Of a DNA stretch of 64,000 bases, positions 1-64,000 are shown one piece after another. The notes beneath the pieces were generated by a model. It did not search any database. It was not told the origin of the DNA and saw nothing but the letters and a program-made list of their open reading frames with translations. Made by a program: the position numbers and the translations under genes. Each line of letters opens with the position of its first letter. The stretch's first letter is position 1. The DNA is from an uncultured Flavobacteriales bacterium. GTDB lineage: Bacteria; Bacteroidota; Bacteroidia; Flavobacteriales_D; Crocinitomicaceae. The DNA is taken from the NCBI GenBank assembly GCA_903939755.1, contig CAJAII010000038.1:1-64000 (forward strand), in the 5' to 3' direction.

Positions 1-1
1 T

Positions 2-385
2 ATGGAAAAATCTATTTTTAGTATTAAACAAGATGTAAAACTCTTGGGTGAAAACATTGTCAAACTTGGGTTTAAAAATTTGGAGATTATTTTTAATAAA
101 AAAGGAATTAATGTCAATCAAATAAATCATTTCGTGCCTCATATGTCTAGTTATTTTTTTGAAGATAAAATTTATGATGAACTGAAAGCGAATGGTATGG
201 AAATAACTAAAGAAAAATGGTTTACCAATCTTGATAAATGTGGAAATGTTGGCGCAGCTTCAATCTATATGATGATTGATGATTTATGGAAAAGTAATAA
301 ATTAAAAATTGGTGAAACAATATTGATAGCTGTTCCAGAAAGTGCTAGATTTACATATGTTTTTGCAATGTTTACAGTTTGTTAA
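2..385 (+). CDS. 3-oxoacyl-ACP synthase III-like protein, C-terminal part (5' end outside window)
   Basis: C-terminal part of a thiolase-fold condensing enzyme of the KAS III (FabH-like) type, open at the left edge, so the N-terminal half with the catalytic cysteine is not visible. Seen: a histidine in NHFVPHMSS (about residue 43) and an asparagine in CGNVGAAS (about residue 81). They correspond to the His and Asn of the Cys-His-Asn triad, and the Gly-Asn-x-Gly-Ala-Ala-Ser stretch is typical of the family. The next gene starts on its stop codon, so it is in the same operon as an acyl carrier protein and two ketosynthase homologues. Family knowledge: such enzymes prime a chain or join two acyl units, and stand-alone copies in Bacteroidota clusters often act in secondary lipid pathways, not housekeeping FabH. 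The substrate cannot be told from this fragment. Confidence 0.8.
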   Translation: MEKSIFSIKQDVKLLGENIVKLGFKNLEIIFNKKGINVNQINHFVPHMSSYFFEDKIYDELKANGMEITKEKWFTNLDKCGNVGAASIYMMIDDLWKSNKLKIGETILIAVPESARFTYVFAMFTVC

Positions 386-783
386 TGAAAAAATCGAATC
401 TTCCCCAAGATAAAAGTGATTTAGTCAATTTTACAAGAGAGGTTTGTTATGTTAAAAATGAAAACGGTAAATATGAAGCTGAATTAAGTTCTGGTTGGGA
501 TGTGAAAACAGATGCATTAAATTCTGCATGGCAAGATATTGCAAATAGGATAGAAGATGCTAAAAACCTTTTTTTAGCAGGTCATTCAAGTCCAATTCAT
601 TATTATATGGAATTGAAATTAATGGATTATTCAGTTTTATCAGGATATACTGGATTTTGGAAATGGAGAATTAAAAGGCATAAAAACCCAAAATTTTTTA
701 ATAAATTAAATGAACGTAAAATGCAAAAGTATGCAGATGCATTCGGTATAACATTAATTGAATTAAAAACACCTATTTTTTAA
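385..783 (+). CDS. conserved small protein of unknown function in the acyl-assembly cluster
   Basis: A 132-residue soluble protein with no signal peptide or membrane segment. I chose the ATG at 385, which overlaps the stop of the previous gene by one base; a TTG two codons upstream would also be open. Its stop overlaps the ATG of the BtrH-like gene by one base, so translation is probably coupled. I do not recognise the family. The middle is rich in aromatic residues (HYYMELKLMDYSVLSGY), followed by a basic stretch (WRIKRHKNPKFF). The last 25 residues (KYADAFGITLIELK) recall the ending of a Cro/cI-type helix-turn-helix, but that is only a resemblance. The location argues for a role in the acyl pathway, perhaps as a partner of the acyltransferase; this is inference. 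Confidence 0.75.
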   Translation: MKKSNLPQDKSDLVNFTREVCYVKNENGKYEAELSSGWDVKTDALNSAWQDIANRIEDAKNLFLAGHSSPIHYYMELKLMDYSVLSGYTGFWKWRIKRHKNPKFFNKLNERKMQKYADAFGITLIELKTPIF

Positions 784-1793
784 TGGATAACTTTAGACAT
801 ATTCAAACAGCGCATTGTGAAAATGGTGTCACGGTTAGTCTACTCAAACATAATGGTGTAAATTTTATTACGGAGCCTTTAGCTTTTGGATTAGGTTCGG
901 GGCTATTTTACATCCATATTCCTTTTATGAAAGTAAATAATGGTCCTGCTATTTCATTTCGGACAATGCCAGGAGCAATTTTTAAAAGAACATGTAAATC
1001 ACTTGGCATTCAAGTGGAAAGAAAAAAATTCAAATCTAAGATAGAAGCTCAAAATTTATTAGATGAAAAATTGAAGCAAGGTATTCCTGTTGGTTGTCAA
1101 GTTGGTGTTTTTCATTTGAATTATTTCCCAAAAACCTATCGATTTCATTTTAATGCACACAATCTAATTGTTTTCGGTCAAGAGGATGGTAAATATTTAA
1201 TTAGTGATCCAGTAATGGAAACTACAACTACACTTTTTCCTGAAGAATTAGAAAAAGTTCGTTTTGCTCAAGGTGCCTTAGCTCCTAAAGGACAAATGTA
1301 TTTCCCGAAAACAATTGGTGATATTTCTGAAGAAACCTTGAGGAGAGCAATTAATAACGGGATTAAAAGAAACTGTAGAGATATGCTGTATATACCTGGA
1401 GGAATTGCGGGGGTTAAAGGAATTAATTATACTGCTAAAAAAATTAGAGGTTGGAGAGATAAATTAGGAGATCGTAAAGCAGCATTGTATTTAGGTCAAA
1501 TTGTGCGCATGCAAGAAGAAATTGGTACTGGAGGTGGTGGATTTCGGTTCATGTATGCTGCATTTTTGGATGAGGCAAGCGAAATACTGGGAAATGATAA
1601 GCTACTCAATATTTCAGATCAATTTACCAAATCAGGAGATTTGTGGAGGGATTCAGCTTTGCAAATGTCCGGGATTTATAAAGGCCGATTGACTTCTCAA
1701 AAGGATTATGATGATAGCGCTTCTCTTTTAAATGAAATATGTAACATTGAAAAAGAGGCTTTTAAACAACTTTCTAAAATTGTGATTAAATAA
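783..1793 (+). CDS. BtrH-like (butirosin biosynthesis protein H) acyltransferase family protein
   Basis: A 336-residue soluble protein that resembles the BtrH N-terminal family: it opens with ...IQTAHCENGVTVSLLKHNG, which carries the Cys-Glu-Asn/Asp near the N-terminus expected of its cysteine-protease-like fold. A His-containing segment follows (HFNAHNLIVFGQEDGKYLISDP, around residues 121-142), which would supply the second catalytic residue. The C-terminal half (about 185-336) is helical, like the companion domain often found after BtrH_N. Family knowledge: BtrH moves an acyl group from an acyl carrier protein onto an aminoglycoside in butirosin synthesis. With an ACP two genes beyond the transporter, the natural inference is that this enzyme off-loads the finished chain from the ACP to an amine or alcohol acceptor. 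A thioesterase-like or peptidase-like role cannot be excluded. Confidence 0.72.
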   Translation: MDNFRHIQTAHCENGVTVSLLKHNGVNFITEPLAFGLGSGLFYIHIPFMKVNNGPAISFRTMPGAIFKRTCKSLGIQVERKKFKSKIEAQNLLDEKLKQGIPVGCQVGVFHLNYFPKTYRFHFNAHNLIVFGQEDGKYLISDPVMETTTTLFPEELEKVRFAQGALAPKGQMYFPKTIGDISEETLRRAINNGIKRNCRDMLYIPGGIAGVKGINYTAKKIRGWRDKLGDRKAALYLGQIVRMQEEIGTGGGGFRFMYAAFLDEASEILGNDKLLNISDQFTKSGDLWRDSALQMSGIYKGRLTSQKDYDDSASLLNEICNIEKEAFKQLSKIVIK

Positions 1794-1795
1794 AG

Positions 1796-2542
1796 ATGGA
1801 AAGTCCAATCATTACTGCAGTTTCCCTTACTAAATTCTATGGGAATTCAGAAAAGCCGAGTCTCGACAATATCAACTTAACTATTTATAAAGGTGAGAAA
1901 TTTGGTGTGCTTGGTCCAAATGGCGCCGGAAAAACAACGTTAATTTCTTTGTTTTGTAATATTATTAAATCAACATCAGGAACAATAGAATATACTTTTG
2001 ATAATCAAAAAAAAAATATCAAAGAAAAATTCAATCAGGTAGGGTTCGTGCCACAAGATTTTGCTTTTTATGCGGAGTTGACGGCGAAACAAAATTTATA
2101 TTATTTCGGAGGTGTTTATGGAATGTCTTCAATTAATGTGAAAGAACAAACAACTCATCTCTTAGAAATTTTAGGTTTAACAAGTGTTGCTGATAAAAAG
2201 GTGAAATCCTATTCTGGAGGAATGAAAAGGCGTTTAAATTTGGCAATTGGATTGATACATTCACCTGAGATTATTTTTTTAGATGAGCCAACAGTTGGTG
2301 TCGATATTCATAGCAAGCTAACAATCATTAATCACCTTGAAGAATTAAATAAAAAAGGTGTAACTATAATATATACATCTCACCATTTAAAAGAAGCTGA
2401 AGATTTTTGTTCGCGAGTGGCTTTAATGGATAATGGAAAAGTAATAGCATTAGATACAGTCGCTGAGCTAATTAAAATAAATAAAGCGGCCAATTTGGAA
2501 GAGCTAATGATAAATTTAACCGGTAAAGAACTTAGGGATTAA
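1796..2542 (+). CDS. ABC transporter ATP-binding protein
   Basis: Nucleotide-binding subunit of an ABC-2-type exporter, 248 residues. Seen: Walker A GPNGAGKTT near residue 40, Q-loop in VGFVPQDFAFYAEL, signature YSGGMKRRLNLA near 140, Walker B IIFLDEPTVGVD directly after, and the switch histidine in YTSHHLKEAE. It hydrolyses ATP to drive the permease encoded by the next gene, whose ATG overlaps its stop by one base. The subfamily (DrrA/CcmA-like) commonly exports lipids, polyketides or antibiotics. Its place inside an operon of acyl-chain genes suggests that it exports the product or moves it across the inner membrane. Substrate unknown. Confidence 0.93.
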   Translation: MESPIITAVSLTKFYGNSEKPSLDNINLTIYKGEKFGVLGPNGAGKTTLISLFCNIIKSTSGTIEYTFDNQKKNIKEKFNQVGFVPQDFAFYAELTAKQNLYYFGGVYGMSSINVKEQTTHLLEILGLTSVADKKVKSYSGGMKRRLNLAIGLIHSPEIIFLDEPTVGVDIHSKLTIINHLEELNKKGVTIIYTSHHLKEAEDFCSRVALMDNGKVIALDTVAELIKINKAANLEELMINLTGKELRD

Positions 2543-3828
2543 TGAATAAATTAAAAGTATCATTAGTTAAAGAAATTTTATTGCTTTTAAGTGATAAAGT
2601 TGGATTGTTGTTAATGTTTGTAATGCCTCTTTTATTAGTTTTTATAATCACAGTTGTTCAAGATAGTGCTTTCAAATTGGTGAATGAAAATAAGATTGAA
2701 ATGCTTGTTGTAAATAAGGACCAAGGAAATTTGGGTGATTCACTTATCGATAAATTGGCTATTTCTGGCAGCTTTAATATTGAAGTATCAAACGAGTTAG
2801 ATAAAACGGATATTAAAAAACAAACATTAAATAGAGATAAATTAATTGCAATTCTTATTCCGATAAATTTTACAAAAAAAATCAATCAAAATTCTGAGAA
2901 AACTTCAAATTTGATGCTGACTGAATTTGGCGTTATAGATAGTTCTATGGTTCAGCCAAAAAATCAATCGTATAACAATTATAATTTAGATTTTTATTTT
3001 GACCCAATTCTCCAAGAAAACTTTAGATTATCAATTTTATCAGGAATTAATACGGTAATTGTTGGAATAGAGAATAGAAAAATGCTCCAACAATTGTTCT
3101 CAGATATGGGTTATGATAAAATACCTAATCATATTCAAAAAGAATTAGGACAACAAAATGTTTCGATAAATTCGTCGCCGGCATCAAATGGATCAAGTGT
3201 AATGGTTCCAAATTCCTCTCAACATAACGTTCCGGCATGGTCACTTTTTGCTATGTTTTTTATGGTGATTTCTTTAGGAGGAAATATTGTTAAGGAAAGA
3301 TTATCAGGGAGTTTTGTTCGTTTACAAACGATTCCTATTGCATTTTTTTTAACGATTTGGAGTAAGGTAATCGTATATATATTTGTATCATTGAGTCAAT
3401 TAACAATCATGTTTTGCATTGGAATGTTCGTTTTTCCGTATTTAGGTTTGCCTGAATTGAAAATGCCGACGAATATTTTGGCGCTTATTGTGATATCTGT
3501 TTTATCAGCCTATGCTGCAATAAGTTATTCCATGTTAATAGGTGTTTATGCCAAAACTCAAGACCAAGCTGGTGGCTTCGGAGCAATTTCAATTATAATT
3601 TTTGCCGCAATTGGAGGGATATGGGTTCCCTCTTTTATCATGCCAGAATACATGCAAAATATTGGAATGATTTCACCTTTACACTGGTGTATTGAAGGGT
3701 ATTATTCACTCTTCTTGAAAAATGGTGAATGGAATGAATTGACGGGGACATTAATATATTTATTATTGTTTATTTTTGGATGTCAATTCTTTACATTTAT
3801 TAAATTGAGAAAACAAAATTATATTTAA
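2542..3828 (+). CDS. ABC-2 type transporter permease
   Basis: A 428-residue membrane protein that pairs with the preceding ATPase. One membrane helix lies near the N-terminus (LLLMFVMPLLLVFIITVV, about 22-40). A periplasmic loop of about 190 residues follows, ending in a Ser/Asn-rich stretch (SSPASNGSSVMVPNSS). Five or six more helices occupy about 235-428. This is the ABC2_membrane_3 architecture (one helix, large external domain, helix bundle), as in YhhJ/YbhR/DrrB-like exporters. The conserved tail of the family is visible as ISPLHWCIEGYYSLF. It starts on the stop codon of the ATPase gene and is followed 8 bases later by the acyl carrier protein gene. Probably exports or flips the product of the cluster. 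Confidence 0.9.
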   Translation: MNKLKVSLVKEILLLLSDKVGLLLMFVMPLLLVFIITVVQDSAFKLVNENKIEMLVVNKDQGNLGDSLIDKLAISGSFNIEVSNELDKTDIKKQTLNRDKLIAILIPINFTKKINQNSEKTSNLMLTEFGVIDSSMVQPKNQSYNNYNLDFYFDPILQENFRLSILSGINTVIVGIENRKMLQQLFSDMGYDKIPNHIQKELGQQNVSINSSPASNGSSVMVPNSSQHNVPAWSLFAMFFMVISLGGNIVKERLSGSFVRLQTIPIAFFLTIWSKVIVYIFVSLSQLTIMFCIGMFVFPYLGLPELKMPTNILALIVISVLSAYAAISYSMLIGVYAKTQDQAGGFGAISIIIFAAIGGIWVPSFIMPEYMQNIGMISPLHWCIEGYYSLFLKNGEWNELTGTLIYLLLFIFGCQFFTFIKLRKQNYI

Positions 3829-3835
3829 GAAAGAT

Positions 3836-4099
3836 ATGAATAGAGAAGAAGTAAAAAGTGAATTTAAAGCTCATTTAATTACGTATTTAAATTTGTTGGA
3901 TATTACTCCAGATCAAATCAAAGATGATGAACCATTATTTGATGGAGATTTAGGCTTAGATTCAATCGACTCAGTAGAATTAATAGTATTGTTGGATCGT
4001 GAATATGGCATTAAAATTATAAATCCAACAGAAGGGAGACAAATTTTAATTGATGTAAATACAATTGTAGATCACATCGTTTTAAACAGAGTAAAATAA
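3836..4099 (+). CDS. acyl carrier protein
   Basis: An 87-residue acidic four-helix carrier protein. The phosphopantetheine attachment site is clear: DLGLDSIDSVEL, with the modified serine at residue 43 and the expected acidic residues around it. Length and helix pattern fit ACPs of type II fatty-acid or polyketide systems. It sits in the cluster between the exporter genes and the two ketosynthase genes, 8 bases after the permease and 4 bases before the ketosynthase. It is therefore probably a dedicated carrier and not the housekeeping AcpP, which normally sits beside fabF. The growing chain would be held on it for the ketosynthase pair and delivered to the BtrH-like transferase. Confidence 0.92.
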   Translation: MNREEVKSEFKAHLITYLNLLDITPDQIKDDEPLFDGDLGLDSIDSVELIVLLDREYGIKIINPTEGRQILIDVNTIVDHIVLNRVK

Positions 4100-4103
4100 C
4101 GAA

Positions 4104-5297
4104 ATGCAAAAGATATTCATCACAGGTATGGGTGCAATATCTTCAATTGGGTCAACAGTTGACGAACATTTGAATGCATTAAGGTCTGGTAAATGCGGAA
4201 TACAAAAAGCTCGCTTTTTTAAATCACGTTATGCCGAAGACTTAGTGTTTGGTGAAGTACCTTTTAGCGACTATCAATTAAAAGAATTTAATAATCTCAC
4301 CTCACAAAAAGAAATCACTCGCACTACTGTTTTAGCATTAAATGCATTTAAGGAGGCTATTCATAATGCAGGAATATCAGCTGAATTATTAAAGTCTGAT
4401 AGAACAGCATTTATTTCTTCTAGTACAGTTGGCGGTATGTGTTATACAGATGAATTGTATTCAGATGCTAATTTAAAAGGTGAGCCATCAAATTATGCTA
4501 GATCTTACGAAGGTTCCGATCATACATGGCGAATTACTAAAATGTTCAATATTGGAGGTGTTGTAGATACTATTAATACAGCATGTTCTTCATCAGCTAA
4601 TGCAATTTATATGGGTGCACGCTTGATCCAAACCGGTAGGGCAGATCGTGTTATTGTTGGTGGAGCTGATAGTATTGCAAAATATACTGTAAATGGATTT
4701 AATTCATTAATGATTCTTAGTGAAAAGGCATGTAAACCGTTTGATGAGCATCGAAGTGGTCTGAGCTTAGGCGAAGGAGCAGCTTATTTAGTTCTTGAGT
4801 CCGAAGATGCAGCAGGAAAGAAGCATAAAATTGCTGAACTTAATGGTTTTGGAAATTCAAATGATGCATTTCATCCATCTACCATTTCAGAAAATGCCAT
4901 TGGCCCTATTCTTTCAATGAATCTTGCATTGCAAATGACAGGAATTAAACCAGATTTAATTGATTATGTCAATGCGCATGGAACGGGAACAATGAATAAC
5001 GATCTTACAGAAACCAGAGCCATAAATACGATTTTCAAAAAAGTCCCACCATATAATTCTACTAAATCATACACGGGTCACACTTTAGCTGCTGCAGGAT
5101 CCTTAGAAGCAATTTTGTCGATTTTGAGTTTGAATAATAATGAGCTATATCCAAGTTTAAGATGCGAATCACCTATCAAAGCGCATCAATCTCGACCAAT
5201 TTTTGAATTTGTCAGAAAAGAATTAAATTATGTTATGTCCAATTCATTTGGATTTGGTGGTAATTGTACTTCTTTAATATTTTCAAAATGTATTTAA
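4104..5297 (+). CDS. beta-ketoacyl-ACP synthase (FabF/KAS II type), catalytically complete
   Basis: Elongating condensing enzyme of 397 residues, close to the usual 400-415. All three catalytic residues are visible: Cys161 in NTACSSSANA, His292 in VNAHGTGT and His326 in KSYTGHTLAAAGS. The C-terminal NSFGFGGNCTSL motif of the family is present. It starts 4 bases after the ACP gene and overlaps the start of the next gene, a ketosynthase homologue without catalytic residues. An active ketosynthase next to an inactive partner is the arrangement of type II polyketide synthases (KS-alpha and chain-length factor) and of aryl polyene clusters. I infer a heterodimer that makes a chain of defined length. 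No reductase, dehydratase or aromatase gene is seen in this part of the cluster; they may lie beyond the left edge. Confidence 0.9.
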   Translation: MQKIFITGMGAISSIGSTVDEHLNALRSGKCGIQKARFFKSRYAEDLVFGEVPFSDYQLKEFNNLTSQKEITRTTVLALNAFKEAIHNAGISAELLKSDRTAFISSSTVGGMCYTDELYSDANLKGEPSNYARSYEGSDHTWRITKMFNIGGVVDTINTACSSSANAIYMGARLIQTGRADRVIVGGADSIAKYTVNGFNSLMILSEKACKPFDEHRSGLSLGEGAAYLVLESEDAAGKKHKIAELNGFGNSNDAFHPSTISENAIGPILSMNLALQMTGIKPDLIDYVNAHGTGTMNNDLTETRAINTIFKKVPPYNSTKSYTGHTLAAAGSLEAILSILSLNNNELYPSLRCESPIKAHQSRPIFEFVRKELNYVMSNSFGFGGNCTSLIFSKCI

Positions 5298-6343
5298 AAG
5301 ATTTATCTTCAGTATCACCTCAAGTTACCTATACAGAAGAATTTATAAATGGGGATTATATAATTTATTCAAAAAACATTTTATCTGTAATTGAACCAAG
5401 TTATTCAGAAATAATTCCTGCATCTTTATTGCGAAGAATGGGAAAAGCAGTAAGAATGGGTATAGGTGCCGCTCTTCCATTAATAGAAAGAAATGAAAAA
5501 ATTAATGGTATTGTAATGGGAACGGCTAATGGCGGTCTTGAAAACTGCATTAATTTTTTAAATCAAATTATTGAATATGATGAAGGGGTTTTAACGCCAA
5601 CTCATTTTGTTCAGAGTACACCAAATGCGCTAGCTGGACAATTAGCTTTAATGTCCAAAAATACAGGATATAACGTCACTCATGTAAATGGGCCGCTTGC
5701 TTTTGAAAATGCAATCTTGGATGCAATGATGTTTTTGGAAGGAGCAAGCAATAAAACTTCTTTATTGCTTGGTGCAGTCGAAGAAATATCAAATTATAAT
5801 TATAATATTGATCTAATAGCTGGCAGATATAAATTGGAAAATATTGCCAATAATGATTTAATAACAAGTCAAACAAACGGTTCAATTTGTGGGGAAGGAG
5901 CTACAATGTTTATTGTATCAAATGATGCAAATGATGCATTGGCAAAAATCATCAATTTAAAGCAAATCAATTTTCCAAATCAAATTGATTTGGAGCAATT
6001 ACTTAATCAATTTTTGATTGAAAATGATCTAATTCCTGACGATATTGATTTACTCATTTTAGGGAATAATGGCGATGTTCAATTTGATTCTTGGTATGTG
6101 CTATTAAGATCATGTTTTCCGGCGAATATGGAGTATGTTTATTATAAAAATTTCGTGGGGGAATTTCGCACTAATTCTGCGTTTGCATTGTTTTTTGCAA
6201 CTCAACTTTTAAATGGCCGATTTCATAATCATAAAGGCATTCAAGGTAATTTTCGAAATACCCCTAAAACTATTTTGATTTATAATCAATTTGAAGGAAT
6301 TCATCATAGTTTTATTTTAGTGCAATCTCCAGAACCAGAATAA
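5288..6343 (+). CDS. chain-length-factor-like ketosynthase homologue (catalytic residues lost)
   Basis: About 351 residues with the thiolase fold of the ketosynthases (for example MGTANGGLENCINFL and QSTPNALAGQLALM near the N-terminus). The three active-site positions do not match: where the partner has TACSSSANA this protein has NGPLAFENA (Cys to Pro); the HGTGT loop is LGNNGDVQFD; and the second histidine of TGHTLAA is replaced in VGEFRTNSA. It therefore cannot condense by the normal mechanism and is most like the chain-length-factor subunits that pair with an active ketosynthase. I prefer the ATG at 5288, overlapping the previous stop by 10 bases; an ATG at 5264 would add eight residues. 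It is the last gene of the operon and faces a minus-strand gene 36 bases away. Confidence 0.8.
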   Translation: MYLKDLSSVSPQVTYTEEFINGDYIIYSKNILSVIEPSYSEIIPASLLRRMGKAVRMGIGAALPLIERNEKINGIVMGTANGGLENCINFLNQIIEYDEGVLTPTHFVQSTPNALAGQLALMSKNTGYNVTHVNGPLAFENAILDAMMFLEGASNKTSLLLGAVEEISNYNYNIDLIAGRYKLENIANNDLITSQTNGSICGEGATMFIVSNDANDALAKIINLKQINFPNQIDLEQLLNQFLIENDLIPDDIDLLILGNNGDVQFDSWYVLLRSCFPANMEYVYYKNFVGEFRTNSAFALFFATQLLNGRFHNHKGIQGNFRNTPKTILIYNQFEGIHHSFILVQSPEPE

Positions 6344-6379
6344 CTCCATAAAGCGATTAACTAATCAAATCAATTATTG

Positions 6380-7332
6380 TCAACAACGACAATCAAAATA
6401 AGGGATAATAAAATTTTTATCTAGTTCCCAGCCTTTCTTCGTTTTATGTAATACAAAAGATCCTCCAATGTCATCTACTAACAGGAATTCGGGTGTGTTA
6501 TCTCCTTCAATATCAAACATTGCAATCGTAGTGAATTGCTCGTCTAAAGCGATTTCAATTTCATTTTTTGTTCCGTTTGATTTCACGAGAAAAAAACTTG
6601 TTTTGTGTTCATTACTGCATAATTCACCTGTTTCTCGAGTTACTGCGATATAAGAAGTTTTTGCGTTTTTGTAAAATAATGTTAGACTTTCATTTCCGCT
6701 TACATTATTAAACCATGGTGTCTCTAAATCAATGATGTTTTCAACTTGCTTGGTTAATTCATTTGTTATTTTGTCACTCCCTTCTTGAATAAGATCGATT
6801 TCATTTGTTGATTTTGGTAAGGCAAAAAGAAATTTCTCCTTTGACTTTATTTTATTACTTGGTTCAAATTCAGCAACTAAGAAAGGAACACTGCCCCCCA
6901 AATATTTTGTGTTTTTTGTTTCAAAGTCATTGGGGGATTGCCGCTTTCTAGGCCACTCCATTCTTGAACTTGTCCATAAGTAGGGTAGTATTTCACCATT
7001 AATTTAATTGACTTAATCGTAACAGAAACCTTTTCGTTTTTTGCATAATAAATAATAAATTCTTTACCAATAAAAGATTGAAATTGTTCCGGAATGGAAC
7101 TTGATTTTATATTCGCTAGGACGGTTGCATACCCATAATTGTCATCAATTAACGTTAAATCACCAGTTCTGAGATTGGAAGCGGCACTATCTGCCAGAAT
7201 AATAAATCTATTAGCATCAACATGATAAAAATCTTCAAATTGAATTTTTTTATTGATTTCCTTATCGCTACAATTTGTTAACAATAGAAGTACAATTGAA
7301 ACCATCAAGAGTAAATTTATTTTATTTTTCAT
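6380..7332 (-). pseudogene. lipoprotein gene split by a frameshift
   Basis: Two overlapping open frames make one plausible protein of about 315 residues. The 5' frame (7332 down to about 6937) starts with a lipoprotein signal, MKNKINLLLMVSIVLLLLTN followed by the lipobox cysteine. The 3' frame (about 6931 to 6380) has no start of its own that makes sense and continues the sequence. It has an acidic loop, DIEGDNTPEFLLVDD, like FG-GAP or VCBS repeats. The join falls at a run of five G on the plus strand (6932-6936); one extra base there would read ...GNPPNDFETKN... straight through. A second run, of six C (6894-6899), is close by. This can be a true mutation, a phase-variable homopolymer or a sequencing error. 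Function unknown. Confidence 0.65.
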
Positions 7333-7381
7333 AGTTTCATTAGTTAATTACACTAGTGAAGTTAGCTAATTTTTCATAGAT

Positions 7382-7489
7382 TCAATGATTCATTTCATTC
7401 CGAAAATAGTTCAAGGTATTATAGGCTTGCTCAAAAGCTTGATCTCTGTCAGTACATTCGTCCAATTCTTGTCTAAGAATGAGGCTAAA
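7382..7489 (-). other. possible remnant of a coding sequence
   Basis: Between the two lipoprotein genes the minus strand holds a short open stretch of about 35 codons after a stop, ending at a TGA (7382-7384). It reads like the helical C-terminus of a protein (RQELDECTDRDQAFEQAY, then NTLNYFRNEMNH). There is no convincing start codon. It may be the tail of a decayed gene or chance. Confidence 0.25.
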
Positions 7490-7615
7490 CTAAAAATGGT
7501 GCCACTCAATTTTAGTTAACGATGTATGACAATTAAACAAATGATAATTAGGCAACTAAATATTAGGCAAGCCGATAAAACGCTAAGTCAAGTTGAGGAA
7601 AAAGAAATAGTGAAA

Positions 7616-8107
7616 TCACAATATATCAGGCAAGCCATCCTTATCAAGAAGCATTTTTCCGTTTCGATCAAATCGAATTATTGTATTAACATTATCTTCT
7701 ACTCCGTAAGCATTATCCGCTGTCCCGGTCATAAAGGCTGTAATTTTTAGCTCGTTTTTGTCATAGGATAACATGGGTGATTGACCATGCTTATAGGTAA
7801 GTTTAAAATTAGCATTCCAATTCGCATGAGAAAGCGCTCCATAACACATAGTTCTAATTTTAGCCTCATCCAATTTCAACTCTTCAACGATTTGCTTATC
7901 AATAATAAACTCTACCTTTTTTTTAGTTTTATCACCATCTTCTGCTTCCAACGTCATATAATAGAGAGCGGTGTTTTTGTCCCCACGATTAATTAATGCA
8001 CCAATTTTTACCTTTTCAATGGTGTTGTCTTTAGCACCTTCTTTAGCAGTTTCTGAACAAGAAACAAGAACAAGTAAGATTGTTCCGATAAATACTAATT
8101 TATTCAT
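7616..8107 (-). CDS. small lipoprotein of unknown function
   Basis: A 163-residue protein with a type II signal peptide (MNKLVFIGTILLVLVSC, lipobox LVSC, lipidated cysteine at residue 17), so it should be anchored in the inner or outer membrane. The mature part is hydrophilic, with a beta-rich middle (VKIGALINRGDKNTALYYMT...) and an acidic end, FDRNGKMLLDKDGLPDIL. I do not recognise a family. Its upstream region (8138-8218) is a near copy of the region upstream of the SHOCT-domain gene at 9229 and carries two copies of the inverted-repeat motif described below. The gene is therefore probably under the same control. Confidence 0.75.
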   Translation of the reverse strand: MNKLVFIGTILLVLVSCSETAKEGAKDNTIEKVKIGALINRGDKNTALYYMTLEAEDGDKTKKKVEFIIDKQIVEELKLDEAKIRTMCYGALSHANWNANFKLTYKHGQSPMLSYDKNELKITAFMTGTADNAYGVEDNVNTIIRFDRNGKMLLDKDGLPDIL

Positions 8108-8147
8108 ACGTTTTTTTAATTCTTGTTATCAAAGTTCTCTGTTTAGC

Positions 8148-8205
8148 TTGACAATTCAAGTCAACGTGAATTCAACTCAAAAAATAGTTTGACAAGTCAA
8201 ATCAA
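8148..8205 (-). promoter_or_regulatory. putative operator pair, TTGAC-N7-GTCAA type, upstream of the lipoprotein gene
   Basis: On the plus strand TTGACAATTCAAGTCAA (8148-8164) is an inverted repeat of TTGAC and GTCAA with a 7-base spacer. A second, less regular copy, TTGACAAGTCAAATCAA, lies at 8189-8205, and a half-like element lies between them. The stretch about 8138-8218 is repeated almost unchanged at 9259-9340. Spacing and conservation suggest a repressor or activator site for the gene starting at 8107; the WYL regulator at 9381 is the obvious candidate (inference). Confidence 0.55.
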
Positions 8206-8252
8206 AGATTTGGTGGGCATGAGGTATGCCGAAGTACTTCAAGTGGATCTTT

Positions 8253-8681
8253 TTAGAGTTTAAATTTTATTCCTACTCCCGTTGCATTTAACATGATGGC
8301 CGCTCTTTTAATATGTACCGGGGCTTCTAATGTAAAGACAAAACCTGTTAATGCTAGCAAACCTCCCGCAACTATACCAATGGTTGGTAACCCTGAATCA
8401 CTTTGTGATAAAAGGCCAGCGCTTCCTCCCATTACAAGACCACCTGCTAGGGTCAAAATGAGACCCTTATTATGATGTTTTACATAAAGATTCAACTCTT
8501 TACCAGGCGTATTGGTAAGTTCATCCACGTACATTTGAGTATAATCTCTATCGATATAATATTCATTTATTGTGGAGTCAAACTTAATCTTATAACTAGG
8601 AGTCATTGTCCAAAATCCTAAGGTTTGTGTACTCGCTGAAAAGTTAAGTGCTAATCCTAATATTAATAATAAAGTTTTCAT
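8253..8681 (-). CDS. small membrane or secreted protein of unknown function
   Basis: A 142-residue protein with an N-terminal signal peptide (MKTLLLILGLALNFSASTQT) and two further hydrophobic, glycine-rich segments at about residues 75-92 and 100-118 (LILTLAGGLVMGGSAGLL and GIVAGGLLALTGFVF). It is likely to be a small membrane protein facing the periplasm. It starts 5 bases after the stop of the SHOCT-domain gene and is probably co-transcribed with it. I know no family for it. Confidence 0.7.
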   Translation of the reverse strand: MKTLLLILGLALNFSASTQTLGFWTMTPSYKIKFDSTINEYYIDRDYTQMYVDELTNTPGKELNLYVKHHNKGLILTLAGGLVMGGSAGLLSQSDSGLPTIGIVAGGLLALTGFVFTLEAPVHIKRAAIMLNATGVGIKFKL

Positions 8682-8686
8682 ATGTT

Positions 8687-9229
8687 CTATTTAATAAATG
8701 GTGTTAATTCAGCTTTTTTAAGATCATATTCCTCTTGTGAAATGATACCTAAATCTAATTTGTCTTTCGCTTTTTTTAATTCGCTTAGCGCTTCATCACT
8801 TGTCATTCCAAAAGATTTTATTTCACCAATGAGAATAGCATCTTCGATATAAACAAAGTAGTTGTCAATTCCTGTCATTCCTTTGGTTTGAAGTTGAACC
8901 TTATAGCCGGCTCTCTTTGTCCCAGTAACTCTAATTTTTTTAATTTCAGCAGATGTATTTATTGCTTCAGCACCTACGACATAAATGGTACCCGCTATAT
9001 CAACTTTTTGAATGGTAACAAATTTTCCATTCACACCAGAAGGTGTGCCGAACTTTATTTTATCTCCAACATTATAAGTGCTGCCATCTTTGGCTATGTA
9101 TGAAGTATATTGCCCTTTATCTGCTAATGCATTTTGTACATCAGCATATTTTACCACTTCTTGGGCAAAATATATTTTAGGCAGTATTAACGAAGTCAAG
9201 GTTAATACGAAGAGAATTCTGTTTTTCAT
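8687..9229 (-). CDS. secreted protein with a C-terminal SHOCT-like domain
   Basis: A 180-residue protein with a signal peptide ending near FAQEV (residues 1-22), a beta-rich middle part and a C-terminal helical hairpin (SDEALSELKKAKDKLDLGII, then SQEEYDLKKAEL). The hairpin matches the SHOCT (short C-terminal) domain: a helix, a short turn with Gly-x-Ile-[ST]-x-Glu-Glu-[YF], and a Lys-rich helix. SHOCT domains are thought to mediate oligomerisation and often sit at the end of small envelope proteins. The gene is divergent from the WYL regulator at 9381, and the shared gap holds two copies of the inverted-repeat motif. It begins a two-gene unit with the small membrane protein gene downstream. 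Confidence 0.78.
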   Translation of the reverse strand: MKNRILFVLTLTSLILPKIYFAQEVVKYADVQNALADKGQYTSYIAKDGSTYNVGDKIKFGTPSGVNGKFVTIQKVDIAGTIYVVGAEAINTSAEIKKIRVTGTKRAGYKVQLQTKGMTGIDNYFVYIEDAILIGEIKSFGMTSDEALSELKKAKDKLDLGIISQEEYDLKKAELTPFIK

Positions 9230-9268
9230 GTTTCAGGGTTTTAAATTTTATCAAATCTCTCTGTTTCG

Positions 9269-9327
9269 TTGGACAATTCAAGTCAATATGAATTCAAGTC
9301 AAAAAATAGTTTGACAATTCAGGTCAA
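9269..9327. promoter_or_regulatory. putative operators in the divergent SHOCT gene / WYL regulator gap
   Basis: Two copies of the motif lie between the divergent genes: TTGGACAATTCAAGTCAA at 9269-9286 and TTGACAATTCAGGTCAA at 9311-9327, with a half copy (GAATTCAAGTCAA) between them. The second is about 55 bases upstream of the regulator start and the first about 40 bases upstream of the SHOCT gene start. One protein bound here could govern both promoters, including that of the regulator itself. Confidence 0.55.
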
Positions 9328-9380
9328 AGATTTGGTAGGCTCATTCTAATAGTCCTAATTTGTATATAAACAACTAAAGC

Positions 9381-10199
9381 ATGTTAAATCAGCATAAAAT
9401 TCTTCGCGTTCTGCAATTTATTTCCTTCTTGGAACAAGAGCCTTCTAAAACGGTCGCTCAGTTGGCCTCTTTGCTAGATACAACTGAAAGAACGGTATAC
9501 AGATATTTAGATCTTGTGAAAGAATGTGGTTTTGATTTACAACGCGATAAAATTAATCGCTTTTTTATTGTTAATGATCGTTCGAATGGGGTGCGATTTA
9601 CGCCTGAAGAAGCTGATTATTTGAAACAATTGGTGTTGACCAACGGTCGAAAGAGCAAGTTGAAAGATGCAGTGTTGAGTAAAATCTATCTTTCTTCAGA
9701 TGCTTCTATTGTGGCGGGCCATTTAATTAATGTGAAAAATGGTAAAGTTGTTGAAAAGCTCTCCCAAGCAATTGCCAATAAGGAACAGGTTGTCTTAAAG
9801 AAATACCAATCGATCAATTCTGAAACCATTTCCGATAGGGTAGTGGAACCTTTTGGTTTTACGGATAACTATTGCACGGTAATGGCTTTCGAACCTTCAT
9901 CGCTCAAAAACAAATTGTACAGCATCGATCGAATTGCCTCGGTTGAATTTAACAATCAAAGTTGTCTTTTTGAAAGTGACTACCAACAACAAATTCCAGA
10001 TGCCTTTGGTTTTGCCTTTTCAGGTGAAAAACATTCCGTTCAACTTGAACTTCCATTAAAACACTATCTGCTCCTCAAAAACGATTACCCAATGACGACC
10101 CCCCACTTTAAATTCAATGCTAAAAAGGAGCTGTATGAACTGAATATTGAAGTCAATGATTTGGCTCCGATTGAACGGTTTTTGAGAGGAATGGGATAA
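9381..10199 (+). CDS. WYL-domain helix-turn-helix transcriptional regulator
   Basis: A 272-residue regulator. The N-terminal 60 residues form a DeoR-like winged helix (SKTVAQLASLLDTTERTVYR, then YLDLVKECG). The middle and C-terminal parts match a WYL domain: a segment around residues 130-190 with conserved REPF-like VVEPFGFT, then LYSIDRIASVEF. The last part (about 210-272) looks like the WYL C-terminal extension. Such proteins sense small ligands or nucleic acids and repress or activate nearby genes, sometimes in defence islands. Here the surroundings are envelope proteins, not defence genes. The inverted-repeat motif occurs upstream of this gene, on the other side of the same gap, and at two other nearby genes, so a local regulon is likely (inference). 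Confidence 0.85.
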   Translation: MLNQHKILRVLQFISFLEQEPSKTVAQLASLLDTTERTVYRYLDLVKECGFDLQRDKINRFFIVNDRSNGVRFTPEEADYLKQLVLTNGRKSKLKDAVLSKIYLSSDASIVAGHLINVKNGKVVEKLSQAIANKEQVVLKKYQSINSETISDRVVEPFGFTDNYCTVMAFEPSSLKNKLYSIDRIASVEFNNQSCLFESDYQQQIPDAFGFAFSGEKHSVQLELPLKHYLLLKNDYPMTTPHFKFNAKKELYELNIEVNDLAPIERFLRGMG

Positions 10200-10276
10200 A
10201 GCGTTGATTTAATTAGTTGCTAACTTTAACAAATAAGATAAGTGAATAACATAATAACCTTAAAACTAGAAATAAT

Positions 10277-10702
10277 ATGTGCGTAGTATCGGATAAAATA
10301 AAATTTTGTACGTGTGTTGAAGGCGATTTTGAAGAAGGCGCTTACGAAGAGTTGCCGCATTATTGGCTATTGCATCGTTTTAACAATCAGAAAGGTTGCG
10401 AGGTTATGGGAATATCAGTGATGCCCTTAGATTATTTGCAGCCCAACTATTTATTGAATGCACAAACATTAGGCGATAGGATTAATGAAAAAGATGCCTT
10501 TGATAAAATTATTAAGTTTAAACCTAAGGACCAATTAGAAATTGTAATTAATAATTTATCGGATGACGAATTAGATCGAATGTCTTTTTGTTTCATCTTT
10601 AAAAAAGGAAAATGGATAGAAAAAGAATACGATACGTTTGAAATAATGAGTCATTACGATGAATTAGCCTACGGTGATTTTGATAAATTGAAAGACAAAT
10701 GA
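10277..10702 (+). CDS. conserved hypothetical protein with MCxxSDKIKFCTC N-terminus
   Basis: A 141-residue soluble protein. It begins MCVVSDKIKFCTCVEGD, with three cysteines in the first 14 residues. I recall this start from small proteins of unknown function in flavobacteria and relatives. The rest is acidic, with aromatic residues (EELPHYWLLHRFNN and DTFEIMSHYDELAYGDF). It has no signal peptide or membrane segment. It lies 78 bases after the WYL regulator on the same strand and may be co-transcribed with it. The cysteine cluster could bind metal, but no motif proves this. Confidence 0.72.
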   Translation: MCVVSDKIKFCTCVEGDFEEGAYEELPHYWLLHRFNNQKGCEVMGISVMPLDYLQPNYLLNAQTLGDRINEKDAFDKIIKFKPKDQLEIVINNLSDDELDRMSFCFIFKKGKWIEKEYDTFEIMSHYDELAYGDFDKLKDK

Positions 10703-11063
10703 ACGCATTAGAAATAAACTGATGAGTAATTCAATTCAATGCTAAAAATCGCCAATTATTGACGAAAAAGAGCAATTTCGAGCGAAAAATGCTTGATTTT
10801 TTTGATTTTCACCTATTTTTGGAAAAGTAGGGGGTGAGGTTTCACCCTTATTTACGAGGAGTTTTCTTTATTGCTAACTTGGACCGTGACGATACGTTGG
10901 CCTTGCATTTATCGCATCAAGAAATAGCATTAAGCGCCACATTCTGATACTACATGTTGATAAATAGTTGGACAACTAAAGTCAACTTGCGGAATGCGCG
11001 AAACGATTGACCTTCTTTGGCAAAAACAATGTATTCCTTTGTTAAAATTTAAAACAAAGCGCT
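10703..11063. other. 361-base intergenic region with one operator copy and a small hairpin
   Basis: No open frame here looks coding. The stretch contains a small hairpin, GGGTGA-GGTT-TCACCC (10832-10847), without a following T-run, and a copy of the inverted-repeat motif at 10968-10985. Nothing else was recognised. Confidence 0.6.
10968..10985. promoter_or_regulatory. putative operator upstream of the YbjQ-like gene
   Basis: TTGGACAACTAAAGTCAA matches the motif TTG(G)ACAA-N5-GTCAA found in the two other upstream regions. The preceding bases AATAGT also match the copies at 8183-8188 and 9305-9310. It lies about 80 bases before the start at 11064. Confidence 0.45.
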
Positions 11064-11453
11064 ATGTCTAATAAAATTATTGTTACCACAGGAGATTTAA
11101 AAAATGAATATGAAATTTTAGGTCCAGTTTACTTTTCAGTTACTAATAAAGGCTTATTTGGTAGTCAACTAGGAACCTTGATCAAAAAATACAAAGGTGA
11201 AATTGAAAACCTTAAAAAGGATTCACTTTTATCACAAGAACGTGCTGATTGGGGAGCATTATGGGGTGAATTCTCCGCTGGACAAAATGATTTTGATAAA
11301 GCATTTTTTATCGCCGTACAAGAATTGAAAGCAAGAGCGTCTATCTTGCAAGCCGATGCGATTGTTTCCATGCGACAAGATATTGATTTAGATACCAATG
11401 GGTTTCAACATTTCTATCTTCAAATGTATGGTACAGCAGTGAAATTCAAATAA
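11064..11453 (+). CDS. YbjQ-like heavy-metal-binding domain protein
   Basis: A 129-residue soluble protein that resembles the YbjQ/UPF0145 family. It begins with a strand and a Gly-Pro-Val segment (YEILGPVYFSVTNKG). A helix with FFIAVQELKARASILQADAI then leads into a beta segment and the ending YGTAVKF. The arrangement (helix ending in Ala-x-x-x-x-Ala-Asp-Ala-[IV], then the GTAV strand) is the family hallmark. The family has a pentameric fold and is labelled heavy-metal-binding on thin evidence, so no precise role can be given. The insert between the N-terminal strand and the helix is somewhat longer than in short YbjQ proteins. Upstream it has one copy of the motif shared with the lipoprotein and SHOCT genes. 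Confidence 0.75.
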   Translation: MSNKIIVTTGDLKNEYEILGPVYFSVTNKGLFGSQLGTLIKKYKGEIENLKKDSLLSQERADWGALWGEFSAGQNDFDKAFFIAVQELKARASILQADAIVSMRQDIDLDTNGFQHFYLQMYGTAVKFK

Positions 11454-11578
11454 GCAGAATAGGCTTTTTACATGTTCGTTTTTATGTCTCGATTGGTAAA
11501 TAGAGGATAAAGACAATTTCGAGAACTTAGCGATACTGAAATGTACCGATGTTTTGGTGTATCTTTTGTTTTATGTGT

Positions 11579-11650
11579 CTCTCGACTTACTTCGGCAGGC
11601 TCAGCACAAGTCGCTCGATTCACTTAAAGGGCATCGAGCGAAGTCGAGAG
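11579..11650. repeat. palindromic intergenic repeat (REP-like), copy 1
   Basis: Between two convergent genes lies a structured repeat. The outer arms CTCTCGACTT (11579-11588) and AAGTCGAGAG (11641-11650) are complementary, and so are the inner arms TCGCTCGAT (11611-11619) and ATCGAGCGA (11633-11641). The first 45 bases recur inverted at 15664-15708. Such GC-rich palindromes at gene ends are typical of REP or MITE-like families and can act as bidirectional terminators. Confidence 0.7.
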
Positions 11651-11668
11651 GCACGGCACCGAAATCAA

Positions 11669-13069
11669 TTATTGGTTTCCGAAATAAAATTTATGACGGT
11701 TTCCATTCTCATCTGCTAGTACATAAATACCGTCAGCTATATCTAATTTTAGACGCGTTTCGCCCGCTAAAATTGTTTTATTCAAGAAGACATTTCCGGC
11801 CATATCGAAAAGCTGCAGCTTTGTTTCATTTTCAGTGAATACATATAATTCACCATTGACTTGCCAAATTTTCCAAGTCGTATTCAAATCGGTAAGTCCC
11901 GCTGGTTCATTTAGTTCAACCTTGGTAACATAACTAAGGACGGTAGCACATGAATCATCGTAGATGGCATAGTTCACCAAACCTCTGGTAATATCGTCGT
12001 AACCATCGTAAATTCCATTTTCAATCGTAGCTGAATCAGAAGAACAAAAACAATTCGTATTGACTTGAAAGTTTTTATCAGTGATATTTTCGAGGTTATA
12101 ATTTACATTATTACACAGTTGATTGTACATAATTTGAGCTGAATTTGGATTAGTTCCGCGAACTTGTACGCCCGTTCCGTTATTGGTTATGGTATTGTTT
12201 GTTAGCAATGAATTATCACCAAGCTTAACGGCAATTAGATTGTTAGTGAAGGTTGAATTCGAAATGGTCGAAGAGCCGGAATCATCGATACCGACATTAT
12301 TCCCATCAAAGAAACAATCATTAATTTGTACGCCAAATGTTTCTGCAAAGGCGAAATCATTATTAATGAAGCTGCAGTTTTGAATTGTTCCAGGGCAGCT
12401 AATTATATTATTGGTGTTTCCGTTGAAGATACAATCAACTAAAGTTATACTATTTGACCAAGTAACGGAACAGAAATTTTGGATGAATTGACAATTCGTC
12501 GCATTCATAGAACCATAGGTATATTGCGCGGCTTGACCAACACCGTTCTTTTCGAAAACGCAATTCGTGTAGTATAAGTCCGCATTTAATTGAAGTGCAT
12601 AATTATTGTTTTTAAAGCGGCAATTGGTAAAATTATAGATAGCTCCAGGTTCCGGGATATCATTATAAATTCCATTCCATGCGTTTTGTAATTCGATTCT
12701 ATCCAATTGGCAAGATCCACCTTGGCTTCCTTTTATACTTATTCCTAACCAGTTTTGAAATCCATCGGTGGTATCACTGCTGGTAAATTTGATTTTATTG
12801 GCGTCTGTGCCAAGCGCAACTAAGGTGCCTCTGATTTCTAAATAGAGAAAATTACCTGTGTTAAAAGAATAGTCAGCGGTAAAACGCACTTCACATCCTG
12901 GTTCAATGGTCAATGTTTTTCCAGGAAAAACAACTATAGAACCTGTAACTATATAAGGACTACCGGCTGTTGTCCAGGTAGTATTTTGATAAATTCCGCC
13001 AGAAACGGATGTTTGGGAAAATGATACTCCAACGGAGAAAATAATAAAAAGGGCGATTAAATTTTTCAT
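11669..13069 (-). CDS. secreted parallel beta-helix protein with T9SS type A sorting domain
   Basis: A 466-residue exported protein. Signal peptide MKNLIALFIIFSVGVSFSQ, then a beta-strand cap (SGGIYQNTTWTTAGSPYIV) and about 250 residues of irregular Asn/Asp/Cys-rich coils (NCSFINNDFAF, NSTFTNNLIAVKLGDNS). These fit a right-handed parallel beta-helix like that of polysaccharide-binding or -cleaving proteins. The last 75 residues (LQLFDMAGNVFLNKTI ... DGIYVLADENGN) match a Por/type IX secretion C-terminal sorting domain, so the protein should be exported across the outer membrane and attached to or released from the surface. Its start overlaps the stop of the paralogue at 13066 by 4 bases, giving translational coupling. 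No catalytic residues can be named. Confidence 0.82.
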   Translation of the reverse strand: MKNLIALFIIFSVGVSFSQTSVSGGIYQNTTWTTAGSPYIVTGSIVVFPGKTLTIEPGCEVRFTADYSFNTGNFLYLEIRGTLVALGTDANKIKFTSSDTTDGFQNWLGISIKGSQGGSCQLDRIELQNAWNGIYNDIPEPGAIYNFTNCRFKNNNYALQLNADLYYTNCVFEKNGVGQAAQYTYGSMNATNCQFIQNFCSVTWSNSITLVDCIFNGNTNNIISCPGTIQNCSFINNDFAFAETFGVQINDCFFDGNNVGIDDSGSSTISNSTFTNNLIAVKLGDNSLLTNNTITNNGTGVQVRGTNPNSAQIMYNQLCNNVNYNLENITDKNFQVNTNCFCSSDSATIENGIYDGYDDITRGLVNYAIYDDSCATVLSYVTKVELNEPAGLTDLNTTWKIWQVNGELYVFTENETKLQLFDMAGNVFLNKTILAGETRLKLDIADGIYVLADENGNRHKFYFGNQ

Positions 13070-14475
13070 AGCTTAATTACTTTAAAAACGTTTGTAGTGG
13101 TATTTTCCTGATCAACTTTCACAAAGTAGATTCCTGCTTGAAGAACCCTAAGATCGAATACGTTGGGACTCGTGGCAACTATGAAAAACTGTTGGCCATT
13201 TGTGTTGTAAATACATAGTTGATCGATGGCTGTTTCTTGAAAAATTTTCAAGTAATCAGAAACAGGATTGGTATACGAAAGCGTAGAATTGATGGTTGGA
13301 TCCAATCCAGCACCCTGGGCTTGAAATTTTTGAACTGTACCTAAAATCGAAGTACAAGTTGAATCATAAATGGTATAATTAATAAGGCCTTTTATAATAT
13401 CATCGTAGCCATCAATTAAATAAATTTCGATGGTGGAAGAATCGAGCCCACAAAAACAATTACTCAGAAGAGAATAATTCATGTTCGTGTTGTTATCCAC
13501 ATTGTATATGGTATTACTACAGATTTCATTGTCATAAATCTGTGGGCTTTCCACCACGTTCGTTACGTTTGAAATGCGCAATCCACCAATATTGTTATTG
13601 ATTTGGTTATCGTGAATATCAGCATTGACACATGCTTCGATGGCAAGCTCATTATACATCAATTCATTATTTAAAATTTCACAGTAATAGGCCGATTGAA
13701 TCGCGGTTGTATTATCGTTGAAAAGGCAGTTTTGTACGGTTCCATTATTAGGATAATTGAGGGCTAAGCCATTGTTTAGAAATTGGCAATCCGAAATATA
13801 CATCGAATCAAATACATTGGCCGCAAATGATACTCCAATTTGATTATCAACGAAATTGGAATTGGTCAATAGAAAGGCAGTGGGATAAGCGTATATGGAG
13901 GTGGTGTTGTCTTTGAAAAAGCAATTTTGAATGGTGAAGTAGGACCAACCATAGACGCCAACTTCGTTGTCAATAAACTGACAATTAGTCAAATTAACAG
14001 CATTTGCTACTGTAATGGCTTGAAAACAATGGATGAATTTACAATTGGTATATTGATAATTATTCAAGGGCGTTTCATATGAAAAAGGAGTGTAGGCATT
14101 CGAAATTTGGAATCGATCTGCGTTGAGCACACCACCTTGTGAACTCGTGCATACAAATCCTTGCCATCCTGCATTATTGGTTGTGTCGTAAATGGTGTGA
14201 ATTTTTATGGGAAGAAGATCGGTGCCAACACAATTAAGAGTTCCTCGGGTTTCAATGTAAATGTTATTGTTTACCTGGTTATCGATTTTAATTTCAACAC
14301 CCGGCTGGATGGTTAACGTATTACCTGGAAAAACAACAATAGAACCTGTAACAATATAAGGGCTTCCAGCTAATGACCAAGTGGTATTTTGGTAGATTCC
14401 GCCAGAAACGTTTGTTTGGGAGAAGAAACTAAATGCAATTAAATTTACTGCGAAGATGAATGAAAGTCTGTACAT
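13066..14475 (-). CDS. secreted parallel beta-helix protein with T9SS type A sorting domain (paralogue)
   Basis: A 469-residue paralogue of the next gene downstream. After the signal peptide (MYRLSFIFAVNLIAFSFFSQ) about 40 residues are nearly the same in both (SGGIYQNTTW, then GSPYIVTGSIVVFPG and LTI-PG). The beta-helix middle differs more (NCQFIDNEVGVYG, NSNFVDNQIGVSF), and the tail (SYTNPVSDYLKI ... LQAGIYFVKVDQENTTTNVF KVIKL) is a clear T9SS type A domain. The two genes are a tandem duplication that kept the exported N-terminus and changed the coils. This is first in the pair; a run of A+T lies upstream with no clear promoter. Role unknown; carbohydrate binding or adhesion is possible. Confidence 0.83.
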   Translation of the reverse strand: MYRLSFIFAVNLIAFSFFSQTNVSGGIYQNTTWSLAGSPYIVTGSIVVFPGNTLTIQPGVEIKIDNQVNNNIYIETRGTLNCVGTDLLPIKIHTIYDTTNNAGWQGFVCTSSQGGVLNADRFQISNAYTPFSYETPLNNYQYTNCKFIHCFQAITVANAVNLTNCQFIDNEVGVYGWSYFTIQNCFFKDNTTSIYAYPTAFLLTNSNFVDNQIGVSFAANVFDSMYISDCQFLNNGLALNYPNNGTVQNCLFNDNTTAIQSAYYCEILNNELMYNELAIEACVNADIHDNQINNNIGGLRISNVTNVVESPQIYDNEICSNTIYNVDNNTNMNYSLLSNCFCGLDSSTIEIYLIDGYDDIIKGLINYTIYDSTCTSILGTVQKFQAQGAGLDPTINSTLSYTNPVSDYLKIFQETAIDQLCIYNTNGQQFFIVATSPNVFDLRVLQAGIYFVKVDQENTTTNVFKVIKL

Positions 14476-14625
14476 GATTTTTTTTTAAATTTAAACAATC
14501 TACACTCTTTTTTGTTCAAAAACAGGTATAATGAACAGGAAAACACTGTCTTTTAGTATTCAGAAAAATAAATGGGGGATATTTTCAAAACCTAATTCTA
14601 TAAATAAATAAAATCTTTTTACAGC

Positions 14626-15528
14626 TTATTTATTCATTTGATTGAAAATAGTTTGTATGTGATTTTGCGCTGTGTTGATCTGCAATTGAATAGCATCGAT
14701 CTCTGTTTGGGATTTTTGGAATGCGGCATCTAAATCAGTAACTAGCACCCAGTTTTCAGCGCATGAGTAAATCGTTGGAAGATTTGCAGTTTTGTTCGTA
14801 ACGGTTTGAATAGCCTCATTTGTTTTAGTATAAATACGATCAAGCAGCGGTACGCTACTTAAAATTATAGTTAGATCGTTTTTAATTTCCATAAGTTGGT
14901 TTGGAAAATCTTTGCCATATTTTTGTTCAAAAGAGGCCACTTGGACGGAAAACTCTTTCGTTTGTGTCAAAAGATTTTCTTTTATTTTTTTATACTGGTT
15001 TAAGCTAGATTGTGACTGAACTACGTAACTGCTGGTTTGGCAAACTTTCACAAAAGGCATTACGTATTCGTTTAGGTACTTGTTAAATTTTGTGGCGGTT
15101 TCAATCGTTGTTGCGCCATTTTTTTGCAGCGATTTCAACGTTTTTTTAATAGACTTTTTTGTTGTTTTCAAAACGCCCCATTCCGGAGTTCCAGAGCTTA
15201 TAGCATTCTTTCCTTTTGTCGATTCCTTAAAAGATGCATGCGCCTCATTTACGATTTTTAGCTCATTGGTTATAGTAGCTTTTCCGAGGTTTATTTCTTC
15301 GGAAAGTAAGGCAGCCGATTTAAAAGGTTCGTTATTTGACTTGCAAGGTATTGATGCGAAAGTACCTTGTAGCGTATTTATTTTAGTAATAACTTCATTG
15401 CATTGAGCATTCACCGAATTCACCGATGCATTCAATTTAGCATTGACTTCAGATGTCTTATAATAAAACTTACAGGAAGAGAGAAAACACAAAAAAAAGA
15501 TGAGCGAATAATGGAAGTATTTAGGCAT
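14626..15528 (-). CDS. coiled-coil lipoprotein of unknown function
   Basis: About 300 residues. I start it at the ATG at 15528 because the sequence then gives a proper lipoprotein signal (MPKYFHYSLIFFLCFLSSC, lipidated cysteine at 19). A longer open frame reaches 15582 but only adds a basic leader. The mature protein is almost entirely helical and rich in Lys, Gln, Asn and Thr, with heptad-like stretches (VNAKLNASVNSVNAQCNEVI and IDAIQLQINTAQNHIQTIFN). It looks like an elongated coiled-coil protein in the periplasm or on the surface. No homologous family is recognised. It stands alone, with 150 bases to the beta-helix genes and a repeat-rich gap upstream. Confidence 0.72.
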   Translation of the reverse strand: MPKYFHYSLIFFLCFLSSCKFYYKTSEVNAKLNASVNSVNAQCNEVITKINTLQGTFASIPCKSNNEPFKSAALLSEEINLGKATITNELKIVNEAHASFKESTKGKNAISSGTPEWGVLKTTKKSIKKTLKSLQKNGATTIETATKFNKYLNEYVMPFVKVCQTSSYVVQSQSSLNQYKKIKENLLTQTKEFSVQVASFEQKYGKDFPNQLMEIKNDLTIILSSVPLLDRIYTKTNEAIQTVTNKTANLPTIYSCAENWVLVTDLDAAFQKSQTEIDAIQLQINTAQNHIQTIFNQMNK

Positions 15529-15663
15529 CTTTATTTTTTGACAAAGGTACTTATTTTTTTGCATTTTATAGCGAAATATCAATAATTACTATGATCTTCA
15601 TGCCATCGCTTGGTGCTGATTTAGTTGCTTTGCGTCTTGTTGATTCTGCCCGTTACTCGGTTA

Positions 15664-15708
15664 GTGAATCGTGCGACTTGTGCTGATCCTGACGAAGTAA
15701 GCCGAGAG
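15664..15708. repeat. palindromic intergenic repeat (REP-like), inverted copy 2
   Basis: The reverse complement of this stretch matches 11579-11623 at about 40 of 45 positions by eye (shared blocks CTTACTTCG, TCAGCACAAGTCG). This is an inverted dispersed repeat about 4 kb from the first copy, both outside genes. Confidence 0.7.
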
Positions 15709-15709
15709 G

Positions 15710-15762
15710 CACGGCACCCAACACTTAGTTCAATACAATCATGTTCTTATACAAGCTTTCAT
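15710..15762. repeat. dispersed direct repeat module, copy 1 (second copy 17563-17615)
   Basis: The 53-base stretch starting CACGGCACCCAA and ending CAAGCTTTCAT recurs at 17563-17615 with a few substitutions (shared core CTTAGTTCAATACAATCAT). At the first site it directly follows the REP-like copy, so the two modules travel together. Confidence 0.7.
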
Positions 15763-15950
15763 AAAAAATAAATAAATTCTTTTTTTCTCCTGTCGCCAAT
15801 GATTCTGATAAAGTGAATCGATGCGCCAAGGCGTAGAAGAATAATCAGCGACTTGTTTTTTTTTGTTTTGTATCAGGACAAAAAGAATAAAGTCCGATAT
15901 TTATCGGACAAAAGTGAACTTAATTTAATAATCATAAAAATTACTTTCCA

Positions 15951-17210
15951 ATGAATCGAGTCGTTCAAAAGCTAATTTTATTACTTACTTTATTTATTTC
16001 TAGTCTCGCTAAAGCTCAACTTTTAACAGTTTCTGTCCCCCAACAAGTTCCAAATCCGGGAGTGCCAATTTACCCTGGTTTTCCTGATGGCCACATAACA
16101 TATAAATCATTGGGTAATAATCAATACTTTCATGTTTGGGCAGGTTATGATAGTTATATCACTTCTGGAACAGATATTCTACATCAGGATTCAATTTGGG
16201 GCTGTGTATTAACCAAAGGGCCGCAAGGCTCCTATGATAATGGTGGGGCATGGTTATACAGTGTATTTAATTTGGATGCTAATCATTGGATTGGCTTCTA
16301 TCACGCGGAGGATCATGAATTCCCTGGTTATGAAAATCAACAAAAAATTGCGTGGAAAAGTGCGGCGCAATGCGAGAGTTTTGATGGTGGCAAAACATGG
16401 ATTAAAAATGGAAGAATTTTAACGTCATGGTTGGAGAAGCCTAATTCTCCAGAGTGGGGCGGAACGGGTGATTTTTCGGTGGTCAGAGACAGTTTAAATA
16501 ATCGTTGGCTTGCTTATTATGTTTGTCCGGATGGTATTGGTGTCGCTCAATCTTTAGATGCTTATGGAAAGCCAGGTAGCTGGTACAAGTTACATAAAGA
16601 TTTATTTTGTGAACCAGGAATTGGGGGGAAAGGATCTGCGCTTCCATTTTCAAAAGGAAAAAAGGCTGGTGGCAATCCAAGTATTATGTATTTCAAACCC
16701 CTAAAAACTTGGTTTTTGGTTTATCACGATTGGGATGATAACGGAATTTATTACTCCTATTCATTTGATCTGATTCATTGGGCGGATGCTTCCTTGTTGA
16801 TCGAGAATCCAGGTAAACCACAAAGAACATGGTATCCAACTTTGATGTCTTCTTCAAGTGATTCATATAGCAATGGTGACCTTTTTTTGGCATTTGCTCA
16901 GTGGGATGACATTTCTTTTCCCTACCGGAATTATTTTATAGCTCCTGTTAATGTTCAAGGATTAACGTTGCCAATTATTGATCAAAATGCTTCATTAACA
17001 TCCTCAGCATTAGTATTGACGGATACAAGCTGTCTATCATTGATTTTATATGATTCAGAAGGAAAAAACACGCATACATTTTATCAAGATCAGACCTTGC
17101 CGCCTGGAAAATATGAACTTGAGCTCCATACATATACAAGTAAGGGATTTTATTATCTTCATTTGATTAGTAATCAAGGCACTCAAACACGAACAATTTT
17201 GGCTTATTGA
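15951..17210 (+). CDS. secreted beta-propeller protein (glycosidase-fold-like)
   Basis: A 419-residue exported protein with a signal peptide ending AKAQ (residues 1-22). The mature part has repeated blade-like strands with Asp-Gly-Gly and aromatic motifs: SFDGGKTWIKNG is an Asp-box, and FSVVRDSLNNRWLAYYVCPDG, IMYFKPLKTWFLVYH and YYSYSFDLIHW resemble the blades of five-bladed propellers (GH43/GH117-like or sialidase-like). The C-terminal 80 residues are a separate beta domain (FYQDQTLPPGKYELELHTYT) that could be a T9SS-type end, but it lacks a clear signature. Possibly a glycan hydrolase or binding protein; catalytic acids cannot be assigned with confidence. It stands alone on the plus strand. 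Confidence 0.7.
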   Translation: MNRVVQKLILLLTLFISSLAKAQLLTVSVPQQVPNPGVPIYPGFPDGHITYKSLGNNQYFHVWAGYDSYITSGTDILHQDSIWGCVLTKGPQGSYDNGGAWLYSVFNLDANHWIGFYHAEDHEFPGYENQQKIAWKSAAQCESFDGGKTWIKNGRILTSWLEKPNSPEWGGTGDFSVVRDSLNNRWLAYYVCPDGIGVAQSLDAYGKPGSWYKLHKDLFCEPGIGGKGSALPFSKGKKAGGNPSIMYFKPLKTWFLVYHDWDDNGIYYSYSFDLIHWADASLLIENPGKPQRTWYPTLMSSSSDSYSNGDLFLAFAQWDDISFPYRNYFIAPVNVQGLTLPIIDQNASLTSSALVLTDTSCLSLILYDSEGKNTHTFYQDQTLPPGKYELELHTYTSKGFYYLHLISNQGTQTRTILAY

Positions 17211-17250
17211 AAAGAAGGGCTGTTATTAATTTTTAACTACTTATTAGTTT

Positions 17251-17305
17251 TATCTAGTGAATAGTGGCGTTCGTCCCAGCTGAAATTTTCGACCTTGAAT
17301 TTATG
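17251..17305. repeat. 55-base direct repeat, copy 1 (copy 2 at 17768-17823)
   Basis: Starts TATCTAGTGAATAGT and ends CCTTGAATTTATG. The second copy differs at a handful of positions. A further pair of similar blocks (AAAGGAGTTAA-AT-TGTTC) follows each copy at 17337-17355 and 17897-17915, so the whole unit is duplicated with different spacing. Confidence 0.7.
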
Positions 17306-17562
17306 TAAGAACATTTGTGAAAAATTTTAATTTTCGAAAGGAGTTAATATTGTTCCCGTCGTTTTCATTTTATTAGAAATAATTCTAATGAGCAAATCTA
17401 AGAGCCGGGGCGGAGGACAATAGTGAAAAAACATTTTTTTCTTTTCGCATCTTACTACTTTTTTTTCCGCAAAAAAAGTAGCAAAAAAACTCGAAAGTGG
17501 CATGCGTTCATTCTCTTCAATCCTAAGACCTGACCGTATCGGTGATTTCTATCGAACTACCT

Positions 17563-17675
17563 CACGGTACCCAAGTCTTAGTTCAATACAATCATTCTCT
17601 TATGCAAGCTTTCATTTTAAAAAAAAAACTTACTATTCGTTTTTCATCGTCTCGATTGGCAAAGTGAGGATAAAG
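17563..17675. repeat. composite repeat: copy 2 of the 15710 module joined to a module shared with 11475-11512
   Basis: The first half (17563-17615) matches 15710-15762. The second half (17636-17675, with GTCTCGATTGG and GAGGATAAAG) matches 11475-11512. Modules that sit alone elsewhere are joined here. Confidence 0.65.
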
Positions 17676-17693
17676 AATAGCGTCCGATATTTT

Positions 17694-17724
17694 CCGCTCC
17701 TCCGCCTAGACGGAGCGGCGGAGG
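17694..17724. repeat. GC-rich nested hairpin
   Basis: CCGCTCC (17694-17700) pairs with GGAGCGG (17712-17718), and CCTCCGCC (17699-17706) pairs with GGCGGAGG (17717-17724). The two stems overlap and exclude each other. The surrounding DNA is AT-rich, so this stands out by base composition. Confidence 0.6.
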
Positions 17725-17767
17725 ACAATAGCACAAAAAAAATCAAGGATTTATTCGAAGTGAGAAC

Positions 17768-17823
17768 TATCTAGTGAATAGTAGCATTCGCCCCGGCGGA
17801 AATTTTCGGCCTTGAATTTCATG
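17768..17823. repeat. 55-base direct repeat, copy 2
   Basis: Near copy of 17251-17305, with CCCCGGCGG in place of TCCCAGCTG in the middle. Confidence 0.7.
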
Positions 17824-18334
17824 GTTTTTGCTACTGAACTGAAACATTTAATTTTTAAAATTTCTGGAAGAACATTTTTAAAAAATGTCAGTTTCAGAAA
17901 GGAGTTAAAATTGTTCGCATGCGAACAAAATAGAAATTCAAAGCCTTGACTTTTTTAGCTTCGCTGCTACTTCGTGGTGTTTCTTTTTTTGTCAAGGAAA
18001 AAAGAAAGGAAAATAGAATAATTAATCAAATTGCGATTATTTTACGCGTTATGAATTTGATTCGGATTTTAATTGGTGCCGCGGAAGCGTAAACTCAATA
18101 TTTTTTTTCAAAAAACACACTAAATCATGAAGATCAAATTTGCTTGTAAAAAGTATCATTTAATGTGATTATTCTTTATTTGCCTTACCTTCGCGCCAAA
18201 TTAAGGTTATGAATATGTTATTTTCGAACCTTGTTAAGTAATTAGAGTAGGATAGGGGGCGAAAATTCTCATACCTTTAATTTTATAATTGTGCTGCATC
18301 TTACGAGAAGGATAAAGCCGGATACAATTTTTAT

Positions 18335-18787
18335 ATGAAACGCATAAACGAATACAAAAAAGTTTTTGAAATTGAAAACGAAATCGATCTAGCAGCATTA
18401 AAATTGACCTACCGAAAGTTGGTGAAGCAATGGCACCCCGATAAGTTTCAAGAGGGCGATCCATTAAAAGAGGAGGCTACGATAAAAGGGCAACAAATTG
18501 TTGATGGCTACCATTTTTTAGTGAGCATTGCACCGGAAACAAAAGCCGCAAATTTGCCTGAATATACCATTACAGTAAATGAAAGCGGCATCGCAGATTT
18601 TAAACACAAAGGACTTTTATTAGAGATTACCTTCACTGATGGTTCGACCTATGAATATTTCGGTGTGAATGCGAATGTGTATAAAAAGTTGATTAATTCA
18701 GATAAGCAAGTTCGATTCGCCAAGCGATTTATTTACGAATCGTACCTATACCGAAAATCGAAAAGTGCAACGGAGGGAGTAGGTTAA
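18335..18787 (+). CDS. J-domain protein with C-terminal KTSC domain
   Basis: A 150-residue cytosolic protein of two domains. Residues about 1-70 form a compact J domain with the Hsp70-activating His-Pro-Asp (KQWHPDKF), preceded by the basic helix LTYRKLVKQW. Residues about 85-145 match the KTSC domain (strand FKHKGLLLEITFTDGSTYEYF, then VYKKLINSDKQVRFAKRFI). KTSC is named for its presence after lysyl-tRNA synthetase. Family knowledge: J domains recruit DnaK; KTSC may bind RNA. The combination suggests a DnaK co-chaperone with a nucleic-acid-related tether, but this is inference. The gene has no partners on either side. Confidence 0.82.
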   Translation: MKRINEYKKVFEIENEIDLAALKLTYRKLVKQWHPDKFQEGDPLKEEATIKGQQIVDGYHFLVSIAPETKAANLPEYTITVNESGIADFKHKGLLLEITFTDGSTYEYFGVNANVYKKLINSDKQVRFAKRFIYESYLYRKSKSATEGVG

Positions 18788-19016
18788 GGGTCTTTTTTTA
18801 ATCTCTTACTTTTTATTCATTTCGGTTAATTTTTGGTTCATGGCTATTCAACTAAGTTTGAGCCAAAACTTGTCATCCCCTTGCTATTATTTTTTTAAGG
18901 TTGTTAAAAGCTGATAACCGAACACAGCGAAACCTATTTTTAGGTGCTTATTCTGAAAGAAAAAAAAGTTATATTTATCGGCTTTATAATTAATTAGTAA
19001 AATTGACGTGTATAAA

Positions 19017-20312
19017 ATGAAACATATTTTTGGAGTAAAACCTCTTCTTAGCCGAAACGATCCCAAAAATGAAGCGATATCAGTCTTCTTGGGTAATTCA
19101 TATCAATTTTTATGGATTGATATTACCGTTCGAATTATTGTTTTTTTAATTGTTATTTGGAAGCAAGAATTTGTTTGGGCTTTACTATTATTGAATTTCA
19201 GTTTTCTTTTGGTTACCACATATTACCTTAAACGAAGATTCAAGGGTATTCAAACTTATTTGCATTCTAGGCTCATTGCTTACCCAGATTTTAGGCAATC
19301 GTTAGAATCCAAAAATAAGTTATTTATATACCCAGAAAAATCCTTTAATAAAATCAAGTATTCTTTGTTTTACTCATTTGTATTTGTTTTATTATCATGC
19401 AGCCTTCTTTTTAATGATAACAATCAATTGTTCGTAATCAAGTTTGTTGCCGTATTTTTTGCTGCAGTGATTTCATTCTATTTTGCATGGAGATATAGTG
19501 CTATTTTTCTAAAAAGAGACGTCTCTTCTGTTTATATCCAAGGTGAAAAAGTTAACAATAAAAAGCTAACACAAATTAAGGATTATTTAAACATAGAAGA
19601 TTTTATTAACGATTCATCGCTTCACTATAAAAACGACATGTTTATTTTGAAATTGGATAAGGATTTCAATATTTATAAAGAAAAACTAGAGACTTTTTTG
19701 CTTGAAAGTGTTTTCTTGGGTGCGCTAACGTTCACTACTTTTATTCAAATAATTGATGACAAAAACTTACAGGATTATATGATTAGCTTTAAATTATTCT
19801 TAAAAAATATGTTGAAACCAGAAATATGGGCAGGTAGTAAACTTCAAGAAACATTAGGTTTTGGGTTTTTATTAGTTGGTTCTGTTGTTTCCTCCATTAT
19901 GTACATGGTTATACTTATGAAGCGATTCCCGATAATAAAAAGCATAGAAAATGTAAGGGGCCACTTAAAAATGGCGCAATTTTATAACGAAAAGGAGAAC
20001 AATGAAACATCATTAGCATCGAAAGAAATTTATACTCAACAAATTCAAGTTGAAATTGCTAAATGCGAGGAGCAAAAAATAATTCTTGATTCAAATTTTA
20101 GAATAGTTTCTTTTTTTCGTGCCTCAGGTCTACTAAGTTTTTTCATGGTACTTTTAGTAGCCACCATGATGATTAGTTGGATATTTTTCATGTCCGCATT
20201 AATAGTTGTTTTGTACGTTGTTGTAGCGGCTAAAATGATTGATGACGATACGAAATGGAGACGTTTTATCATGAGTAATCAAAAACAAAAAGAGGCCAAA
20301 GGTGGTGAATAA
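19017..20312 (+). CDS. polytopic membrane protein of unknown function
   Basis: About 431 residues; I start at the ATG at 19017. A GTG at 19008 would add three residues. Membrane helices are seen near residues 25-65, 115-160, 270-305 and 360-410, the last pair written SFFMVLLVATMMISWIFF and ALIVVLYVVVAAKM. Between the second and third pairs lies a soluble part of about 110 residues. A charged helical stretch (about 315-355) precedes the final pair, with many Glu/Lys and a likely coiled coil. No family recognised. Monocistronic, with an AT-rich 200-base leader and no neighbour suggesting a role. Confidence 0.75.
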   Translation: MKHIFGVKPLLSRNDPKNEAISVFLGNSYQFLWIDITVRIIVFLIVIWKQEFVWALLLLNFSFLLVTTYYLKRRFKGIQTYLHSRLIAYPDFRQSLESKNKLFIYPEKSFNKIKYSLFYSFVFVLLSCSLLFNDNNQLFVIKFVAVFFAAVISFYFAWRYSAIFLKRDVSSVYIQGEKVNNKKLTQIKDYLNIEDFINDSSLHYKNDMFILKLDKDFNIYKEKLETFLLESVFLGALTFTTFIQIIDDKNLQDYMISFKLFLKNMLKPEIWAGSKLQETLGFGFLLVGSVVSSIMYMVILMKRFPIIKSIENVRGHLKMAQFYNEKENNETSLASKEIYTQQIQVEIAKCEEQKIILDSNFRIVSFFRASGLLSFFMVLLVATMMISWIFFMSALIVVLYVVVAAKMIDDDTKWRRFIMSNQKQKEAKGGE

Positions 20313-20391
20313 GATATTTGTAAAATAAACAATTTATGGATAAATAGTATTTTTGTGCTGCCTAACCGATAAAACCGCTAATTTATTTTTA

Positions 20392-21096
20392 ATGAAGTAT
20401 TTCATCTTTTATACCTTATTCATTAATGGCTTAGTTTTTACCTCGAGTGCACAATGCGATCCATTAACGATCGTGGTGTTGGGTTCATCCACTTCTTTCG
20501 GAACCGGGGCATCTCATCAAGACAGTTCGTATGTAGGCCGATATTCTCGTTTTTTAGCAGATTCTGTTAACAAAGATTGTGTGATTTATAACCTGGCGCT
20601 TTCTGGTTATACAAGCTATAAAATTCAAGCTTCAGGGTTTATCCCTTCGAATAAAAAACAGAAGTACCTACCCGATACGTTAAGGAATATTACGCATGCA
20701 ATCTCCTTGCATCCCGATGCGATAATTATCAATTTTCCCTCAAATGATGCAGGTGAGAATTTTTCCCTACAGGAACAAAAAGATAACTTCAAAAGGGTGA
20801 CCGAACTAGCGGATTCGGCTGGAATTCCATATTGGATTACAAGCACTCAACCCAGAAATTTTACGGGAGATCCACTAGCGAATCAAAAGAAATTGTTGCT
20901 CACTGAAATGAAAACGATATTAATGGAGCTATACCCCGAAAGCTATATCGATTTTTATGAAGGTCTTCAAAGTAAAAATGGAAATATTTTACCTCAATAT
21001 AATAGCGGCGACGATATTCACCTCAATGACCTAGGACATCAACTCCTCTTCACACGTATTAAAAACAAAGGGATTCATTGCATACTTTGTAAATAA
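20392..21096 (+). CDS. secreted SGNH/GDSL-type hydrolase
   Basis: A 234-residue exported esterase-like protein. I take the ATG at 20392, which starts the signal peptide MKYFIFYTLFINGLVFTSSAQ; the frame is open further upstream, but that would bury the signal. Conserved blocks: block I is VVLGSSTSFGTG, with the nucleophile serine in Gly-Ser-Ser; the Gly/Asn blocks are LALSGYTS and INFPSNDAG; block V is DDIHLNDLGH, with the Asp-x-x-His pair. These are the SGNH catalytic signatures. It should cleave ester bonds, for example acetyl groups on sugars or lipids, in the periplasm or outside. It is convergent with the FISUMP gene and has no operon partner. Confidence 0.88.
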   Translation: MKYFIFYTLFINGLVFTSSAQCDPLTIVVLGSSTSFGTGASHQDSSYVGRYSRFLADSVNKDCVIYNLALSGYTSYKIQASGFIPSNKKQKYLPDTLRNITHAISLHPDAIIINFPSNDAGENFSLQEQKDNFKRVTELADSAGIPYWITSTQPRNFTGDPLANQKKLLLTEMKTILMELYPESYIDFYEGLQSKNGNILPQYNSGDDIHLNDLGHQLLFTRIKNKGIHCILCK

Positions 21097-21148
21097 CAGC
21101 ATCAATAGTTCACAGAAATAGAGGTGAAAACCCTAAAAAAGAAGAGAC

Positions 21149-21925
21149 TTACTCTCTAATACAGCGGACATTGAACCCCATAATCCAACTGGTAGTGTGA
21201 TTTACTAGCGTACCCGCATAATTTTCATCAAAGAATAAACTCACATAAGGAGTAGACTCAGCAACAGGTGATTGATATGCCCAGAAACACATGTCTTCAC
21301 CAAGTCCACCACAACCAACATCTCTCCAACCGGCTGGTTGAAAATTCAATCCAGTTGTATTTGTTCCTGCATTACCATTCGTCCAACCTTCTGAACTGAA
21401 GGCATCTATTAAGCTCTTCTCCGCTAGAAATAGGTGGTTTTCCAATGTTCCCCAATCTCCTTCCGTTGGTAATCGCCATCCTTCTGGTGCCAGACCACGA
21501 GGGTCATTTAGGGCATATGAATTATATAATTTCCCGTAATTTTTCACTTCAATGTTAAGGTTGTCAATACTTAAATTGTAATAACACCATGCGGCTTGCT
21601 TATTAAATCCTGCTTCTTGCCATTCCTCATCAGATTGTGCTTGAGGGATAAGATCCCCATTTCGAAAAGTCGATACGGAAAGATTCTCAGCCATCCAGTT
21701 TTGTGGACCAACTTGAATTGATTTATTCGTTCTGATCCGTTCTTCAAGCGCATTTATTTTCTCATTCGCTTCTTTAATCTCTTTTTCATGCGCAATTCTT
21801 TCTGAACTTAATATTACTAACATACTATCCAAGCGAAGAGATAAGTTGGCAATTTGTTCTTTTTTAGATTGGGCATAATTCAAATTCACACTTAACATAA
21901 AAGCGAAAAATAGGATAGACTTCAT
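21149..21925 (-). CDS. FISUMP-domain secreted protein
   Basis: A 258-residue exported protein. Signal peptide MKSILFFAFMLSVNLNYAQ, a coiled coil from about 20 to 68 (LDSMLVILSSERIAHEKEIK, then EANEKINALEERI), then a Fibrobacter succinogenes major paralogous (FISUMP) domain: GPQNWMAENLSVSTFRNG, YGKLYNSYALNDPRGLAPEG, WRLPTEGDWGTLE, and the final GFNVRCIRE. The fold is related to formylglycine-generating-enzyme/C-type lectin-like domains. The role is not known; a surface or adhesive function is usually supposed. The coiled coil may make it a trimer. Confidence 0.86.
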   Translation of the reverse strand: MKSILFFAFMLSVNLNYAQSKKEQIANLSLRLDSMLVILSSERIAHEKEIKEANEKINALEERIRTNKSIQVGPQNWMAENLSVSTFRNGDLIPQAQSDEEWQEAGFNKQAAWCYYNLSIDNLNIEVKNYGKLYNSYALNDPRGLAPEGWRLPTEGDWGTLENHLFLAEKSLIDAFSSEGWTNGNAGTNTTGLNFQPAGWRDVGCGGLGEDMCFWAYQSPVAESTPYVSLFFDENYAGTLVNHTTSWIMGFNVRCIRE

Positions 21926-21997
21926 TGTTACAAATTTATTTATTACTTAAAATTAATTATTATCCTCGGTTTAGCCATTTTTTTTTGGTTGGTTGTT

Positions 21998-22447
21998 TCA
22001 TGGCTTGTTAACCAAGGTGGGATTAAAACTGGTAAATACCTTGCTTTTATTCTGTTCTGGGTCGTAAACAAGTTGGTAAAGATCTTTTCCCTCTTCGTAT
22101 TCAAAATGATAACACAAGGAATTGATGCAATATAGAAAGTAAAGTTCGTACCCTTCCAACGCTCTTTCTGCATGAATGATGTATACAAAATTATCATCCG
22201 AAGGGTTGACAAAATAAGCAGAAAAAAACAAGTTTTTTCCCTTATTGAACACCAATTCTTCATTTGGGAATCGGTTGGCTTTAATAACTGAATTTACTAG
22301 TTTCTTGACATCTGCCTCTTTATCCAAGTGAACAAAAAAGTTACCAGCGCCAACTTCAATGAAATCTTCATTCATGTTTTGATATTGTGCCTTTAGTGTA
22401 CTAGCTGCTCCGAATAGGAGGATAGCTATAAAAATAATTGCTTTCAT
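21998..22447 (-). CDS. small secreted protein, paralogue of the upstream gene
   Basis: A 149-residue exported protein with a signal peptide (ending STLKAQ). The mature part, with GAGNFFVHLDKEADVKKLV and FNKGKNLFFSAYFVNPSDDN, aligns along its length with the product of the gene at 22468-22920 (GKGNYFLFVQRETDVKRII and FEKGSNLILARSYIDPLNSE), so they arose by duplication. I know no family. It lies 20 bases after that gene, so one mRNA is likely. Confidence 0.75.
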   Translation of the reverse strand: MKAIIFIAILLFGAASTLKAQYQNMNEDFIEVGAGNFFVHLDKEADVKKLVNSVIKANRFPNEELVFNKGKNLFFSAYFVNPSDDNFVYIIHAERALEGYELYFLYCINSLCYHFEYEEGKDLYQLVYDPEQNKSKVFTSFNPTLVNKP

Positions 22448-22467
22448 GGGATGTATTTTTTAGTGAG

Positions 22468-22920
22468 TTATTTATTATTTTTCTTGTTGCTCTTTCCTTG
22501 ATTAGGTGATAATCCAGTTATCGCGGGATCATAAATCAATGAAATTCGCCTATCGTTTTCTGTGATATCATAGAAATAACGATACCTATTTTCCATATAG
22601 TAACAGAAAATGTTGTACCCGTACACTTCTTGGTGCTTGGCTTTGACACAATGAATTATTAAGACATACTCACTATTCAATGGATCAATGTAGGACCTTG
22701 CCAGGATCAAATTTGACCCTTTTTCAAAGGTGAAATCGGTATTCATTTTGTTATCTTTTAATGTTTCCAAAATGATGCGTTTTACATCTGTTTCTCGCTG
22801 CACAAATAAGAAGTAATTTCCCTTTCCAAATTCCTCAAATTTTTGCATGGTCATCCATTGAGCTTGACTAGTAGGAATATATAGCAGCAGCAGCGCAACA
22901 AGGAGCGTATTTCGTTTCAT
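22468..22920 (-). CDS. small secreted protein, paralogue of the downstream gene
   Basis: A 150-residue exported protein with a signal peptide (MKRNTLLVALLLLYIPTSQA) and the same arrangement as its neighbour: Gly-x-Gly-Asn-[FY]-Phe, a Thr/Ala-Asp-Val-Lys helix, a Lys-Gly-x-Asn-Leu strand, a Val-[LY]-Ile-Ile-His strand and a final Leu-x-Tyr-Asp-Pro. The end is basic (NQGKSNKKNNK). Function unknown. First gene of the pair. Confidence 0.75.
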   Translation of the reverse strand: MKRNTLLVALLLLYIPTSQAQWMTMQKFEEFGKGNYFLFVQRETDVKRIILETLKDNKMNTDFTFEKGSNLILARSYIDPLNSEYVLIIHCVKAKHQEVYGYNIFCYYMENRYRYFYDITENDRRISLIYDPAITGLSPNQGKSNKKNNK

Positions 22921-23093
22921 AGTAGTTGATTTTAGAGTGAATTTTTTGTTGATGCCTCAACATTTTTACTCGAGTACATTAGAAGAAACGCTTTGGAAAT
23001 TTTTGGTCACAAAAAAAGATGAGAAGTAGTTTTCGATTGTGGTAATTATATTTCCAAGCGCCTTATTCTACCTATAGGATTGGTACATTATTT

Positions 23094-23831
23094 TTAGTTG
23101 GCACAAGTGGTATTTTCGTCGCAACATTCCATTTTTGGTTGGGAATGTCCATTATTTTGAATGACTTCTATTTTGGGACTGATGTAAGGAATCCCCAAAT
23201 TCAATCCTCTCAAAATCATCAAAAGGGCAGCAATACTTAGGAAATACGGAATAGTTTTTTGAAAAGCTATTCTTTTTTTGACCGTATTTGTATAAAGCGA
23301 AAAGAAAAAAAGACTTGGAAGCGTTCCTAATCCGAATGCTATCATACACAAAATACTACCAAGCGTTGAGGCACTGGCAATTGCATTTAACAAGCCAAAA
23401 TAAACCAAACCGCAAGGTAACATGCCGTTCAAAAAACCGGTACCTAGGAGTAAAGACTTATTCGGATCGTCTTTGAGTTTTCGATATAAATGGGATAATT
23501 TCCGACTTATAAATCCCGTTAAGGAATGTTGAAATGGCAAGGAATTACCTAAGCTAAACCAGGCCATTATTAGCATTAATATTCCAATAGAAATACTGAT
23601 CCATTGCAAAGGAATAAAGAGAAATAGACCGATTCCAACCCATCCACCAATTAAACCTAAAAGAGCATAGAATCCAATCCTTCCAGCATGATAAATAAGA
23701 ATATCGGGCACCGTTTTCTTAAATCCTTTTGTGGAGGTTGGAACAACGAGAACCAAGGGACCACACATTGCTACACAATGCAATGAACTAGATATTCCAA
23801 TAATAAATCCGCTAATAATTGACCAGATCAT
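23094..23831 (-). CDS. TauE/SafE-family membrane protein of the cbb3 locus
   Basis: A 245-residue membrane protein with about six helices. The N-terminus (SSLHCVAMCGPLVLV) carries the His/Cys pattern of the UreH/SafE-like branch often found next to ccoG and ccoH. A repeat in the second half (GTGFLNGMLPCGLVYFGL) has the matching Pro-Cys-Gly. The extramembrane tail contains MECCDENTTC, a possible copper or other metal site. Related proteins are proposed to help copper handling or oxidase biogenesis, though the family name says sulfite exporter. The ATG overlaps the ccoH stop by 4 bases, so it belongs to the cbb3 operon. Confidence 0.85.
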   Translation of the reverse strand: MIWSIISGFIIGISSSLHCVAMCGPLVLVVPTSTKGFKKTVPDILIYHAGRIGFYALLGLIGGWVGIGLFLFIPLQWISISIGILMLIMAWFSLGNSLPFQHSLTGFISRKLSHLYRKLKDDPNKSLLLGTGFLNGMLPCGLVYFGLLNAIASASTLGSILCMIAFGLGTLPSLFFFSLYTNTVKKRIAFQKTIPYFLSIAALLMILRGLNLGIPYISPKIEVIQNNGHSQPKMECCDENTTCAN

Positions 23832-24262
23832 TTAATTTCTATAGGAAAGTTTTGAATACAACTATCAGCATGAATAACATATGAAGCTGTCACCTCATAG
23901 TGCCCTTTATTCAAAAATCCTTTTCGAAGGAGGTATTTATTTTGCTTCGTAAAATGCAAGGTCAGTTCCTTGTCCAGTCTTTTATCATTGGGCCGCATGA
24001 AGTACAACTTAAGTTTAATGGGCATTAACGAATCAGGTATTTCTACCAAAATCATTTCATTGATTACTGCGCTCAATTTAAGCGGGGATTTAAATCTTTG
24101 CGCGTTTTTTTGCGCATTGATATCATATTGATACGCTCGATCCTTTAAGTAATAGTCATCGCTAACTAAATCTGAACCTGCTTTTTGCATAAGTATTCCA
24201 AGTGTTACAATAAATACAACAAAGAGAATCATGCTAATGATAATACCGTTTCTAAATTTCAT
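23828..24262 (-). CDS. ccoH: FixH-family cbb3 oxidase accessory protein
   Basis: A 144-residue protein with one N-terminal membrane helix (GIIISMILFVVFIVTLGI) and a periplasmic beta-sandwich domain. Seen: SDDYYLKDRAYQYDINAQ, the Tyr-Tyr-x-x-x-x-x-[YF] pattern of FixH/CcoH after the helix, and a strand pair near the end (LNKGHYEVTASYVIHADS). CcoH binds the assembling oxidase and stabilises it. The gene lies 2 bases after ccoG and overlaps the TauE-like gene. The C-terminus is short, as is usual in Bacteroidota. Confidence 0.85.
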   Translation of the reverse strand: MKFRNGIIISMILFVVFIVTLGILMQKAGSDLVSDDYYLKDRAYQYDINAQKNAQRFKSPLKLSAVINEMILVEIPDSLMPIKLKLYFMRPNDKRLDKELTLHFTKQNKYLLRKGFLNKGHYEVTASYVIHADSCIQNFPIEIK

Positions 24263-24264
24263 AA

Positions 24265-25656
24265 TTATATAAAGGGGCCAATTATTTTCGTTTTCTTTTT
24301 TTCAATTAACTTATGATTCCCATATATTTCAATGGTAATTTTTTTTTCTCCATCTTCCAGCATTGAATTGGGGGCTTTTATTAAAAAACGATCTTTTAAT
24401 TGTTTCCCTGAATTCAGTTGCATTTTCTTTCCAATTTTTTCAAGAGTAACCCTTTTATCAGAGCAATTTAGGTTGATTTCATAATTCTTGTGCGTCTTAT
24501 TTAGAATGCTAATTTCAAATATATTCGTAATCATTCCATCATCAGTTATCGTATATGTAGAACCTCTTTGTCGCATGATTTCGGTTTCAAAATCTTTGCG
24601 AGTTAGCATCAGACCGAGCAAAACACCTATTAAGGCTAAAAGTAAAATTGAATATGCTTTAACCCTGGTGGTCCATTCAAACCCTTTTTTTTCTTTGATG
24701 CCATTTTCTGATACAAAACGAATTAAATTTTGTTCCATTCCAACAGCATGCATCATACTATTGCATTCATCAATACAAGCGGTGCAATTAATACATTCCA
24801 TTTGCGTCCCATTTCGAATATCAATGCCCGTTGGACATACCTGTACACAACGGTTACAATCAATACAATTTCCTTTCTGAACTTCCTCTCGATTTTCACC
24901 TTTATGAATTTTCGCTCTAGGTTCCCCAATGCCTTTATCATACGCAACAACCATCGTATTGCGATCCAACAGCACTCCTTGCAATCTACCATATGGACAA
25001 ATAGTAGTGCAAACTTGTTCCCTTAACCAGGCGAAAACGCCATAAAAAACTAAGGTGAAAATAGCAATCGACATCAGGCCACCTAAATGATGTTTTATGT
25101 CATCATTTTGTATGGACCATAAGTGTTCACTTCCGATAAAATAGGCAAGGAAGGTGTTTGCAATTAGAAATGATACGATCAGGAATGAAGTGTGTTTGGC
25201 AATTTTTTTGGCAATTTTAGAGGCACTCCACTTTGCTTTGTTTAGTAATTGCTGTTCTTTAAAATCTCCCTCTATCCAGTATTCAATGCGTCGAAATATC
25301 ATTTCCATGAATATAGTCTGGGGACAAACCCAACCACAAAATAATCTACCGTAAATAATGGTGAAGAAAATTATAAAAACGATGAAAAGAATGAATCCTA
25401 TGGCGAATAGGTATAAGTCTTGTGGCCAAAATATATTTCCAAATAAGACAAATTTTCTATCGATAATATTGAACAAGAGTAAGGGTTCTTGGTTGATTCT
25501 TATGTGTGGTGCACTAAATAAGAAAATAACTAAAAAGTAGCTGGTAATTTTTCGCCATTCATAAAGTTTCCCTTTAGGTCGTTTTGGAAAAATCCACACT
25601 CGTTTCCCCTGCTCATTAACGGTCGAGATATGATCTCGAAATTCGTCCGCTTCCAT
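24265..25656 (-). CDS. ccoG: cbb3 oxidase accessory protein CcoG (FixG-like, two 4Fe-4S clusters)
   Basis: A 463-residue membrane iron-sulfur protein. About five membrane helices in the first 220 residues contain the Cys-Gly-Trp-Val-Cys-Pro and CTTICPYGR motifs. A ferredoxin domain follows, with Cys264/267/270/274 and Cys288/291/294/298 (GNCIDCNRCVQVCP and MECINCTACIDEC), then a C-terminal periplasmic beta domain. CcoG is thought to reduce Cu(II) to Cu(I) for the CuB centre of the oxidase. It sits directly between ccoP and ccoH. The start MEADEFRDHIST is typical of Bacteroidota CcoG. Confidence 0.95.
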   Translation of the reverse strand: MEADEFRDHISTVNEQGKRVWIFPKRPKGKLYEWRKITSYFLVIFLFSAPHIRINQEPLLLFNIIDRKFVLFGNIFWPQDLYLFAIGFILFIVFIIFFTIIYGRLFCGWVCPQTIFMEMIFRRIEYWIEGDFKEQQLLNKAKWSASKIAKKIAKHTSFLIVSFLIANTFLAYFIGSEHLWSIQNDDIKHHLGGLMSIAIFTLVFYGVFAWLREQVCTTICPYGRLQGVLLDRNTMVVAYDKGIGEPRAKIHKGENREEVQKGNCIDCNRCVQVCPTGIDIRNGTQMECINCTACIDECNSMMHAVGMEQNLIRFVSENGIKEKKGFEWTTRVKAYSILLLALIGVLLGLMLTRKDFETEIMRQRGSTYTITDDGMITNIFEISILNKTHKNYEINLNCSDKRVTLEKIGKKMQLNSGKQLKDRFLIKAPNSMLEDGEKKITIEIYGNHKLIEKKKTKIIGPFI

Positions 25657-25660
25657 AAAA

Positions 25661-27073
25661 CTATTTTTCTATTTTATCTCCTTGTGCTGGTTTTGTTCCT
25701 TGAATGAATGGTAACTGAAGAACATAGCTAGAAACTTGTTGAATTTCGACTGGGTTTAATTTAGAGGCATGCTCAGGCATACCATTAGGTTGCCCATTTT
25801 TAATTGAATAAAAAACATCTTTAATATCAAAACCATAAATCCATGCCTTATCCGTTAAATTAGGGCCCACATCTCCTTCGCCCGTTTTCTTATGACACAA
25901 GATACAGTTTGTATTGAAAATGTCTTTGCCTTTTGCCAAGTCATCAGGCGCTATTAGTAGTTTCACGTTGGTTTCATCAACGTTCATAGCGTTTTGAGAA
26001 AGGTATGCTTTTATATCGCGATTGGCCTGAATAACCTCCTTGTCGTAGGCTTTGATTTGAAGGTCGGAATATCCAATGACATGATAATTGAATAAATAAA
26101 TTACCGCAAATACTATCGTTGCAATAAACCCCCATGTCCACCAAGGCGGAAGATTATTATCCAATTCACGAATTCCATCATATTCATGATCCATTAGAAT
26201 TTGGTGTTCTAATTCGATAGGAACGGTATCGGTCAAAATAGCATTAAACTTTTCAAGCACTTTTTTTGGAACTTTCACTTCTTTTTCCGGAAGAATCATG
26301 GTCATAAACCGTTTGAAGATCGCTCTTAGGTAAAGCAATACACCTAATAATAACAGGTCTATCGCTAGTAAAAAATATAGGTCTGTTTTTTCCACCAAAA
26401 GCCATGGCATTTTTTCGGTCGTTTCTCCATAAGACATAAAGTTAAACCCATATACCTGTGAATTAGACCCCATCAATCCAAATGTGATTATCAAAATAAT
26501 TATCGGAAGAAGATGGGATCCTTTTGCTATTTTTTCCTTGAAAAAGTCTGATTTTATTAAACTAATAATTGATGCGGACATGATTAATATCGCAATGATG
26601 AGAATTATTCCGAGCACTAGAAAGCCGTAGAAAACTTCTAGATTACTAACATAATTAGGAATTATTTTTACCGTCTTTTTATTCGTTTTAAGATCGTTCG
26701 GGTTCACAGCGATAGCTGGCGAATAGGAATCAATATAAGTAAAAATGGCATCTAACTCTCCCTTTGTTACCGTTTGATTGGGCATAACTGTCGGACTATA
26801 ATCTTTAATTTGAGTGGCCATTTTACTTTCTCCAGAAACGATAAGACCTGCTGAGTTTTCAACCCATTTGTATATTAATTCACCTTCTTGAGCGGCTTCC
26901 CATTTGGCTTTAACCCCCATTAATTTAGGCCCCGTTCCGTTTTTGTCTTCCATATGACAAGTGTTGCAACGAGATTTAAACAATTGTTTTCCATCCTGGC
27001 CTACAAGGGAAAAAGGAAGGGTAAAAGTGAAAATTGCTATCCAGCGTATGAACTTGTTTCTCATGATATTCAT
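25661..27073 (-). CDS. ccoP: cbb3 oxidase subunit III (CcoP), haem sites at both ends
   Basis: A 470-residue dihaem protein with a signal sequence (residues about 1-25). The first haem-binding motif lies in the exported N-terminus (CNTCH, Cys36, Cys39, His40). Membrane helices follow at about 148-172, 188-200 and 230-252. The CcoP hallmark is the conserved DNNLPPWWTWGF (about 305-316) and its helix, and the last 90 residues are a cytochrome c domain with CILCH (Cys390, Cys393, His394). The usual CcoP has its two haems at the C-terminus; this form has one at each end, a layout I know from Bacteroidota. It carries electrons to CcoO. It starts 3 bases after the ccoQ stop. An ATG three codons later is possible. 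Confidence 0.93.
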   Translation of the reverse strand: MNIMRNKFIRWIAIFTFTLPFSLVGQDGKQLFKSRCNTCHMEDKNGTGPKLMGVKAKWEAAQEGELIYKWVENSAGLIVSGESKMATQIKDYSPTVMPNQTVTKGELDAIFTYIDSYSPAIAVNPNDLKTNKKTVKIIPNYVSNLEVFYGFLVLGIILIIAILIMSASIISLIKSDFFKEKIAKGSHLLPIIILIITFGLMGSNSQVYGFNFMSYGETTEKMPWLLVEKTDLYFLLAIDLLLLGVLLYLRAIFKRFMTMILPEKEVKVPKKVLEKFNAILTDTVPIELEHQILMDHEYDGIRELDNNLPPWWTWGFIATIVFAVIYLFNYHVIGYSDLQIKAYDKEVIQANRDIKAYLSQNAMNVDETNVKLLIAPDDLAKGKDIFNTNCILCHKKTGEGDVGPNLTDKAWIYGFDIKDVFYSIKNGQPNGMPEHASKLNPVEIQQVSSYVLQLPFIQGTKPAQGDKIEK

Positions 27074-27076
27074 TAA

Positions 27077-27256
27077 TTAATCGTTGATAGAATCTTTTAA
27101 AGGCATTTCACTTAATTCTTCAATGGTAGATTTCGACATGCGAATTACTTTGTACACCACCAAAAGAAAAAAAGTGCTAAACAATACAAGTGATATTAAT
27201 GGAAAGTATTCCACATTGTAAATACTCGTTAAATTATGTTTTATGAATCTTAACAT
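27077..27256 (-). CDS. ccoQ: small cbb3 oxidase subunit, CcoQ-like
   Basis: A 59-residue protein with one membrane helix (EYFPLISLVLFSTFFLLVVY, then a basic KVIR stretch). The tail (IEELSEMPLKDS) is acidic and short, as in CcoQ/FixQ proteins. It lies 5 bases after the ccoNO stop and 3 bases before ccoP, which is the position of CcoQ. It stabilises the complex. The call rests on size, helix and position; the sequence is not diagnostic by itself. Confidence 0.8.
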   Translation of the reverse strand: MLRFIKHNLTSIYNVEYFPLISLVLFSTFFLLVVYKVIRMSKSTIEELSEMPLKDSIND

Positions 27257-27261
27257 CCTTG

Positions 27262-29439
27262 TTATTTTTTATTATTAACTTTTTTAACATCTGTTCCTAA
27301 TCGTTGTAGATAAGCGATTAGAGCAATCAATTTTTTAGTTTCAAGTTCCTTGATTTTGGAAGCTTCACTTACTCCATTTAAGGCTCCTTTAGGCGTATTT
27401 TTGACAATGTCAGTGGCAATTAAATGTGCTTGATTTTTCAAATCAGCCGCTGCTTTAAGGTCAAACCCACGCAGGTAGGGCACGCCCAATGTTTGCATGG
27501 CGCGAATCTTATTGTCGATCATTGAATAATCAATGTTATATCGTTCTCCTTTTAACCAGGCATATGCAGGCATTATGGATCCTGGAGAAACAACTTTTGG
27601 TCGGATTAAATGTTGGTAATGCCAAAAGTTACTACGCACACCTCCTTCTCTTGCCAAATCGGGTCCGGTTCTTTTTGAGCCCCATTGGAAGGGATGGTCG
27701 TATACAAATTCACCCGATTTAGAGTATTCTCCATACCTCACAGTTTCAAAACGCAAGGGGCGAATAAGCTGCGAATGACAGTTGTAGCATCCCTCGGAAA
27801 TATAGACATCTCGCCCTTCTAATTCTAATGGCGTATAAGGCTTCACTTCTTTAATTGTGGCGATATTACTCTTCACAATCATAGTAGGAATTATTTCCAC
27901 GATGCCGCCAATGCCCACAATAATGATACTCAACACCATGAATTTTATTGGTTTTCTTTCGATGGCTCGGTGCCAATATTCTTTTTCATGTGCTACATTT
28001 TCAACTCGTAATGCTGGAGCTTCCGCTTCTTCATTGGCTAGGAATTGACCTGCTCTAGCAGTTTTAACAAGATTGTAGAACATCATTATTGCACCGGTTA
28101 AATACAATAATCCCCCCAAAGATCGCAGTAAATAGAAATTTTTCATTTCTATACTTGTCTTGATAAAATCGGCATTTACCAATGTGCCATCCATTTTGAA
28201 TTCTTGCCACATTAAGCCTTGCATGAATCCCGCGATATACATTGGAATGGCATAAAGTATAATCCCTAAGGTTGCCAGCCAGAAATGTTGATTGGCCATT
28301 CTTTTGGAGTAAAGTTCCGTTCTAAAAAGTTTTGGGAACAACCAGTATAATACACCAAAAGTCAACATGCCATTCCATCCTAATCCGCCGATGTGAACGT
28401 GGGCAATAATCCAATCTGTAAAATGTGAGATTACGTTGATGTTTTTTAGCGAAAGCATGGGGCCTTCAAACGTAGACATCCCGTAACACGTTAAGGCCAC
28501 CACCATGAATTTCAGCATTACATCGTCCCGTACTTTATCCCATACACCACGTAAAGTCAATAATCCATTTAACATTCCCCCCCATGATGGCGCGATTAAC
28601 ATAACAGAAAAAGCCACCCCTAAACTTTGCGCCCAATCTGGAAGAGTTGAATATAATAGATGATGAGGTCCTGCCCAGATGTAAATAAAGATCAAAGACC
28701 AAAAGTGAATAATGGATAATCGATAAGAATAAACGGGACGTCCTGTTGCTTTTGGAATAAAGTAATACATCAATCCTAGGTATGGCGTTGTAAGGAAAAA
28801 TGCCACAGCATTATGTCCATACCACCATTGAACTAAGGCGTCTTGAACTCCCGCATACCAGGAGTAACTTTTGAAGAAGCTGATAGGTAATTCAAAAGAG
28901 TTAAAAATATGCAACATAGCAACGGTTACGAAAGTGGCGATGTAAAACCAAATGGCTACGTATAGATGTTTTACCCTTCTATTTAATATTGTTGCAAACA
29001 TATTCCAACCCCAAACCACCCAGATAAGTGCAATTAATATATCAATCCACCATTCTAATTCTGCGTATTCTTTCCCAGAGGTTATTCCAAACGGAAGGGT
29101 CGCAACCGCGCAAACGATAATAAATTGCCATCCCCAAAAATGAACAACGCTTAGTTTATCACTCCACATTCTAGTTTTTAACAAACGTTGAAGCGAATAA
29201 TAAACCCCCATGAAGATTCCATTCCCTACAAATGCAAAAATAACGGCATTCGTATGCAAAGGCCTAAGCCTTCCAAAACCCAGGAAATCGAGACTTAGGT
29301 AGTCGTTAAAAAATTCAGGAAAAGCTAATTGTAAGGCAATTATTAATCCCACTAACATCCCTGTGATGCCCCAAATTATGGTGGCATATGCAAACCATTT
29401 TACAATCCTGTTGTCGTAACTAAACTTTTGTACTTCCAT
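27262..29439 (-). CDS. ccoN: cbb3 oxidase subunits I and II fused (CcoN-CcoO)
   Basis: A 725-residue fusion. Residues about 1-480 are CcoN, a 12-helix haem-copper subunit. Ligands: His62 (RPLHTNA, low-spin haem), His209 (QWWYGHNAV, CuB), His259 and His260 (GPHHLLY, CuB), and His347 and His349 (IAHVHIGG, haem). Residues about 500-725 are CcoO, with one membrane helix and a mono-haem cytochrome c site CYNCH (Cys551, Cys554, His555), followed by the family motif RPLRFETVRYG. Fused N and O subunits are usual in Bacteroidota. This is the catalytic core of the high-affinity oxidase. Its start lies 20 bases inside the end of ccoS. Confidence 0.96.
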   Translation of the reverse strand: MEVQKFSYDNRIVKWFAYATIIWGITGMLVGLIIALQLAFPEFFNDYLSLDFLGFGRLRPLHTNAVIFAFVGNGIFMGVYYSLQRLLKTRMWSDKLSVVHFWGWQFIIVCAVATLPFGITSGKEYAELEWWIDILIALIWVVWGWNMFATILNRRVKHLYVAIWFYIATFVTVAMLHIFNSFELPISFFKSYSWYAGVQDALVQWWYGHNAVAFFLTTPYLGLMYYFIPKATGRPVYSYRLSIIHFWSLIFIYIWAGPHHLLYSTLPDWAQSLGVAFSVMLIAPSWGGMLNGLLTLRGVWDKVRDDVMLKFMVVALTCYGMSTFEGPMLSLKNINVISHFTDWIIAHVHIGGLGWNGMLTFGVLYWLFPKLFRTELYSKRMANQHFWLATLGIILYAIPMYIAGFMQGLMWQEFKMDGTLVNADFIKTSIEMKNFYLLRSLGGLLYLTGAIMMFYNLVKTARAGQFLANEEAEAPALRVENVAHEKEYWHRAIERKPIKFMVLSIIIVGIGGIVEIIPTMIVKSNIATIKEVKPYTPLELEGRDVYISEGCYNCHSQLIRPLRFETVRYGEYSKSGEFVYDHPFQWGSKRTGPDLAREGGVRSNFWHYQHLIRPKVVSPGSIMPAYAWLKGERYNIDYSMIDNKIRAMQTLGVPYLRGFDLKAAADLKNQAHLIATDIVKNTPKGALNGVSEASKIKELETKKLIALIAYLQRLGTDVKKVNNKK

Positions 29440-29599
29440 GTTTATGATCTATATTTTTAACTTCATCATCAAATAGAATCCTAACAGATGGGGTGTAATC
29501 GTCGTCGAATTGACCTGATTTAGACGCCCATAAAAAAAGACCTAAAAAAAGTAATGCAATTAGCAAACTCACTACCAGCATGATATATATTACTCCCAT
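29420..29599 (-). CDS. ccoS: cbb3 oxidase assembly protein CcoS
   Basis: A 59-residue protein with one N-terminal membrane helix (YIMLVVSLLIALLFLGLFLW) followed by the CcoS signature: an aromatic/Ser-Gly-Gln-Phe-Asp-Asp stretch (SKSGQFDDDYTPSVRILFDD). It is needed for insertion of haem b and CuB into CcoN. The stop codon at 29420-29422 lies inside the first codons of ccoNO, so the two are coupled. A TAnnTTTG box sits just before the start (29604-29611). Confidence 0.9.
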   Translation of the reverse strand: MGVIYIMLVVSLLIALLFLGLFLWASKSGQFDDDYTPSVRILFDDEVKNIDHKHGSTKV

Positions 29600-29603
29600 G
29601 GAA

Positions 29604-29611
29604 CAAAGGTA
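29604..29611 (-). promoter_or_regulatory. -7 box of the ccoS-ccoNOQPGH operon
   Basis: On the minus strand TACCTTTG matches TAnnTTTG, the Bacteroidota -7 element. It ends 5 bases before the ccoS start codon, so the leader would be very short. No good -33 element is seen, which fits a promoter that needs an activator. Confidence 0.5.
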
Positions 29612-29630
29612 AAAAGGAGAAAAATCTTAA

Positions 29631-29644
29631 ATTATGATTGTAAT
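29631..29644. promoter_or_regulatory. degenerate Crp/Fnr-like box upstream of ccoS
   Basis: On the minus strand ATTACAATCATAAT matches the palindrome at 33395-33408 at 11 of 14 positions. Its centre is about 33-34 bases from the near end of the -7 box, against about 34-36 at the fnr and hemN promoters. This supports control by the Fnr-like protein but is weak alone. Confidence 0.35.
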
Positions 29645-29649
29645 TTGCT

Positions 29650-29675
29650 AAAAAACTGATTTTAGTCAGTTTTTT
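29650..29675 (-). terminator. intrinsic terminator of ccoI
   Basis: A perfect inverted repeat with 10-base arms (29650-29659 and 29666-29675: AAAAAACTGA and TCAGTTTTTT) and a 6-base loop. It overlaps the last codons of ccoI and is T-rich on the minus-strand 3' side. It separates the hemN-ccoI unit from the ccoS operon. Confidence 0.65.
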
Positions 29676-32020
29676 AATGACCTAAAACGTATGAAAATTA
29701 AGGAGGTGCTGAGCAAGACAATCGTAATGGAACTCAAAGGCATTAAAATAGCAGCTATTAAAGGGCTTAACATGCCTGAAACAGCGATGATTATCCCAGT
29801 TAGATTGTATAATATGGAAAATCCAAGACAAATTTTTAGTACCAATCTAGAAAATTTTGAAATGGCAATAAAATCATCTAATTTGTTAAGTTTTTTCGCA
29901 TCTAATATCGCTTCTGATGAGGGCGTGAATTTAAACATGTCCTCTGATATGGCAATACCAATATCCGCTTTAGCCAATGCGCTGGCATCATTCAATCCAT
30001 CGCCTAACATCATTACTTTTTCACCCTTGGATTGCAAGTTTTGAATGAATGTGTGTTTTAAAGTCGGTGATTGGAGAAAGTAAATATTTTCTTTTTTAAA
30101 CCCAATTTCGAGTAAGGAGGGTAAGTCAGTATCTGTATCTCCTGAAAGGACAAAGTTTTTTGTTTTGTGTAATCTTGATAGCAACGATTTTATATCACTT
30201 CTAAATTGACTTTTGAATACATATTTCTGAATGGTAATTCCATTTTTTGTGAAAAATAATTCGTTGTTGTTGTGATTTCCTTGTTGGGTAAATGCAGCAT
30301 TACCTAGTTGATAATCATCATTTCCAGTAGATACTTCAATGCCCTTTCCAACATGCTCCTTAAAGGATTTGAATGCTATAAAATCCAAATTTTCATTAGC
30401 TAAAAATCTATGTAATGCCGCGGATAATGGATGTGTAGAAGACCCTGTCATTTCAAAAAGGATGGATTGAGCTTCAATGGATACTTCTTCTCCACTTGGG
30501 ATAATTTCCATTTGTTGTGGATCCGTAAGTGTTCCTGTCTTGTCAAATACGATGGCAGTAATTCCATCCATTGATTCCACCACATCTATATTTTTTAGGT
30601 AACAACCCAAGCTTCCCATTTTGCGCATGGCATTCCCATAGGTAAAGGGTGTTGATAGCGCTAAGGCGCAAGGGCACGCGACAATTAGCACTGATACTAC
30701 CACTTTTAAAATCATTTGAGGGTCAATTGTTGCCCAAACGATGGCGGCAATAGCACTAATTATCAATACAGTATATAAAAAGAGCGCAGAAATTTTATCC
30801 TGATATCGAATTTTTTGGGTTTTGTTTTTGTTGTGCAATGATTCGTTCCATAACTGCGTAAGATGGGACCGGTCAGATTTCCGTTTAACTTCCATTTCCG
30901 CGATATTTCCCATAATTTTTCCCCCAGCATACAATTCTTCGCCTTTATATTTATAGATCAAGGACGATTCACCCGTCACGAAACTATAATCAATAATGGA
31001 TTCAGTATTTAATAATACGGTGTCACAAGGGATGATTTCTTGATTCCGAATTCTAATTATGTCCCCAATTTCTATTTTTTCAATTGGTAGAATTTCCTCT
31101 TTTTTGTCCACTAATACCCTTACCGCAACAGGAAAATAGGAAGTATAGTCTCTATCAAAGGTTAACGATTGATACGTGGTGTTTTGAAACCATTTCCCGA
31201 TTAACAAGAAAAATATAAATCCGGAAAAACTATCCATGTATCCTGGCCCTTCCTGATTAATTATTGAGTATACACTTTGAGAATATAAGGCAATAATACC
31301 TAGGCTGATCGGGACGTCTAGGTTTAAATGATGGCTGCGAAGTGCTTTATAGGCTGAAACATAGTATTCTCTTGCTGAAATTAACAAAACGGGTACAGAG
31401 ACCGCAAATGAAAGCCAAGATGTGAAGGCCCGTATGTCTAAGTTTTGTTTACCAATTCCTGTATATTCCGGGAAACTCCAAAGCATTATTGATCCAAAGG
31501 CAAACCCAGCAATTCCAATTCTCAAAAGAAAATTATGATTTGATTTAGCCGAACTATTTTGTTCTTGAAAATTGGGAGGGTACCCAAGATTATCCAATAG
31601 TAAAGCCAATTCACTTAATGGTAAGTGTTCTTTTTTAAAGGTAATACTTGCCTCTTTCTTTGTGAAATGTACTTGTGAAGTGACGATGTTCTTTTCAATC
31701 TTATGGGCATTTTCTAATAAGTATATGCAAGATGAGCAATGAATATTGGGTAATTTTAGCACCACCTTAATTAGTTGTTCATCTTCAAACTTCACGTATC
31801 TTTTCTTTATTTCGGGAATATCCAAAAAGGCATATTTATCGTTGGTTGTTTGTACTGGCTTTGTGCCAGGAGACCTTTCAAATTTATAAAAGTCAACAAG
31901 GTCATTGCTGCTTAGTAGTTGAAACACGCTTTTACATCCACTACAGCAAAAGGATTTTTCTTTATACAAAATAGGCCGGAAGCCCAATTGATCACCACAA
32001 TGAAAACAAGTAGGTTTCAT
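29666..32020 (-). CDS. ccoI: copper-translocating P1B-type ATPase of the cbb3 locus
   Basis: A 784-residue heavy-metal ATPase. N-terminal domain with CFHCGDQ and CCSGC (Cys5, 8, 25, 26, 29), typical of the CcoI/FixI branch; a heavy-metal-associated domain with CSSC (Cys95, Cys98); eight membrane helices; an actuator domain with TGES; the metal motif CPC (449-451); the phosphorylation site DKTGT (Asp493); and the hinge MLGDGLNDASALA. It exports Cu(I) to the periplasm for CuB of the oxidase, unlike detoxifying CopA. The start overlaps the stop of hemN by one base. A terminator-like hairpin covers its 3' end. Confidence 0.95.
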   Translation of the reverse strand: MKPTCFHCGDQLGFRPILYKEKSFCCSGCKSVFQLLSSNDLVDFYKFERSPGTKPVQTTNDKYAFLDIPEIKKRYVKFEDEQLIKVVLKLPNIHCSSCIYLLENAHKIEKNIVTSQVHFTKKEASITFKKEHLPLSELALLLDNLGYPPNFQEQNSSAKSNHNFLLRIGIAGFAFGSIMLWSFPEYTGIGKQNLDIRAFTSWLSFAVSVPVLLISAREYYVSAYKALRSHHLNLDVPISLGIIALYSQSVYSIINQEGPGYMDSFSGFIFFLLIGKWFQNTTYQSLTFDRDYTSYFPVAVRVLVDKKEEILPIEKIEIGDIIRIRNQEIIPCDTVLLNTESIIDYSFVTGESSLIYKYKGEELYAGGKIMGNIAEMEVKRKSDRSHLTQLWNESLHNKNKTQKIRYQDKISALFLYTVLIISAIAAIVWATIDPQMILKVVVSVLIVACPCALALSTPFTYGNAMRKMGSLGCYLKNIDVVESMDGITAIVFDKTGTLTDPQQMEIIPSGEEVSIEAQSILFEMTGSSTHPLSAALHRFLANENLDFIAFKSFKEHVGKGIEVSTGNDDYQLGNAAFTQQGNHNNNELFFTKNGITIQKYVFKSQFRSDIKSLLSRLHKTKNFVLSGDTDTDLPSLLEIGFKKENIYFLQSPTLKHTFIQNLQSKGEKVMMLGDGLNDASALAKADIGIAISEDMFKFTPSSEAILDAKKLNKLDDFIAISKFSRLVLKICLGFSILYNLTGIIIAVSGMLSPLIAAILMPLSSITIVLLSTSLIFIRFRSLKN

Positions 32021-33360
32021 TAAATTGTTTTAGAAAACAGTTGGTTCCCCATTTCGAAATTGTGTAACTTATAGTCAAATGCCATACAGATATTTCGAAT
32101 AAAACTTCGTCCTTTTAGACTTACAACTACGATTTCCCCATCGATTTTTACCAATTCATCTTGTATCATAGGCTCAAGTTTTTTTCGTATTTCCATCCAA
32201 TAAGCTTGTGTTTTTGGCAATTCTGTCCTAAAGTGGCACATTAAATCCAGTATTTGTTTTCGGGTAAACAATTCATTTTCATCGAGTATATGTCCTTTGA
32301 ATACCGGCAATTCACCTTTATTTACTTTGGCAAGGTACGTTTCAACCTCCTTTTCATTTTGGGCAAAAGCACCCCATGAATCCGAAATGGCTGACATGCC
32401 TAATCCTATCATGGTAGCCGATGATTTGGTGGTATATCCCATGAAATTACGGTGTAATTTATTTGTGTTAAATGCCAAGCTTAAACTATCGTTTGGCAAG
32501 GCAAAATGATCCATTCCAATACTTATGTATCCTTTAGAAATAAGATAGGCGGTTGCCATTTCATACAATTGCATTTTTTCTTGTTCTTGCGGAAGATCCA
32601 ATTCGCTATAGCCCCTTTGACCTGTCCCTTTAATCCAAGGGACATGTGCATAACTATAAAGCGCAATTCTTTCAGGCATTAACTTCATTGTTTGTTCAAG
32701 CGTAGCTAAAAACCCCGCTATTGTTTGAAAGGGTAATCCATAAATTAAATCGTGGTTGATAGAGGTGTAACCTATCTTTTTTGCCAATTCATGCACGTTT
32801 TTCACTGTATCAAAGTCTTGAATTCTGTGGATCGCTTTTTGAACTTTCAAATCATAATCTTGAATGCCAAAACTTACTCTTCTGAAGCCTAGGTCAAATA
32901 AAACCTGTAAATGTGCAGGTGTTGTACTTGATGGGTGGGCTTCAAAACTCATCTCGCAATTCCCATTTGGAACGGATGGTTTGATGGCATGTATGAGTCT
33001 TTCCAATTCTTTGGTCGAAAAAAAAGTTGGTGTTCCTCCTCCTAAGTGGAGTTCCTTAAGTTGGAAATCTACATCGATAACTTCTTTGTATAGTTCCCAC
33101 TCCTTAATTAATGCATCAATGTATGGGCTCTCAACTTGATGGTTTTTTGTAATTCTTTTGTGACATCCACAAAAGGTGCATAAACTTTCACAAAAAGGGA
33201 GGTGAATATAAAGTGCAATTGTTTTGGTGTCTGACTTAACTAATTCAATTTTCCATTCTTTTTCTGTCATGGAACTATTTTTCCAAAAGGGTACTGTTGG
33301 ATACGATGTATACCTTGGGCCTGGCACATTATATTTTGAAACCAATGGATTAACTAGCAT
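32020..33360 (-). CDS. hemN: oxygen-independent coproporphyrinogen III dehydrogenase
   Basis: A 446-residue radical SAM enzyme that converts coproporphyrinogen III to protoporphyrinogen IX without oxygen. The HemN-specific motif is complete: Cys57-x3-Cys61-x2-Cys64-x-Cys66 (CESLCTFCGC). The early YNVPGPRYTSYPT, the GGGTPTFF glycine motif and the C-terminal extension (MCHFRTELPKT and the rest of the HemN C-terminal domain) separate it from HemW. It makes haem when oxygen is low, fitting the cbb3 genes behind it. A TAATTTTG box ends just before the ATG, so the mRNA may be nearly leaderless. Confidence 0.95.
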   Translation of the reverse strand: MLVNPLVSKYNVPGPRYTSYPTVPFWKNSSMTEKEWKIELVKSDTKTIALYIHLPFCESLCTFCGCHKRITKNHQVESPYIDALIKEWELYKEVIDVDFQLKELHLGGGTPTFFSTKELERLIHAIKPSVPNGNCEMSFEAHPSSTTPAHLQVLFDLGFRRVSFGIQDYDLKVQKAIHRIQDFDTVKNVHELAKKIGYTSINHDLIYGLPFQTIAGFLATLEQTMKLMPERIALYSYAHVPWIKGTGQRGYSELDLPQEQEKMQLYEMATAYLISKGYISIGMDHFALPNDSLSLAFNTNKLHRNFMGYTTKSSATMIGLGMSAISDSWGAFAQNEKEVETYLAKVNKGELPVFKGHILDENELFTRKQILDLMCHFRTELPKTQAYWMEIRKKLEPMIQDELVKIDGEIVVVSLKGRSFIRNICMAFDYKLHNFEMGNQLFSKTI

Positions 33361-33364
33361 TTTG

Positions 33365-33372
33365 CAAAATTA
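33365..33372 (-). promoter_or_regulatory. -7 box of hemN
   Basis: On the minus strand TAATTTTG matches TAnnTTTG. It ends 4 bases before the ATG of hemN. The Fnr-like palindrome is centred about 36 bases upstream of its near end. Confidence 0.5.
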
Positions 33373-33394
33373 AATGGAAACAGGCTAGTAAAAA

Positions 33395-33408
33395 ATGACA
33401 ATCGTCAT
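33395..33408. promoter_or_regulatory. Crp/Fnr-type operator between hemN and the regulator gene
   Basis: ATGAC-AATC-GTCAT is a perfect palindrome with 5-base arms and a 4-base spacer, the geometry of Fnr/Crp-family sites. Its centre (33401.5) is about 35-37 bases from the near end of each divergent -7 box, which puts it near -41 at both promoters, where class II activators bind. Confidence 0.65.
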
Positions 33409-33428
33409 AGAAAACGGAATGTTATTAG

Positions 33429-33436
33429 TATATTTG
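33429..33436 (+). promoter_or_regulatory. -7 box of the Fnr-like regulator gene
   Basis: TATATTTG is an exact TAnnTTTG match, 17 bases before the ATG at 33454. No good -33 element is seen upstream; the palindrome at 33395-33408 sits near that place. Confidence 0.5.
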
Positions 33437-33453
33437 TTAAAAGCCATTAGTTA

Positions 33454-34143
33454 ATGCTAGAGAAAGATTTCCGTCAGGTTTCATGTAGTACTTGTCATCA
33501 AAGAAAGGAAAATTTATTAGGCGGCTTGGGTTGTGATGAAATCTCCCATATTGAAGATCACAAATCTTGTAATTATTATAAAAAAAACCAATCGCTTTTT
33601 ATAGAGGGTTCTTATCCTAGAGGGGTATTTTGTATTAATGAGGGTAGGATCAAAATATATAAAAGAGGCAACGAAGGTAAAGAACAAATCATTCAAATCG
33701 CAAAGGGAGGAGACTTAGTTGGGTTTAGAGCCATGTTTTCGGAAGATGTATATAAAGTTTCAGCAGAGACCTTAGAAGAATGCAATATTTGTTTCATAAG
33801 CAGAGAGGATTTTCTTTCCCTTATGGATAGTAACCCAACATTAAGAAAAGGAATAATTAAAGAATTATCTACAGAGTTGGCTGATCGTGCTAATTTTATT
33901 ACCAACATGGCCCAAAAATCCGTCCGTGAAAGATTGGCATTTAGCCTACTTCTATTAATGGATATCTATGTAGGTGAACCAATCAATCTTTCTAGAGAAG
34001 ACATGGCTAATTTTGTGGGTACGGCAACTGAAACATTAATTCGTTTATTGAAGGATTTCAAGGAAGAAGCATATATTGAAACACATGCCAGGAAAATCAC
34101 CGTGCTTGATCGAAATAAACTGATGTCGATCGCCGGGATTTAA
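33454..34143 (+). CDS. Crp/Fnr-family transcriptional regulator
   Basis: A 229-residue regulator with a cyclic-nucleotide-binding-like sensor domain (about 45-140), a long dimer helix (about 140-165) and a C-terminal winged helix (NLSREDMANFVGTATETLIR, then LLKDF). Four cysteines lie before the sensor domain: Cys11, Cys14, Cys27 and Cys39, spaced x2, x12 and x11. E. coli FNR binds its 4Fe-4S cluster with three N-terminal cysteines and one internal; here the spacing differs, so an oxygen-labile cluster is possible but unproven. The gene is divergent from hemN-ccoI, and the shared promoter region has a matching palindrome. It probably turns on the cbb3 genes when oxygen is low and may regulate itself. 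Confidence 0.88.
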   Translation: MLEKDFRQVSCSTCHQRKENLLGGLGCDEISHIEDHKSCNYYKKNQSLFIEGSYPRGVFCINEGRIKIYKRGNEGKEQIIQIAKGGDLVGFRAMFSEDVYKVSAETLEECNICFISREDFLSLMDSNPTLRKGIIKELSTELADRANFITNMAQKSVRERLAFSLLLLMDIYVGEPINLSREDMANFVGTATETLIRLLKDFKEEAYIETHARKITVLDRNKLMSIAGI

Positions 34144-34150
34144 TTCGTTT

Positions 34151-34174
34151 AACAACTTTTCGCTGTTGTTTTTT
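34151..34174 (+). terminator. intrinsic terminator between convergent genes
   Basis: AACAAC (34151-34156) pairs with GTTGTT (34165-34170) across an 8-base loop and is followed by TTTT. It ends the regulator transcript and overlaps the first base or two of the convergent gene's stop. Confidence 0.6.
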
Positions 34175-37028
34175 AATGCTCGACAACCACAAACCCATGC
34201 ATTTGAACAGGTTTACCTCCCTCCATAATGGCATCGATTAAATAGAAATAGGTACCTTCTGTCACTAAGTTTCCATTTTGATCTGTTGCATCCCAAGTGC
34301 CGCTAGGGTCATTGTATTCATATATAAAATTCCCCCAACGGTTCATAATAACACAATGGAAGCTTAGAATTCCATTTGAATTCACATAGAACAAGTTGTT
34401 CCCTGCTGTGGAGGAAAGACTCACAATATTTGGCACTTCGATATCGCATGGATAAAAATTAACAGTTGCTGTGTCTGAAGCGCTATAACATTCATTTGAG
34501 CTGGTATAGACGTATTGCCCAGTTTGATTCACACTGATGGATGGCAAGGTACTGCCATTGTTCCAACTTCCTGTTAAAGTAGGGACATAATTAGCTTGCA
34601 AGGTAAATTCGGATAGCGTTGAATTTTGTGGAATGGGGTAAGAAATTTGCACTAAGTTGATACTTGTTCCTATACAAGATGAGGTGTCCATAAGTACGGT
34701 TTGTAAATAGGCAGGAAAATGCACCACTTGACTTAATACTTGATTACAAGCAAGATCAGTGAAGGTTATCGTATATATTCCGGCATAATTGGTCCAGATT
34801 AATGGATTGTTCGATGTCGGATTTGAAAAATTAACACAGGTATCATTGCAGCTCCAAACTCCTCCTTGATCGGAGATCGTTCCCGAAATTTGATATTGAT
34901 AGTTGCACGCTAATGCATCAACGTCTATGATAGGAGAAAGCTGAAAATGAACGTTCAAGGTATCACTATGATTACAAACATTGTCGGTATAAACGAGTTG
35001 GTAAATCCCCGGGTTATTGGGGGTGAGGGATGGATTTAAACTTTGACTTGTTGGAGCAAAATTTAATGTGTTACCAGGATTTGATAGGTAGGACCATTGT
35101 CCTCCTCCAGCCGGTGTGATGGTGCCATTGAGTGTTAAATTCATGGCGCAAATCGTTGTGTCAGCCATAACACTGGGTGAAATTGGCAGGGTGAGATCCA
35201 CGTTCAATAGCTGATTGCAGGCATCATCTGCAAATGAAATAGTATAAGTTCCGGGTGAATTAATGGTAATTATTGGACTTAAACTAGTTACATTATTAAA
35301 ACTAATCTGGTTGGAAGCACTGCTCCATGTTCCGCCATTGGAAACTACGGGTGGCGCTTGAAAAACAGGGTCACACACCAATGTATCATTAAAAATGACA
35401 GCTGAATTTGCCCCTGTAACTAGGAATGTCGTGTCGCTTGCACATAAACCAAACGAATCTAAAAGCGAAACGGTGTACGTTCCAATCGGTAACTGAGCAC
35501 TGAACAAAGTGTCTAAGGCAGGATTTCCTAAACCCCAAGATATGCTCGAATAGTACAATGGATTTTGCAAGCTGACCGTCGCTGCAGTGTCGGGAGGACA
35601 ATAGCTTAGCGATCCCAATAAATCAATGGGAATTGGATTAATAACAATAAAAGAATCTGCTATGTAACGATAACAGCCATTCAAACTAACGGTTACCCCG
35701 AAAAACTGAGTACTATTGATGGTATTAGTGCTATCAGTGACAAAGTCATCCCAAAGATAGGAATCATATGGTCCATTTGCGACGCCCAAATCAATGCTTC
35801 CGCAGGTGTCAACAGTTTGTAGATAGGAAGAATCCAAGGCGTTTAAGGTTGTATCTATTTGAATAACAAAGGGAAGTACAGTTACACCAGGAGGTACCGC
35901 ATTATCAGTAGCTGTAACGGTGATGTTGTACACCCCAAGATTTCCAGCATTTCCAACTGCTTGCAGAATGATGGAGGCAGAATTCCCAGGATTATTAGCT
36001 ACTTGAGTGAGCGTTGTTAATCCTCCATTATTGTAGGTTATAGTGGTAGTTTGCCCTACTTCAGGAGATAGAAAGTCAAGTGAAAAAATAGCGGTGTCTC
36101 CAATGGAACAAATTTTTAGGGTATCACAACTTGCAATTCCTTGTGGAATAGGGGGGATATTGCCTGTATTAGAAGCATCAAAAGCAAAACTCTTATTATC
36201 TAACCAATCAATACCATCAGGCGATCCTTGGGGTCCATCAAAACTTCCACCAGCATGGTCAAAATAGCTGATTAAAAAGTACGCAATACCATCGCCACTA
36301 TTTGCTCCACAGGTCGCAGGGGTGCCATAAAATCCGTTAACTCCAGAAGAGGCATCTCCGGTTGTCCATTCCATGTCTTGGTAGCAAAAAGCGACGTTTC
36401 CACCTTGAATGACCGGGTCGGAACCATTGGTAATTATTAATTGAAAGGTATTTAGTTTATCGCCGTGCATACTGTAATAGCCGACATCTTCCCAATTGAT
36501 ATACACCGCAGTGGGGGTCACTTTATAGACTACTTGTCCGTTTCCATTTCGCGTATCCACATCCGCCCAAAAAGGAGCAACAATAGAATTAATTACGGAT
36601 GGAAAAGCGGATGCCGAAAAGATAGACATAGGACCATTGAAGGTAATATTCCCATTGTTATTGATGTAAATACCATTATAAATGGTGCCATATAAATTAA
36701 ACGAGAATGGAATCGGAATGTAAACCGATGAGCCATCATCATTAGGCAACATAGCTAAGGTGTAAGTCGCATCTGGTTCAATATAACAGTTACAGGCGGA
36801 TGCTTTTTCTGTATGCCCGGGTTTTACTTTAACTTTTGCTGTAGGAAGTGTGTTGTTAGAAGGGATAATTTGAACGGTTCCTAATTGGCCTTGCTCTTTC
36901 AGTTGATGGTATAAGGGTGATTCTACTACTACTACTTGTGCAGTGGCTTTTGAATAGGAAATCAACATCCAAATTGATATTCCAATACCTACTTTCAAAA
37001 CACGGACATTCAAATTAGTAAAATTCAT
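34173..37028 (-). CDS. large surface protein with nidogen-like domain and gliding-type (CHU_C) C-terminus
   Basis: A 951-residue exported protein. Signal peptide about residues 1-31 (ending KATAQ). A nidogen-like domain follows, with IYNGIYINNNGNITFNGP, APFWADVDTRNGNGQVVY and FQLIITNGSDPVI (about 105-270). Then come several Ig-like or PKD-like repeats with paired cysteines and the phrases GIYTITF, GTYTISF and GIYQLVY (about 380-850). The CHU_C end has IMNRWGNFIYEYNDPSGTWD, then a short linker, EGTYFYLIDA and MHGFVVVEH. The last domain directs type IX secretion (type B signal) without cleavage at an Arg-Lys motif that I can see. Probably an adhesin or matrix protein. Single gene, convergent with the Fnr-like regulator. 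Confidence 0.88.
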   Translation of the reverse strand: MNFTNLNVRVLKVGIGISIWMLISYSKATAQVVVVESPLYHQLKEQGQLGTVQIIPSNNTLPTAKVKVKPGHTEKASACNCYIEPDATYTLAMLPNDDGSSVYIPIPFSFNLYGTIYNGIYINNNGNITFNGPMSIFSASAFPSVINSIVAPFWADVDTRNGNGQVVYKVTPTAVYINWEDVGYYSMHGDKLNTFQLIITNGSDPVIQGGNVAFCYQDMEWTTGDASSGVNGFYGTPATCGANSGDGIAYFLISYFDHAGGSFDGPQGSPDGIDWLDNKSFAFDASNTGNIPPIPQGIASCDTLKICSIGDTAIFSLDFLSPEVGQTTTITYNNGGLTTLTQVANNPGNSASIILQAVGNAGNLGVYNITVTATDNAVPPGVTVLPFVIQIDTTLNALDSSYLQTVDTCGSIDLGVANGPYDSYLWDDFVTDSTNTINSTQFFGVTVSLNGCYRYIADSFIVINPIPIDLLGSLSYCPPDTAATVSLQNPLYYSSISWGLGNPALDTLFSAQLPIGTYTVSLLDSFGLCASDTTFLVTGANSAVIFNDTLVCDPVFQAPPVVSNGGTWSSASNQISFNNVTSLSPIITINSPGTYTISFADDACNQLLNVDLTLPISPSVMADTTICAMNLTLNGTITPAGGGQWSYLSNPGNTLNFAPTSQSLNPSLTPNNPGIYQLVYTDNVCNHSDTLNVHFQLSPIIDVDALACNYQYQISGTISDQGGVWSCNDTCVNFSNPTSNNPLIWTNYAGIYTITFTDLACNQVLSQVVHFPAYLQTVLMDTSSCIGTSINLVQISYPIPQNSTLSEFTLQANYVPTLTGSWNNGSTLPSISVNQTGQYVYTSSNECYSASDTATVNFYPCDIEVPNIVSLSSTAGNNLFYVNSNGILSFHCVIMNRWGNFIYEYNDPSGTWDATDQNGNLVTEGTYFYLIDAIMEGGKPVQMHGFVVVEH

Positions 37029-37153
37029 AAAAAGGATTTTTGTAAAAATGCTGCTACCAAGCGTCTAAATTAACTAAATTAATTGGAAGGCACGGATATG
37101 GTCAAGTAGCTGCATTTGAAGTAATAAAACTAATTTTTTAGTATTTTTACCCC

Positions 37154-37810
37154 ATGAAATTTTGTATTGTATTCCTGTGTTGTTTATCCTTGGTATCTTG
37201 TGTTCAAATGAATTACATCAAAGATGTGGTTCCCATTACGCAAAAACATCAAATTATTGCTGTGCTTCCGCCGATTACGACCATCGAACGGAAAATATGG
37301 ATGTCGGATGATAAGTACAGGGAGTTGACCATACAAAAGCAAAATGAATTACAGAAAAAACTAATCAAATCTTTCGAATTCCGTTTCAAAAATGGGACCT
37401 CCTTTGTTGAGATCATGGATGTGCAATTAACAAATGATGTGGTTACTCCCTTGGGATATCCTCAAGTTCAGTTCAGTCCTGTTGAATTGTGTAAAAGATT
37501 AAACGTGGACGCCGTGATTGAAACTCGAATTGATATTCGGGAACCCACAAATGAATTAACGGCACTTGTTTTTCAAAACAATGGAATGTCGAATCTCTAT
37601 ACTAATACACTTAATTTGAAAGCAATTCTCTACGACACCTTGCATTCAGTCCCACTCTGGGAATTAGTAGATGTCCGCTATGGTTACTTGGGCTCTATTA
37701 AATTATCAATGCAACGGAAATCTATTAGCCGCACAACTCGAAATTCGCCTTATAACATCAAGAAAAATCCCTTTAAAAAATTATATTTGGAAAGCATTAA
37801 AGAGCAGTAG
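37154..37810 (+). CDS. lipoprotein of unknown function
   Basis: A 218-residue lipoprotein: signal peptide MKFCIVFLCCLSLVSC with the lipidated cysteine at 16. The mature part has alternating strands and helices, including IIAVLPPITTIERKIWMSDD and LCKRLNVDAVIETRIDI. The arrangement (a strand with a Pro-Pro turn, then a helix and an Asp-Ala-[VI]-[IV] strand) recalls the LpoB/GNA1162-like alpha/beta fold, but I cannot prove it. The C-terminus is basic. A TAnnTTTT-like sequence just upstream may be the promoter. No partner gene is evident. Confidence 0.7.
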   Translation: MKFCIVFLCCLSLVSCVQMNYIKDVVPITQKHQIIAVLPPITTIERKIWMSDDKYRELTIQKQNELQKKLIKSFEFRFKNGTSFVEIMDVQLTNDVVTPLGYPQVQFSPVELCKRLNVDAVIETRIDIREPTNELTALVFQNNGMSNLYTNTLNLKAILYDTLHSVPLWELVDVRYGYLGSIKLSMQRKSISRTTRNSPYNIKKNPFKKLYLESIKEQ

Positions 37811-38025
37811 AGGGGGGATTGATGAATAGATAACTAACAAGTCGCTTTGGTTTATCATTTTTCTATATTTATAAAATGGGCAAATAGATGGCTTGGCCGT
37901 CTTCATTCTATAATCCATTCTTGTAACGATTCAACCCTTTTTCATTTTGAAAAATGATGTCGTTTAGTCGATTGATTGAAAAATGACATCTGAATTTAAG
38001 TAATGTATCATCCAATTTACTTCCA

Positions 38026-39423
38026 ATGAAACATCGAATTCAATTATTGTTATTGATATTATTTCCGCTTTTAGCAACTGGGCAGAAAATGAGAATCATT
38101 ACAAAAGAAGATTATCCAACCTTTTTTGACTATACTAATCCCTATTCATTGGTTACTATTTTAACTAATAATCAAGAGATTATCCCTTCTTTGATTAAAG
38201 AAAACGACTATACGGGAGTTTATAGCCAATATATGTTGAATGATATGGGTTTTGATTCAATTGAATTCACTTCGTTTACATCTTGGACAGACTTTATCAT
38301 TTATTCTCCGGAATTTGAATCTGAATGGTTTCTTTTTAAAACAGCCCAAACGAAAGAAGATTATTTGGATTCTATTTCTTCTAATAGGGAGTATGATTTA
38401 ATCACGAAAATGAATAAAGAGGTTTTTGCCCGATCGTGGGACCATGCTAAGGAATTCTCTTTTCTGAAACTGCCTTTTGATTACTATTTTGATGTTCAAC
38501 ACATTGTGGCGTTTATTTTAGAAGAAAAAAACGATGAGATTTGGGTGCATTTTGTTTCTACTATTCAAGGAAAAAACGTCATTGGTCTTTCCCTTTTAAA
38601 AGAACAAGTCGCAAATGGAGATAATTTTACATTTTGGACTAAATTAGATGAGTCAACTTCAAATCTTGTAAATGATTATTTTCATAAACTTGCCTTGGAA
38701 GCGTATGAGTCAAATAAAGATTCAGATTATCAAGGTACCAATTACTGTGATTATAATAAATATTCATTCAATTCTTATCGGCGAAATGATGATGATTATA
38801 TGAATGCTTATGAGTTATCATTAAATGCAATAAGTCCCAATGTAGGATTACTTATGAATACGCAACATGACGCGAAAGGACTAACTATCATTACAAGTAC
38901 TCAAAAATTAGGGGATACGATAAAATTATATGAGTGGTGGTATGACAACATAACCTTTCCCCTATATAAATCCACTGAAAATTGGTATGAATTTATGGAT
39001 TCAATTGATTATATCATAAATGAGGGCGGCTTAATTATTGAGGAGGCAATTTTGCATGAGAGTTTTCTGAATACCCCCCTTAATGAGCCGCTTCGTTTAC
39101 CTAAAAAATCTAATATATATTGGGTGGAATCCAATGACCAGGGTATTTATGTATCTTTTTGTGTGAATGATGAGCTAAAAAATAAGCGTGTCATGGTAAA
39201 TCAATTTTGTTTCACGCATCAAGGTCTTAATGGTATTGAGAGCCATATGCAGTATTTTAATTCTCCAAACGATATTTACCCGGCTTTCCCCTTAACATTA
39301 CCCAGCGAAGTATCTTCGATTATGACTTGTTTAAAACAATTTAATCATCTCAAATTAAAAAGAATTGATTTTAAAACCGTGCAGCAAATACTAAAACTGA
39401 GTAACAAACAACTAACATTTTAA
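38026..39423 (+). CDS. secreted protein of unknown function
   Basis: A 465-residue exported protein with a signal peptide (MKHRIQLLLLILFPLLATGQ). The mature part is acidic and aromatic, with no obvious repeats or sorting domain. Several Trp/Tyr-rich stretches (SWTDFIIYSPEFESEWFLF, YEWWYDNITFPLYKSTENWY) occur. It is followed 2 bases later by another exported protein gene, so they form an operon. No domain recognised. Confidence 0.7.
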   Translation: MKHRIQLLLLILFPLLATGQKMRIITKEDYPTFFDYTNPYSLVTILTNNQEIIPSLIKENDYTGVYSQYMLNDMGFDSIEFTSFTSWTDFIIYSPEFESEWFLFKTAQTKEDYLDSISSNREYDLITKMNKEVFARSWDHAKEFSFLKLPFDYYFDVQHIVAFILEEKNDEIWVHFVSTIQGKNVIGLSLLKEQVANGDNFTFWTKLDESTSNLVNDYFHKLALEAYESNKDSDYQGTNYCDYNKYSFNSYRRNDDDYMNAYELSLNAISPNVGLLMNTQHDAKGLTIITSTQKLGDTIKLYEWWYDNITFPLYKSTENWYEFMDSIDYIINEGGLIIEEAILHESFLNTPLNEPLRLPKKSNIYWVESNDQGIYVSFCVNDELKNKRVMVNQFCFTHQGLNGIESHMQYFNSPNDIYPAFPLTLPSEVSSIMTCLKQFNHLKLKRIDFKTVQQILKLSNKQLTF

Positions 39424-39425
39424 TT

Positions 39426-40034
39426 ATGAGAAAGCCCTTCTTTTTACTTATCGGACTGGCCATTTATTTATCAAGTTATGCGCAAAATCAAGCAGTAATT
39501 GGCTTTCCAGAGTATAAATTATTGTACCGGGGACATCATAACATCATTGAATGTGCCATGAACGATGCCGATTCCACCTACCTAACCTGTCGGGAGGACC
39601 AAGGGACTATTAGTGTCATAAACTTTACAGATGCTAATGGTGAAACAGCTTGTTTTGATGTTTTGGTCTATTATAATGTAAGTTCCTTTGAGTTAGAAGT
39701 TCACGCGATAAAAAATAATAGTGATTATATTGTTCGAAAGGAAACCTTCCGTGTAAAAGAGGCTCCTTATCCTGTTATTGTGCCCACAACAATTTCGCAC
39801 AGCGTGGGTGCACGTGTTGACATTCACTTGAGTAATGATAGCCCCATCTCTAATGCAACTTTCGTTGTAACCGGAGGCACAATAGATGACATTCCATTTT
39901 CTGGGAATTTAATTCCGGGTAGTATTGTAGCAAAAGTTAAGCCGGGTAAAAAAGTAGCGATAGAAGTTTTCTATACGCTAAACGGAGTAAGGGCTTCCAC
40001 GCCTGTTCAAGGCATATTAACGGTAACGAATTAA
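39426..40034 (+). CDS. secreted protein with GldM-C-like end (weak)
   Basis: A 202-residue exported protein with a signal peptide (ending SSYAQ). The end has beta strands that recall the Ig-like C-terminal domain of GldM, a type IX secretion component: SNDSPISNATFVVTGGTIDD, then IPFSGNLIPGSIVAKVKPG and FYTLNGVRASTPVQG. GldM itself is much longer and has a membrane helix, so this is not GldM. Together with the previous gene it may form a surface complex. The resemblance is a guess from the motif pattern only. Confidence 0.6.
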   Translation: MRKPFFLLIGLAIYLSSYAQNQAVIGFPEYKLLYRGHHNIIECAMNDADSTYLTCREDQGTISVINFTDANGETACFDVLVYYNVSSFELEVHAIKNNSDYIVRKETFRVKEAPYPVIVPTTISHSVGARVDIHLSNDSPISNATFVVTGGTIDDIPFSGNLIPGSIVAKVKPGKKVAIEVFYTLNGVRASTPVQGILTVTN

Positions 40035-40205
40035 ATTATTCTTGCGCTAGATTTTCGTGTCGTATTGTCAATCTTTTATAGTTTTCAAAAACTTCTAGGA
40101 TTCTAAAGGCTTTAAGTTAATACCATAGCGATTTTCAAAATTATAACGCCAACAATCATTCATTCACTATAATTTCTAGTATATTCGCAATTAAAATATG
40201 TAAAT

Positions 40206-40946
40206 ATGAAAAAGACTTTATTGTTTATAGTGTTGACTGGCTTATCTTTAGTAAGTAATGCTCAAAATGCGGATGAAATAGTTGCAAAATATTATGAAAC
40301 TATTGGCGGTAAAAATTGGGAGGCTGTAACAGGAATTCTCATGACGGCTAATGTGGATGCTGGTGGAATGAAAATCCCGCTAGAAATTGTTCAAATGAGT
40401 GATGGTAGAATGTACACAAAAATTAATTTTCAAGGTCAAGAAATGATTCAAAATGCCTTTGATGGTGTGACAAGTTGGAGTACAAATTTTATGACCCAAA
40501 AAGCAGAAAAAAGCACTTCTGATGACAATGAAAATGCAAAACGTTCTTCTAAGGAATTTCCAGATGCCTTAATTTCGTATAAGAAGTTGGGTTATAAGTT
40601 GAGTTTAGAAGGCGAAGATAAAATTGATGGTACCGCTTGTTGGAAGTTGAAATTAGAGAAAAAGACCATGCTCGTTGAAGGAAAAGAGGTTCCAAACATT
40701 CAATATTATTACATAGATAAAGATTCTAATGTTCCTATAATGATGGAGTCGGAAATAAATTCGGGTGACATGAAAGGGAAAATCGGACAAACGAAATTTA
40801 GCGATTACCAAGAAGTAAGTGGTTTGATCTATCCATTTTCTATTTCGCAAGGAATCAAAGATGGCCCTTCTCAACCGATCACTTTTGAAAAAGTGGTTAT
40901 CAGTCCTACAGTTGACGCAAAAACATTTTCATTCCCTGAAAATTAA
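40206..40946 (+). CDS. LolA-like outer-membrane lipoprotein carrier family protein
   Basis: A 246-residue exported protein with a signal peptide (MKKTLLFIVLTGLSLVSNAQ). The opening NADEIVAKYYETIGGKNWEA and the following strands (GILMTANVDAGGMKIPLEIV, YTKINFQGQEMI, AFDGVTSWSTN) fit the half-barrel family of LolA and LolB: a helix, then a long antiparallel sheet. Similar proteins in Bacteroidota stand alone or sit with peptidases, and their ligand is unknown. It lies 24 bases before the propeller gene and is probably co-transcribed. Confidence 0.75.
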   Translation: MKKTLLFIVLTGLSLVSNAQNADEIVAKYYETIGGKNWEAVTGILMTANVDAGGMKIPLEIVQMSDGRMYTKINFQGQEMIQNAFDGVTSWSTNFMTQKAEKSTSDDNENAKRSSKEFPDALISYKKLGYKLSLEGEDKIDGTACWKLKLEKKTMLVEGKEVPNIQYYYIDKDSNVPIMMESEINSGDMKGKIGQTKFSDYQEVSGLIYPFSISQGIKDGPSQPITFEKVVISPTVDAKTFSFPEN

Positions 40947-40970
40947 ATCGAATTTTAATAATTAATTACC

Positions 40971-43900
40971 ATGAAAAAGCAACTATTTGTTGGTGTTTCT
41001 GTGCTTTATAGTTTTGCTTTTTTAGCACAAACAAACACTGTAATAAACGGAGCAGATTATTTTGGAGATGTAAAGGCAAGACATATTGGTCCGGCGCTTA
41101 TGAGTGGTCGCGTTTCTGATATTGAAAATCACCCCACCAACTCGAATATTGTTTATATCGGCGCAGCTGGCGGTGGCGTGTGGAAATCAAATGATGGTGG
41201 CGTAAAGTTTAATCCCATTTTTGATAAATATTGCCAGTCGATTGGTGTAGTGACGATTGATCCTTCTGACCCTGATAATACGGTTTGGGTGGGTACCGGT
41301 GAGGTTTGGACAAGAAACAGTGTTTCTATTGGTGATGGTATTTATAAAACTATTGATGGAGGGAAAAACTGGACGAAAATGGGGCTTGAAAAATCAGACC
41401 GAATTTCGTCTATTCAAATTGATCCTAAGAATCCAAATACAATTTATGTTGGTGTACTAGGGGAACTTTGGGGCGATAATCAAGAACGTGGTGTTTTCAA
41501 AACAACGGATGGTGGAAAAACGTGGAATAAGATTTTTTATATTAATGAAAGAACGGGCTGTTCCGAATTAATCATTGACCCGTCAAATTCATCGGTTCTT
41601 TATGCATCGTTTTGGGAATTTAGAAGATCGGCTTATTCGTTTAGTTCGGGAGGAATGAATAGTGCCCTATACAAAAGCACCGATGGAGGACTTACTTGGA
41701 ATAAAATTCACACGGGTTTTCCAACAGGGAAGTTAGGAAGGATTGCGGTGAGTATTGCTCCGTCCAATCCGTCTATTGTATATGCTGTGGTGGAATGTGA
41801 AAAAGCGGAGGAGAAAGGGTTGTATCGCTCCAATGATGGCGGAGCAACATGGAAATTCTTAAATGGTGATTTTGGTTTGACGGTTCGTCCTTTTTATTTT
41901 TCAAGGATTACCATTGACCCGAAAAATCCTGATATTATTGTGAAAGCAGGTCTTTTCGGTTCGATAAGCCGCGATGGAGGTAGTACCTTTAAAAGTTTAG
42001 GGGCTATGCATTCAGATATTCATGATATTTCGTTTGACCCTTCGAATTCTGATAAAGTATTTGTTGCAACCGATGGTGGGCTATATCGTAGTTTGAATGG
42101 TGGAACTACCATGGAACGCATTGAAAACTTACCGCTAAGTCAATTTTATCATGTTAGCTTGGATAATCAAGAACCATATAATGTCTACGGTGGATTGCAG
42201 GATAATAATTCGTGGTTTGGTCCCTCAGCAAGTCCTGGTGGAGTGGAAGCTAGGGATTGGGAATTAGTAGGGCAGGGTGATGGGTTTAGGGTGTATCCTC
42301 ATCCTACAAAACCGCATATTGTTTACTCCGAAATGCAAGGCGCGGAAGCTATTTGGCGTTTTGATACCAAAGAAAAACAACTTCGGGTAGTAAAGCCATA
42401 CGCCGTTAGCGGTGATCCAAAGCTGCGGTTTAATTGGAATACGCCTATAACAACAAGTCCCCATAACCCAGATCGCTTGTTTGCTGGAAGTCAATTTGTG
42501 CATGTTTCAAACGATATGGGAAATACTTGGACAAAGATTTCTCCCGATTTATCTACCAATGATATGCTGAAACAAAATCAAGTAGAGTCAGGTGGCTTAT
42601 CGGCGGATAATTCTGGGGCGGAAAATCATTGCACTATTTTTACTATTGCTGAATCTCCTTTAAGTGAAAAGGTTATTTGGGCAGGAACCGATGATGGGAA
42701 TATACAAGTGACAAAAGACGGTGGTAAGTCTTGGGCAAATGTAACGTCAAATATCAAAGGATTACCATTAAATACCTGGTGTTATCACATTGAAGCAAGT
42801 GTTTTTAATGAAGGAATAGCGTATGCAGTATTCACAGGATATACGAATGGCGATTATTTGCCTTACGTATACAAAACAACTGATTTTGGGCTTACGTGGA
42901 ATTCGATAATCACGAAAGATATCCCCGTTTTTGCACGTAACATACAAGAAGATTTTAAAAACCCTAATTTATTGTTTTTAGGAACGGAATTAGGCTTGTT
43001 TATTACCTTGGATGGAGGAACATCTTGGTCGAAATTTGAAAATAATTTTCCAAGTGTTGCCATTCATTACATGGAAATGCATCCTAAGAAAAATGACTTA
43101 GTCGTTGCAACGCATGGCCGTGGAATAATTATTTTGGATGACATTTCGCCCTTACGAGCTGTGACACCTGAAATATTGACTAAAACCCTTCACTTTTTTG
43201 ATGCGAAACCTTTTGTAATGAGTGAAAAAAGTTCTTTTGGAGGAACAAGCAGTGAAGTGGAGTTTGTTGGACAAAACCCAAGTGATGCCGCTCAAATAAA
43301 ATACTTCCTTTCGAAACGCCATACTTTTGGGAAAATGACGATGGAGATCTTGGATAGTGAAGGCAAATTGATCGCCACTTGTCAGGCTGGTAAGCAAAAA
43401 GGGATTAATACGGTGGAATGGTATTTTAACCGGCAAGCACCAAAAGTGGCGAAAGGAAAAACACTAGCATTTGCTGCTGGATTTGCACCAAGCGTTAAAG
43501 CTGGAAAATACACCGTTAAAATAACAAAGGGCAACGATGTCTTTACGAAAGAAATAGAGGTGCTTTACGATCCTGCATCTACTTTCACACTTAACGAAAG
43601 AAAAGAACAGCAAAGCGTAACGAATGACTTATTTGACATGACACAAGACTTGGCTTACTTCGTTTTTGTCATTGATAGTTGGGATGATTGCGTGGCAAAC
43701 TATAAATTAAAAAATCCTGGGAAAAATAAAGTAGCTGATGATTTAGATAAAGCGTTGGATGCTTTACGAGATAAGTTAGTGGTTACTAAAGGGGATAACT
43801 ATGTTGGAGCAGGAGAACCACAACTTAGGGAAAAGTTAGGTGAAATTTATAGCACAATAGGATCTTATTATGGTGCACCTTCATCGTCTCAGCTTGAAAA

Positions 43901-44054
43901 TATTGCCATGCTCAAAAATAGATTTGCGGAAGCTAAAGCACAATTTGAAAAGATGAAAGGGACCAATTTGAAGGCCTTTGAAAAAGAATTAACAAAAAAA
44001 GCATTAAGCCTTCCTATTATAGTTCCTTTCGAAGAATTCTTAAAGTTGGAATAA
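40971..44054 (+). CDS. BNR/sortilin-type beta-propeller protein, 1027 residues
   Basis: A large exported protein with a signal peptide (residues about 1-20). It has about ten Asp-box motifs of the form Ser/Thr-x-Asp-Gly-Gly-x-Thr/Ser-Trp (SNDGG, TIDGGKNW, TTDGGKTW, STDGGLTW, SNDGGATW, TKDGGKSW, TTDFGLTW, TLDGGTSW) spread over residues about 70-700. This is the VPS10/sortilin and photosystem-assembly-like multi-bladed propeller. The last 300 residues are an Ig-like domain (about 750-860) and a helical end (about 880-1027). Such proteins are common in Bacteroidota and are often called glycosyl hydrolase, but no catalytic residues are known. It lies 24 bases after the LolA-like gene. Confidence 0.85.
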   Translation: MKKQLFVGVSVLYSFAFLAQTNTVINGADYFGDVKARHIGPALMSGRVSDIENHPTNSNIVYIGAAGGGVWKSNDGGVKFNPIFDKYCQSIGVVTIDPSDPDNTVWVGTGEVWTRNSVSIGDGIYKTIDGGKNWTKMGLEKSDRISSIQIDPKNPNTIYVGVLGELWGDNQERGVFKTTDGGKTWNKIFYINERTGCSELIIDPSNSSVLYASFWEFRRSAYSFSSGGMNSALYKSTDGGLTWNKIHTGFPTGKLGRIAVSIAPSNPSIVYAVVECEKAEEKGLYRSNDGGATWKFLNGDFGLTVRPFYFSRITIDPKNPDIIVKAGLFGSISRDGGSTFKSLGAMHSDIHDISFDPSNSDKVFVATDGGLYRSLNGGTTMERIENLPLSQFYHVSLDNQEPYNVYGGLQDNNSWFGPSASPGGVEARDWELVGQGDGFRVYPHPTKPHIVYSEMQGAEAIWRFDTKEKQLRVVKPYAVSGDPKLRFNWNTPITTSPHNPDRLFAGSQFVHVSNDMGNTWTKISPDLSTNDMLKQNQVESGGLSADNSGAENHCTIFTIAESPLSEKVIWAGTDDGNIQVTKDGGKSWANVTSNIKGLPLNTWCYHIEASVFNEGIAYAVFTGYTNGDYLPYVYKTTDFGLTWNSIITKDIPVFARNIQEDFKNPNLLFLGTELGLFITLDGGTSWSKFENNFPSVAIHYMEMHPKKNDLVVATHGRGIIILDDISPLRAVTPEILTKTLHFFDAKPFVMSEKSSFGGTSSEVEFVGQNPSDAAQIKYFLSKRHTFGKMTMEILDSEGKLIATCQAGKQKGINTVEWYFNRQAPKVAKGKTLAFAAGFAPSVKAGKYTVKITKGNDVFTKEIEVLYDPASTFTLNERKEQQSVTNDLFDMTQDLAYFVFVIDSWDDCVANYKLKNPGKNKVADDLDKALDALRDKLVVTKGDNYVGAGEPQLREKLGEIYSTIGSYYGAPSSSQLENIAMLKNRFAEAKAQFEKMKGTNLKAFEKELTKKALSLPIIVPFEEFLKLE

Positions 44055-44113
44055 TTAGATTGCCTAAAATCAATTCCCACAACTTAGTTGTAAGTAGAAC
44101 TCTTTAATTCCAA

Positions 44114-45214
44114 TCATAATCGTTCAATCGGTTGAAAGGTAGAGGCATTTGGATTCAGGTAATTTAACTGCTGCTGCAGGCTTAAAGAAACAAAATAATC
44201 AGGGAAGCTATTAAATAAGTCGGCAAATATTTCGGAGAATTCGATAAATACTAATTGCTGCATCGTTGGATTTACAAATAAAGAATCAAGTACAGTATGA
44301 ATGACTATTCGTTGCTCTATCAAGGTGGAATGTTGACTCCTTATTAAGGCATATTCTTTTAGCCATTCAAAGTAATCATTGTCAAAACCTGTGGTAAGTT
44401 CATTGAAAAAAATGCGGTAACATAAATACCGAATCGCGGGGAAAATATACAAAGAATCAAGGGTGTCTTGTTTTAAAATAAGTTCTTCATATAGGCACTT
44501 GCCTACCTCGATCGCTTTTTCTTTATTTCCTGTTAAAAAGTAAAATCGTAACAATAATGAATTGGCAAAAACATAATCTTGCAACGCTTGGGATGAAAGT
44601 GCTGGATTTAGCCCATTAAGATAATAAATCAATCCTTGTTCATAATTTGGAATGGTGAAATCAGGATCGGCTAAATATTCGTAAAAACTTGATCGTACTA
44701 CTGGTAGTTTAGAAAAATCTTTAAAGAATTTAACGTTATCGTGTGGGTTGGTTTTTAGTGAAGAAAACAGTTCTTGTCCAATTAATAATTGCCTGTTTTG
44801 ATCGATTTCCCCTGGGAATTGTTCCAAAAAGTCATACAATGGAGCAAGTGAATCGCATTGAATAGTATGCCTTAATAAGCTTTTATGTTCCTGTACTCCA
44901 GGCAACTTTCCATACATAAATTGAAATTTATCCAAGGCATATATTTCATCAGTCATCTCAAACCAAGAAGGAAATCCAGCATAGTTAGCTAAAATTTCAA
45001 GGGTATGTTGATAGGGTAAATTATCGTTTTTATTCCATACGAATAAGCGATACAAGGTGCTTTCTGATACTGTAAATCCGAACTCTGTTAGGATCCTGGT
45101 AGAAATCTTACGGCAATCCAATTTTGTAAGAATTTGAAATCCAACCTTCACCTCTAAGTGCCATTTTAAACCTCGTATTAAAGTAGGTGTTAATCTGTGT
45201 TTTGGTTTAGGCAT
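44114..45214 (-). CDS. cytosolic protein of unknown function with N-terminal HTH-like segment
   Basis: A 366-residue soluble protein. The first 90 residues are basic and include LTEFGFTVSESTLYRLFVW, which has the shape of a helix-turn-helix, and a second helix pair (HTLEILANYAGFPSWFEMTD). The rest is helical with repeated pairs of helices (KEAIEVGKCLYEELI-like segments and QALQDYVFANSLLLRFYFLT), suggesting a tetratricopeptide-like solenoid. I do not recognise the family. It follows the outer-membrane barrel-like gene by one base, so a link with that envelope gene is likely, perhaps as a sensor or regulator. Last gene of a four-gene operon. Confidence 0.68.
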   Translation of the reverse strand: MPKPKHRLTPTLIRGLKWHLEVKVGFQILTKLDCRKISTRILTEFGFTVSESTLYRLFVWNKNDNLPYQHTLEILANYAGFPSWFEMTDEIYALDKFQFMYGKLPGVQEHKSLLRHTIQCDSLAPLYDFLEQFPGEIDQNRQLLIGQELFSSLKTNPHDNVKFFKDFSKLPVVRSSFYEYLADPDFTIPNYEQGLIYYLNGLNPALSSQALQDYVFANSLLLRFYFLTGNKEKAIEVGKCLYEELILKQDTLDSLYIFPAIRYLCYRIFFNELTTGFDNDYFEWLKEYALIRSQHSTLIEQRIVIHTVLDSLFVNPTMQQLVFIEFSEIFADLFNSFPDYFVSLSLQQQLNYLNPNASTFQPIERL

Positions 45215-45215
45215 G

Positions 45216-46007
45216 TTAGAATTTTATATTTATTCCTGTTGAAATCGAATAATAATAATTATCGATTGGTAATGGACGATAAGTATCTAGGTTATGGTCA
45301 TAATGTATCGTAAATTCAAGGTGCTTGTTTACCGTGAAAAATAAATTGGAATCAAAGAACCAACGTGGGGAGGTGAATTGATTGTTTAATGGAAATTGCA
45401 CAAATGTAGCCCCTACGAAATCAATATCCTTTGTTATTTTAAGTGCAAATTTTGTCGTTAGGTTCAAGCGGAATAAATTTCTATTCACTATTTTTAATGA
45501 GTCAGTTGCAAAAGCATAAGCGCTCAAAAAGGGACTCCATTTTTCGGCTTCATAAAATACACCAATTCCGGTATACAGATCTGATTTTCGTTTTTCCAAC
45601 CATCGCATTCGCGCATTGATTCCCAACAAAGAACGATGTTCCATTCCTTGTACCCCATTCCATTGATATTGCACGTACAAATCGGGTGATATTTTACGTG
45701 AATCATTATCCCGAAATCTTAACTGAAAAAAACCGTTATTTTCGAGGGCTGTTAAGCCATTGAATGCTAATTCGGTTTTTGTAAGAAAAACAAACAAGTA
45801 CTTTTTCTTTAAGAAATAATCAATTTCAGAAACATTCGCAAAATCAATCAAATTCTTCTTTTGTTTATCGTTTGAAAAAGTAAAATTAAAATTAGCTCGA
45901 ACTCTACGAAATATAGTGTCAGAATCAATTTCGCGATCAATATTTAATACTTGAGAAATAATATTTCCAGAAAAGATAATAAAAACAAAACAAACAAATG
46001 ATTTCAT
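45216..46007 (-). CDS. exported beta-barrel-like protein (DUF481-like)
   Basis: A 263-residue exported protein with a signal peptide (ending GNIISQ). The mature part is a series of amphipathic beta strands ending in an aromatic or Phe residue (YVQYQWNGVQGMEHRSLLGI, YTGIGVFYEAEKWSPFLSAY, FFTVNKHLEFTIHYDHNLDT). It ends SISTGINIKF, with the C-terminal Phe typical of outer-membrane barrel insertion. The pattern of sheet, Trp/Tyr girdle and short turns resembles DUF481/YdiY-like barrels. Ligand unknown. It lies between two small membrane protein genes and the helical protein gene. Confidence 0.72.
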   Translation of the reverse strand: MKSFVCFVFIIFSGNIISQVLNIDREIDSDTIFRRVRANFNFTFSNDKQKKNLIDFANVSEIDYFLKKKYLFVFLTKTELAFNGLTALENNGFFQLRFRDNDSRKISPDLYVQYQWNGVQGMEHRSLLGINARMRWLEKRKSDLYTGIGVFYEAEKWSPFLSAYAFATDSLKIVNRNLFRLNLTTKFALKITKDIDFVGATFVQFPLNNQFTSPRWFFDSNLFFTVNKHLEFTIHYDHNLDTYRPLPIDNYYYSISTGINIKF

Positions 46008-46023
46008 CCTGGGAACTTTCTAA

Positions 46024-46242
46024 TCACCAAACTTGATACAACCATCTAATTACCCAAACCCAAAAAGCAATCAAAATGCCAAGACCAATTATCAATGCCG
46101 CGCCACCAACGATTTTAATTAACTTAAATCCAAACGAATCTAAATCTCTATTTAAAGTAGCATCGTGATCAAAATTTTTATCCTCAATTTTTCTTCGAAA
46201 AAGCGATAAAATAGGGTTTTTTTGTTTCTTTTCTGGACTCAT
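46024..46242 (-). CDS. small membrane protein
   Basis: 72 residues: a basic, soluble N-terminal half (MSPEKKQKNPILSLFRRKIE) and one C-terminal membrane helix (AALIIGLGILIAFWVWVI) ending in Trp. Its start overlaps the stop of the previous small gene by 4 bases (ATGA). Unknown role. Single-helix proteins of this kind often regulate or anchor a partner. Confidence 0.62.
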   Translation of the reverse strand: MSPEKKQKNPILSLFRRKIEDKNFDHDATLNRDLDSFGFKLIKIVGGAALIIGLGILIAFWVWVIRWLYQVW

Positions 46243-46454
46243 TTAATAAAGGTAATAATTTTAATTTTGAATATAGCAGCGATAAATGCGCCAATGGCAG
46301 TTTCTCCAAAAATCCTTCCTGCTATAGGATTTAAATACTTTTCTGGCGGTAAAATAAAATAATAGAAGCTTTGAAATAAACTAAAAATGGAAGCGATACC
46401 TCCAAGTATGATTATTACCCAATTTAGCCTTCCAAAAATTATTATACCTAGCAT
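46239..46454 (-). CDS. small membrane protein
   Basis: 71 residues, two membrane helices (WVIIILGGIASIFSLFQSFY and ETAIGAFIAAIFKIKIITFI). It is the first gene of a four-gene minus-strand operon with a second small membrane protein (4-base overlap), the barrel-like gene and the helical protein gene. Its small size and repeated Ile/Phe pattern make the coding call less certain, but the overlap with the next gene supports it. Unknown role. Confidence 0.6.
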   Translation of the reverse strand: MLGIIIFGRLNWVIIILGGIASIFSLFQSFYYFILPPEKYLNPIAGRIFGETAIGAFIAAIFKIKIITFIK

Positions 46455-46667
46455 ACTATAAACTGTTACTATTGGAATTAGCAGGCAATCTAACGTTGAA
46501 TATTAAGTTTACACAAGCTAGCTTTATCGATAAACAGAAACAACTTCGTTAGTAAAATCATTTGTCTTTGGGTTTAATGCGATTTACTAAAAGATGAAAT
46601 TTATTATTAATTTCTTAGTAATTTAATTACTTCCTTTCAATAATAATATTAACTAATGAAGAAGAAT

Positions 46668-46720
46668 AATTAAGCAAACCTAGAAAATAAGTAGAACTTA
46701 TTTTCTAGGTTTGCTTAATT
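46668..46720 (-). terminator. 25-base perfect hairpin at the end of the cysteine-repeat/TerB gene
   Basis: Two perfectly complementary 25-base arms (46668-46692 and 46696-46720) with a 3-base loop (AGA). The right arm covers the last eight or so codons of the gene plus its stop (TAA at 46698-46700). On the minus strand a T-rich stretch follows. Its length is far beyond a normal terminator. Confidence 0.65.
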
Positions 46721-48419
46721 CAAGATTCATTGTTTTTATTTTTTCTATAAATACTTTTTCGCTACCGTCAATTTCGCCATCTTTTCCAGCTAGTGACTCC
46801 AATTTTGAAATTACCGCTTGATAAGCTTCATCTGAATAAAAAACAACATCTTTTTTTTCTAATTCTGGCAAGGAAGAAGCATCCATAAGTCCAAAAAATG
46901 CTTTTTTCTCGTTAATAGTAAATTCACTTATTCCAGAAATTTCTTGAGCTAAAAATAATTTCTCTTGATCTTCAATCTTTCCATCTACTTTCGCAAGCAT
47001 TATCATTAATTGTATCTCTCGTTTACGATCTTCTTTTTTCTTGAATTTAGAGGTTTTGAAAAGCTTACCAAAAAATCTTGAAACACCCTTCATCTTATCC
47101 TTTGAGTCTGATTTTTCATTTTCCACACTCTTATCAATAACGAGTTCTGGGTTTTCAAAGTAATTTAATATAGTTACATTGTGTAATGTGTTAGTAATCA
47201 TGTGTCTATATTCAATTTGAACACACGGTATTACTTGGAAATATAATTCCTCGTCTGTTACGCGATTTACAAATCCATTAAATTGGAATGAATTTTCACT
47301 TTGAATTTCAGAAATATACCCTTCAACTAATTCATCATAGTTTTTGGTATTAACATCATTGAAATTTTTCAAAATGTTAACTTGAGATTCATTTTTCTTT
47401 GCAAGTTTCATTAGAGAATCCGGATTAACATCCTTTAAATTGTTTCCTTTTGAAAAAATGCGTTGAATATTTTGAGTATTTACTATAGTTTCTACAAAAG
47501 AAATCTTTGCTAACTCTCCCATAGCTTTGCATTCAGGGCAATCAATCATACCTCTCCTTTCCCTATCTGCATAACATTTTGAACAAGTTATTACTGTTTT
47601 ACCTGAACAGGTTGTACAAGTTGTTTTTCCGTTACCGGAACATTTTGAGCATGTAACTTTTCCATTATTACAACTCGTGCATTGTTTAGTTCCCCGGCCA
47701 GAACAATTTCCACATGTTTTTTGAACCACTCTTGTGGATCTAGTTGAACTTGTTACTGCTGAAAAGGTATCTAATTTATCAACTTTTTTCCCATCTCCAC
47801 CACAACTTGAACAACGAACTTTATTTGAACCATTGCAAGTTGAACAATCAAGTTTTTTGTTACCAGCGCATTTACTACATGTAACCTGGCCTTTTCCATA
47901 ACAACCAGTACATTGCCACTCATGTCTTCCACCACATTCATGGTCATCACATTGAACATATTTCTTACCCGAACAACATTCACAAGTCCAGGAATTTGTT
48001 TTGGAAGACAGAAAATACATTGGTTGTGCTGAGTCCACAGCATTATTAGTTGTGGAAATTGGAAACTCCAAATCAGATGTACTAGATGATTTGTCTTCTT
48101 GGGGCCGAAGACCATAGCTTTCTAATGTTTGAAAAATATGCTTTGAATTAATTACGGATTTATCGCCATGTTTTGATGCGCCTCCTGAAAAATCTTCAAA
48201 ATTATCCCTTACGTTACCATACATAGGAAATTCAATTACTTTAGCTGTTCTGCTTAGGTATTGTCCAGAATAGTTCATGAACATGAAATCTGTTCTTTTA
48301 ACAATTTCACTAGGACTTATAATCATTTTGTCAAACTCAATTGGACTATTGGTTTTAATAAAATCTTTGATTTGTTCTAAGGTAATAGATTCCAAGTTTT
48401 TTAATGCATCATTTTTCAT
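46698..48419 (-). CDS. DnaJ-type cysteine-repeat and TerB-like domain protein
   Basis: A 573-residue cytosolic protein. Residues about 140-300 hold many Cys-x-x-Cys pairs in the DnaJ pattern Cys-x-x-Cys-x-Gly-x-Gly (CTGCYGKGQVTCSKCAG, CSSCGGDGKK, CGNCSGRGTKQCTSC, CSKCSGNGKTTC), enough for about six or seven zinc sites; there is no J domain. A middle beta part follows. The last 110 residues resemble TerB (MIMLAKVDGKIEDQEKLFLA, LAGKDGEIDGSEKVFIEKI), with paired acidic Asp-Gly-x-Ile metal-site motifs. TerB domains occur in tellurite and stress systems. Together this suggests a zinc protein binding a partner, but no pathway can be named. It is flanked by a long hairpin and by the ribosomal operon. 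Confidence 0.8.
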   Translation of the reverse strand: MKNDALKNLESITLEQIKDFIKTNSPIEFDKMIISPSEIVKRTDFMFMNYSGQYLSRTAKVIEFPMYGNVRDNFEDFSGGASKHGDKSVINSKHIFQTLESYGLRPQEDKSSSTSDLEFPISTTNNAVDSAQPMYFLSSKTNSWTCECCSGKKYVQCDDHECGGRHEWQCTGCYGKGQVTCSKCAGNKKLDCSTCNGSNKVRCSSCGGDGKKVDKLDTFSAVTSSTRSTRVVQKTCGNCSGRGTKQCTSCNNGKVTCSKCSGNGKTTCTTCSGKTVITCSKCYADRERRGMIDCPECKAMGELAKISFVETIVNTQNIQRIFSKGNNLKDVNPDSLMKLAKKNESQVNILKNFNDVNTKNYDELVEGYISEIQSENSFQFNGFVNRVTDEELYFQVIPCVQIEYRHMITNTLHNVTILNYFENPELVIDKSVENEKSDSKDKMKGVSRFFGKLFKTSKFKKKEDRKREIQLMIMLAKVDGKIEDQEKLFLAQEISGISEFTINEKKAFFGLMDASSLPELEKKDVVFYSDEAYQAVISKLESLAGKDGEIDGSEKVFIEKIKTMNLELSKPRK

Positions 48420-48439
48420 ATTCTTATTTTAATTTGTAC

Positions 48440-48447
48440 CAAATTTA
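48440..48447 (-). promoter_or_regulatory. possible -7 box of the cysteine-repeat gene
   Basis: On the minus strand TAAATTTG matches TAnnTTTG about 20 bases before the start at 48419. No clear -33 element. Confidence 0.4.
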
Positions 48448-48683
48448 TATATATCTTTATTAAAATTTGAGTTCAAGTTAGTTCAAGTTATAATATCACT
48501 ACACCACTGAACTTGCGAGAAGTAGCTTCTTGTTTTGATCTTCTTTCTCATTCAAATTCGCTTCCTCATGCAATCATCAAACTTATTTTAGTATTTATAT
48601 CACTAATTCTATCCTGTAAATCACTCACAATTAATCGATTCAATATTTATTTGATTAAAAAGCACTTTTTTTTTAATGTTTTG

Positions 48684-48713
48684 TTGTGTATTAAATAAAG
48701 AGTGGTATCTTTG
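48684..48713 (+). promoter_or_regulatory. promoter of the ribosomal protein superoperon
   Basis: TTG at 48684-48686 (preceded by TTTTG) and TATCTTTG at 48706-48713, with a 19-base gap. This is a full Bacteroidota promoter (TTG, then 17-23 bases, then TAnnTTTG). It drives rpsL and presumably everything to rpsD and beyond. Confidence 0.75.
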
Positions 48714-48717
48714 CACC

Positions 48718-48743
48718 CCTCAAAGAGCGTTTGAGGAGTTTTT
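48718..48743 (+). promoter_or_regulatory. leader hairpin with T-run upstream of rpsL
   Basis: CCTCAAA (48718-48724) and TTTGAGG (48730-48736) form a perfect 7-base stem with the loop GAGCG, followed by AGTTTTTATTT. It lies just after the predicted start of transcription. It looks like an intrinsic terminator and could be an attenuator or a 5' stabilising stem. Confidence 0.5.
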
Positions 48744-48768
48744 ATTTATTACAAATTAAGAGTATTTT

Positions 48769-49146
48769 ATGCCTACTATACAACAATTAGTTCGCAAAGG
48801 AAGAACTGCGGTGGTGAAGAAAAGTAAATCTGCTGCGCTTGATTCATGTCCTCAACGAAAAGGAGTGTGCGTACGTGTTTACACAACCACACCAAAAAAA
48901 CCGAATTCTGCAATGCGAAAGGTTGCTCGTGTGCGCTTAACCAATGGTAAAGAGGTGAATGCGTATATTGGCGGTGAAGGCCATAACCTTCAAGAACACT
49001 CATTGGTTCTTGTAAGAGGTGGCAGGGTAAAAGATTTACCTGGAGTTCGTTATCATATTGTCCGTGGTGCTGAAGATACAGCAGGTGTACAAGGTCGTTC
49101 CCAAAGAAGATCTAAGTACGGCACAAAGAAACCTAAGCAGAAATAA
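48769..49146 (+). CDS. rpsL: 30S ribosomal protein S12
   Basis: 125 residues, full length. S12 forms part of the decoding centre. Seen: the loop [17 protein letters not shown] (Lys43, the residue changed in streptomycin-resistant E. coli, is unchanged), [18 protein letters not shown] with the second lysine of the same kind, and the ending [16 protein letters not shown]. First gene of the str group, with its own promoter and leader hairpin. A-rich sequence and no Shine-Dalgarno site precede the ATG. Confidence 0.98.
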
Positions 49147-49163
49147 TATATAAGCTTTAAAAA

Positions 49164-49634
49164 ATGAGAAGAAGAAAAGCAAAAAAAATCGCCATTCTGC
49201 CAGATCCAAAGTTTAATGAGGTCGTGGTTACTAAGTTTGTAAATAACTTAATGTACTCTGGAAAGAAAAGTTTGGCATTTAGAATATTCTACGATGCAAT
49301 TGAGCTAGTAGATCAGAAATTGGAAGACCAAGCACCATTAGATGTTTGGAAAAAAGCATTGGAAAATGTTACTCCTGCTGTTGAGGTTAAAAGTCGACGC
49401 GTAGGTGGTGCTACTTTTCAAATTCCAACACCTGTTCGTGAAGAAAGAAAATCTTCATTAGCAATGAAATGGTTAATCAACTATTCTCGTAAGAGAAATG
49501 AAAAAACGATGGCGCAAAGGTTAGCTGCAGAAATTATCGCTGCTTCTAAGGAAGAGGGTGCTGCATTCAAAAAGAAAGAAGATACAATGCGTATGGCGGA
49601 AGCTAATAAAGCATTTTCACATTTTAGATTTTAA
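49164..49634 (+). CDS. rpsG: 30S ribosomal protein S7
   Basis: 156 residues, the usual length. S7 starts assembly of the 30S head and contacts the E-site tRNA. Seen: [57 protein letters not shown] and the end [14 protein letters not shown]. It lies between rpsL (17 bases) and fusA (7 bases). Normal in every respect. Confidence 0.98.
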
Positions 49635-49641
49635 TTAAGAA

Positions 49642-51747
49642 ATGGCTAGAGATCTTAAATATACAAGAAACATTGGAATTGCAGCGCACATTGATGCTGG
49701 AAAAACCACTACCACTGAACGAATTTTATATTACGGTGGTGTAAGCCATAAAATTGGTGAGGTGCATGATGGTGCAGCAACAATGGATTGGATGGAGCAA
49801 GAGCAGGAAAGAGGAATTACAATTACTTCTGCAGCGACTACCCTAAATTGGAAATACCGTAACGAATTGTATCACGTAAATATTATTGATACCCCAGGAC
49901 ACGTTGATTTTACAGTGGAGGTTAATCGTTCACTAAGAGTACTAGACGGCTTGGTTTTCTTGTTTTCAGCAGTTGATGGTGTTGAGCCACAATCTGAAAC
50001 GAACTGGAGATTGGCTAATAATTATAACGTTCCTAGAATTGGTTTTGTTAATAAGATGGATAGACAAGGTGCTGATTTCTTGATGGTTTGTCGTCAAGTT
50101 AAAGACATGCTTGGTAGCCACGCTTTGCCACTTCAAATAAATATTGGTGCAGAAGATGGTTTCTTAGGAGTGGTTGATTTAATTAACTTCAAAGGAATTG
50201 TTTGGAATGAAGCGGATTTAGGAATGACTTTTAAAGAAATTCCAATTCCTGACGATGTTATCGATGAAGCACGTCAATTAAGAAGTGAATTGTTAGAAGC
50301 GGTAGCTGAATTTGATGAGTCGTTGATGGAGAAATTCTTTGAGGATGAAAACTCATTAACAGAAAGAGAAATATTAAATGCGCTAAGAGCGGCTACTATA
50401 TCTGGAAAAGTGGTTCCAATGATGTGTGGTTCTGCATTTAAAAATAAAGGGGTTCAAGCCATGTTAGATATGGTTATGGAAATTCTTCCTTCTCCATTAG
50501 ATATTGAAGGTATTTCTGGAATTAATCCAAAGACTGATTTGGAAGTTACTCGTCAGCCTTCTTTTGATGAGCCATTCGCTGGTTTAGCATTCAAAATTGC
50601 AACCGATCCTTTTGTTGGTAGGTTGTGTTTCGTACGTGCTTACTCTGGAAAATTGGAAGCCGGTTCGTATGTATTAAATACGCGTTCTGGAAACAAAGAA
50701 AGAATTTCTCGAATTTTTCAAATGCACGCTAATAAACAAAATCAAATTCCTGAATTAGGAGCTGGTGATATTGGTGCTGTAGTTGGATTTAAAGATATTA
50801 AAACAGGTGATACCTTGTGTGCGGAAAATGCACCGATCATTTTAGAATCAATGAATTTCCCAGATCCTGTAATCGGTTTAGCAATTGAGCCTAAAACGCA
50901 AGCAGATACTGATAGACTTTCTATTGGTTTGAATAAATTGTCTGAAGAGGATCCTACTTTCCGAGTTAAGACGGATGAGGAAACAGGTCAAACAATTATT
51001 TCTGGAATGGGTGAGCTTCACCTTGAAATTATTATTGACCGATTAAAAAGAGAATTTAAAGTAGAAGTAAGTCAGGGTGCTCCACAAGTGGCGTATCGTG
51101 AAAATATCAACGGATCTGTTGAACATCGTGAAGCTTACAAGAAGCAGTCTGGTGGTCGTGGTAAATTCGCGGATATTTTGGTGAAAATTTCTCCTCAAAA
51201 TGATCCTGAAAAAACTGGACTTGAGTTTATTAACAGTGTGAAAGGTGGTAACATTCCTCGTGAATTTATTCCTTCTGTTGAAAAAGGATTTAAAGAATCA
51301 ATGAAAAATGGCGTATTGGCTGGTTTCCCTATGGATTCAATGAAAGTTGAATTGTTGGACGGATCTTACCATGCGGTCGATTCAGATTCATTGTCTTTTG
51401 AATTGTGTGCTAAAATGGCATACCGTGCAGCAGTAAAAGGTTGTCAGCCAGCTTTACTTGAGCCTATTATGAAGTTAGAGGTGGTAACACCAGAAGAGAA
51501 TATGGGTGATGTTGTTGGGGATTTAAATAGAAGAAGAGGAATGATGAGGGGAATGGATGATAGAAATAATGCGAAAGTGTTGAAAGCGGATGTTCCTCTT
51601 TCTGAAATGTTTGGTTACGTTACTCAGTTGCGTACGATAACATCCGGAAGAGCTAATTCTTCTATGGAATTTTCACATTATTCTGAAGCACCTAAAAATG
51701 TTTCTGATGAGGTAATATCAAAAATTAACGGTAAAGTCACTGCATAA
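49642..51747 (+). CDS. fusA: elongation factor G
   Basis: A 701-residue GTPase that drives ribosomal translocation. Seen: the P-loop [13 protein letters not shown], switch [24 protein letters not shown] (G4), the domain II strand [13 protein letters not shown], and domain [22 protein letters not shown] with GGRGKFADI. It follows rpsG and precedes rpsJ. The tuf gene that follows fusA in proteobacteria is not here, which is usual in Bacteroidota. Confidence 0.98.
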
Positions 51748-51759
51748 TAATTAAATACG

Positions 51760-52065
51760 ATGAGCCAGAAAATAAGAATAAAGTTAAAGTCATACGATTA
51801 TAATCTAGTGGATAAGTCTGCAGAGAAAATTGTAAAAACGGTTAAATCAACAGGTGCTGTAGTGAGTGGACCTATTCCTTTACCTACACACAAACGTATT
51901 TATACGGTATTGCGTTCTCCACACGTAATGAAGAAAGCACGTGAGCAATTTGAATTGTGCTCGTACAAGAGGTTGATTGACATTTATAGTAGCTCATCAA
52001 AAACGGTGGATGCGCTTATGAAATTAGAACTTCCTAGTGGAGTTGATGTAGAAATTAAAGTTTAA
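51760..52065 (+). CDS. rpsJ: 30S ribosomal protein S10
   Basis: 101 residues. Seen: [39 protein letters not shown] and [20 protein letters not shown]. It sits in the 30S head and also binds NusB in antitermination. First gene of the S10 group, only 12 bases after fusA, so the str and S10 operons are joined. Confidence 0.98.
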
Positions 52066-52081
52066 TATTAATAATTAAGTT

Positions 52082-52696
52082 ATGCCTGGAATAATTGGTC
52101 GAAAAGTCGGAATGACTAGTATCTACAGTGCCGAGGGTAAGTCATTACCATGCACAGTGATAGAAGCTGGTCCCTGCGTTGTTACACAACTAAAAACGCT
52201 GGACAGAGATGGTTACGAAGCCGTTCAATTGGGATTTGGTGATCGCAAAGAAAAAAATACCCCTAATGCATTAAAGGGGCATTTCAAAAAAGCGAGCACT
52301 TCTCCTAAATCAAAATTGGTGGAGTTCAAAGGTTTCACAGATGTTAATATCGGTGATGTTATCGGAGTGTCTCTATTTGAAGAAGGTGAATATGTGGATG
52401 TCGTAGGAACTACGAAAGGAAAAGGTTTTCAAGGGGTTGTTCGTCGTCACGGCTTTGCTGGTGTCGGTCAAGCAACACATGGTCAACATAATAGATTACG
52501 TGCGCCGGGTTCTATTGGTGCTTGTTCTTACCCAGCTCGAGTTTTTAAAGGAATGAGAATGGCTGGACAAATGGGGAACAAAAGACGTCTAGCTCCAAAT
52601 CTTGAAATATTGAAGGTTTTGGCAGATAAAAATATAATTATAGTGAAAGGATCTATTCCAGGAGCTAAAGGTTCAACAGTAACAATAAAGAAGTAA
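52082..52696 (+). CDS. rplC: 50S ribosomal protein L3
   Basis: 204 residues. Seen: [40 protein letters not shown] and [20 protein letters not shown]. The loop of L3 reaches the peptidyl transferase centre. The stop overlaps the start of rplD by one base. Confidence 0.98.
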
Positions 52697-53322
52697 TGAA
52701 AGTAAAAATATACGATACAACCGGATCGCTTACTTCAAAGTCGGTAACGCTTTCAGATGATGTTTTTGGTATTGAACCAAATAATCATGCTATCTATCTT
52801 GATGTTAAACAGCATTTAGCTAATAGACGTCAAGGGACACATAAATCGAAAGAACGTGCAGAAATTTCAGGTTCAACTAGGAAGATTAAAAAACAAAAAG
52901 GAACCGGGGGGGCAAGAGCAGGTAGTGTGAAGTCTGGTACTCGTGTGGGTGGTGGTAGAATTTTTGGCCCAAGACCGCGTAACTATCATTTCAAATTGAA
53001 TATTAAGTTGAAACGATTGGCAAGAAAATCAGCGTTTTCTTACAAAGCGCAAAATGAAGGCCTAATGGTGTTGGAAGATTTGGCCTTTGCCAATGCGAAA
53101 ACAAAAGAATTTGTAAGTCTAATGAGTGCACTTCAATTGACAAACCAAAAAGTATTATTGATTTTGGGAGATAAAAATGACAGCGTTTATTTGGCTTCTC
53201 GCAACCTTGGTAAAGTTAAAGTCGTAACGGCAGACTCTGTAAATACTTTTGATGTGCTTAATGCGAAGAAAGTGGTGCTAACGAGCAGCTCAATTGGACG
53301 AATTGAAGAAATACTAAATTAA
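52696..53322 (+). CDS. rplD: 50S ribosomal protein L4
   Basis: 208 residues. Seen: HLANRRQGTHKSKERAEISG, KKQKGTGGARAGSVKSGTRV and GGRIFGPRPRNYHFKLN. L4 lines the nascent peptide tunnel; in E. coli it also represses the S10 operon. No leader of that type is seen here, because the operon runs on from fusA. Confidence 0.98.
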   Translation: MKVKIYDTTGSLTSKSVTLSDDVFGIEPNNHAIYLDVKQHLANRRQGTHKSKERAEISGSTRKIKKQKGTGGARAGSVKSGTRVGGGRIFGPRPRNYHFKLNIKLKRLARKSAFSYKAQNEGLMVLEDLAFANAKTKEFVSLMSALQLTNQKVLLILGDKNDSVYLASRNLGKVKVVTADSVNTFDVLNAKKVVLTSSSIGRIEEILN

Positions 53323-53326
53323 GGTT

Positions 53327-53623
53327 ATGCAAGGAATTATTAAAAAACCAGTAATTACAGAAAAAGCAACTGCGGCTAGTGAAAAACAAAACGCATTTTC
53401 TTTTGAAGTAGATAGAAAAGCAAACAAGATAGAAATAAAAAATGCTGTCGAAAAAATGTATGGAGTACATGTTGTAGATGTACGTACATTAAATTATGGC
53501 GGTGGTAAGTCTTCTATGAAGTACACTAACAAAGGTATTGTTGAGCAAAAAAGCAAGCAATGGAAAAAAGCGGTTGTTACTGTAGCAGATGGAGAAACCA
53601 TTGATTTGTTTACTAATTATTAA
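53327..53623 (+). CDS. rplW: 50S ribosomal protein L23
   Basis: 98 residues. Seen: [40 protein letters not shown] and [16 protein letters not shown]23 is at the tunnel exit and is the docking site for trigger factor and SRP. Four bases after rplD. Confidence 0.97.
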
Positions 53624-53631
53624 TTGAAACA

Positions 53632-54456
53632 ATGAGTTTAAAAAAGTTCAAACCTACTACTCCAGGACAGCGACATAAGATCGCGGTTGATATGAGTGAC
53701 ATTACTGCTTCTAAGCCAGAGAAGAGCTTGGTTTCAAGTATGAAAAAATCTGGTGGTAGAAACAATGATGGTAGAATGACGATGCGCTATTTGGGCGGTG
53801 GTCACAAGCAAAAATATCGTATTATCGATTTTAAAAGAGATAAATTTGATATTCCTGCAACTGTTAAAACAATTGAATACGATCCAAATCGTACGGCAAA
53901 CATCGCGCTTCTTTTTTATGCGGATGGTGAAAAAAGATACATCATCGCACCAACAGGATTAAAAGTCGGAGACGTGATTTTATCTGGTAAATCTGCTACT
54001 CCTAATATCGGACACGCAATGTTTTTATCTGATGTGCCGCTCGGTACGGTTGTTCATAATATAGAATTAAAACCTGGTAAAGGTGGTTCGATTGCTCGAG
54101 GTGCTGGAACATATGGTCAACTGAATGCAAGAGATGGTCGCTATGCGATTGTTAAAATGCCTTCCGGTGAAACAAGATTGATCCTAGTTACTTGTTTAGC
54201 GACAATTGGCTCTGTGTCTAATGCGGAACATAATCTAGAGGTTTCAGGTAAAGCTGGTCGCTCAAGATGGTTAGGAAGAAGACCACGTGTAAGGGGTGTT
54301 GTAATGAATCCAGTCGATCACCCAATGGGTGGTGGTGAGGGTAGAAGCTCTGGTGGTCATCCAAGATCAAGAAATGGAATGCCAGCTAAAGGGTTTAAAA
54401 CTAGACCAAAGACTAAGTATTCAGATAAGTTTATTATTGAAAGAAGAAAAAAATAG
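53632..54456 (+). CDS. rplB: 50S ribosomal protein L2
   Basis: 274 residues. Seen: [37 protein letters not shown], the conserved [17 protein letters not shown] and [20 protein letters not shown], where the histidine near the peptidyl transferase centre sits. Essential for subunit joining. Normal length. Confidence 0.98.
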
Positions 54457-54459
54457 AGT

Positions 54460-54738
54460 ATGAGTCGTTCACTGAAAAAACCGCCATTTGTTCATTACAA
54501 GATAATGAAGCGTGTTGATGAAGCACAAGCATCGAAAAGTAAAGCCGTGATCAAAACTTGGTCAAGAGCTTCAACTATCACCCCTGATTTTGTAGGGTTG
54601 ACATTTGCAGTGCACAATGGCAATAAATTTATTCCAGTTTTTGTAACTGAAAACATGGTTGGTCATAAGTTAGGTGAGTTTTCACCAACTAGAAATTACC
54701 GAGGTCATGGCGGAAATAAAAAAGATAAAAAACGATAA
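54460..54738 (+). CDS. rpsS: 30S ribosomal protein S19
   Basis: 92 residues. Seen: [39 protein letters not shown] and [18 protein letters not shown]. It forms part of the 30S head with S13. Three bases after rplB. Confidence 0.98.
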
Positions 54739-54753
54739 GATAATTTAATAGTC

Positions 54754-55155
54754 ATGGGTGCTAGAAAAAGATTACGAGCAGAATTGCTGAAAGAAACGAA
54801 GAAAAAAACTGCTATTGCGGAATTGAAAAATTCGACTATATCTCCAAGAAAAATGAGATTAGTGGCTGATATGATCAGAGGCATGGAGGTGAATAAAGCG
54901 TTGAACGTGTTAAATCACAATGCGAAAGATGCTTCGCTTAGTTTAGGTAAATTATTGCTTTCTGCAATTGCAAATTGGGAAGCGAAAAATGAGGGATCTG
55001 ATGTAACTCAGGAAAACTTAATCGTGAAGACAATTGATGTGGGTGGTGGTGCAATGTTAAAAAGAGTACAACCAGCTCCTCAAGGTAGAGCGCATAGAAT
55101 TAGAAAGAGATCAAATCACGTGACTATCATAGTTGATGGCGTAAATATTAATTAA
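54754..55155 (+). CDS. rplV: 50S ribosomal protein L22
   Basis: 133 residues, about 20 more than the E. coli protein; the extra residues are a basic N-terminal extension ([20 protein letters not shown]), which I associate with this phylum. The core has [20 protein letters not shown] and [20 protein letters not shown], the beta hairpin that lines the peptide tunnel and is changed in macrolide resistance. Confidence 0.97.
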
Positions 55156-55158
55156 GAA

Positions 55159-55881
55159 ATGGGACAAAAAACAAATCCAATTGGCAATAGGTTAGGTTAC
55201 ATCACAGGATGGGAGTCTAACTGGTATGGTGGAAATGATTACAAAGAAAAGATTGTTGAAGATGATCAGATTCGTAGATATTTAAGTGCACGCCTTATAA
55301 AAGCGAGTATCTCTAAAATAATTATCGAACGAACGCTTAAGCTGGTGACTGTTACAATCAATACGGCACGCCCAGGTGTTATTATTGGAAAGGGTGGTCA
55401 AGAAGTAGATAAGCTGAAAGAAGAATTAAAGAAGATTACTAAGAAGGAAATTCAAATAAATATTTTTGAGGTTAAACGTCCTGAATTAGATGCTCGTTTA
55501 GTGGCAGATGGTGTGGCTCGTCAATTAGAAGCACGTATCTCCTTTAGAAGAGCTATTAAAATGGCGATCGCATCAACAATGCGAATGGGTGCTGAAGGAA
55601 TTAAAATTAAAATTTCTGGTCGTTTGAATGGCGCGGAAATGGCAAGATCTGAAATGTATAAGGATGGTAGAACACCACTTCATACTTTTAGAGCTGATAT
55701 TGATTACGCGCTTTCTGAAGCTCATACAACTTATGGTCGCCTTGGAATTAAAGTTTGGATTTGTCGCGGAGAGGTTTACGGAAAAAGAGACTTGTCTCCA
55801 AACGTAGGTGTATCCACACAATCTAACAACAATGCGCCGCAGAGTAGTAGACCTGCGTTACCAAAAAGAAAGAAAAAATAA
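55159..55881 (+). CDS. rpsC: 30S ribosomal protein S3
   Basis: 240 residues. Seen: the start [20 protein letters not shown], the KH-domain segment [20 protein letters not shown] and the C-terminal domain end [16 protein letters not shown]. It forms the mRNA entry and helicase site with S4 and S5. The tail after residue 220 ([19 protein letters not shown]) is a variable basic extension. Confidence 0.98.
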
Positions 55882-55901
55882 TACGGAGTAAATAAATAAA
55901 G

Positions 55902-56327
55902 ATGTTACAACCTAAAAGAACGAAATTTCGACGAGTACAAAAAGGAAGAACTACAGGTTTAGCCCAAAGAGGTGCTACAATTGCCTTTGGATCTTTTGGA
56001 CTTAAAACATTGGAGCCAGGCTGGATTACTTCTCGCCAAATCGAAGCTTCGCGTATCGCGGTAACGAGATACATGAAAAGAGAAGGGAAAGTTTGGATTA
56101 GAGTTTTTCCTGATAAACCAGTAACTTCTAAGCCTGCAGAGGTAAGGATGGGTAAGGGTAAAGGAGCTCCTAGTCATTGGGTTGCTGTGGTTAAACCAGG
56201 TAAAATAATGTTTGAGGCGGATGGCGTTTCTTACGAAATTGCCAAAGAAGCAATGAGATTGGCTGCTCAGAAATTACCTGTAAAGTGTAAGTTCATTGTG
56301 AGAAATGATTTTGTTGTACCTATTTAA
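55902..56327 (+). CDS. rplP: 50S ribosomal protein L16
   Basis: 141 residues. Seen: [61 protein letters not shown]16 helps form the A-site. The Arg of the RMGKGKG loop, hydroxylated in E. coli, is present. Confidence 0.98.
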
Positions 56328-56339
56328 TAAAGAGTAAAA

Positions 56340-56546
56340 ATGAAACGAGAAGAAATATTGAAACTATCAAACGAAGATTTAAGTAAGCGTTTGACTGATT
56401 TTCAAAATCAAATGGTCAATTTGAAATTAACGCACAAAATGACCCCCATCGAAAATCCGATGAGAATAACAGGTTTGCGTAAAATAATTGCTCGGTTGTG
56501 TACGGAGTTAACGGTTAGACAAAATACAGCGAAAGCTGAAAATTAA
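56340..56546 (+). CDS. rpmC: 50S ribosomal protein L29
   Basis: 68 residues, two helices. Seen: [34 protein letters not shown] and [17 protein letters not shown]. Sits near the tunnel exit beside L23. Twelve bases after rplP. Confidence 0.95.
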
Positions 56547-56556
56547 AAAGCTTAGA

Positions 56557-56814
56557 ATGGAAAAGCGGAATTTAAGAAAAGAGAAAATAGGTACAGTTAC
56601 TAGCAACAAAATGGAGAAATCTATCGTAGTTGCTGTGGAACGGAAAGTTAAGCACCCGAAATATGGTAAGTTCGTGAAAATGACAACCAAATTCGTGGCG
56701 CACGATGAGAAAAATGATTGTAATGAGGGCGATACCGTTCGAATTATGGAAACTCGTCCTTTGAGTAAATCAAAGAACTGGAGATTGGTAGAAATTGTAG
56801 AAAGAGCAAAATAA
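56557..56814 (+). CDS. rpsQ: 30S ribosomal protein S17
   Basis: 85 residues, OB-fold. Seen: [40 protein letters not shown] and [20 protein letters not shown]. Early 30S assembly protein. Ten bases after rpmC. Confidence 0.97.
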
Positions 56815-56821
56815 TTGAATA

Positions 56822-57190
56822 ATGATACAAACAGAATCTAGACTTTCAGTAGCAGATAATTCCGGAGCAAAGGAAGTCCTTTGTATACGTGTATTGGGAG
56901 GTACAAGACGTAGATATGCGTCTATTGGTGACAAAATTGTTGTTACTGTTAAAAGTGCTATTCCTAACGGGAATGTGAAAAAAGGGACTGTTGTTAAGGC
57001 AGTTGTTGTAAGGACAAAAAAAGAAATCAGAAGGCCTGATGGATCGTATATTCGCTTTGATGATAACGCTTGTGTTATCTTGAATGCTACTGGTGAAATG
57101 AGAGGTACTCGTATTTTTGGACCAGTCGCTCGTGAATTACGTGAAAGCAACTTTATGAAAATTGTTTCATTGGCACCTGAAGTGTTATAA
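56822..57190 (+). CDS. rplN: 50S ribosomal protein L14
   Basis: 122 residues, the usual length. Seen: [40 protein letters not shown] and [19 protein letters not shown]. It contacts the 30S subunit at bridges B5 and B8. Seven bases after rpsQ. Confidence 0.98.
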
Positions 57191-57200
57191 TTAATAGAAT

Positions 57201-57518
57201 ATGCAAAAGAAGTTGAACATAAAAGTTGGAGACGCTGTTCGTGTTATGAGCGGTGAATCTAAAGGTCAAGAAGGCGATGTGATTGCCATTGACCGTACCA
57301 AAATGAGGGTAACTATTAAAGGGGTTAATATGATCAAACGTCATAATAAACCAAGTGCTTCGAATCCACAAGGTGGCATCGAAGAAAAAGAAGGAACAAT
57401 CCATATTTCTAATTTAATGGTGGTTGTGAATGGTCAGCCATCAAGAATTGGTCGTAAATTGGACGAAAATGGAAAATTGGTTAGATACGCTAAAAAATCA
57501 GGGGAGGTAATCAAATGA
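57201..57518 (+). CDS. rplX: 50S ribosomal protein L24
   Basis: 105 residues with a KOW motif near the N-terminus ([20 protein letters not shown]) and [21 protein letters not shown]24 starts 50S assembly and lies at the tunnel exit. The stop overlaps the start of rplE by 4 bases (ATGA). Confidence 0.97.
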
Positions 57519-58069
57519 CAACTTATTCACCAAGATTAAAGGAAAGGTATAACGCTGAAATTATTCAAGGGTTAACCGAACAGTTTGGATACACCTCGGT
57601 GATGAGGGTGCCTAAATTGACAAAAATAGTGCTAAGTCAAGGAGTTGGCGATGCGGTAGCTGATAAGAAATTAATCGAAAGCGCTGCTGCTGATCTTTCA
57701 CGTATCGCTGGTCAAAAAGCGATTACGACCTTGTCTAAAAAAGATATTTCTAATTTTAAACTTAGAAAAGGAATGCCTATCGGAACGAAAGTTACGCTTA
57801 GAGGAGATAGAATGTATGATTTTTTAGATCGACTTCTTGCTGTATCTTTGCCAAGAACTAGAGATTTTAGAGGTATTAATCCAAAAGGTTTTGATGGTAG
57901 AGGGAATTTTAATCTTGGTATTAAAGAACATATTATTTTCCCGGAAATAGACATCGATAAGGTGAATAGAATATTAGGAATGGATATCACTTTTGTAACG
58001 AGTGCTGAAAGTGATGAAGAAGCAAAGGCTTTATTAGACGCATTTGGGTTTCCATTTATAAAAAAATAA
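57515..58069 (+). CDS. rplE: 50S ribosomal protein L5
   Basis: 184 residues. Seen: [20 protein letters not shown]-like segment ([12 protein letters not shown]), [40 protein letters not shown]. It binds 5S rRNA and contacts P-site tRNA. Overlaps rplX by 4 bases and is followed 6 bases later by rpsN. Confidence 0.98.
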
Positions 58070-58075
58070 AAAGGA

Positions 58076-58390
58076 ATGGCTAAAGAATCAATGAAAGCGC
58101 GTGAGCGCAAAAGAGAAAGGTTAGTGGATCGTTACGCTAAAAAGCGTGCGGAATTAACGAAAGTATTAAAATCAACATCTACTGATGAAAATATTCAGGC
58201 TGAAAAGTGGAATGCTATGATGGCATTGCAAAAGTTGCCAGCTAATTCATCTAAAGTGAGAAAACATAATAGATGTGGATTAACTGGGCGACCGAGAGGC
58301 TACATGAGACAATTTGGGCTTTCAAGGGTGACGTTTAGAGAAATGGCACTTAACGGTAAAATACCGGGAGTAAAAAAAGCAAGTTGGTAA
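58076..58390 (+). CDS. rpsN: 30S ribosomal protein S14, zinc-free type
   Basis: 104 residues, the long form of S14. Seen: [20 protein letters not shown] and [20 protein letters not shown], then SRVTFREMA. The zinc form has two Cys-x-x-Cys pairs; here only one cysteine remains in [10 protein letters not shown], so it needs no zinc. Normal place between rplE and rpsH. Confidence 0.97.
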
Positions 58391-58409
58391 TTGAATTAAT
58401 AAATAGAAA

Positions 58410-58808
58410 ATGACTACAGATCCTATAGCAGACTTTTTGACCCGAATTCGTAATGCGAGTTCAGCAGGTTTAAAAACGGTTGAAATACCTGGCTCGAATA
58501 TTAAACGCGCAATGACGCAGATTTTGTTCGATCAAGGGTATATTTTGAATTTTAAATTTGAAGAAGACGATAAACAAGGTATTATTAAAATTGCCTTGAA
58601 ATATAATGTATCAACAAGAGTGCCTGCCATTACAAAATTGCAACGCGCTTCTAGACCAGGTTTACGAAAGTATAGTGCGTCGGTTGATATGCCAAGGGTG
58701 TTAAACGGACTTGGAATTGCAATCGTTTCAACATCTAATGGTGTTATTACGGATAAAGATGCAAGAAGATTGAAAGTGGGGGGTGAGGTTTTATGTTATG
58801 TATATTAA
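58410..58808 (+). CDS. rpsH: 30S ribosomal protein S8
   Basis: 132 residues. Seen: TDPIADFLTRIRNASSAGLK, LQRASRPGLRKYSASVDMPR and the C-terminal IVSTSNGVITDKDARRLKVG, then GEVLCYVY. Central-domain 30S assembly protein; in E. coli it represses the spc operon. Two bases of A-rich sequence separate it from a normal start; no Shine-Dalgarno site. Confidence 0.98.
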   Translation: MTTDPIADFLTRIRNASSAGLKTVEIPGSNIKRAMTQILFDQGYILNFKFEEDDKQGIIKIALKYNVSTRVPAITKLQRASRPGLRKYSASVDMPRVLNGLGIAIVSTSNGVITDKDARRLKVGGEVLCYVY

Positions 58809-58825
58809 TAATTAAGTTGTAGAAG

Positions 58826-59380
58826 ATGTCAAGAATTGGAAAACTACCTATAAATATCCCTAGTGGCGTTGATGTAAATATCAATGGTACCTTGGTTACT
58901 GTTAAAGGTAAATTAGGCGAAATGTCACAGGAAATAGATCCTAGTATTACTATGACTATTGAGAATGGTGTGATGACTTTTGTTAGAGCAACTGAAGCTC
59001 CAAATCATCGTTCAAAGCATGGTCTTTATAGAGCGTTAATTCAAAATATGATTACCGGTGTCTCTGAAGGTTTTAAAAAGCAAATGGAGGTTATTGGTGT
59101 TGGTTTTAGAGCAAATGCGGTTGGACAACAAATTGAATTGTCCCTTGGATTCTCTCACTCCATAATATTGGAAGTTCCTAAGGAAGTTAAATTAACAACT
59201 TTAACAGAAAAAGGGAAAGCACCACTTGTTACAATTGAATCGTATGATAAACAATTGTTGGGGCAAGTAGCAGCGAAAATTAGAAGCATGAGAAAACCTG
59301 AACCTTACAAAGGAAAAGGTATTCGATTCTTAGGTGAAGAAATTAGAAGAAAAGCTGGAAAATCAGCGGGTAAGAAATAA
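58826..59380 (+). CDS. rplF: 50S ribosomal protein L6
   Basis: 184 residues, two similar domains. Seen: SRIGKLPINIPSGVDVNING, VGVGFRANAVGQQIELSLG-like middle (GVGFRANAVG) and the end SMRKPEPYKGKGIRFLGEEI. It lies near the factor-binding site. Follows rpsH by 17 bases. Confidence 0.98.
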   Translation: MSRIGKLPINIPSGVDVNINGTLVTVKGKLGEMSQEIDPSITMTIENGVMTFVRATEAPNHRSKHGLYRALIQNMITGVSEGFKKQMEVIGVGFRANAVGQQIELSLGFSHSIILEVPKEVKLTTLTEKGKAPLVTIESYDKQLLGQVAAKIRSMRKPEPYKGKGIRFLGEEIRRKAGKSAGKK

Positions 59381-59390
59381 ATAAGTAATC

Positions 59391-59744
59391 ATGGCATTAG
59401 ATAAAGTTTTACGTCGAGCAAAAATTAAGCGAAGAATTCGCAAAAAAATCAGCGGTACCGCAATGGTTCCTAGATTATCAGTGTTTAGAAGCAATAAGCA
59501 AATCTATGCACAGATCATCGATGATATTAGTGGTAGTACACTAGCTTCAGCTGCTTCTTTAAAGAATGACGCTGCTCAAAAAGTTGCTAAATTAAATCAA
59601 GCGACGTTGGTAGGGAAATTGATTGCTGAAAAAGCATTGAAAGCAGGTATCAAAACAGTTGTTTTTGATAGAAATGGGTACTTGTATCATGGAAGAATTA
59701 AATCACTTGCTGACTCAGCTCGTGAAAGTGGACTTAAATTTTAA
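59391..59744 (+). CDS. rplR: 50S ribosomal protein L18
   Basis: 117 residues. Seen: [40 protein letters not shown] and [20 protein letters not shown]. It binds 5S rRNA with L5. Ten bases after rplF. Confidence 0.98.
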
Positions 59745-59750
59745 TAAGAA

Positions 59751-60266
59751 ATGAGCGCAATAGTAAATAGAGTGAAATCGGCAGACATCGAACTTAAAGA
59801 TAAGTTGGTATCTGTAAACCGTGTAACCAAAGTTACCAAAGGTGGACGTACTTTTAGCTTCTCCGCAATTGTTGTTGTTGGAGATGAAAATGGTGTCGTT
59901 GGTCATGGTCTTGGAAAAGCAAAAGAGGTGACGGAAGCAATTACCAAAGGAATTGATGATGCGAAGAAAAATTTAATTCGTGTTCCCATTCTTCATGGTA
60001 CCGTACCCCACATGCAAAAAGGAAAATACGGTGGTGCAGAGGTATTGTTGAAGCCTGCTACTAATGGTACAGGTGTTATTGCAGGTGGTGCAATGCGTGC
60101 TGTACTAGAAAGTGTTGGTGTTCACAATGTACTTGCGAAGTCGCAAGGATCATCTAACCCTCATAACGTGGTGAAGGCAACGATAGATGCGCTTTCGAAA
60201 ATGCGCGATGCATTGGCTGTTGCGCGTCAAAGAGGTATTTCACTTGATAAAGTGTTTAACGGTTAA
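59751..60266 (+). CDS. rpsE: 30S ribosomal protein S5
   Basis: 171 residues. Seen: [40 protein letters not shown] and [21 protein letters not shown]5 forms the mRNA entry and affects decoding accuracy. Six bases after rplR. Confidence 0.98.
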
Positions 60267-60279
60267 TAGAAGAATCATC

Positions 60280-60456
60280 ATGAGTATTATAAAAATAAAA
60301 CAAGTTAAAAGTGCTATTAGAAGACCTGCTGATCAAAAAGCAACAATTAAAGCACTTGGATTTAGAAAGTTGAACCAGACTATTGAAAAAGAAGGTACTC
60401 CTCAAATCCTAGGAATGATAAACAAGGTAAAACATCTTGTGGTTGTTGTTGAATAG
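60280..60456 (+). CDS. rpmD: 50S ribosomal protein L30
   Basis: 58 residues, the usual size. I start at the ATG at 60280 ([20 protein letters not shown]); an open frame further upstream lies inside rpsE and is not used. Seen: [20 protein letters not shown] and [13 protein letters not shown]. Thirteen bases after rpsE. Confidence 0.97.
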
Positions 60457-60469
60457 TAAGAAATAGAAC

Positions 60470-60916
60470 ATGGAATTAAATAATTTAACGCCTGCTAAAG
60501 GCTCGGTAAAAAAAGAAAAAAGAATAGCTCGTGGACAAGGTTCTGGACATGGTGGTACATCTACTCGTGGTCATAAAGGAGCAAAGTCACGTTCTGGTTA
60601 TTCTAAGAAAATTGGTTTTGAAGGTGGACAAATGCCACTTCAAAGACGTGTCCCTAAGTTTGGATTTAAAAATATTAATCGCGTTGAATACAAGGCGATC
60701 AATATAGACTCTATTCAAATGCTTGCGGAAACGAAAGGAATTACCGATTTTAACATGGATGTATATAGAGATAATGGACTTATTTCTAATAATGATCTAG
60801 TTAAAATTTTAGGTCGTGGTGATCTAAAAGTAAAAGTTTCTGTTACAGCACATCAATTTTCTGGAAAGGCTATTGAATTGATAGAAGCAAATGGAGGGAA
60901 TTTTACAAAAATCTGA
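60470..60916 (+). CDS. rplO: 50S ribosomal protein L15
   Basis: 148 residues. Seen: MELNNLTPAKGSVKKEKRIA, RGQGSGHGGTSTRGHKGAKS, GFEGGQMPLQRRVPKFGFKN. A late assembly protein of the 50S subunit. Thirteen bases after rpmD and 20 bases before secY. Confidence 0.98.
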   Translation: MELNNLTPAKGSVKKEKRIARGQGSGHGGTSTRGHKGAKSRSGYSKKIGFEGGQMPLQRRVPKFGFKNINRVEYKAINIDSIQMLAETKGITDFNMDVYRDNGLISNNDLVKILGRGDLKVKVSVTAHQFSGKAIELIEANGGNFTKI

Positions 60917-60936
60917 TTAACTTTGCCAACTTTTAA

Positions 60937-62295
60937 ATGAAAAGACTAATAACAAATCTGCAAAACATCTGGAAAGTTAAAGAACTTCGTGATAGAATTC
61001 TTTTAACTTTAGGTCTTATCCTTGTATATAGGGTTGGCTCATTCGTTATTCTTCCCGGAGTTAATTATGAAATCCTAAAACAAGCTTCCGAAGGTAGCTC
61101 TCAAGGTCAAAAAACATTAGAGAATTTATTGTCTATGTTTTCTGGAGGTGGTTTTAATAATGCATCTGTTATGGCACTTGGAATTATGCCGTACATCAGT
61201 GCTTCTATTATTATGCAATTGCTTGGAATGGCTGTACCTGCTGTTCAGAAAATGCAGAACGAAGGCGAATCTGGTCGTAAGCAAATCAATAATTACACCA
61301 GAATTCTTACTATAGTTATTTGTGCCTTGCAAGCGCCAAGTTATTTATCAATGTATGTTGAATCTAAAGGTGCTCTTCCGCTAGATGCGGGTATGTTTTG
61401 GTGGTCTCAGACTATCTTAATACTTGTAGCAGGATCCATGTTTGCGGTTTGGTTAGGTGAAAGAATTACTGAAAAAGGAATAGGAAATGGTATTTCATTG
61501 TTAATCGCAGTAGGTATTTTGTCTAGATTACCTGGAGGATTTATTGCGGAAGTAGGTAAGTCTTTTGAAGCTGGTAATATGATCAAGTTGGTTCTAGAAA
61601 TAATAGCTTTTATGTTGGTTGTTTTAGCAACTATATTGGTTGTTCAAGGTGTGAGAAGGATTCCTTTGAACACTGCTAAGAGAGTTGTTGGGGCCCGTGC
61701 TGCAGATTCTCAAGGAGCTCGTAATTATTTACCTATAAAGGTGAATGCAAGTGGTGTAATGCCGATTATCTTTGCTCAAGCAATAATGACGATTCCTGTT
61801 ATGATCTTTGTGGGCGCATCAAGTTCTCAAGGTGAAGGTGGATTCATTCAACGTATGTTGAGTAATCCTTATGGTTTGAGTTATAATTTGTTATTGTGTC
61901 TTTTGATTATTGTCTTTACGTATTTCTATACAGCGATTATGATTAATCCTCGCAAAATTGCGGATGATCTTAAACGAAGTGGTGGATTTATTCCAGGAAT
62001 TCGTCCAGGAGAAGATACAGCGAATTACATTGATACATTAGTTTCTAGAATTACATTCCCCGGTTCATTGTTCTTAGCAGCGATTGCAATTATTCCTGCT
62101 ATTGCTAAAATGGTTGGTGTGAATGATGCTTTCGCTATGTTCTTTGGTGGTACTTCCTTGTTAATTATGGTTGGTGTTGTATTGGATACGCTTCAGCAAA
62201 TTGAAACGTATTTATTGAATAGACACATGGATGGTTTAATGGAAGGAAGTAGAGTAAGAGGACGAAGATCACCTAACGAATTATCAGGATTTTAA
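60937..62295 (+). CDS. secY: preprotein translocase subunit SecY
   Basis: 452 residues with ten membrane helices; the channel of the Sec system, through which the many exported proteins of this genome begin their route. Seen: the plug region [60 protein letters not shown], and the cytosolic loop with [20 protein letters not shown] that meets SecA and the ribosome. Starts 20 bases after rplO. Confidence 0.98.
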
Positions 62296-62296
62296 T

Positions 62297-62515
62297 ATGG
62301 CAAAGCAAAATTCGATAGAGCAAGATGGAACGATACTCGAAGCATTACCAAATGCTATGTTTCGTGTGGAATTGGAAAATGGACACGTTTTGACGGCACA
62401 TATTTCTGGTAAAATGAGAATGTTTTATATTAAAATATTGCCAGGTGACAAAGTAAAGGTTGAAATGTCTCCTTATGACTTAACAAAAGGACGTATTTCG
62501 TTCAGGTATAAATAA
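62297..62515 (+). CDS. infA: translation initiation factor IF-1
   Basis: 72 residues, an OB-fold. Seen: [58 protein letters not shown]. It blocks the A-site at initiation. It starts one base after the secY stop. Methionine aminopeptidase and adenylate kinase genes, often found here in other phyla, are absent. Confidence 0.98.
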
Positions 62516-62533
62516 TAGAATAAATTAATTGTA

Positions 62534-62650
62534 ATGAAAGTAAGAGCATCTGTTAAAAAGCGCACAGCGGATTGTAAGATTGTGAAGCGAAAGGGAAGGG
62601 TCTATGTGATAAACAAAAAGAACCCAAAATTAAAACAACGACAAGGTTAA
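62534..62650 (+). CDS. rpmJ: 50S ribosomal protein L36, zinc-free type
   Basis: 38 residues, found by reading the gap between infA and rps[21 protein letters not shown], then [18 protein letters not shown]. The zinc form has Cys11, Cys14, Cys27 and His33; here those are Thr11, Cys14, Asn27 and Leu33, so no zinc site is left. Eighteen bases after infA and 10 bases before rpsM. Confidence 0.96.
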
Positions 62651-62660
62651 ATTATAATAT

Positions 62661-63035
62661 ATGGCACGTATTGCAGGTATTGATCTACCAAAAAATAAAA
62701 GAGGAGTAATTGGTTTAACGTACATTTTCGGTATCGGAAGAAGTACTGCTAAGAAAATCCTAACGGATAACGGAATTGATGAGAACATTAAAGTTCAAGA
62801 GTGGAACGATGATCAATTATCCGCTATAAGAAATTCAATAAATGAAGTAAAAACAGAAGGATCTTTGCGATCTGAAGTACAACTTAACATTAAGCGATTA
62901 ATGGATATCGGTTGTTACAGAGGAATTCGTCATCGTTCTGGTTTACCTTTACGTGGGCAACATACTAAAAACAACTCTAGAACTAGAAAAGGAAAGAGAA
63001 AAACAGTTGCGAACAAGAAAAAAGCAACTAAATAA
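62661..63035 (+). CDS. rpsM: 30S ribosomal protein S13
   Basis: 124 residues. Seen: [40 protein letters not shown] and [20 protein letters not shown]. It binds the head of the 30S subunit and contacts P-site tRNA and L5. Ten bases after rpmJ. Confidence 0.98.
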
Positions 63036-63045
63036 AAGTTAGAAA

Positions 63046-63432
63046 ATGGCAAAAGCAAATCAAAAAAAGAAAAAGAACGTCAAAGTTGAGGCTACGGGCG
63101 AAGCGCATATTCAAGCGAGCTTTAATAATATAATTATCTCCCTAACCAACAATGCAGGACAAGTAATTTCTTGGTCTTCAGCTGGAAAAATGGGATTTAG
63201 AGGTTCTAAAAAGAATACGCCGTATGCAGCGCAATTAGCTGCTGAAGATTGTGCGAAAGAAGCGCATGATTTTGGTCTTCGTCGTGTGAAAGTTTATGTG
63301 AAAGGGCCAGGTGGTGGTAGAGAATCTGCGATTCGTTCGTTAAATAATGCTGGTATTGAAGTAACTGAAATAGTTGATGTTACTCCATTACCTCACAATG
63401 GTTGTAGACCTCCAAAGAAGAGAAGGGTTTAA
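63046..63432 (+). CDS. rpsK: 30S ribosomal protein S11
   Basis: 128 residues. Seen: [40 protein letters not shown], and [20 protein letters not shown]. Forms the platform near the E-site with S6, S15 and S18. Ten bases after rpsM; a 59-base gap follows. Confidence 0.98.
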
Positions 63433-63491
63433 TATTTTTAATAATCAGTCATCGAAGGAAATGCCTTAATTCATGACACAATAACTAAGAA

Positions 63492-64000
63492 ATGGCAAGA
63501 TATACAGGTCCTAAGACCAAAATAGCTAGAAGGTTCCGAGATCCTATTTTCGGTCCTGATAAAGCTTTAGAGAAAAGAAGTTACGGCCCAGGACAACACG
63601 GTCCTTCAAAACGTAGAGGCGGTAAACAATCGGAATACGCAATTCAACTTGGCGAAAAACAAAAAGCTAAATATACCTATGGTATTTTAGAAAAACAGTT
63701 CGCTAATATGTTCGAAAAAGCATCCCGAATGAAAGGTATTACTGGTGAAAACTTATTGCAATTGTGCGAAACACGTTTAGATAACACGGTTTATCGTCTT
63801 GGAGTTGCTCCAACACGTAGAGGTGCTAGGCAATTGGTTTCTCACAGACATATTACAGTGAATGGTGATGTTGTTAATATCCCATCGTATCATGTTAAAC
63901 CAGGTGATGTGGTTGGTGTTCGTGAAAAATCTAAATCTTTAGAAGCGATTGTTTCTTCTTTGGATGCAAGTAGTAAAAAATACGATTGGTTAGATTGGGA
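63492..64000 (+). CDS. rpsD: 30S ribosomal protein S4 (3' end outside window), zinc-free type
   Basis: The first 169 codons of a protein normally about 201 residues long; the window ends inside it. Seen: [40 protein letters not shown], then [20 protein letters not shown] and [20 protein letters not shown] (the S4 RNA-binding domain). The N-terminal zinc cysteines of the C+ type are missing. S4 starts 16S assembly and in E. coli represses the alpha operon. rpoA and rplQ should follow beyond the right edge. Confidence 0.97.

Follow-up and report, generated by a model that had tools for sequence, protein, structure and literature searches.

The eight genes at the left end of the window (the whole stretch of DNA analyzed, 64,000 nucleotides, C38:1-64000 of an assembly in 78 contigs) very probably (roughly 94%) belong, judging by their sequences, to a flexirubin biosynthesis cluster of ordinary type, of which they form the dar half, cut off from the rest by a contig break. 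Flexirubins are orange bacterial pigments in which a polyene acid is esterified with a resorcinol. Base 1 of the window is also the end of its contig, and it is because the window begins at this assembly break that the gene set seemed new and incomplete. It is not new; the set is already known, since the order of the Azoarcus dar genes has been published and NCBIfam already names DarG and DarH resorcinol/flexirubin families.

The first-pass annotation described eight reading frames that overlap or lie within 8 bases of each other, and all eight were found where it placed them (Table 1); starts and stops were checked for the seven complete ones, and adjacent genes overlap or are separated by at most 7 bases. 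NCBIfam labels the second and third genes flexirubin DarG and DarH, both above cut-off. No Pfam family matched the 132-aa DarG, and its predicted model gave no Foldseek match at E ≤0.001 (best 6.1e-3); its C-terminal half aligns with helix-turn-helix domains (Z up to 8.9), and its N-terminal 40 residues are modeled with low confidence. The acyl carrier protein (ACP) has the intact serine ascribed to it, and the description of the ketosynthase (KS) pair as one active and one inactive member agrees with the motifs: NTACSSS, NAHGTGT, and TGHTLAAA are present in the first, whereas no catalytic motif was found in the second with the search patterns used. Elsewhere in the window, the sole Rfam match above threshold is an S4-Flavobacteria ribosomal protein leader (RF03141, 63447-63478), and two plus-strand frames (about 8110-8192 and 9240-9314) end in near-identical residues (TIQVNVNSTQKIV and TIQVNMNSSQKIV), so they probably mark a short repeat upstream of the neighboring minus-strand genes.

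Table 1 Genes of the dar region at the left end of the window (window coordinates)
Gene or product	Position	Strand	Evidence
darB 3' part (StlD/DarB ketosynthase; ACP_syn_III_C)	2..385	+	NF053539 model positions 252-377
darG, 132 aa	385..783	+	NF053545 flexirubin DarG, 177.9 bits (cut-off 170)
darH, BtrH-related acyltransferase, Cys12/His126/Asp142	783..1793	+	NF053550, 465.3 bits (cut-off 300); BtrH_N and DUF4872
ABC transporter ATPase	1796..2542	+	PF00005, E 4.6e-31
ABC-2 type permease	2542..3828	+	PF12698, E 2.6e-30
Acyl carrier protein, DSI serine at residue 43	3836..4099	+	PF00550; 50% identity with ACP on C14
Ketosynthase, Cys and two His motifs	4104..5297	+	PF00109 and PF02801; 45% identity with KS on C14
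Ketosynthase-like protein	5288..6343	+	PF13723 (ketosynthase-like N-terminal domain); 28% identity with KS-like protein on C14

The first frame leads to the other half of the cluster. Window bases 1-106 are 100% identical to C14:84109-84214, and the DarB model (NF053539) is matched over positions 1-286 on C14 and 252-377 on C38. When the two contigs are joined over this overlap, darB is an open frame of 382 aa that scores 605.3 bits (cut-off 550), and the DarB of the Fluviicola locus L037 is likewise 382 aa long. The "KAS III-like end" of the first-pass annotation thus has the domain assigned to it (ACP_syn_III_C), but the frame appears to be the final third of darB, truncated where the contig begins, and not a separate gene.

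The part of the cluster on C14 spans from about C14:56500 to the darB overlap. It begins on the left with a C45-family acyltransferase/hydrolase, FlxY, and a 216-aa protein, which are followed on the minus strand by a halogenase-like FAD enzyme, a CrtI-like FAD enzyme, an MMPL/acyltransferase/methyltransferase fusion, and a second CrtI-like enzyme. Next come an FlxJ-like methyltransferase, FlxA, FlxB, a KS, an ACP, an LPLAT, a weak FabZ-like protein, and a thioesterase, and then a KS, a 204-aa protein, an ACP, a KS, a KS-like protein, a polysaccharide deacetylase, LolA2, and a FabA-like protein; the right end holds a glycosyltransferase (minus strand), a small protein, a DarA-like protein, and the first part of DarB. 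Both aromatic starter genes are present above cut-off, the FlxA tyrosine ammonia-lyase (810 bits, cut-off 700) and the FlxY CoA ligase (537, cut-off 520), and a polyene elongation set is formed by the ketosynthases, the ACPs, the FlxB ketoreductase (388, cut-off 340), and dehydratase-like genes, which are weak (one has a FabA-like Pfam match, the other no Pfam family). LolA2 reaches 129.5 bits (cut-off 125) and the FlxJ-like methyltransferase falls below its cut-off (439 vs 560). Thus, the curated NCBIfam flexirubin/resorcinol models that are passed are those for FlxA, FlxB, LolA2, FlxY, DarG, DarH, and the joined DarB. The DarA-like protein, which we take to be DarA from its position, matched no model among the family searches. 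An aryl polyene cluster lacking a resorcinol part is ruled out by the presence of DarB, DarG, and DarH. The halogenase-like enzyme (PF04820, L129:13119-14342) is also found in genomes G304 and G340, and chlorination of a pigment ring is a possible role for it. To the left of the first cluster gene, at a distance of about 2.4 kb, is a phage-integrase-family tyrosine recombinase (C14 ~52.9-54.2 kb; L129:5904-7154, minus strand).

The first-pass annotation had proposed reading the sequence left of base 1, and upstream genes completing a flexirubin cluster, which it named as the outcome contrary to its own reading, are what C14 contains. It had also proposed looking for the same gene order in other genomes. 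In a same-family genome (G304) a single contig carries the entire row, arranged as in C14 followed by C38, from the C45 gene and FlxY through the last KS-like gene, and the Fluviicola locus L037 has the unbroken right part, in the same order, from the ketosynthase KS_b through the last KS-like gene.

The same gene order has been in print since 2014. As given in Table 1 of the arcuflavin paper on Azoarcus sp. BH72 (PMC3949708), darA, darB, darD, darE, darF, darI, darC, darJ, and darK, with the products DarA, DarB, hypothetical, BtrH-like, ABC ATPase, ABC permease, ACP, KS, and hypothetical, follow the order found here. That table differs in having two extra small genes between the ATPase darF and the permease darI; it is these that are called darG and darH in Azoarcus, and they are not the DarG and DarH of NCBIfam. 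The Azoarcus polyene genes are described as lying elsewhere and using a different starter, hydroxybenzoate (PMC3949708). The aromatic-starter, ketoreductase, and dehydratase-like genes on C14 overturn the earlier view that the genes were neither a flexirubin cluster nor tied to any described product. Compared by published description, the flexirubin clusters of Flavobacterium johnsoniae UW101 and Chitinophaga pinensis share FlxA, FlxB, FlxY, KS, ACP, LolA, and DarA/DarB-type genes with the present one; that of F. johnsoniae is given as 37 kb, and C. pinensis, unlike the arrangement here, is described as having its flx and dar genes in two separate clusters (PMC3992019). Dyadobacter HH091 is also reported to have dar and flx genes with ABC transporters (PMC9606717).

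The genes also occur together across the class. In a sample of 396 genomes (that of the window included), DarH above cut-off is present in 66, FlxA-like proteins in 72, DarB-like proteins in 68, and all three in 65; DarH is accompanied by DarB in 66 of 66 genomes and by FlxA in 65 of 66, FlxA is alone in five genomes, FlxA and DarB lack DarH in two, and DarH and DarB lack FlxA in one. In these counts, six genomes with sub-cut-off DarH matches were excluded; FlxA-like means at least 635 bits (8 of the 72 are under the curated cut-off), and DarB-like means at least about 456 bits, plus two split genes (G000 and G149). Seven genomes (G050, G068, G210, G248, G330, G367, and G388; 351-403 bits, frames of ~620 aa) were dropped from the DarB-like set; none of them belongs to the DarH or the FlxA set, and counting them would add only genomes with DarB-like alone. 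Neighborhoods were viewed for two of the five FlxA-only genomes (G237 and G340) and for both genomes with FlxA and DarB but no DarH, in one of which (G106) DarB stands alone with no DarA match nearby, and in the other of which (G179) the DarB contig is just 5.5 kb.

The end of DarB lies upstream of DarH by <600 bases in 25 of the 66 genomes and by 600-3000 bases in 18; it is elsewhere on the same contig in nine and on another contig in 14. Neighbors were tallied at the loci of the best 80 of at least 572 confirmed DarH relatives, many of these loci being truncated at contig ends: 79 have DarG, 76 the DarB C-terminus, 75 its N-terminus, 70 the ATPase, 69 DarA, 68 the permease, and 64 the ACP. 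The DarG-DarH gap is <60 bases in 61 of the 65 loci where it was measured (14 of the other 15 had no start found by the script and one had no DarG). In some loci, L081 among them, the ACP is followed by something other than the KS pair. Searching plasmids with DarH returned 56 records, every one <60% identical, and 45 came from Acinetobacter. DarH was not found in 28 distinct other genomes of the same genus (sets of 24 and 8), so the cluster is patchy within the genus. The G+C content of the cluster parts is 31.4-31.5%, compared with 35.8% in the remainder of the window, a difference that could point to acquisition from outside or simply to loss elsewhere.

PMC3992019 describes how FlxA and FlxY initiate the polyene and how DarA and DarB form the resorcinol. 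In this reading, FlxA deaminates tyrosine and FlxY activates 4-coumarate, which other C14 enzymes extend and reduce to an aryl polyene on ACPs; a 2,5-dialkylresorcinol is formed by DarB and DarA through condensation of two fatty-acid intermediates. The window's ACP/KS/KS-like trio is a diverged copy of one found among the polyene genes. In three polyene clusters that lack a dar operon (in G106, G237, and G340; 19.5 kb viewed in each) only one such trio is seen, and thus the second trio seems tied to the resorcinol part; it most likely serves that side, perhaps by feeding DarB. The ABC pair, together with LolA2, would move the pigment outwards.

The step that joins the two halves is where DarH may act. 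It matches BtrH_N (167 bits, cut-off 29.7) and DUF4872 (197 bits, cut-off 28), and its predicted model (mean pLDDT 92) shares the two-domain fold of the BtrH/CtaG/CcbD/AziU3-type cysteine acyltransferases over 292-310 residues at 10-15% identity. The closest comparison is with CtaG (Z 24.8, rmsd 3.3, 295 residues aligned), followed by AziU2-U3 (Z 22.6) and CcbD (Z 22.3), and Foldseek matches have E from 4.3e-10; a sequence search against solved structures returned one match only, to an antifreeze protein (E 0.2). All 34 sequences in an alignment of 34 keep residues C12, H126, and D142, which were compared with C11, H128, and D144 of CtaG (as given in PDB titles) by their order and spacing, in which they agree, and not by superposition. 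By analogy with these relatives, DarH would pass on a chain bound to an ACP, and the ester bond between polyene acid and resorcinol in flexirubins makes the phenol its likely acceptor. We consider it an even bet that DarH is the flexirubin ester synthase, an oxygen-acylating enzyme that would load the polyenoyl chain from its ACP onto Cys12 and pass it to a phenolic hydroxyl of the dialkylresorcinol. To our knowledge, characterized members of the CtaG/CcbD-type family form amides, and a phenol acceptor would be new. CcbD is described as moving an acyl group from a carrier protein to its cysteine and then to an amine, forming an amide (PMC12945683), and BtrH as acting on an aminoglycoside (PMC10318531). 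A search of open-licence literature since 2015 for flexirubin ester bond formation by an acyltransferase found nothing.

A somewhat less favored but serious possibility is that the ester is made by another enzyme, such as an FlxW-type ligase-like protein, the C45-family acyltransferase/hydrolase, or an LPLAT, and that DarH works on the resorcinol side, for example by moving acyl chains between ACPs and DarB. The joining step is tentatively assigned to FlxW, a ligase-like protein, in PMC3992019, in contrast to DarH here. The C45 gene does lie within the cluster. No such gene was seen in G106, G237, or G340, although the 19.5 kb viewed in each may be too short to reach it. DarH and DarG stand beside darA-darB in most loci, and the constant company of DarB is also expected of a resorcinol-side enzyme, so the gene profile of DarH fits that role equally well. 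Fold relatives such as CcbD, however, transfer carrier-bound acyl groups to small acceptors, which is a better fit to a joining step.

The two contigs could also be separated or rearranged in the organism, with darB truly interrupted and the cluster broken. In the genome itself the 106-base overlap and synteny point to linkage of the halves, yet they are on two contigs and C14 runs on beyond the overlap for 502 bases of other sequence (C14:84215-84716; L002:1607-2108), so their adjacency rests on the overlap, the open frame, and synteny, not on reads. This tail includes a short cysteine-containing frame. Of 15 other genomes of the genus that were searched, 3 contain a piece of it (44-56 bases), one of them in two copies; the tail and its recurrence speak for an interruption. 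The tail may be an assembly branch, which, although unproven, is the reading adopted here; alternatively, it may be an interspersed repeat or a cassette-like element. A real interruption is improbable, as C38 opens with the overlap from its first base, joining gives an open frame of the same length as the Fluviicola DarB, and the neighboring gene order is that of intact clusters.

The first-pass annotation's own explanation, a self-contained, compact type II acyl-assembly cluster for attaching a short chain to an amine and exporting the conjugate, fits the gene content of 2-6343 alone, but it is scarcely credible given that C14 supplies the missing genes, that DarG and DarH belong to curated flexirubin/resorcinol families, and that among the 396 genomes DarH above cut-off never occurs without DarB; neither a separate short-chain system nor an amine acceptor found support. 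Its domain reading and general logic, an ACP-bound acyl chain, a cysteine acyltransferase, and ABC export, fit the flexirubin cluster. A false lead is thereby removed: half of a common pigment cluster resembled a new pathway because it began at the edge of a contig. What remains is DarH as a testable candidate for the ester-forming step of flexirubin synthesis; if this assignment is true, DarH would be an oxygen-acylating member of a family of cysteine acyltransferases otherwise known for forming amides.
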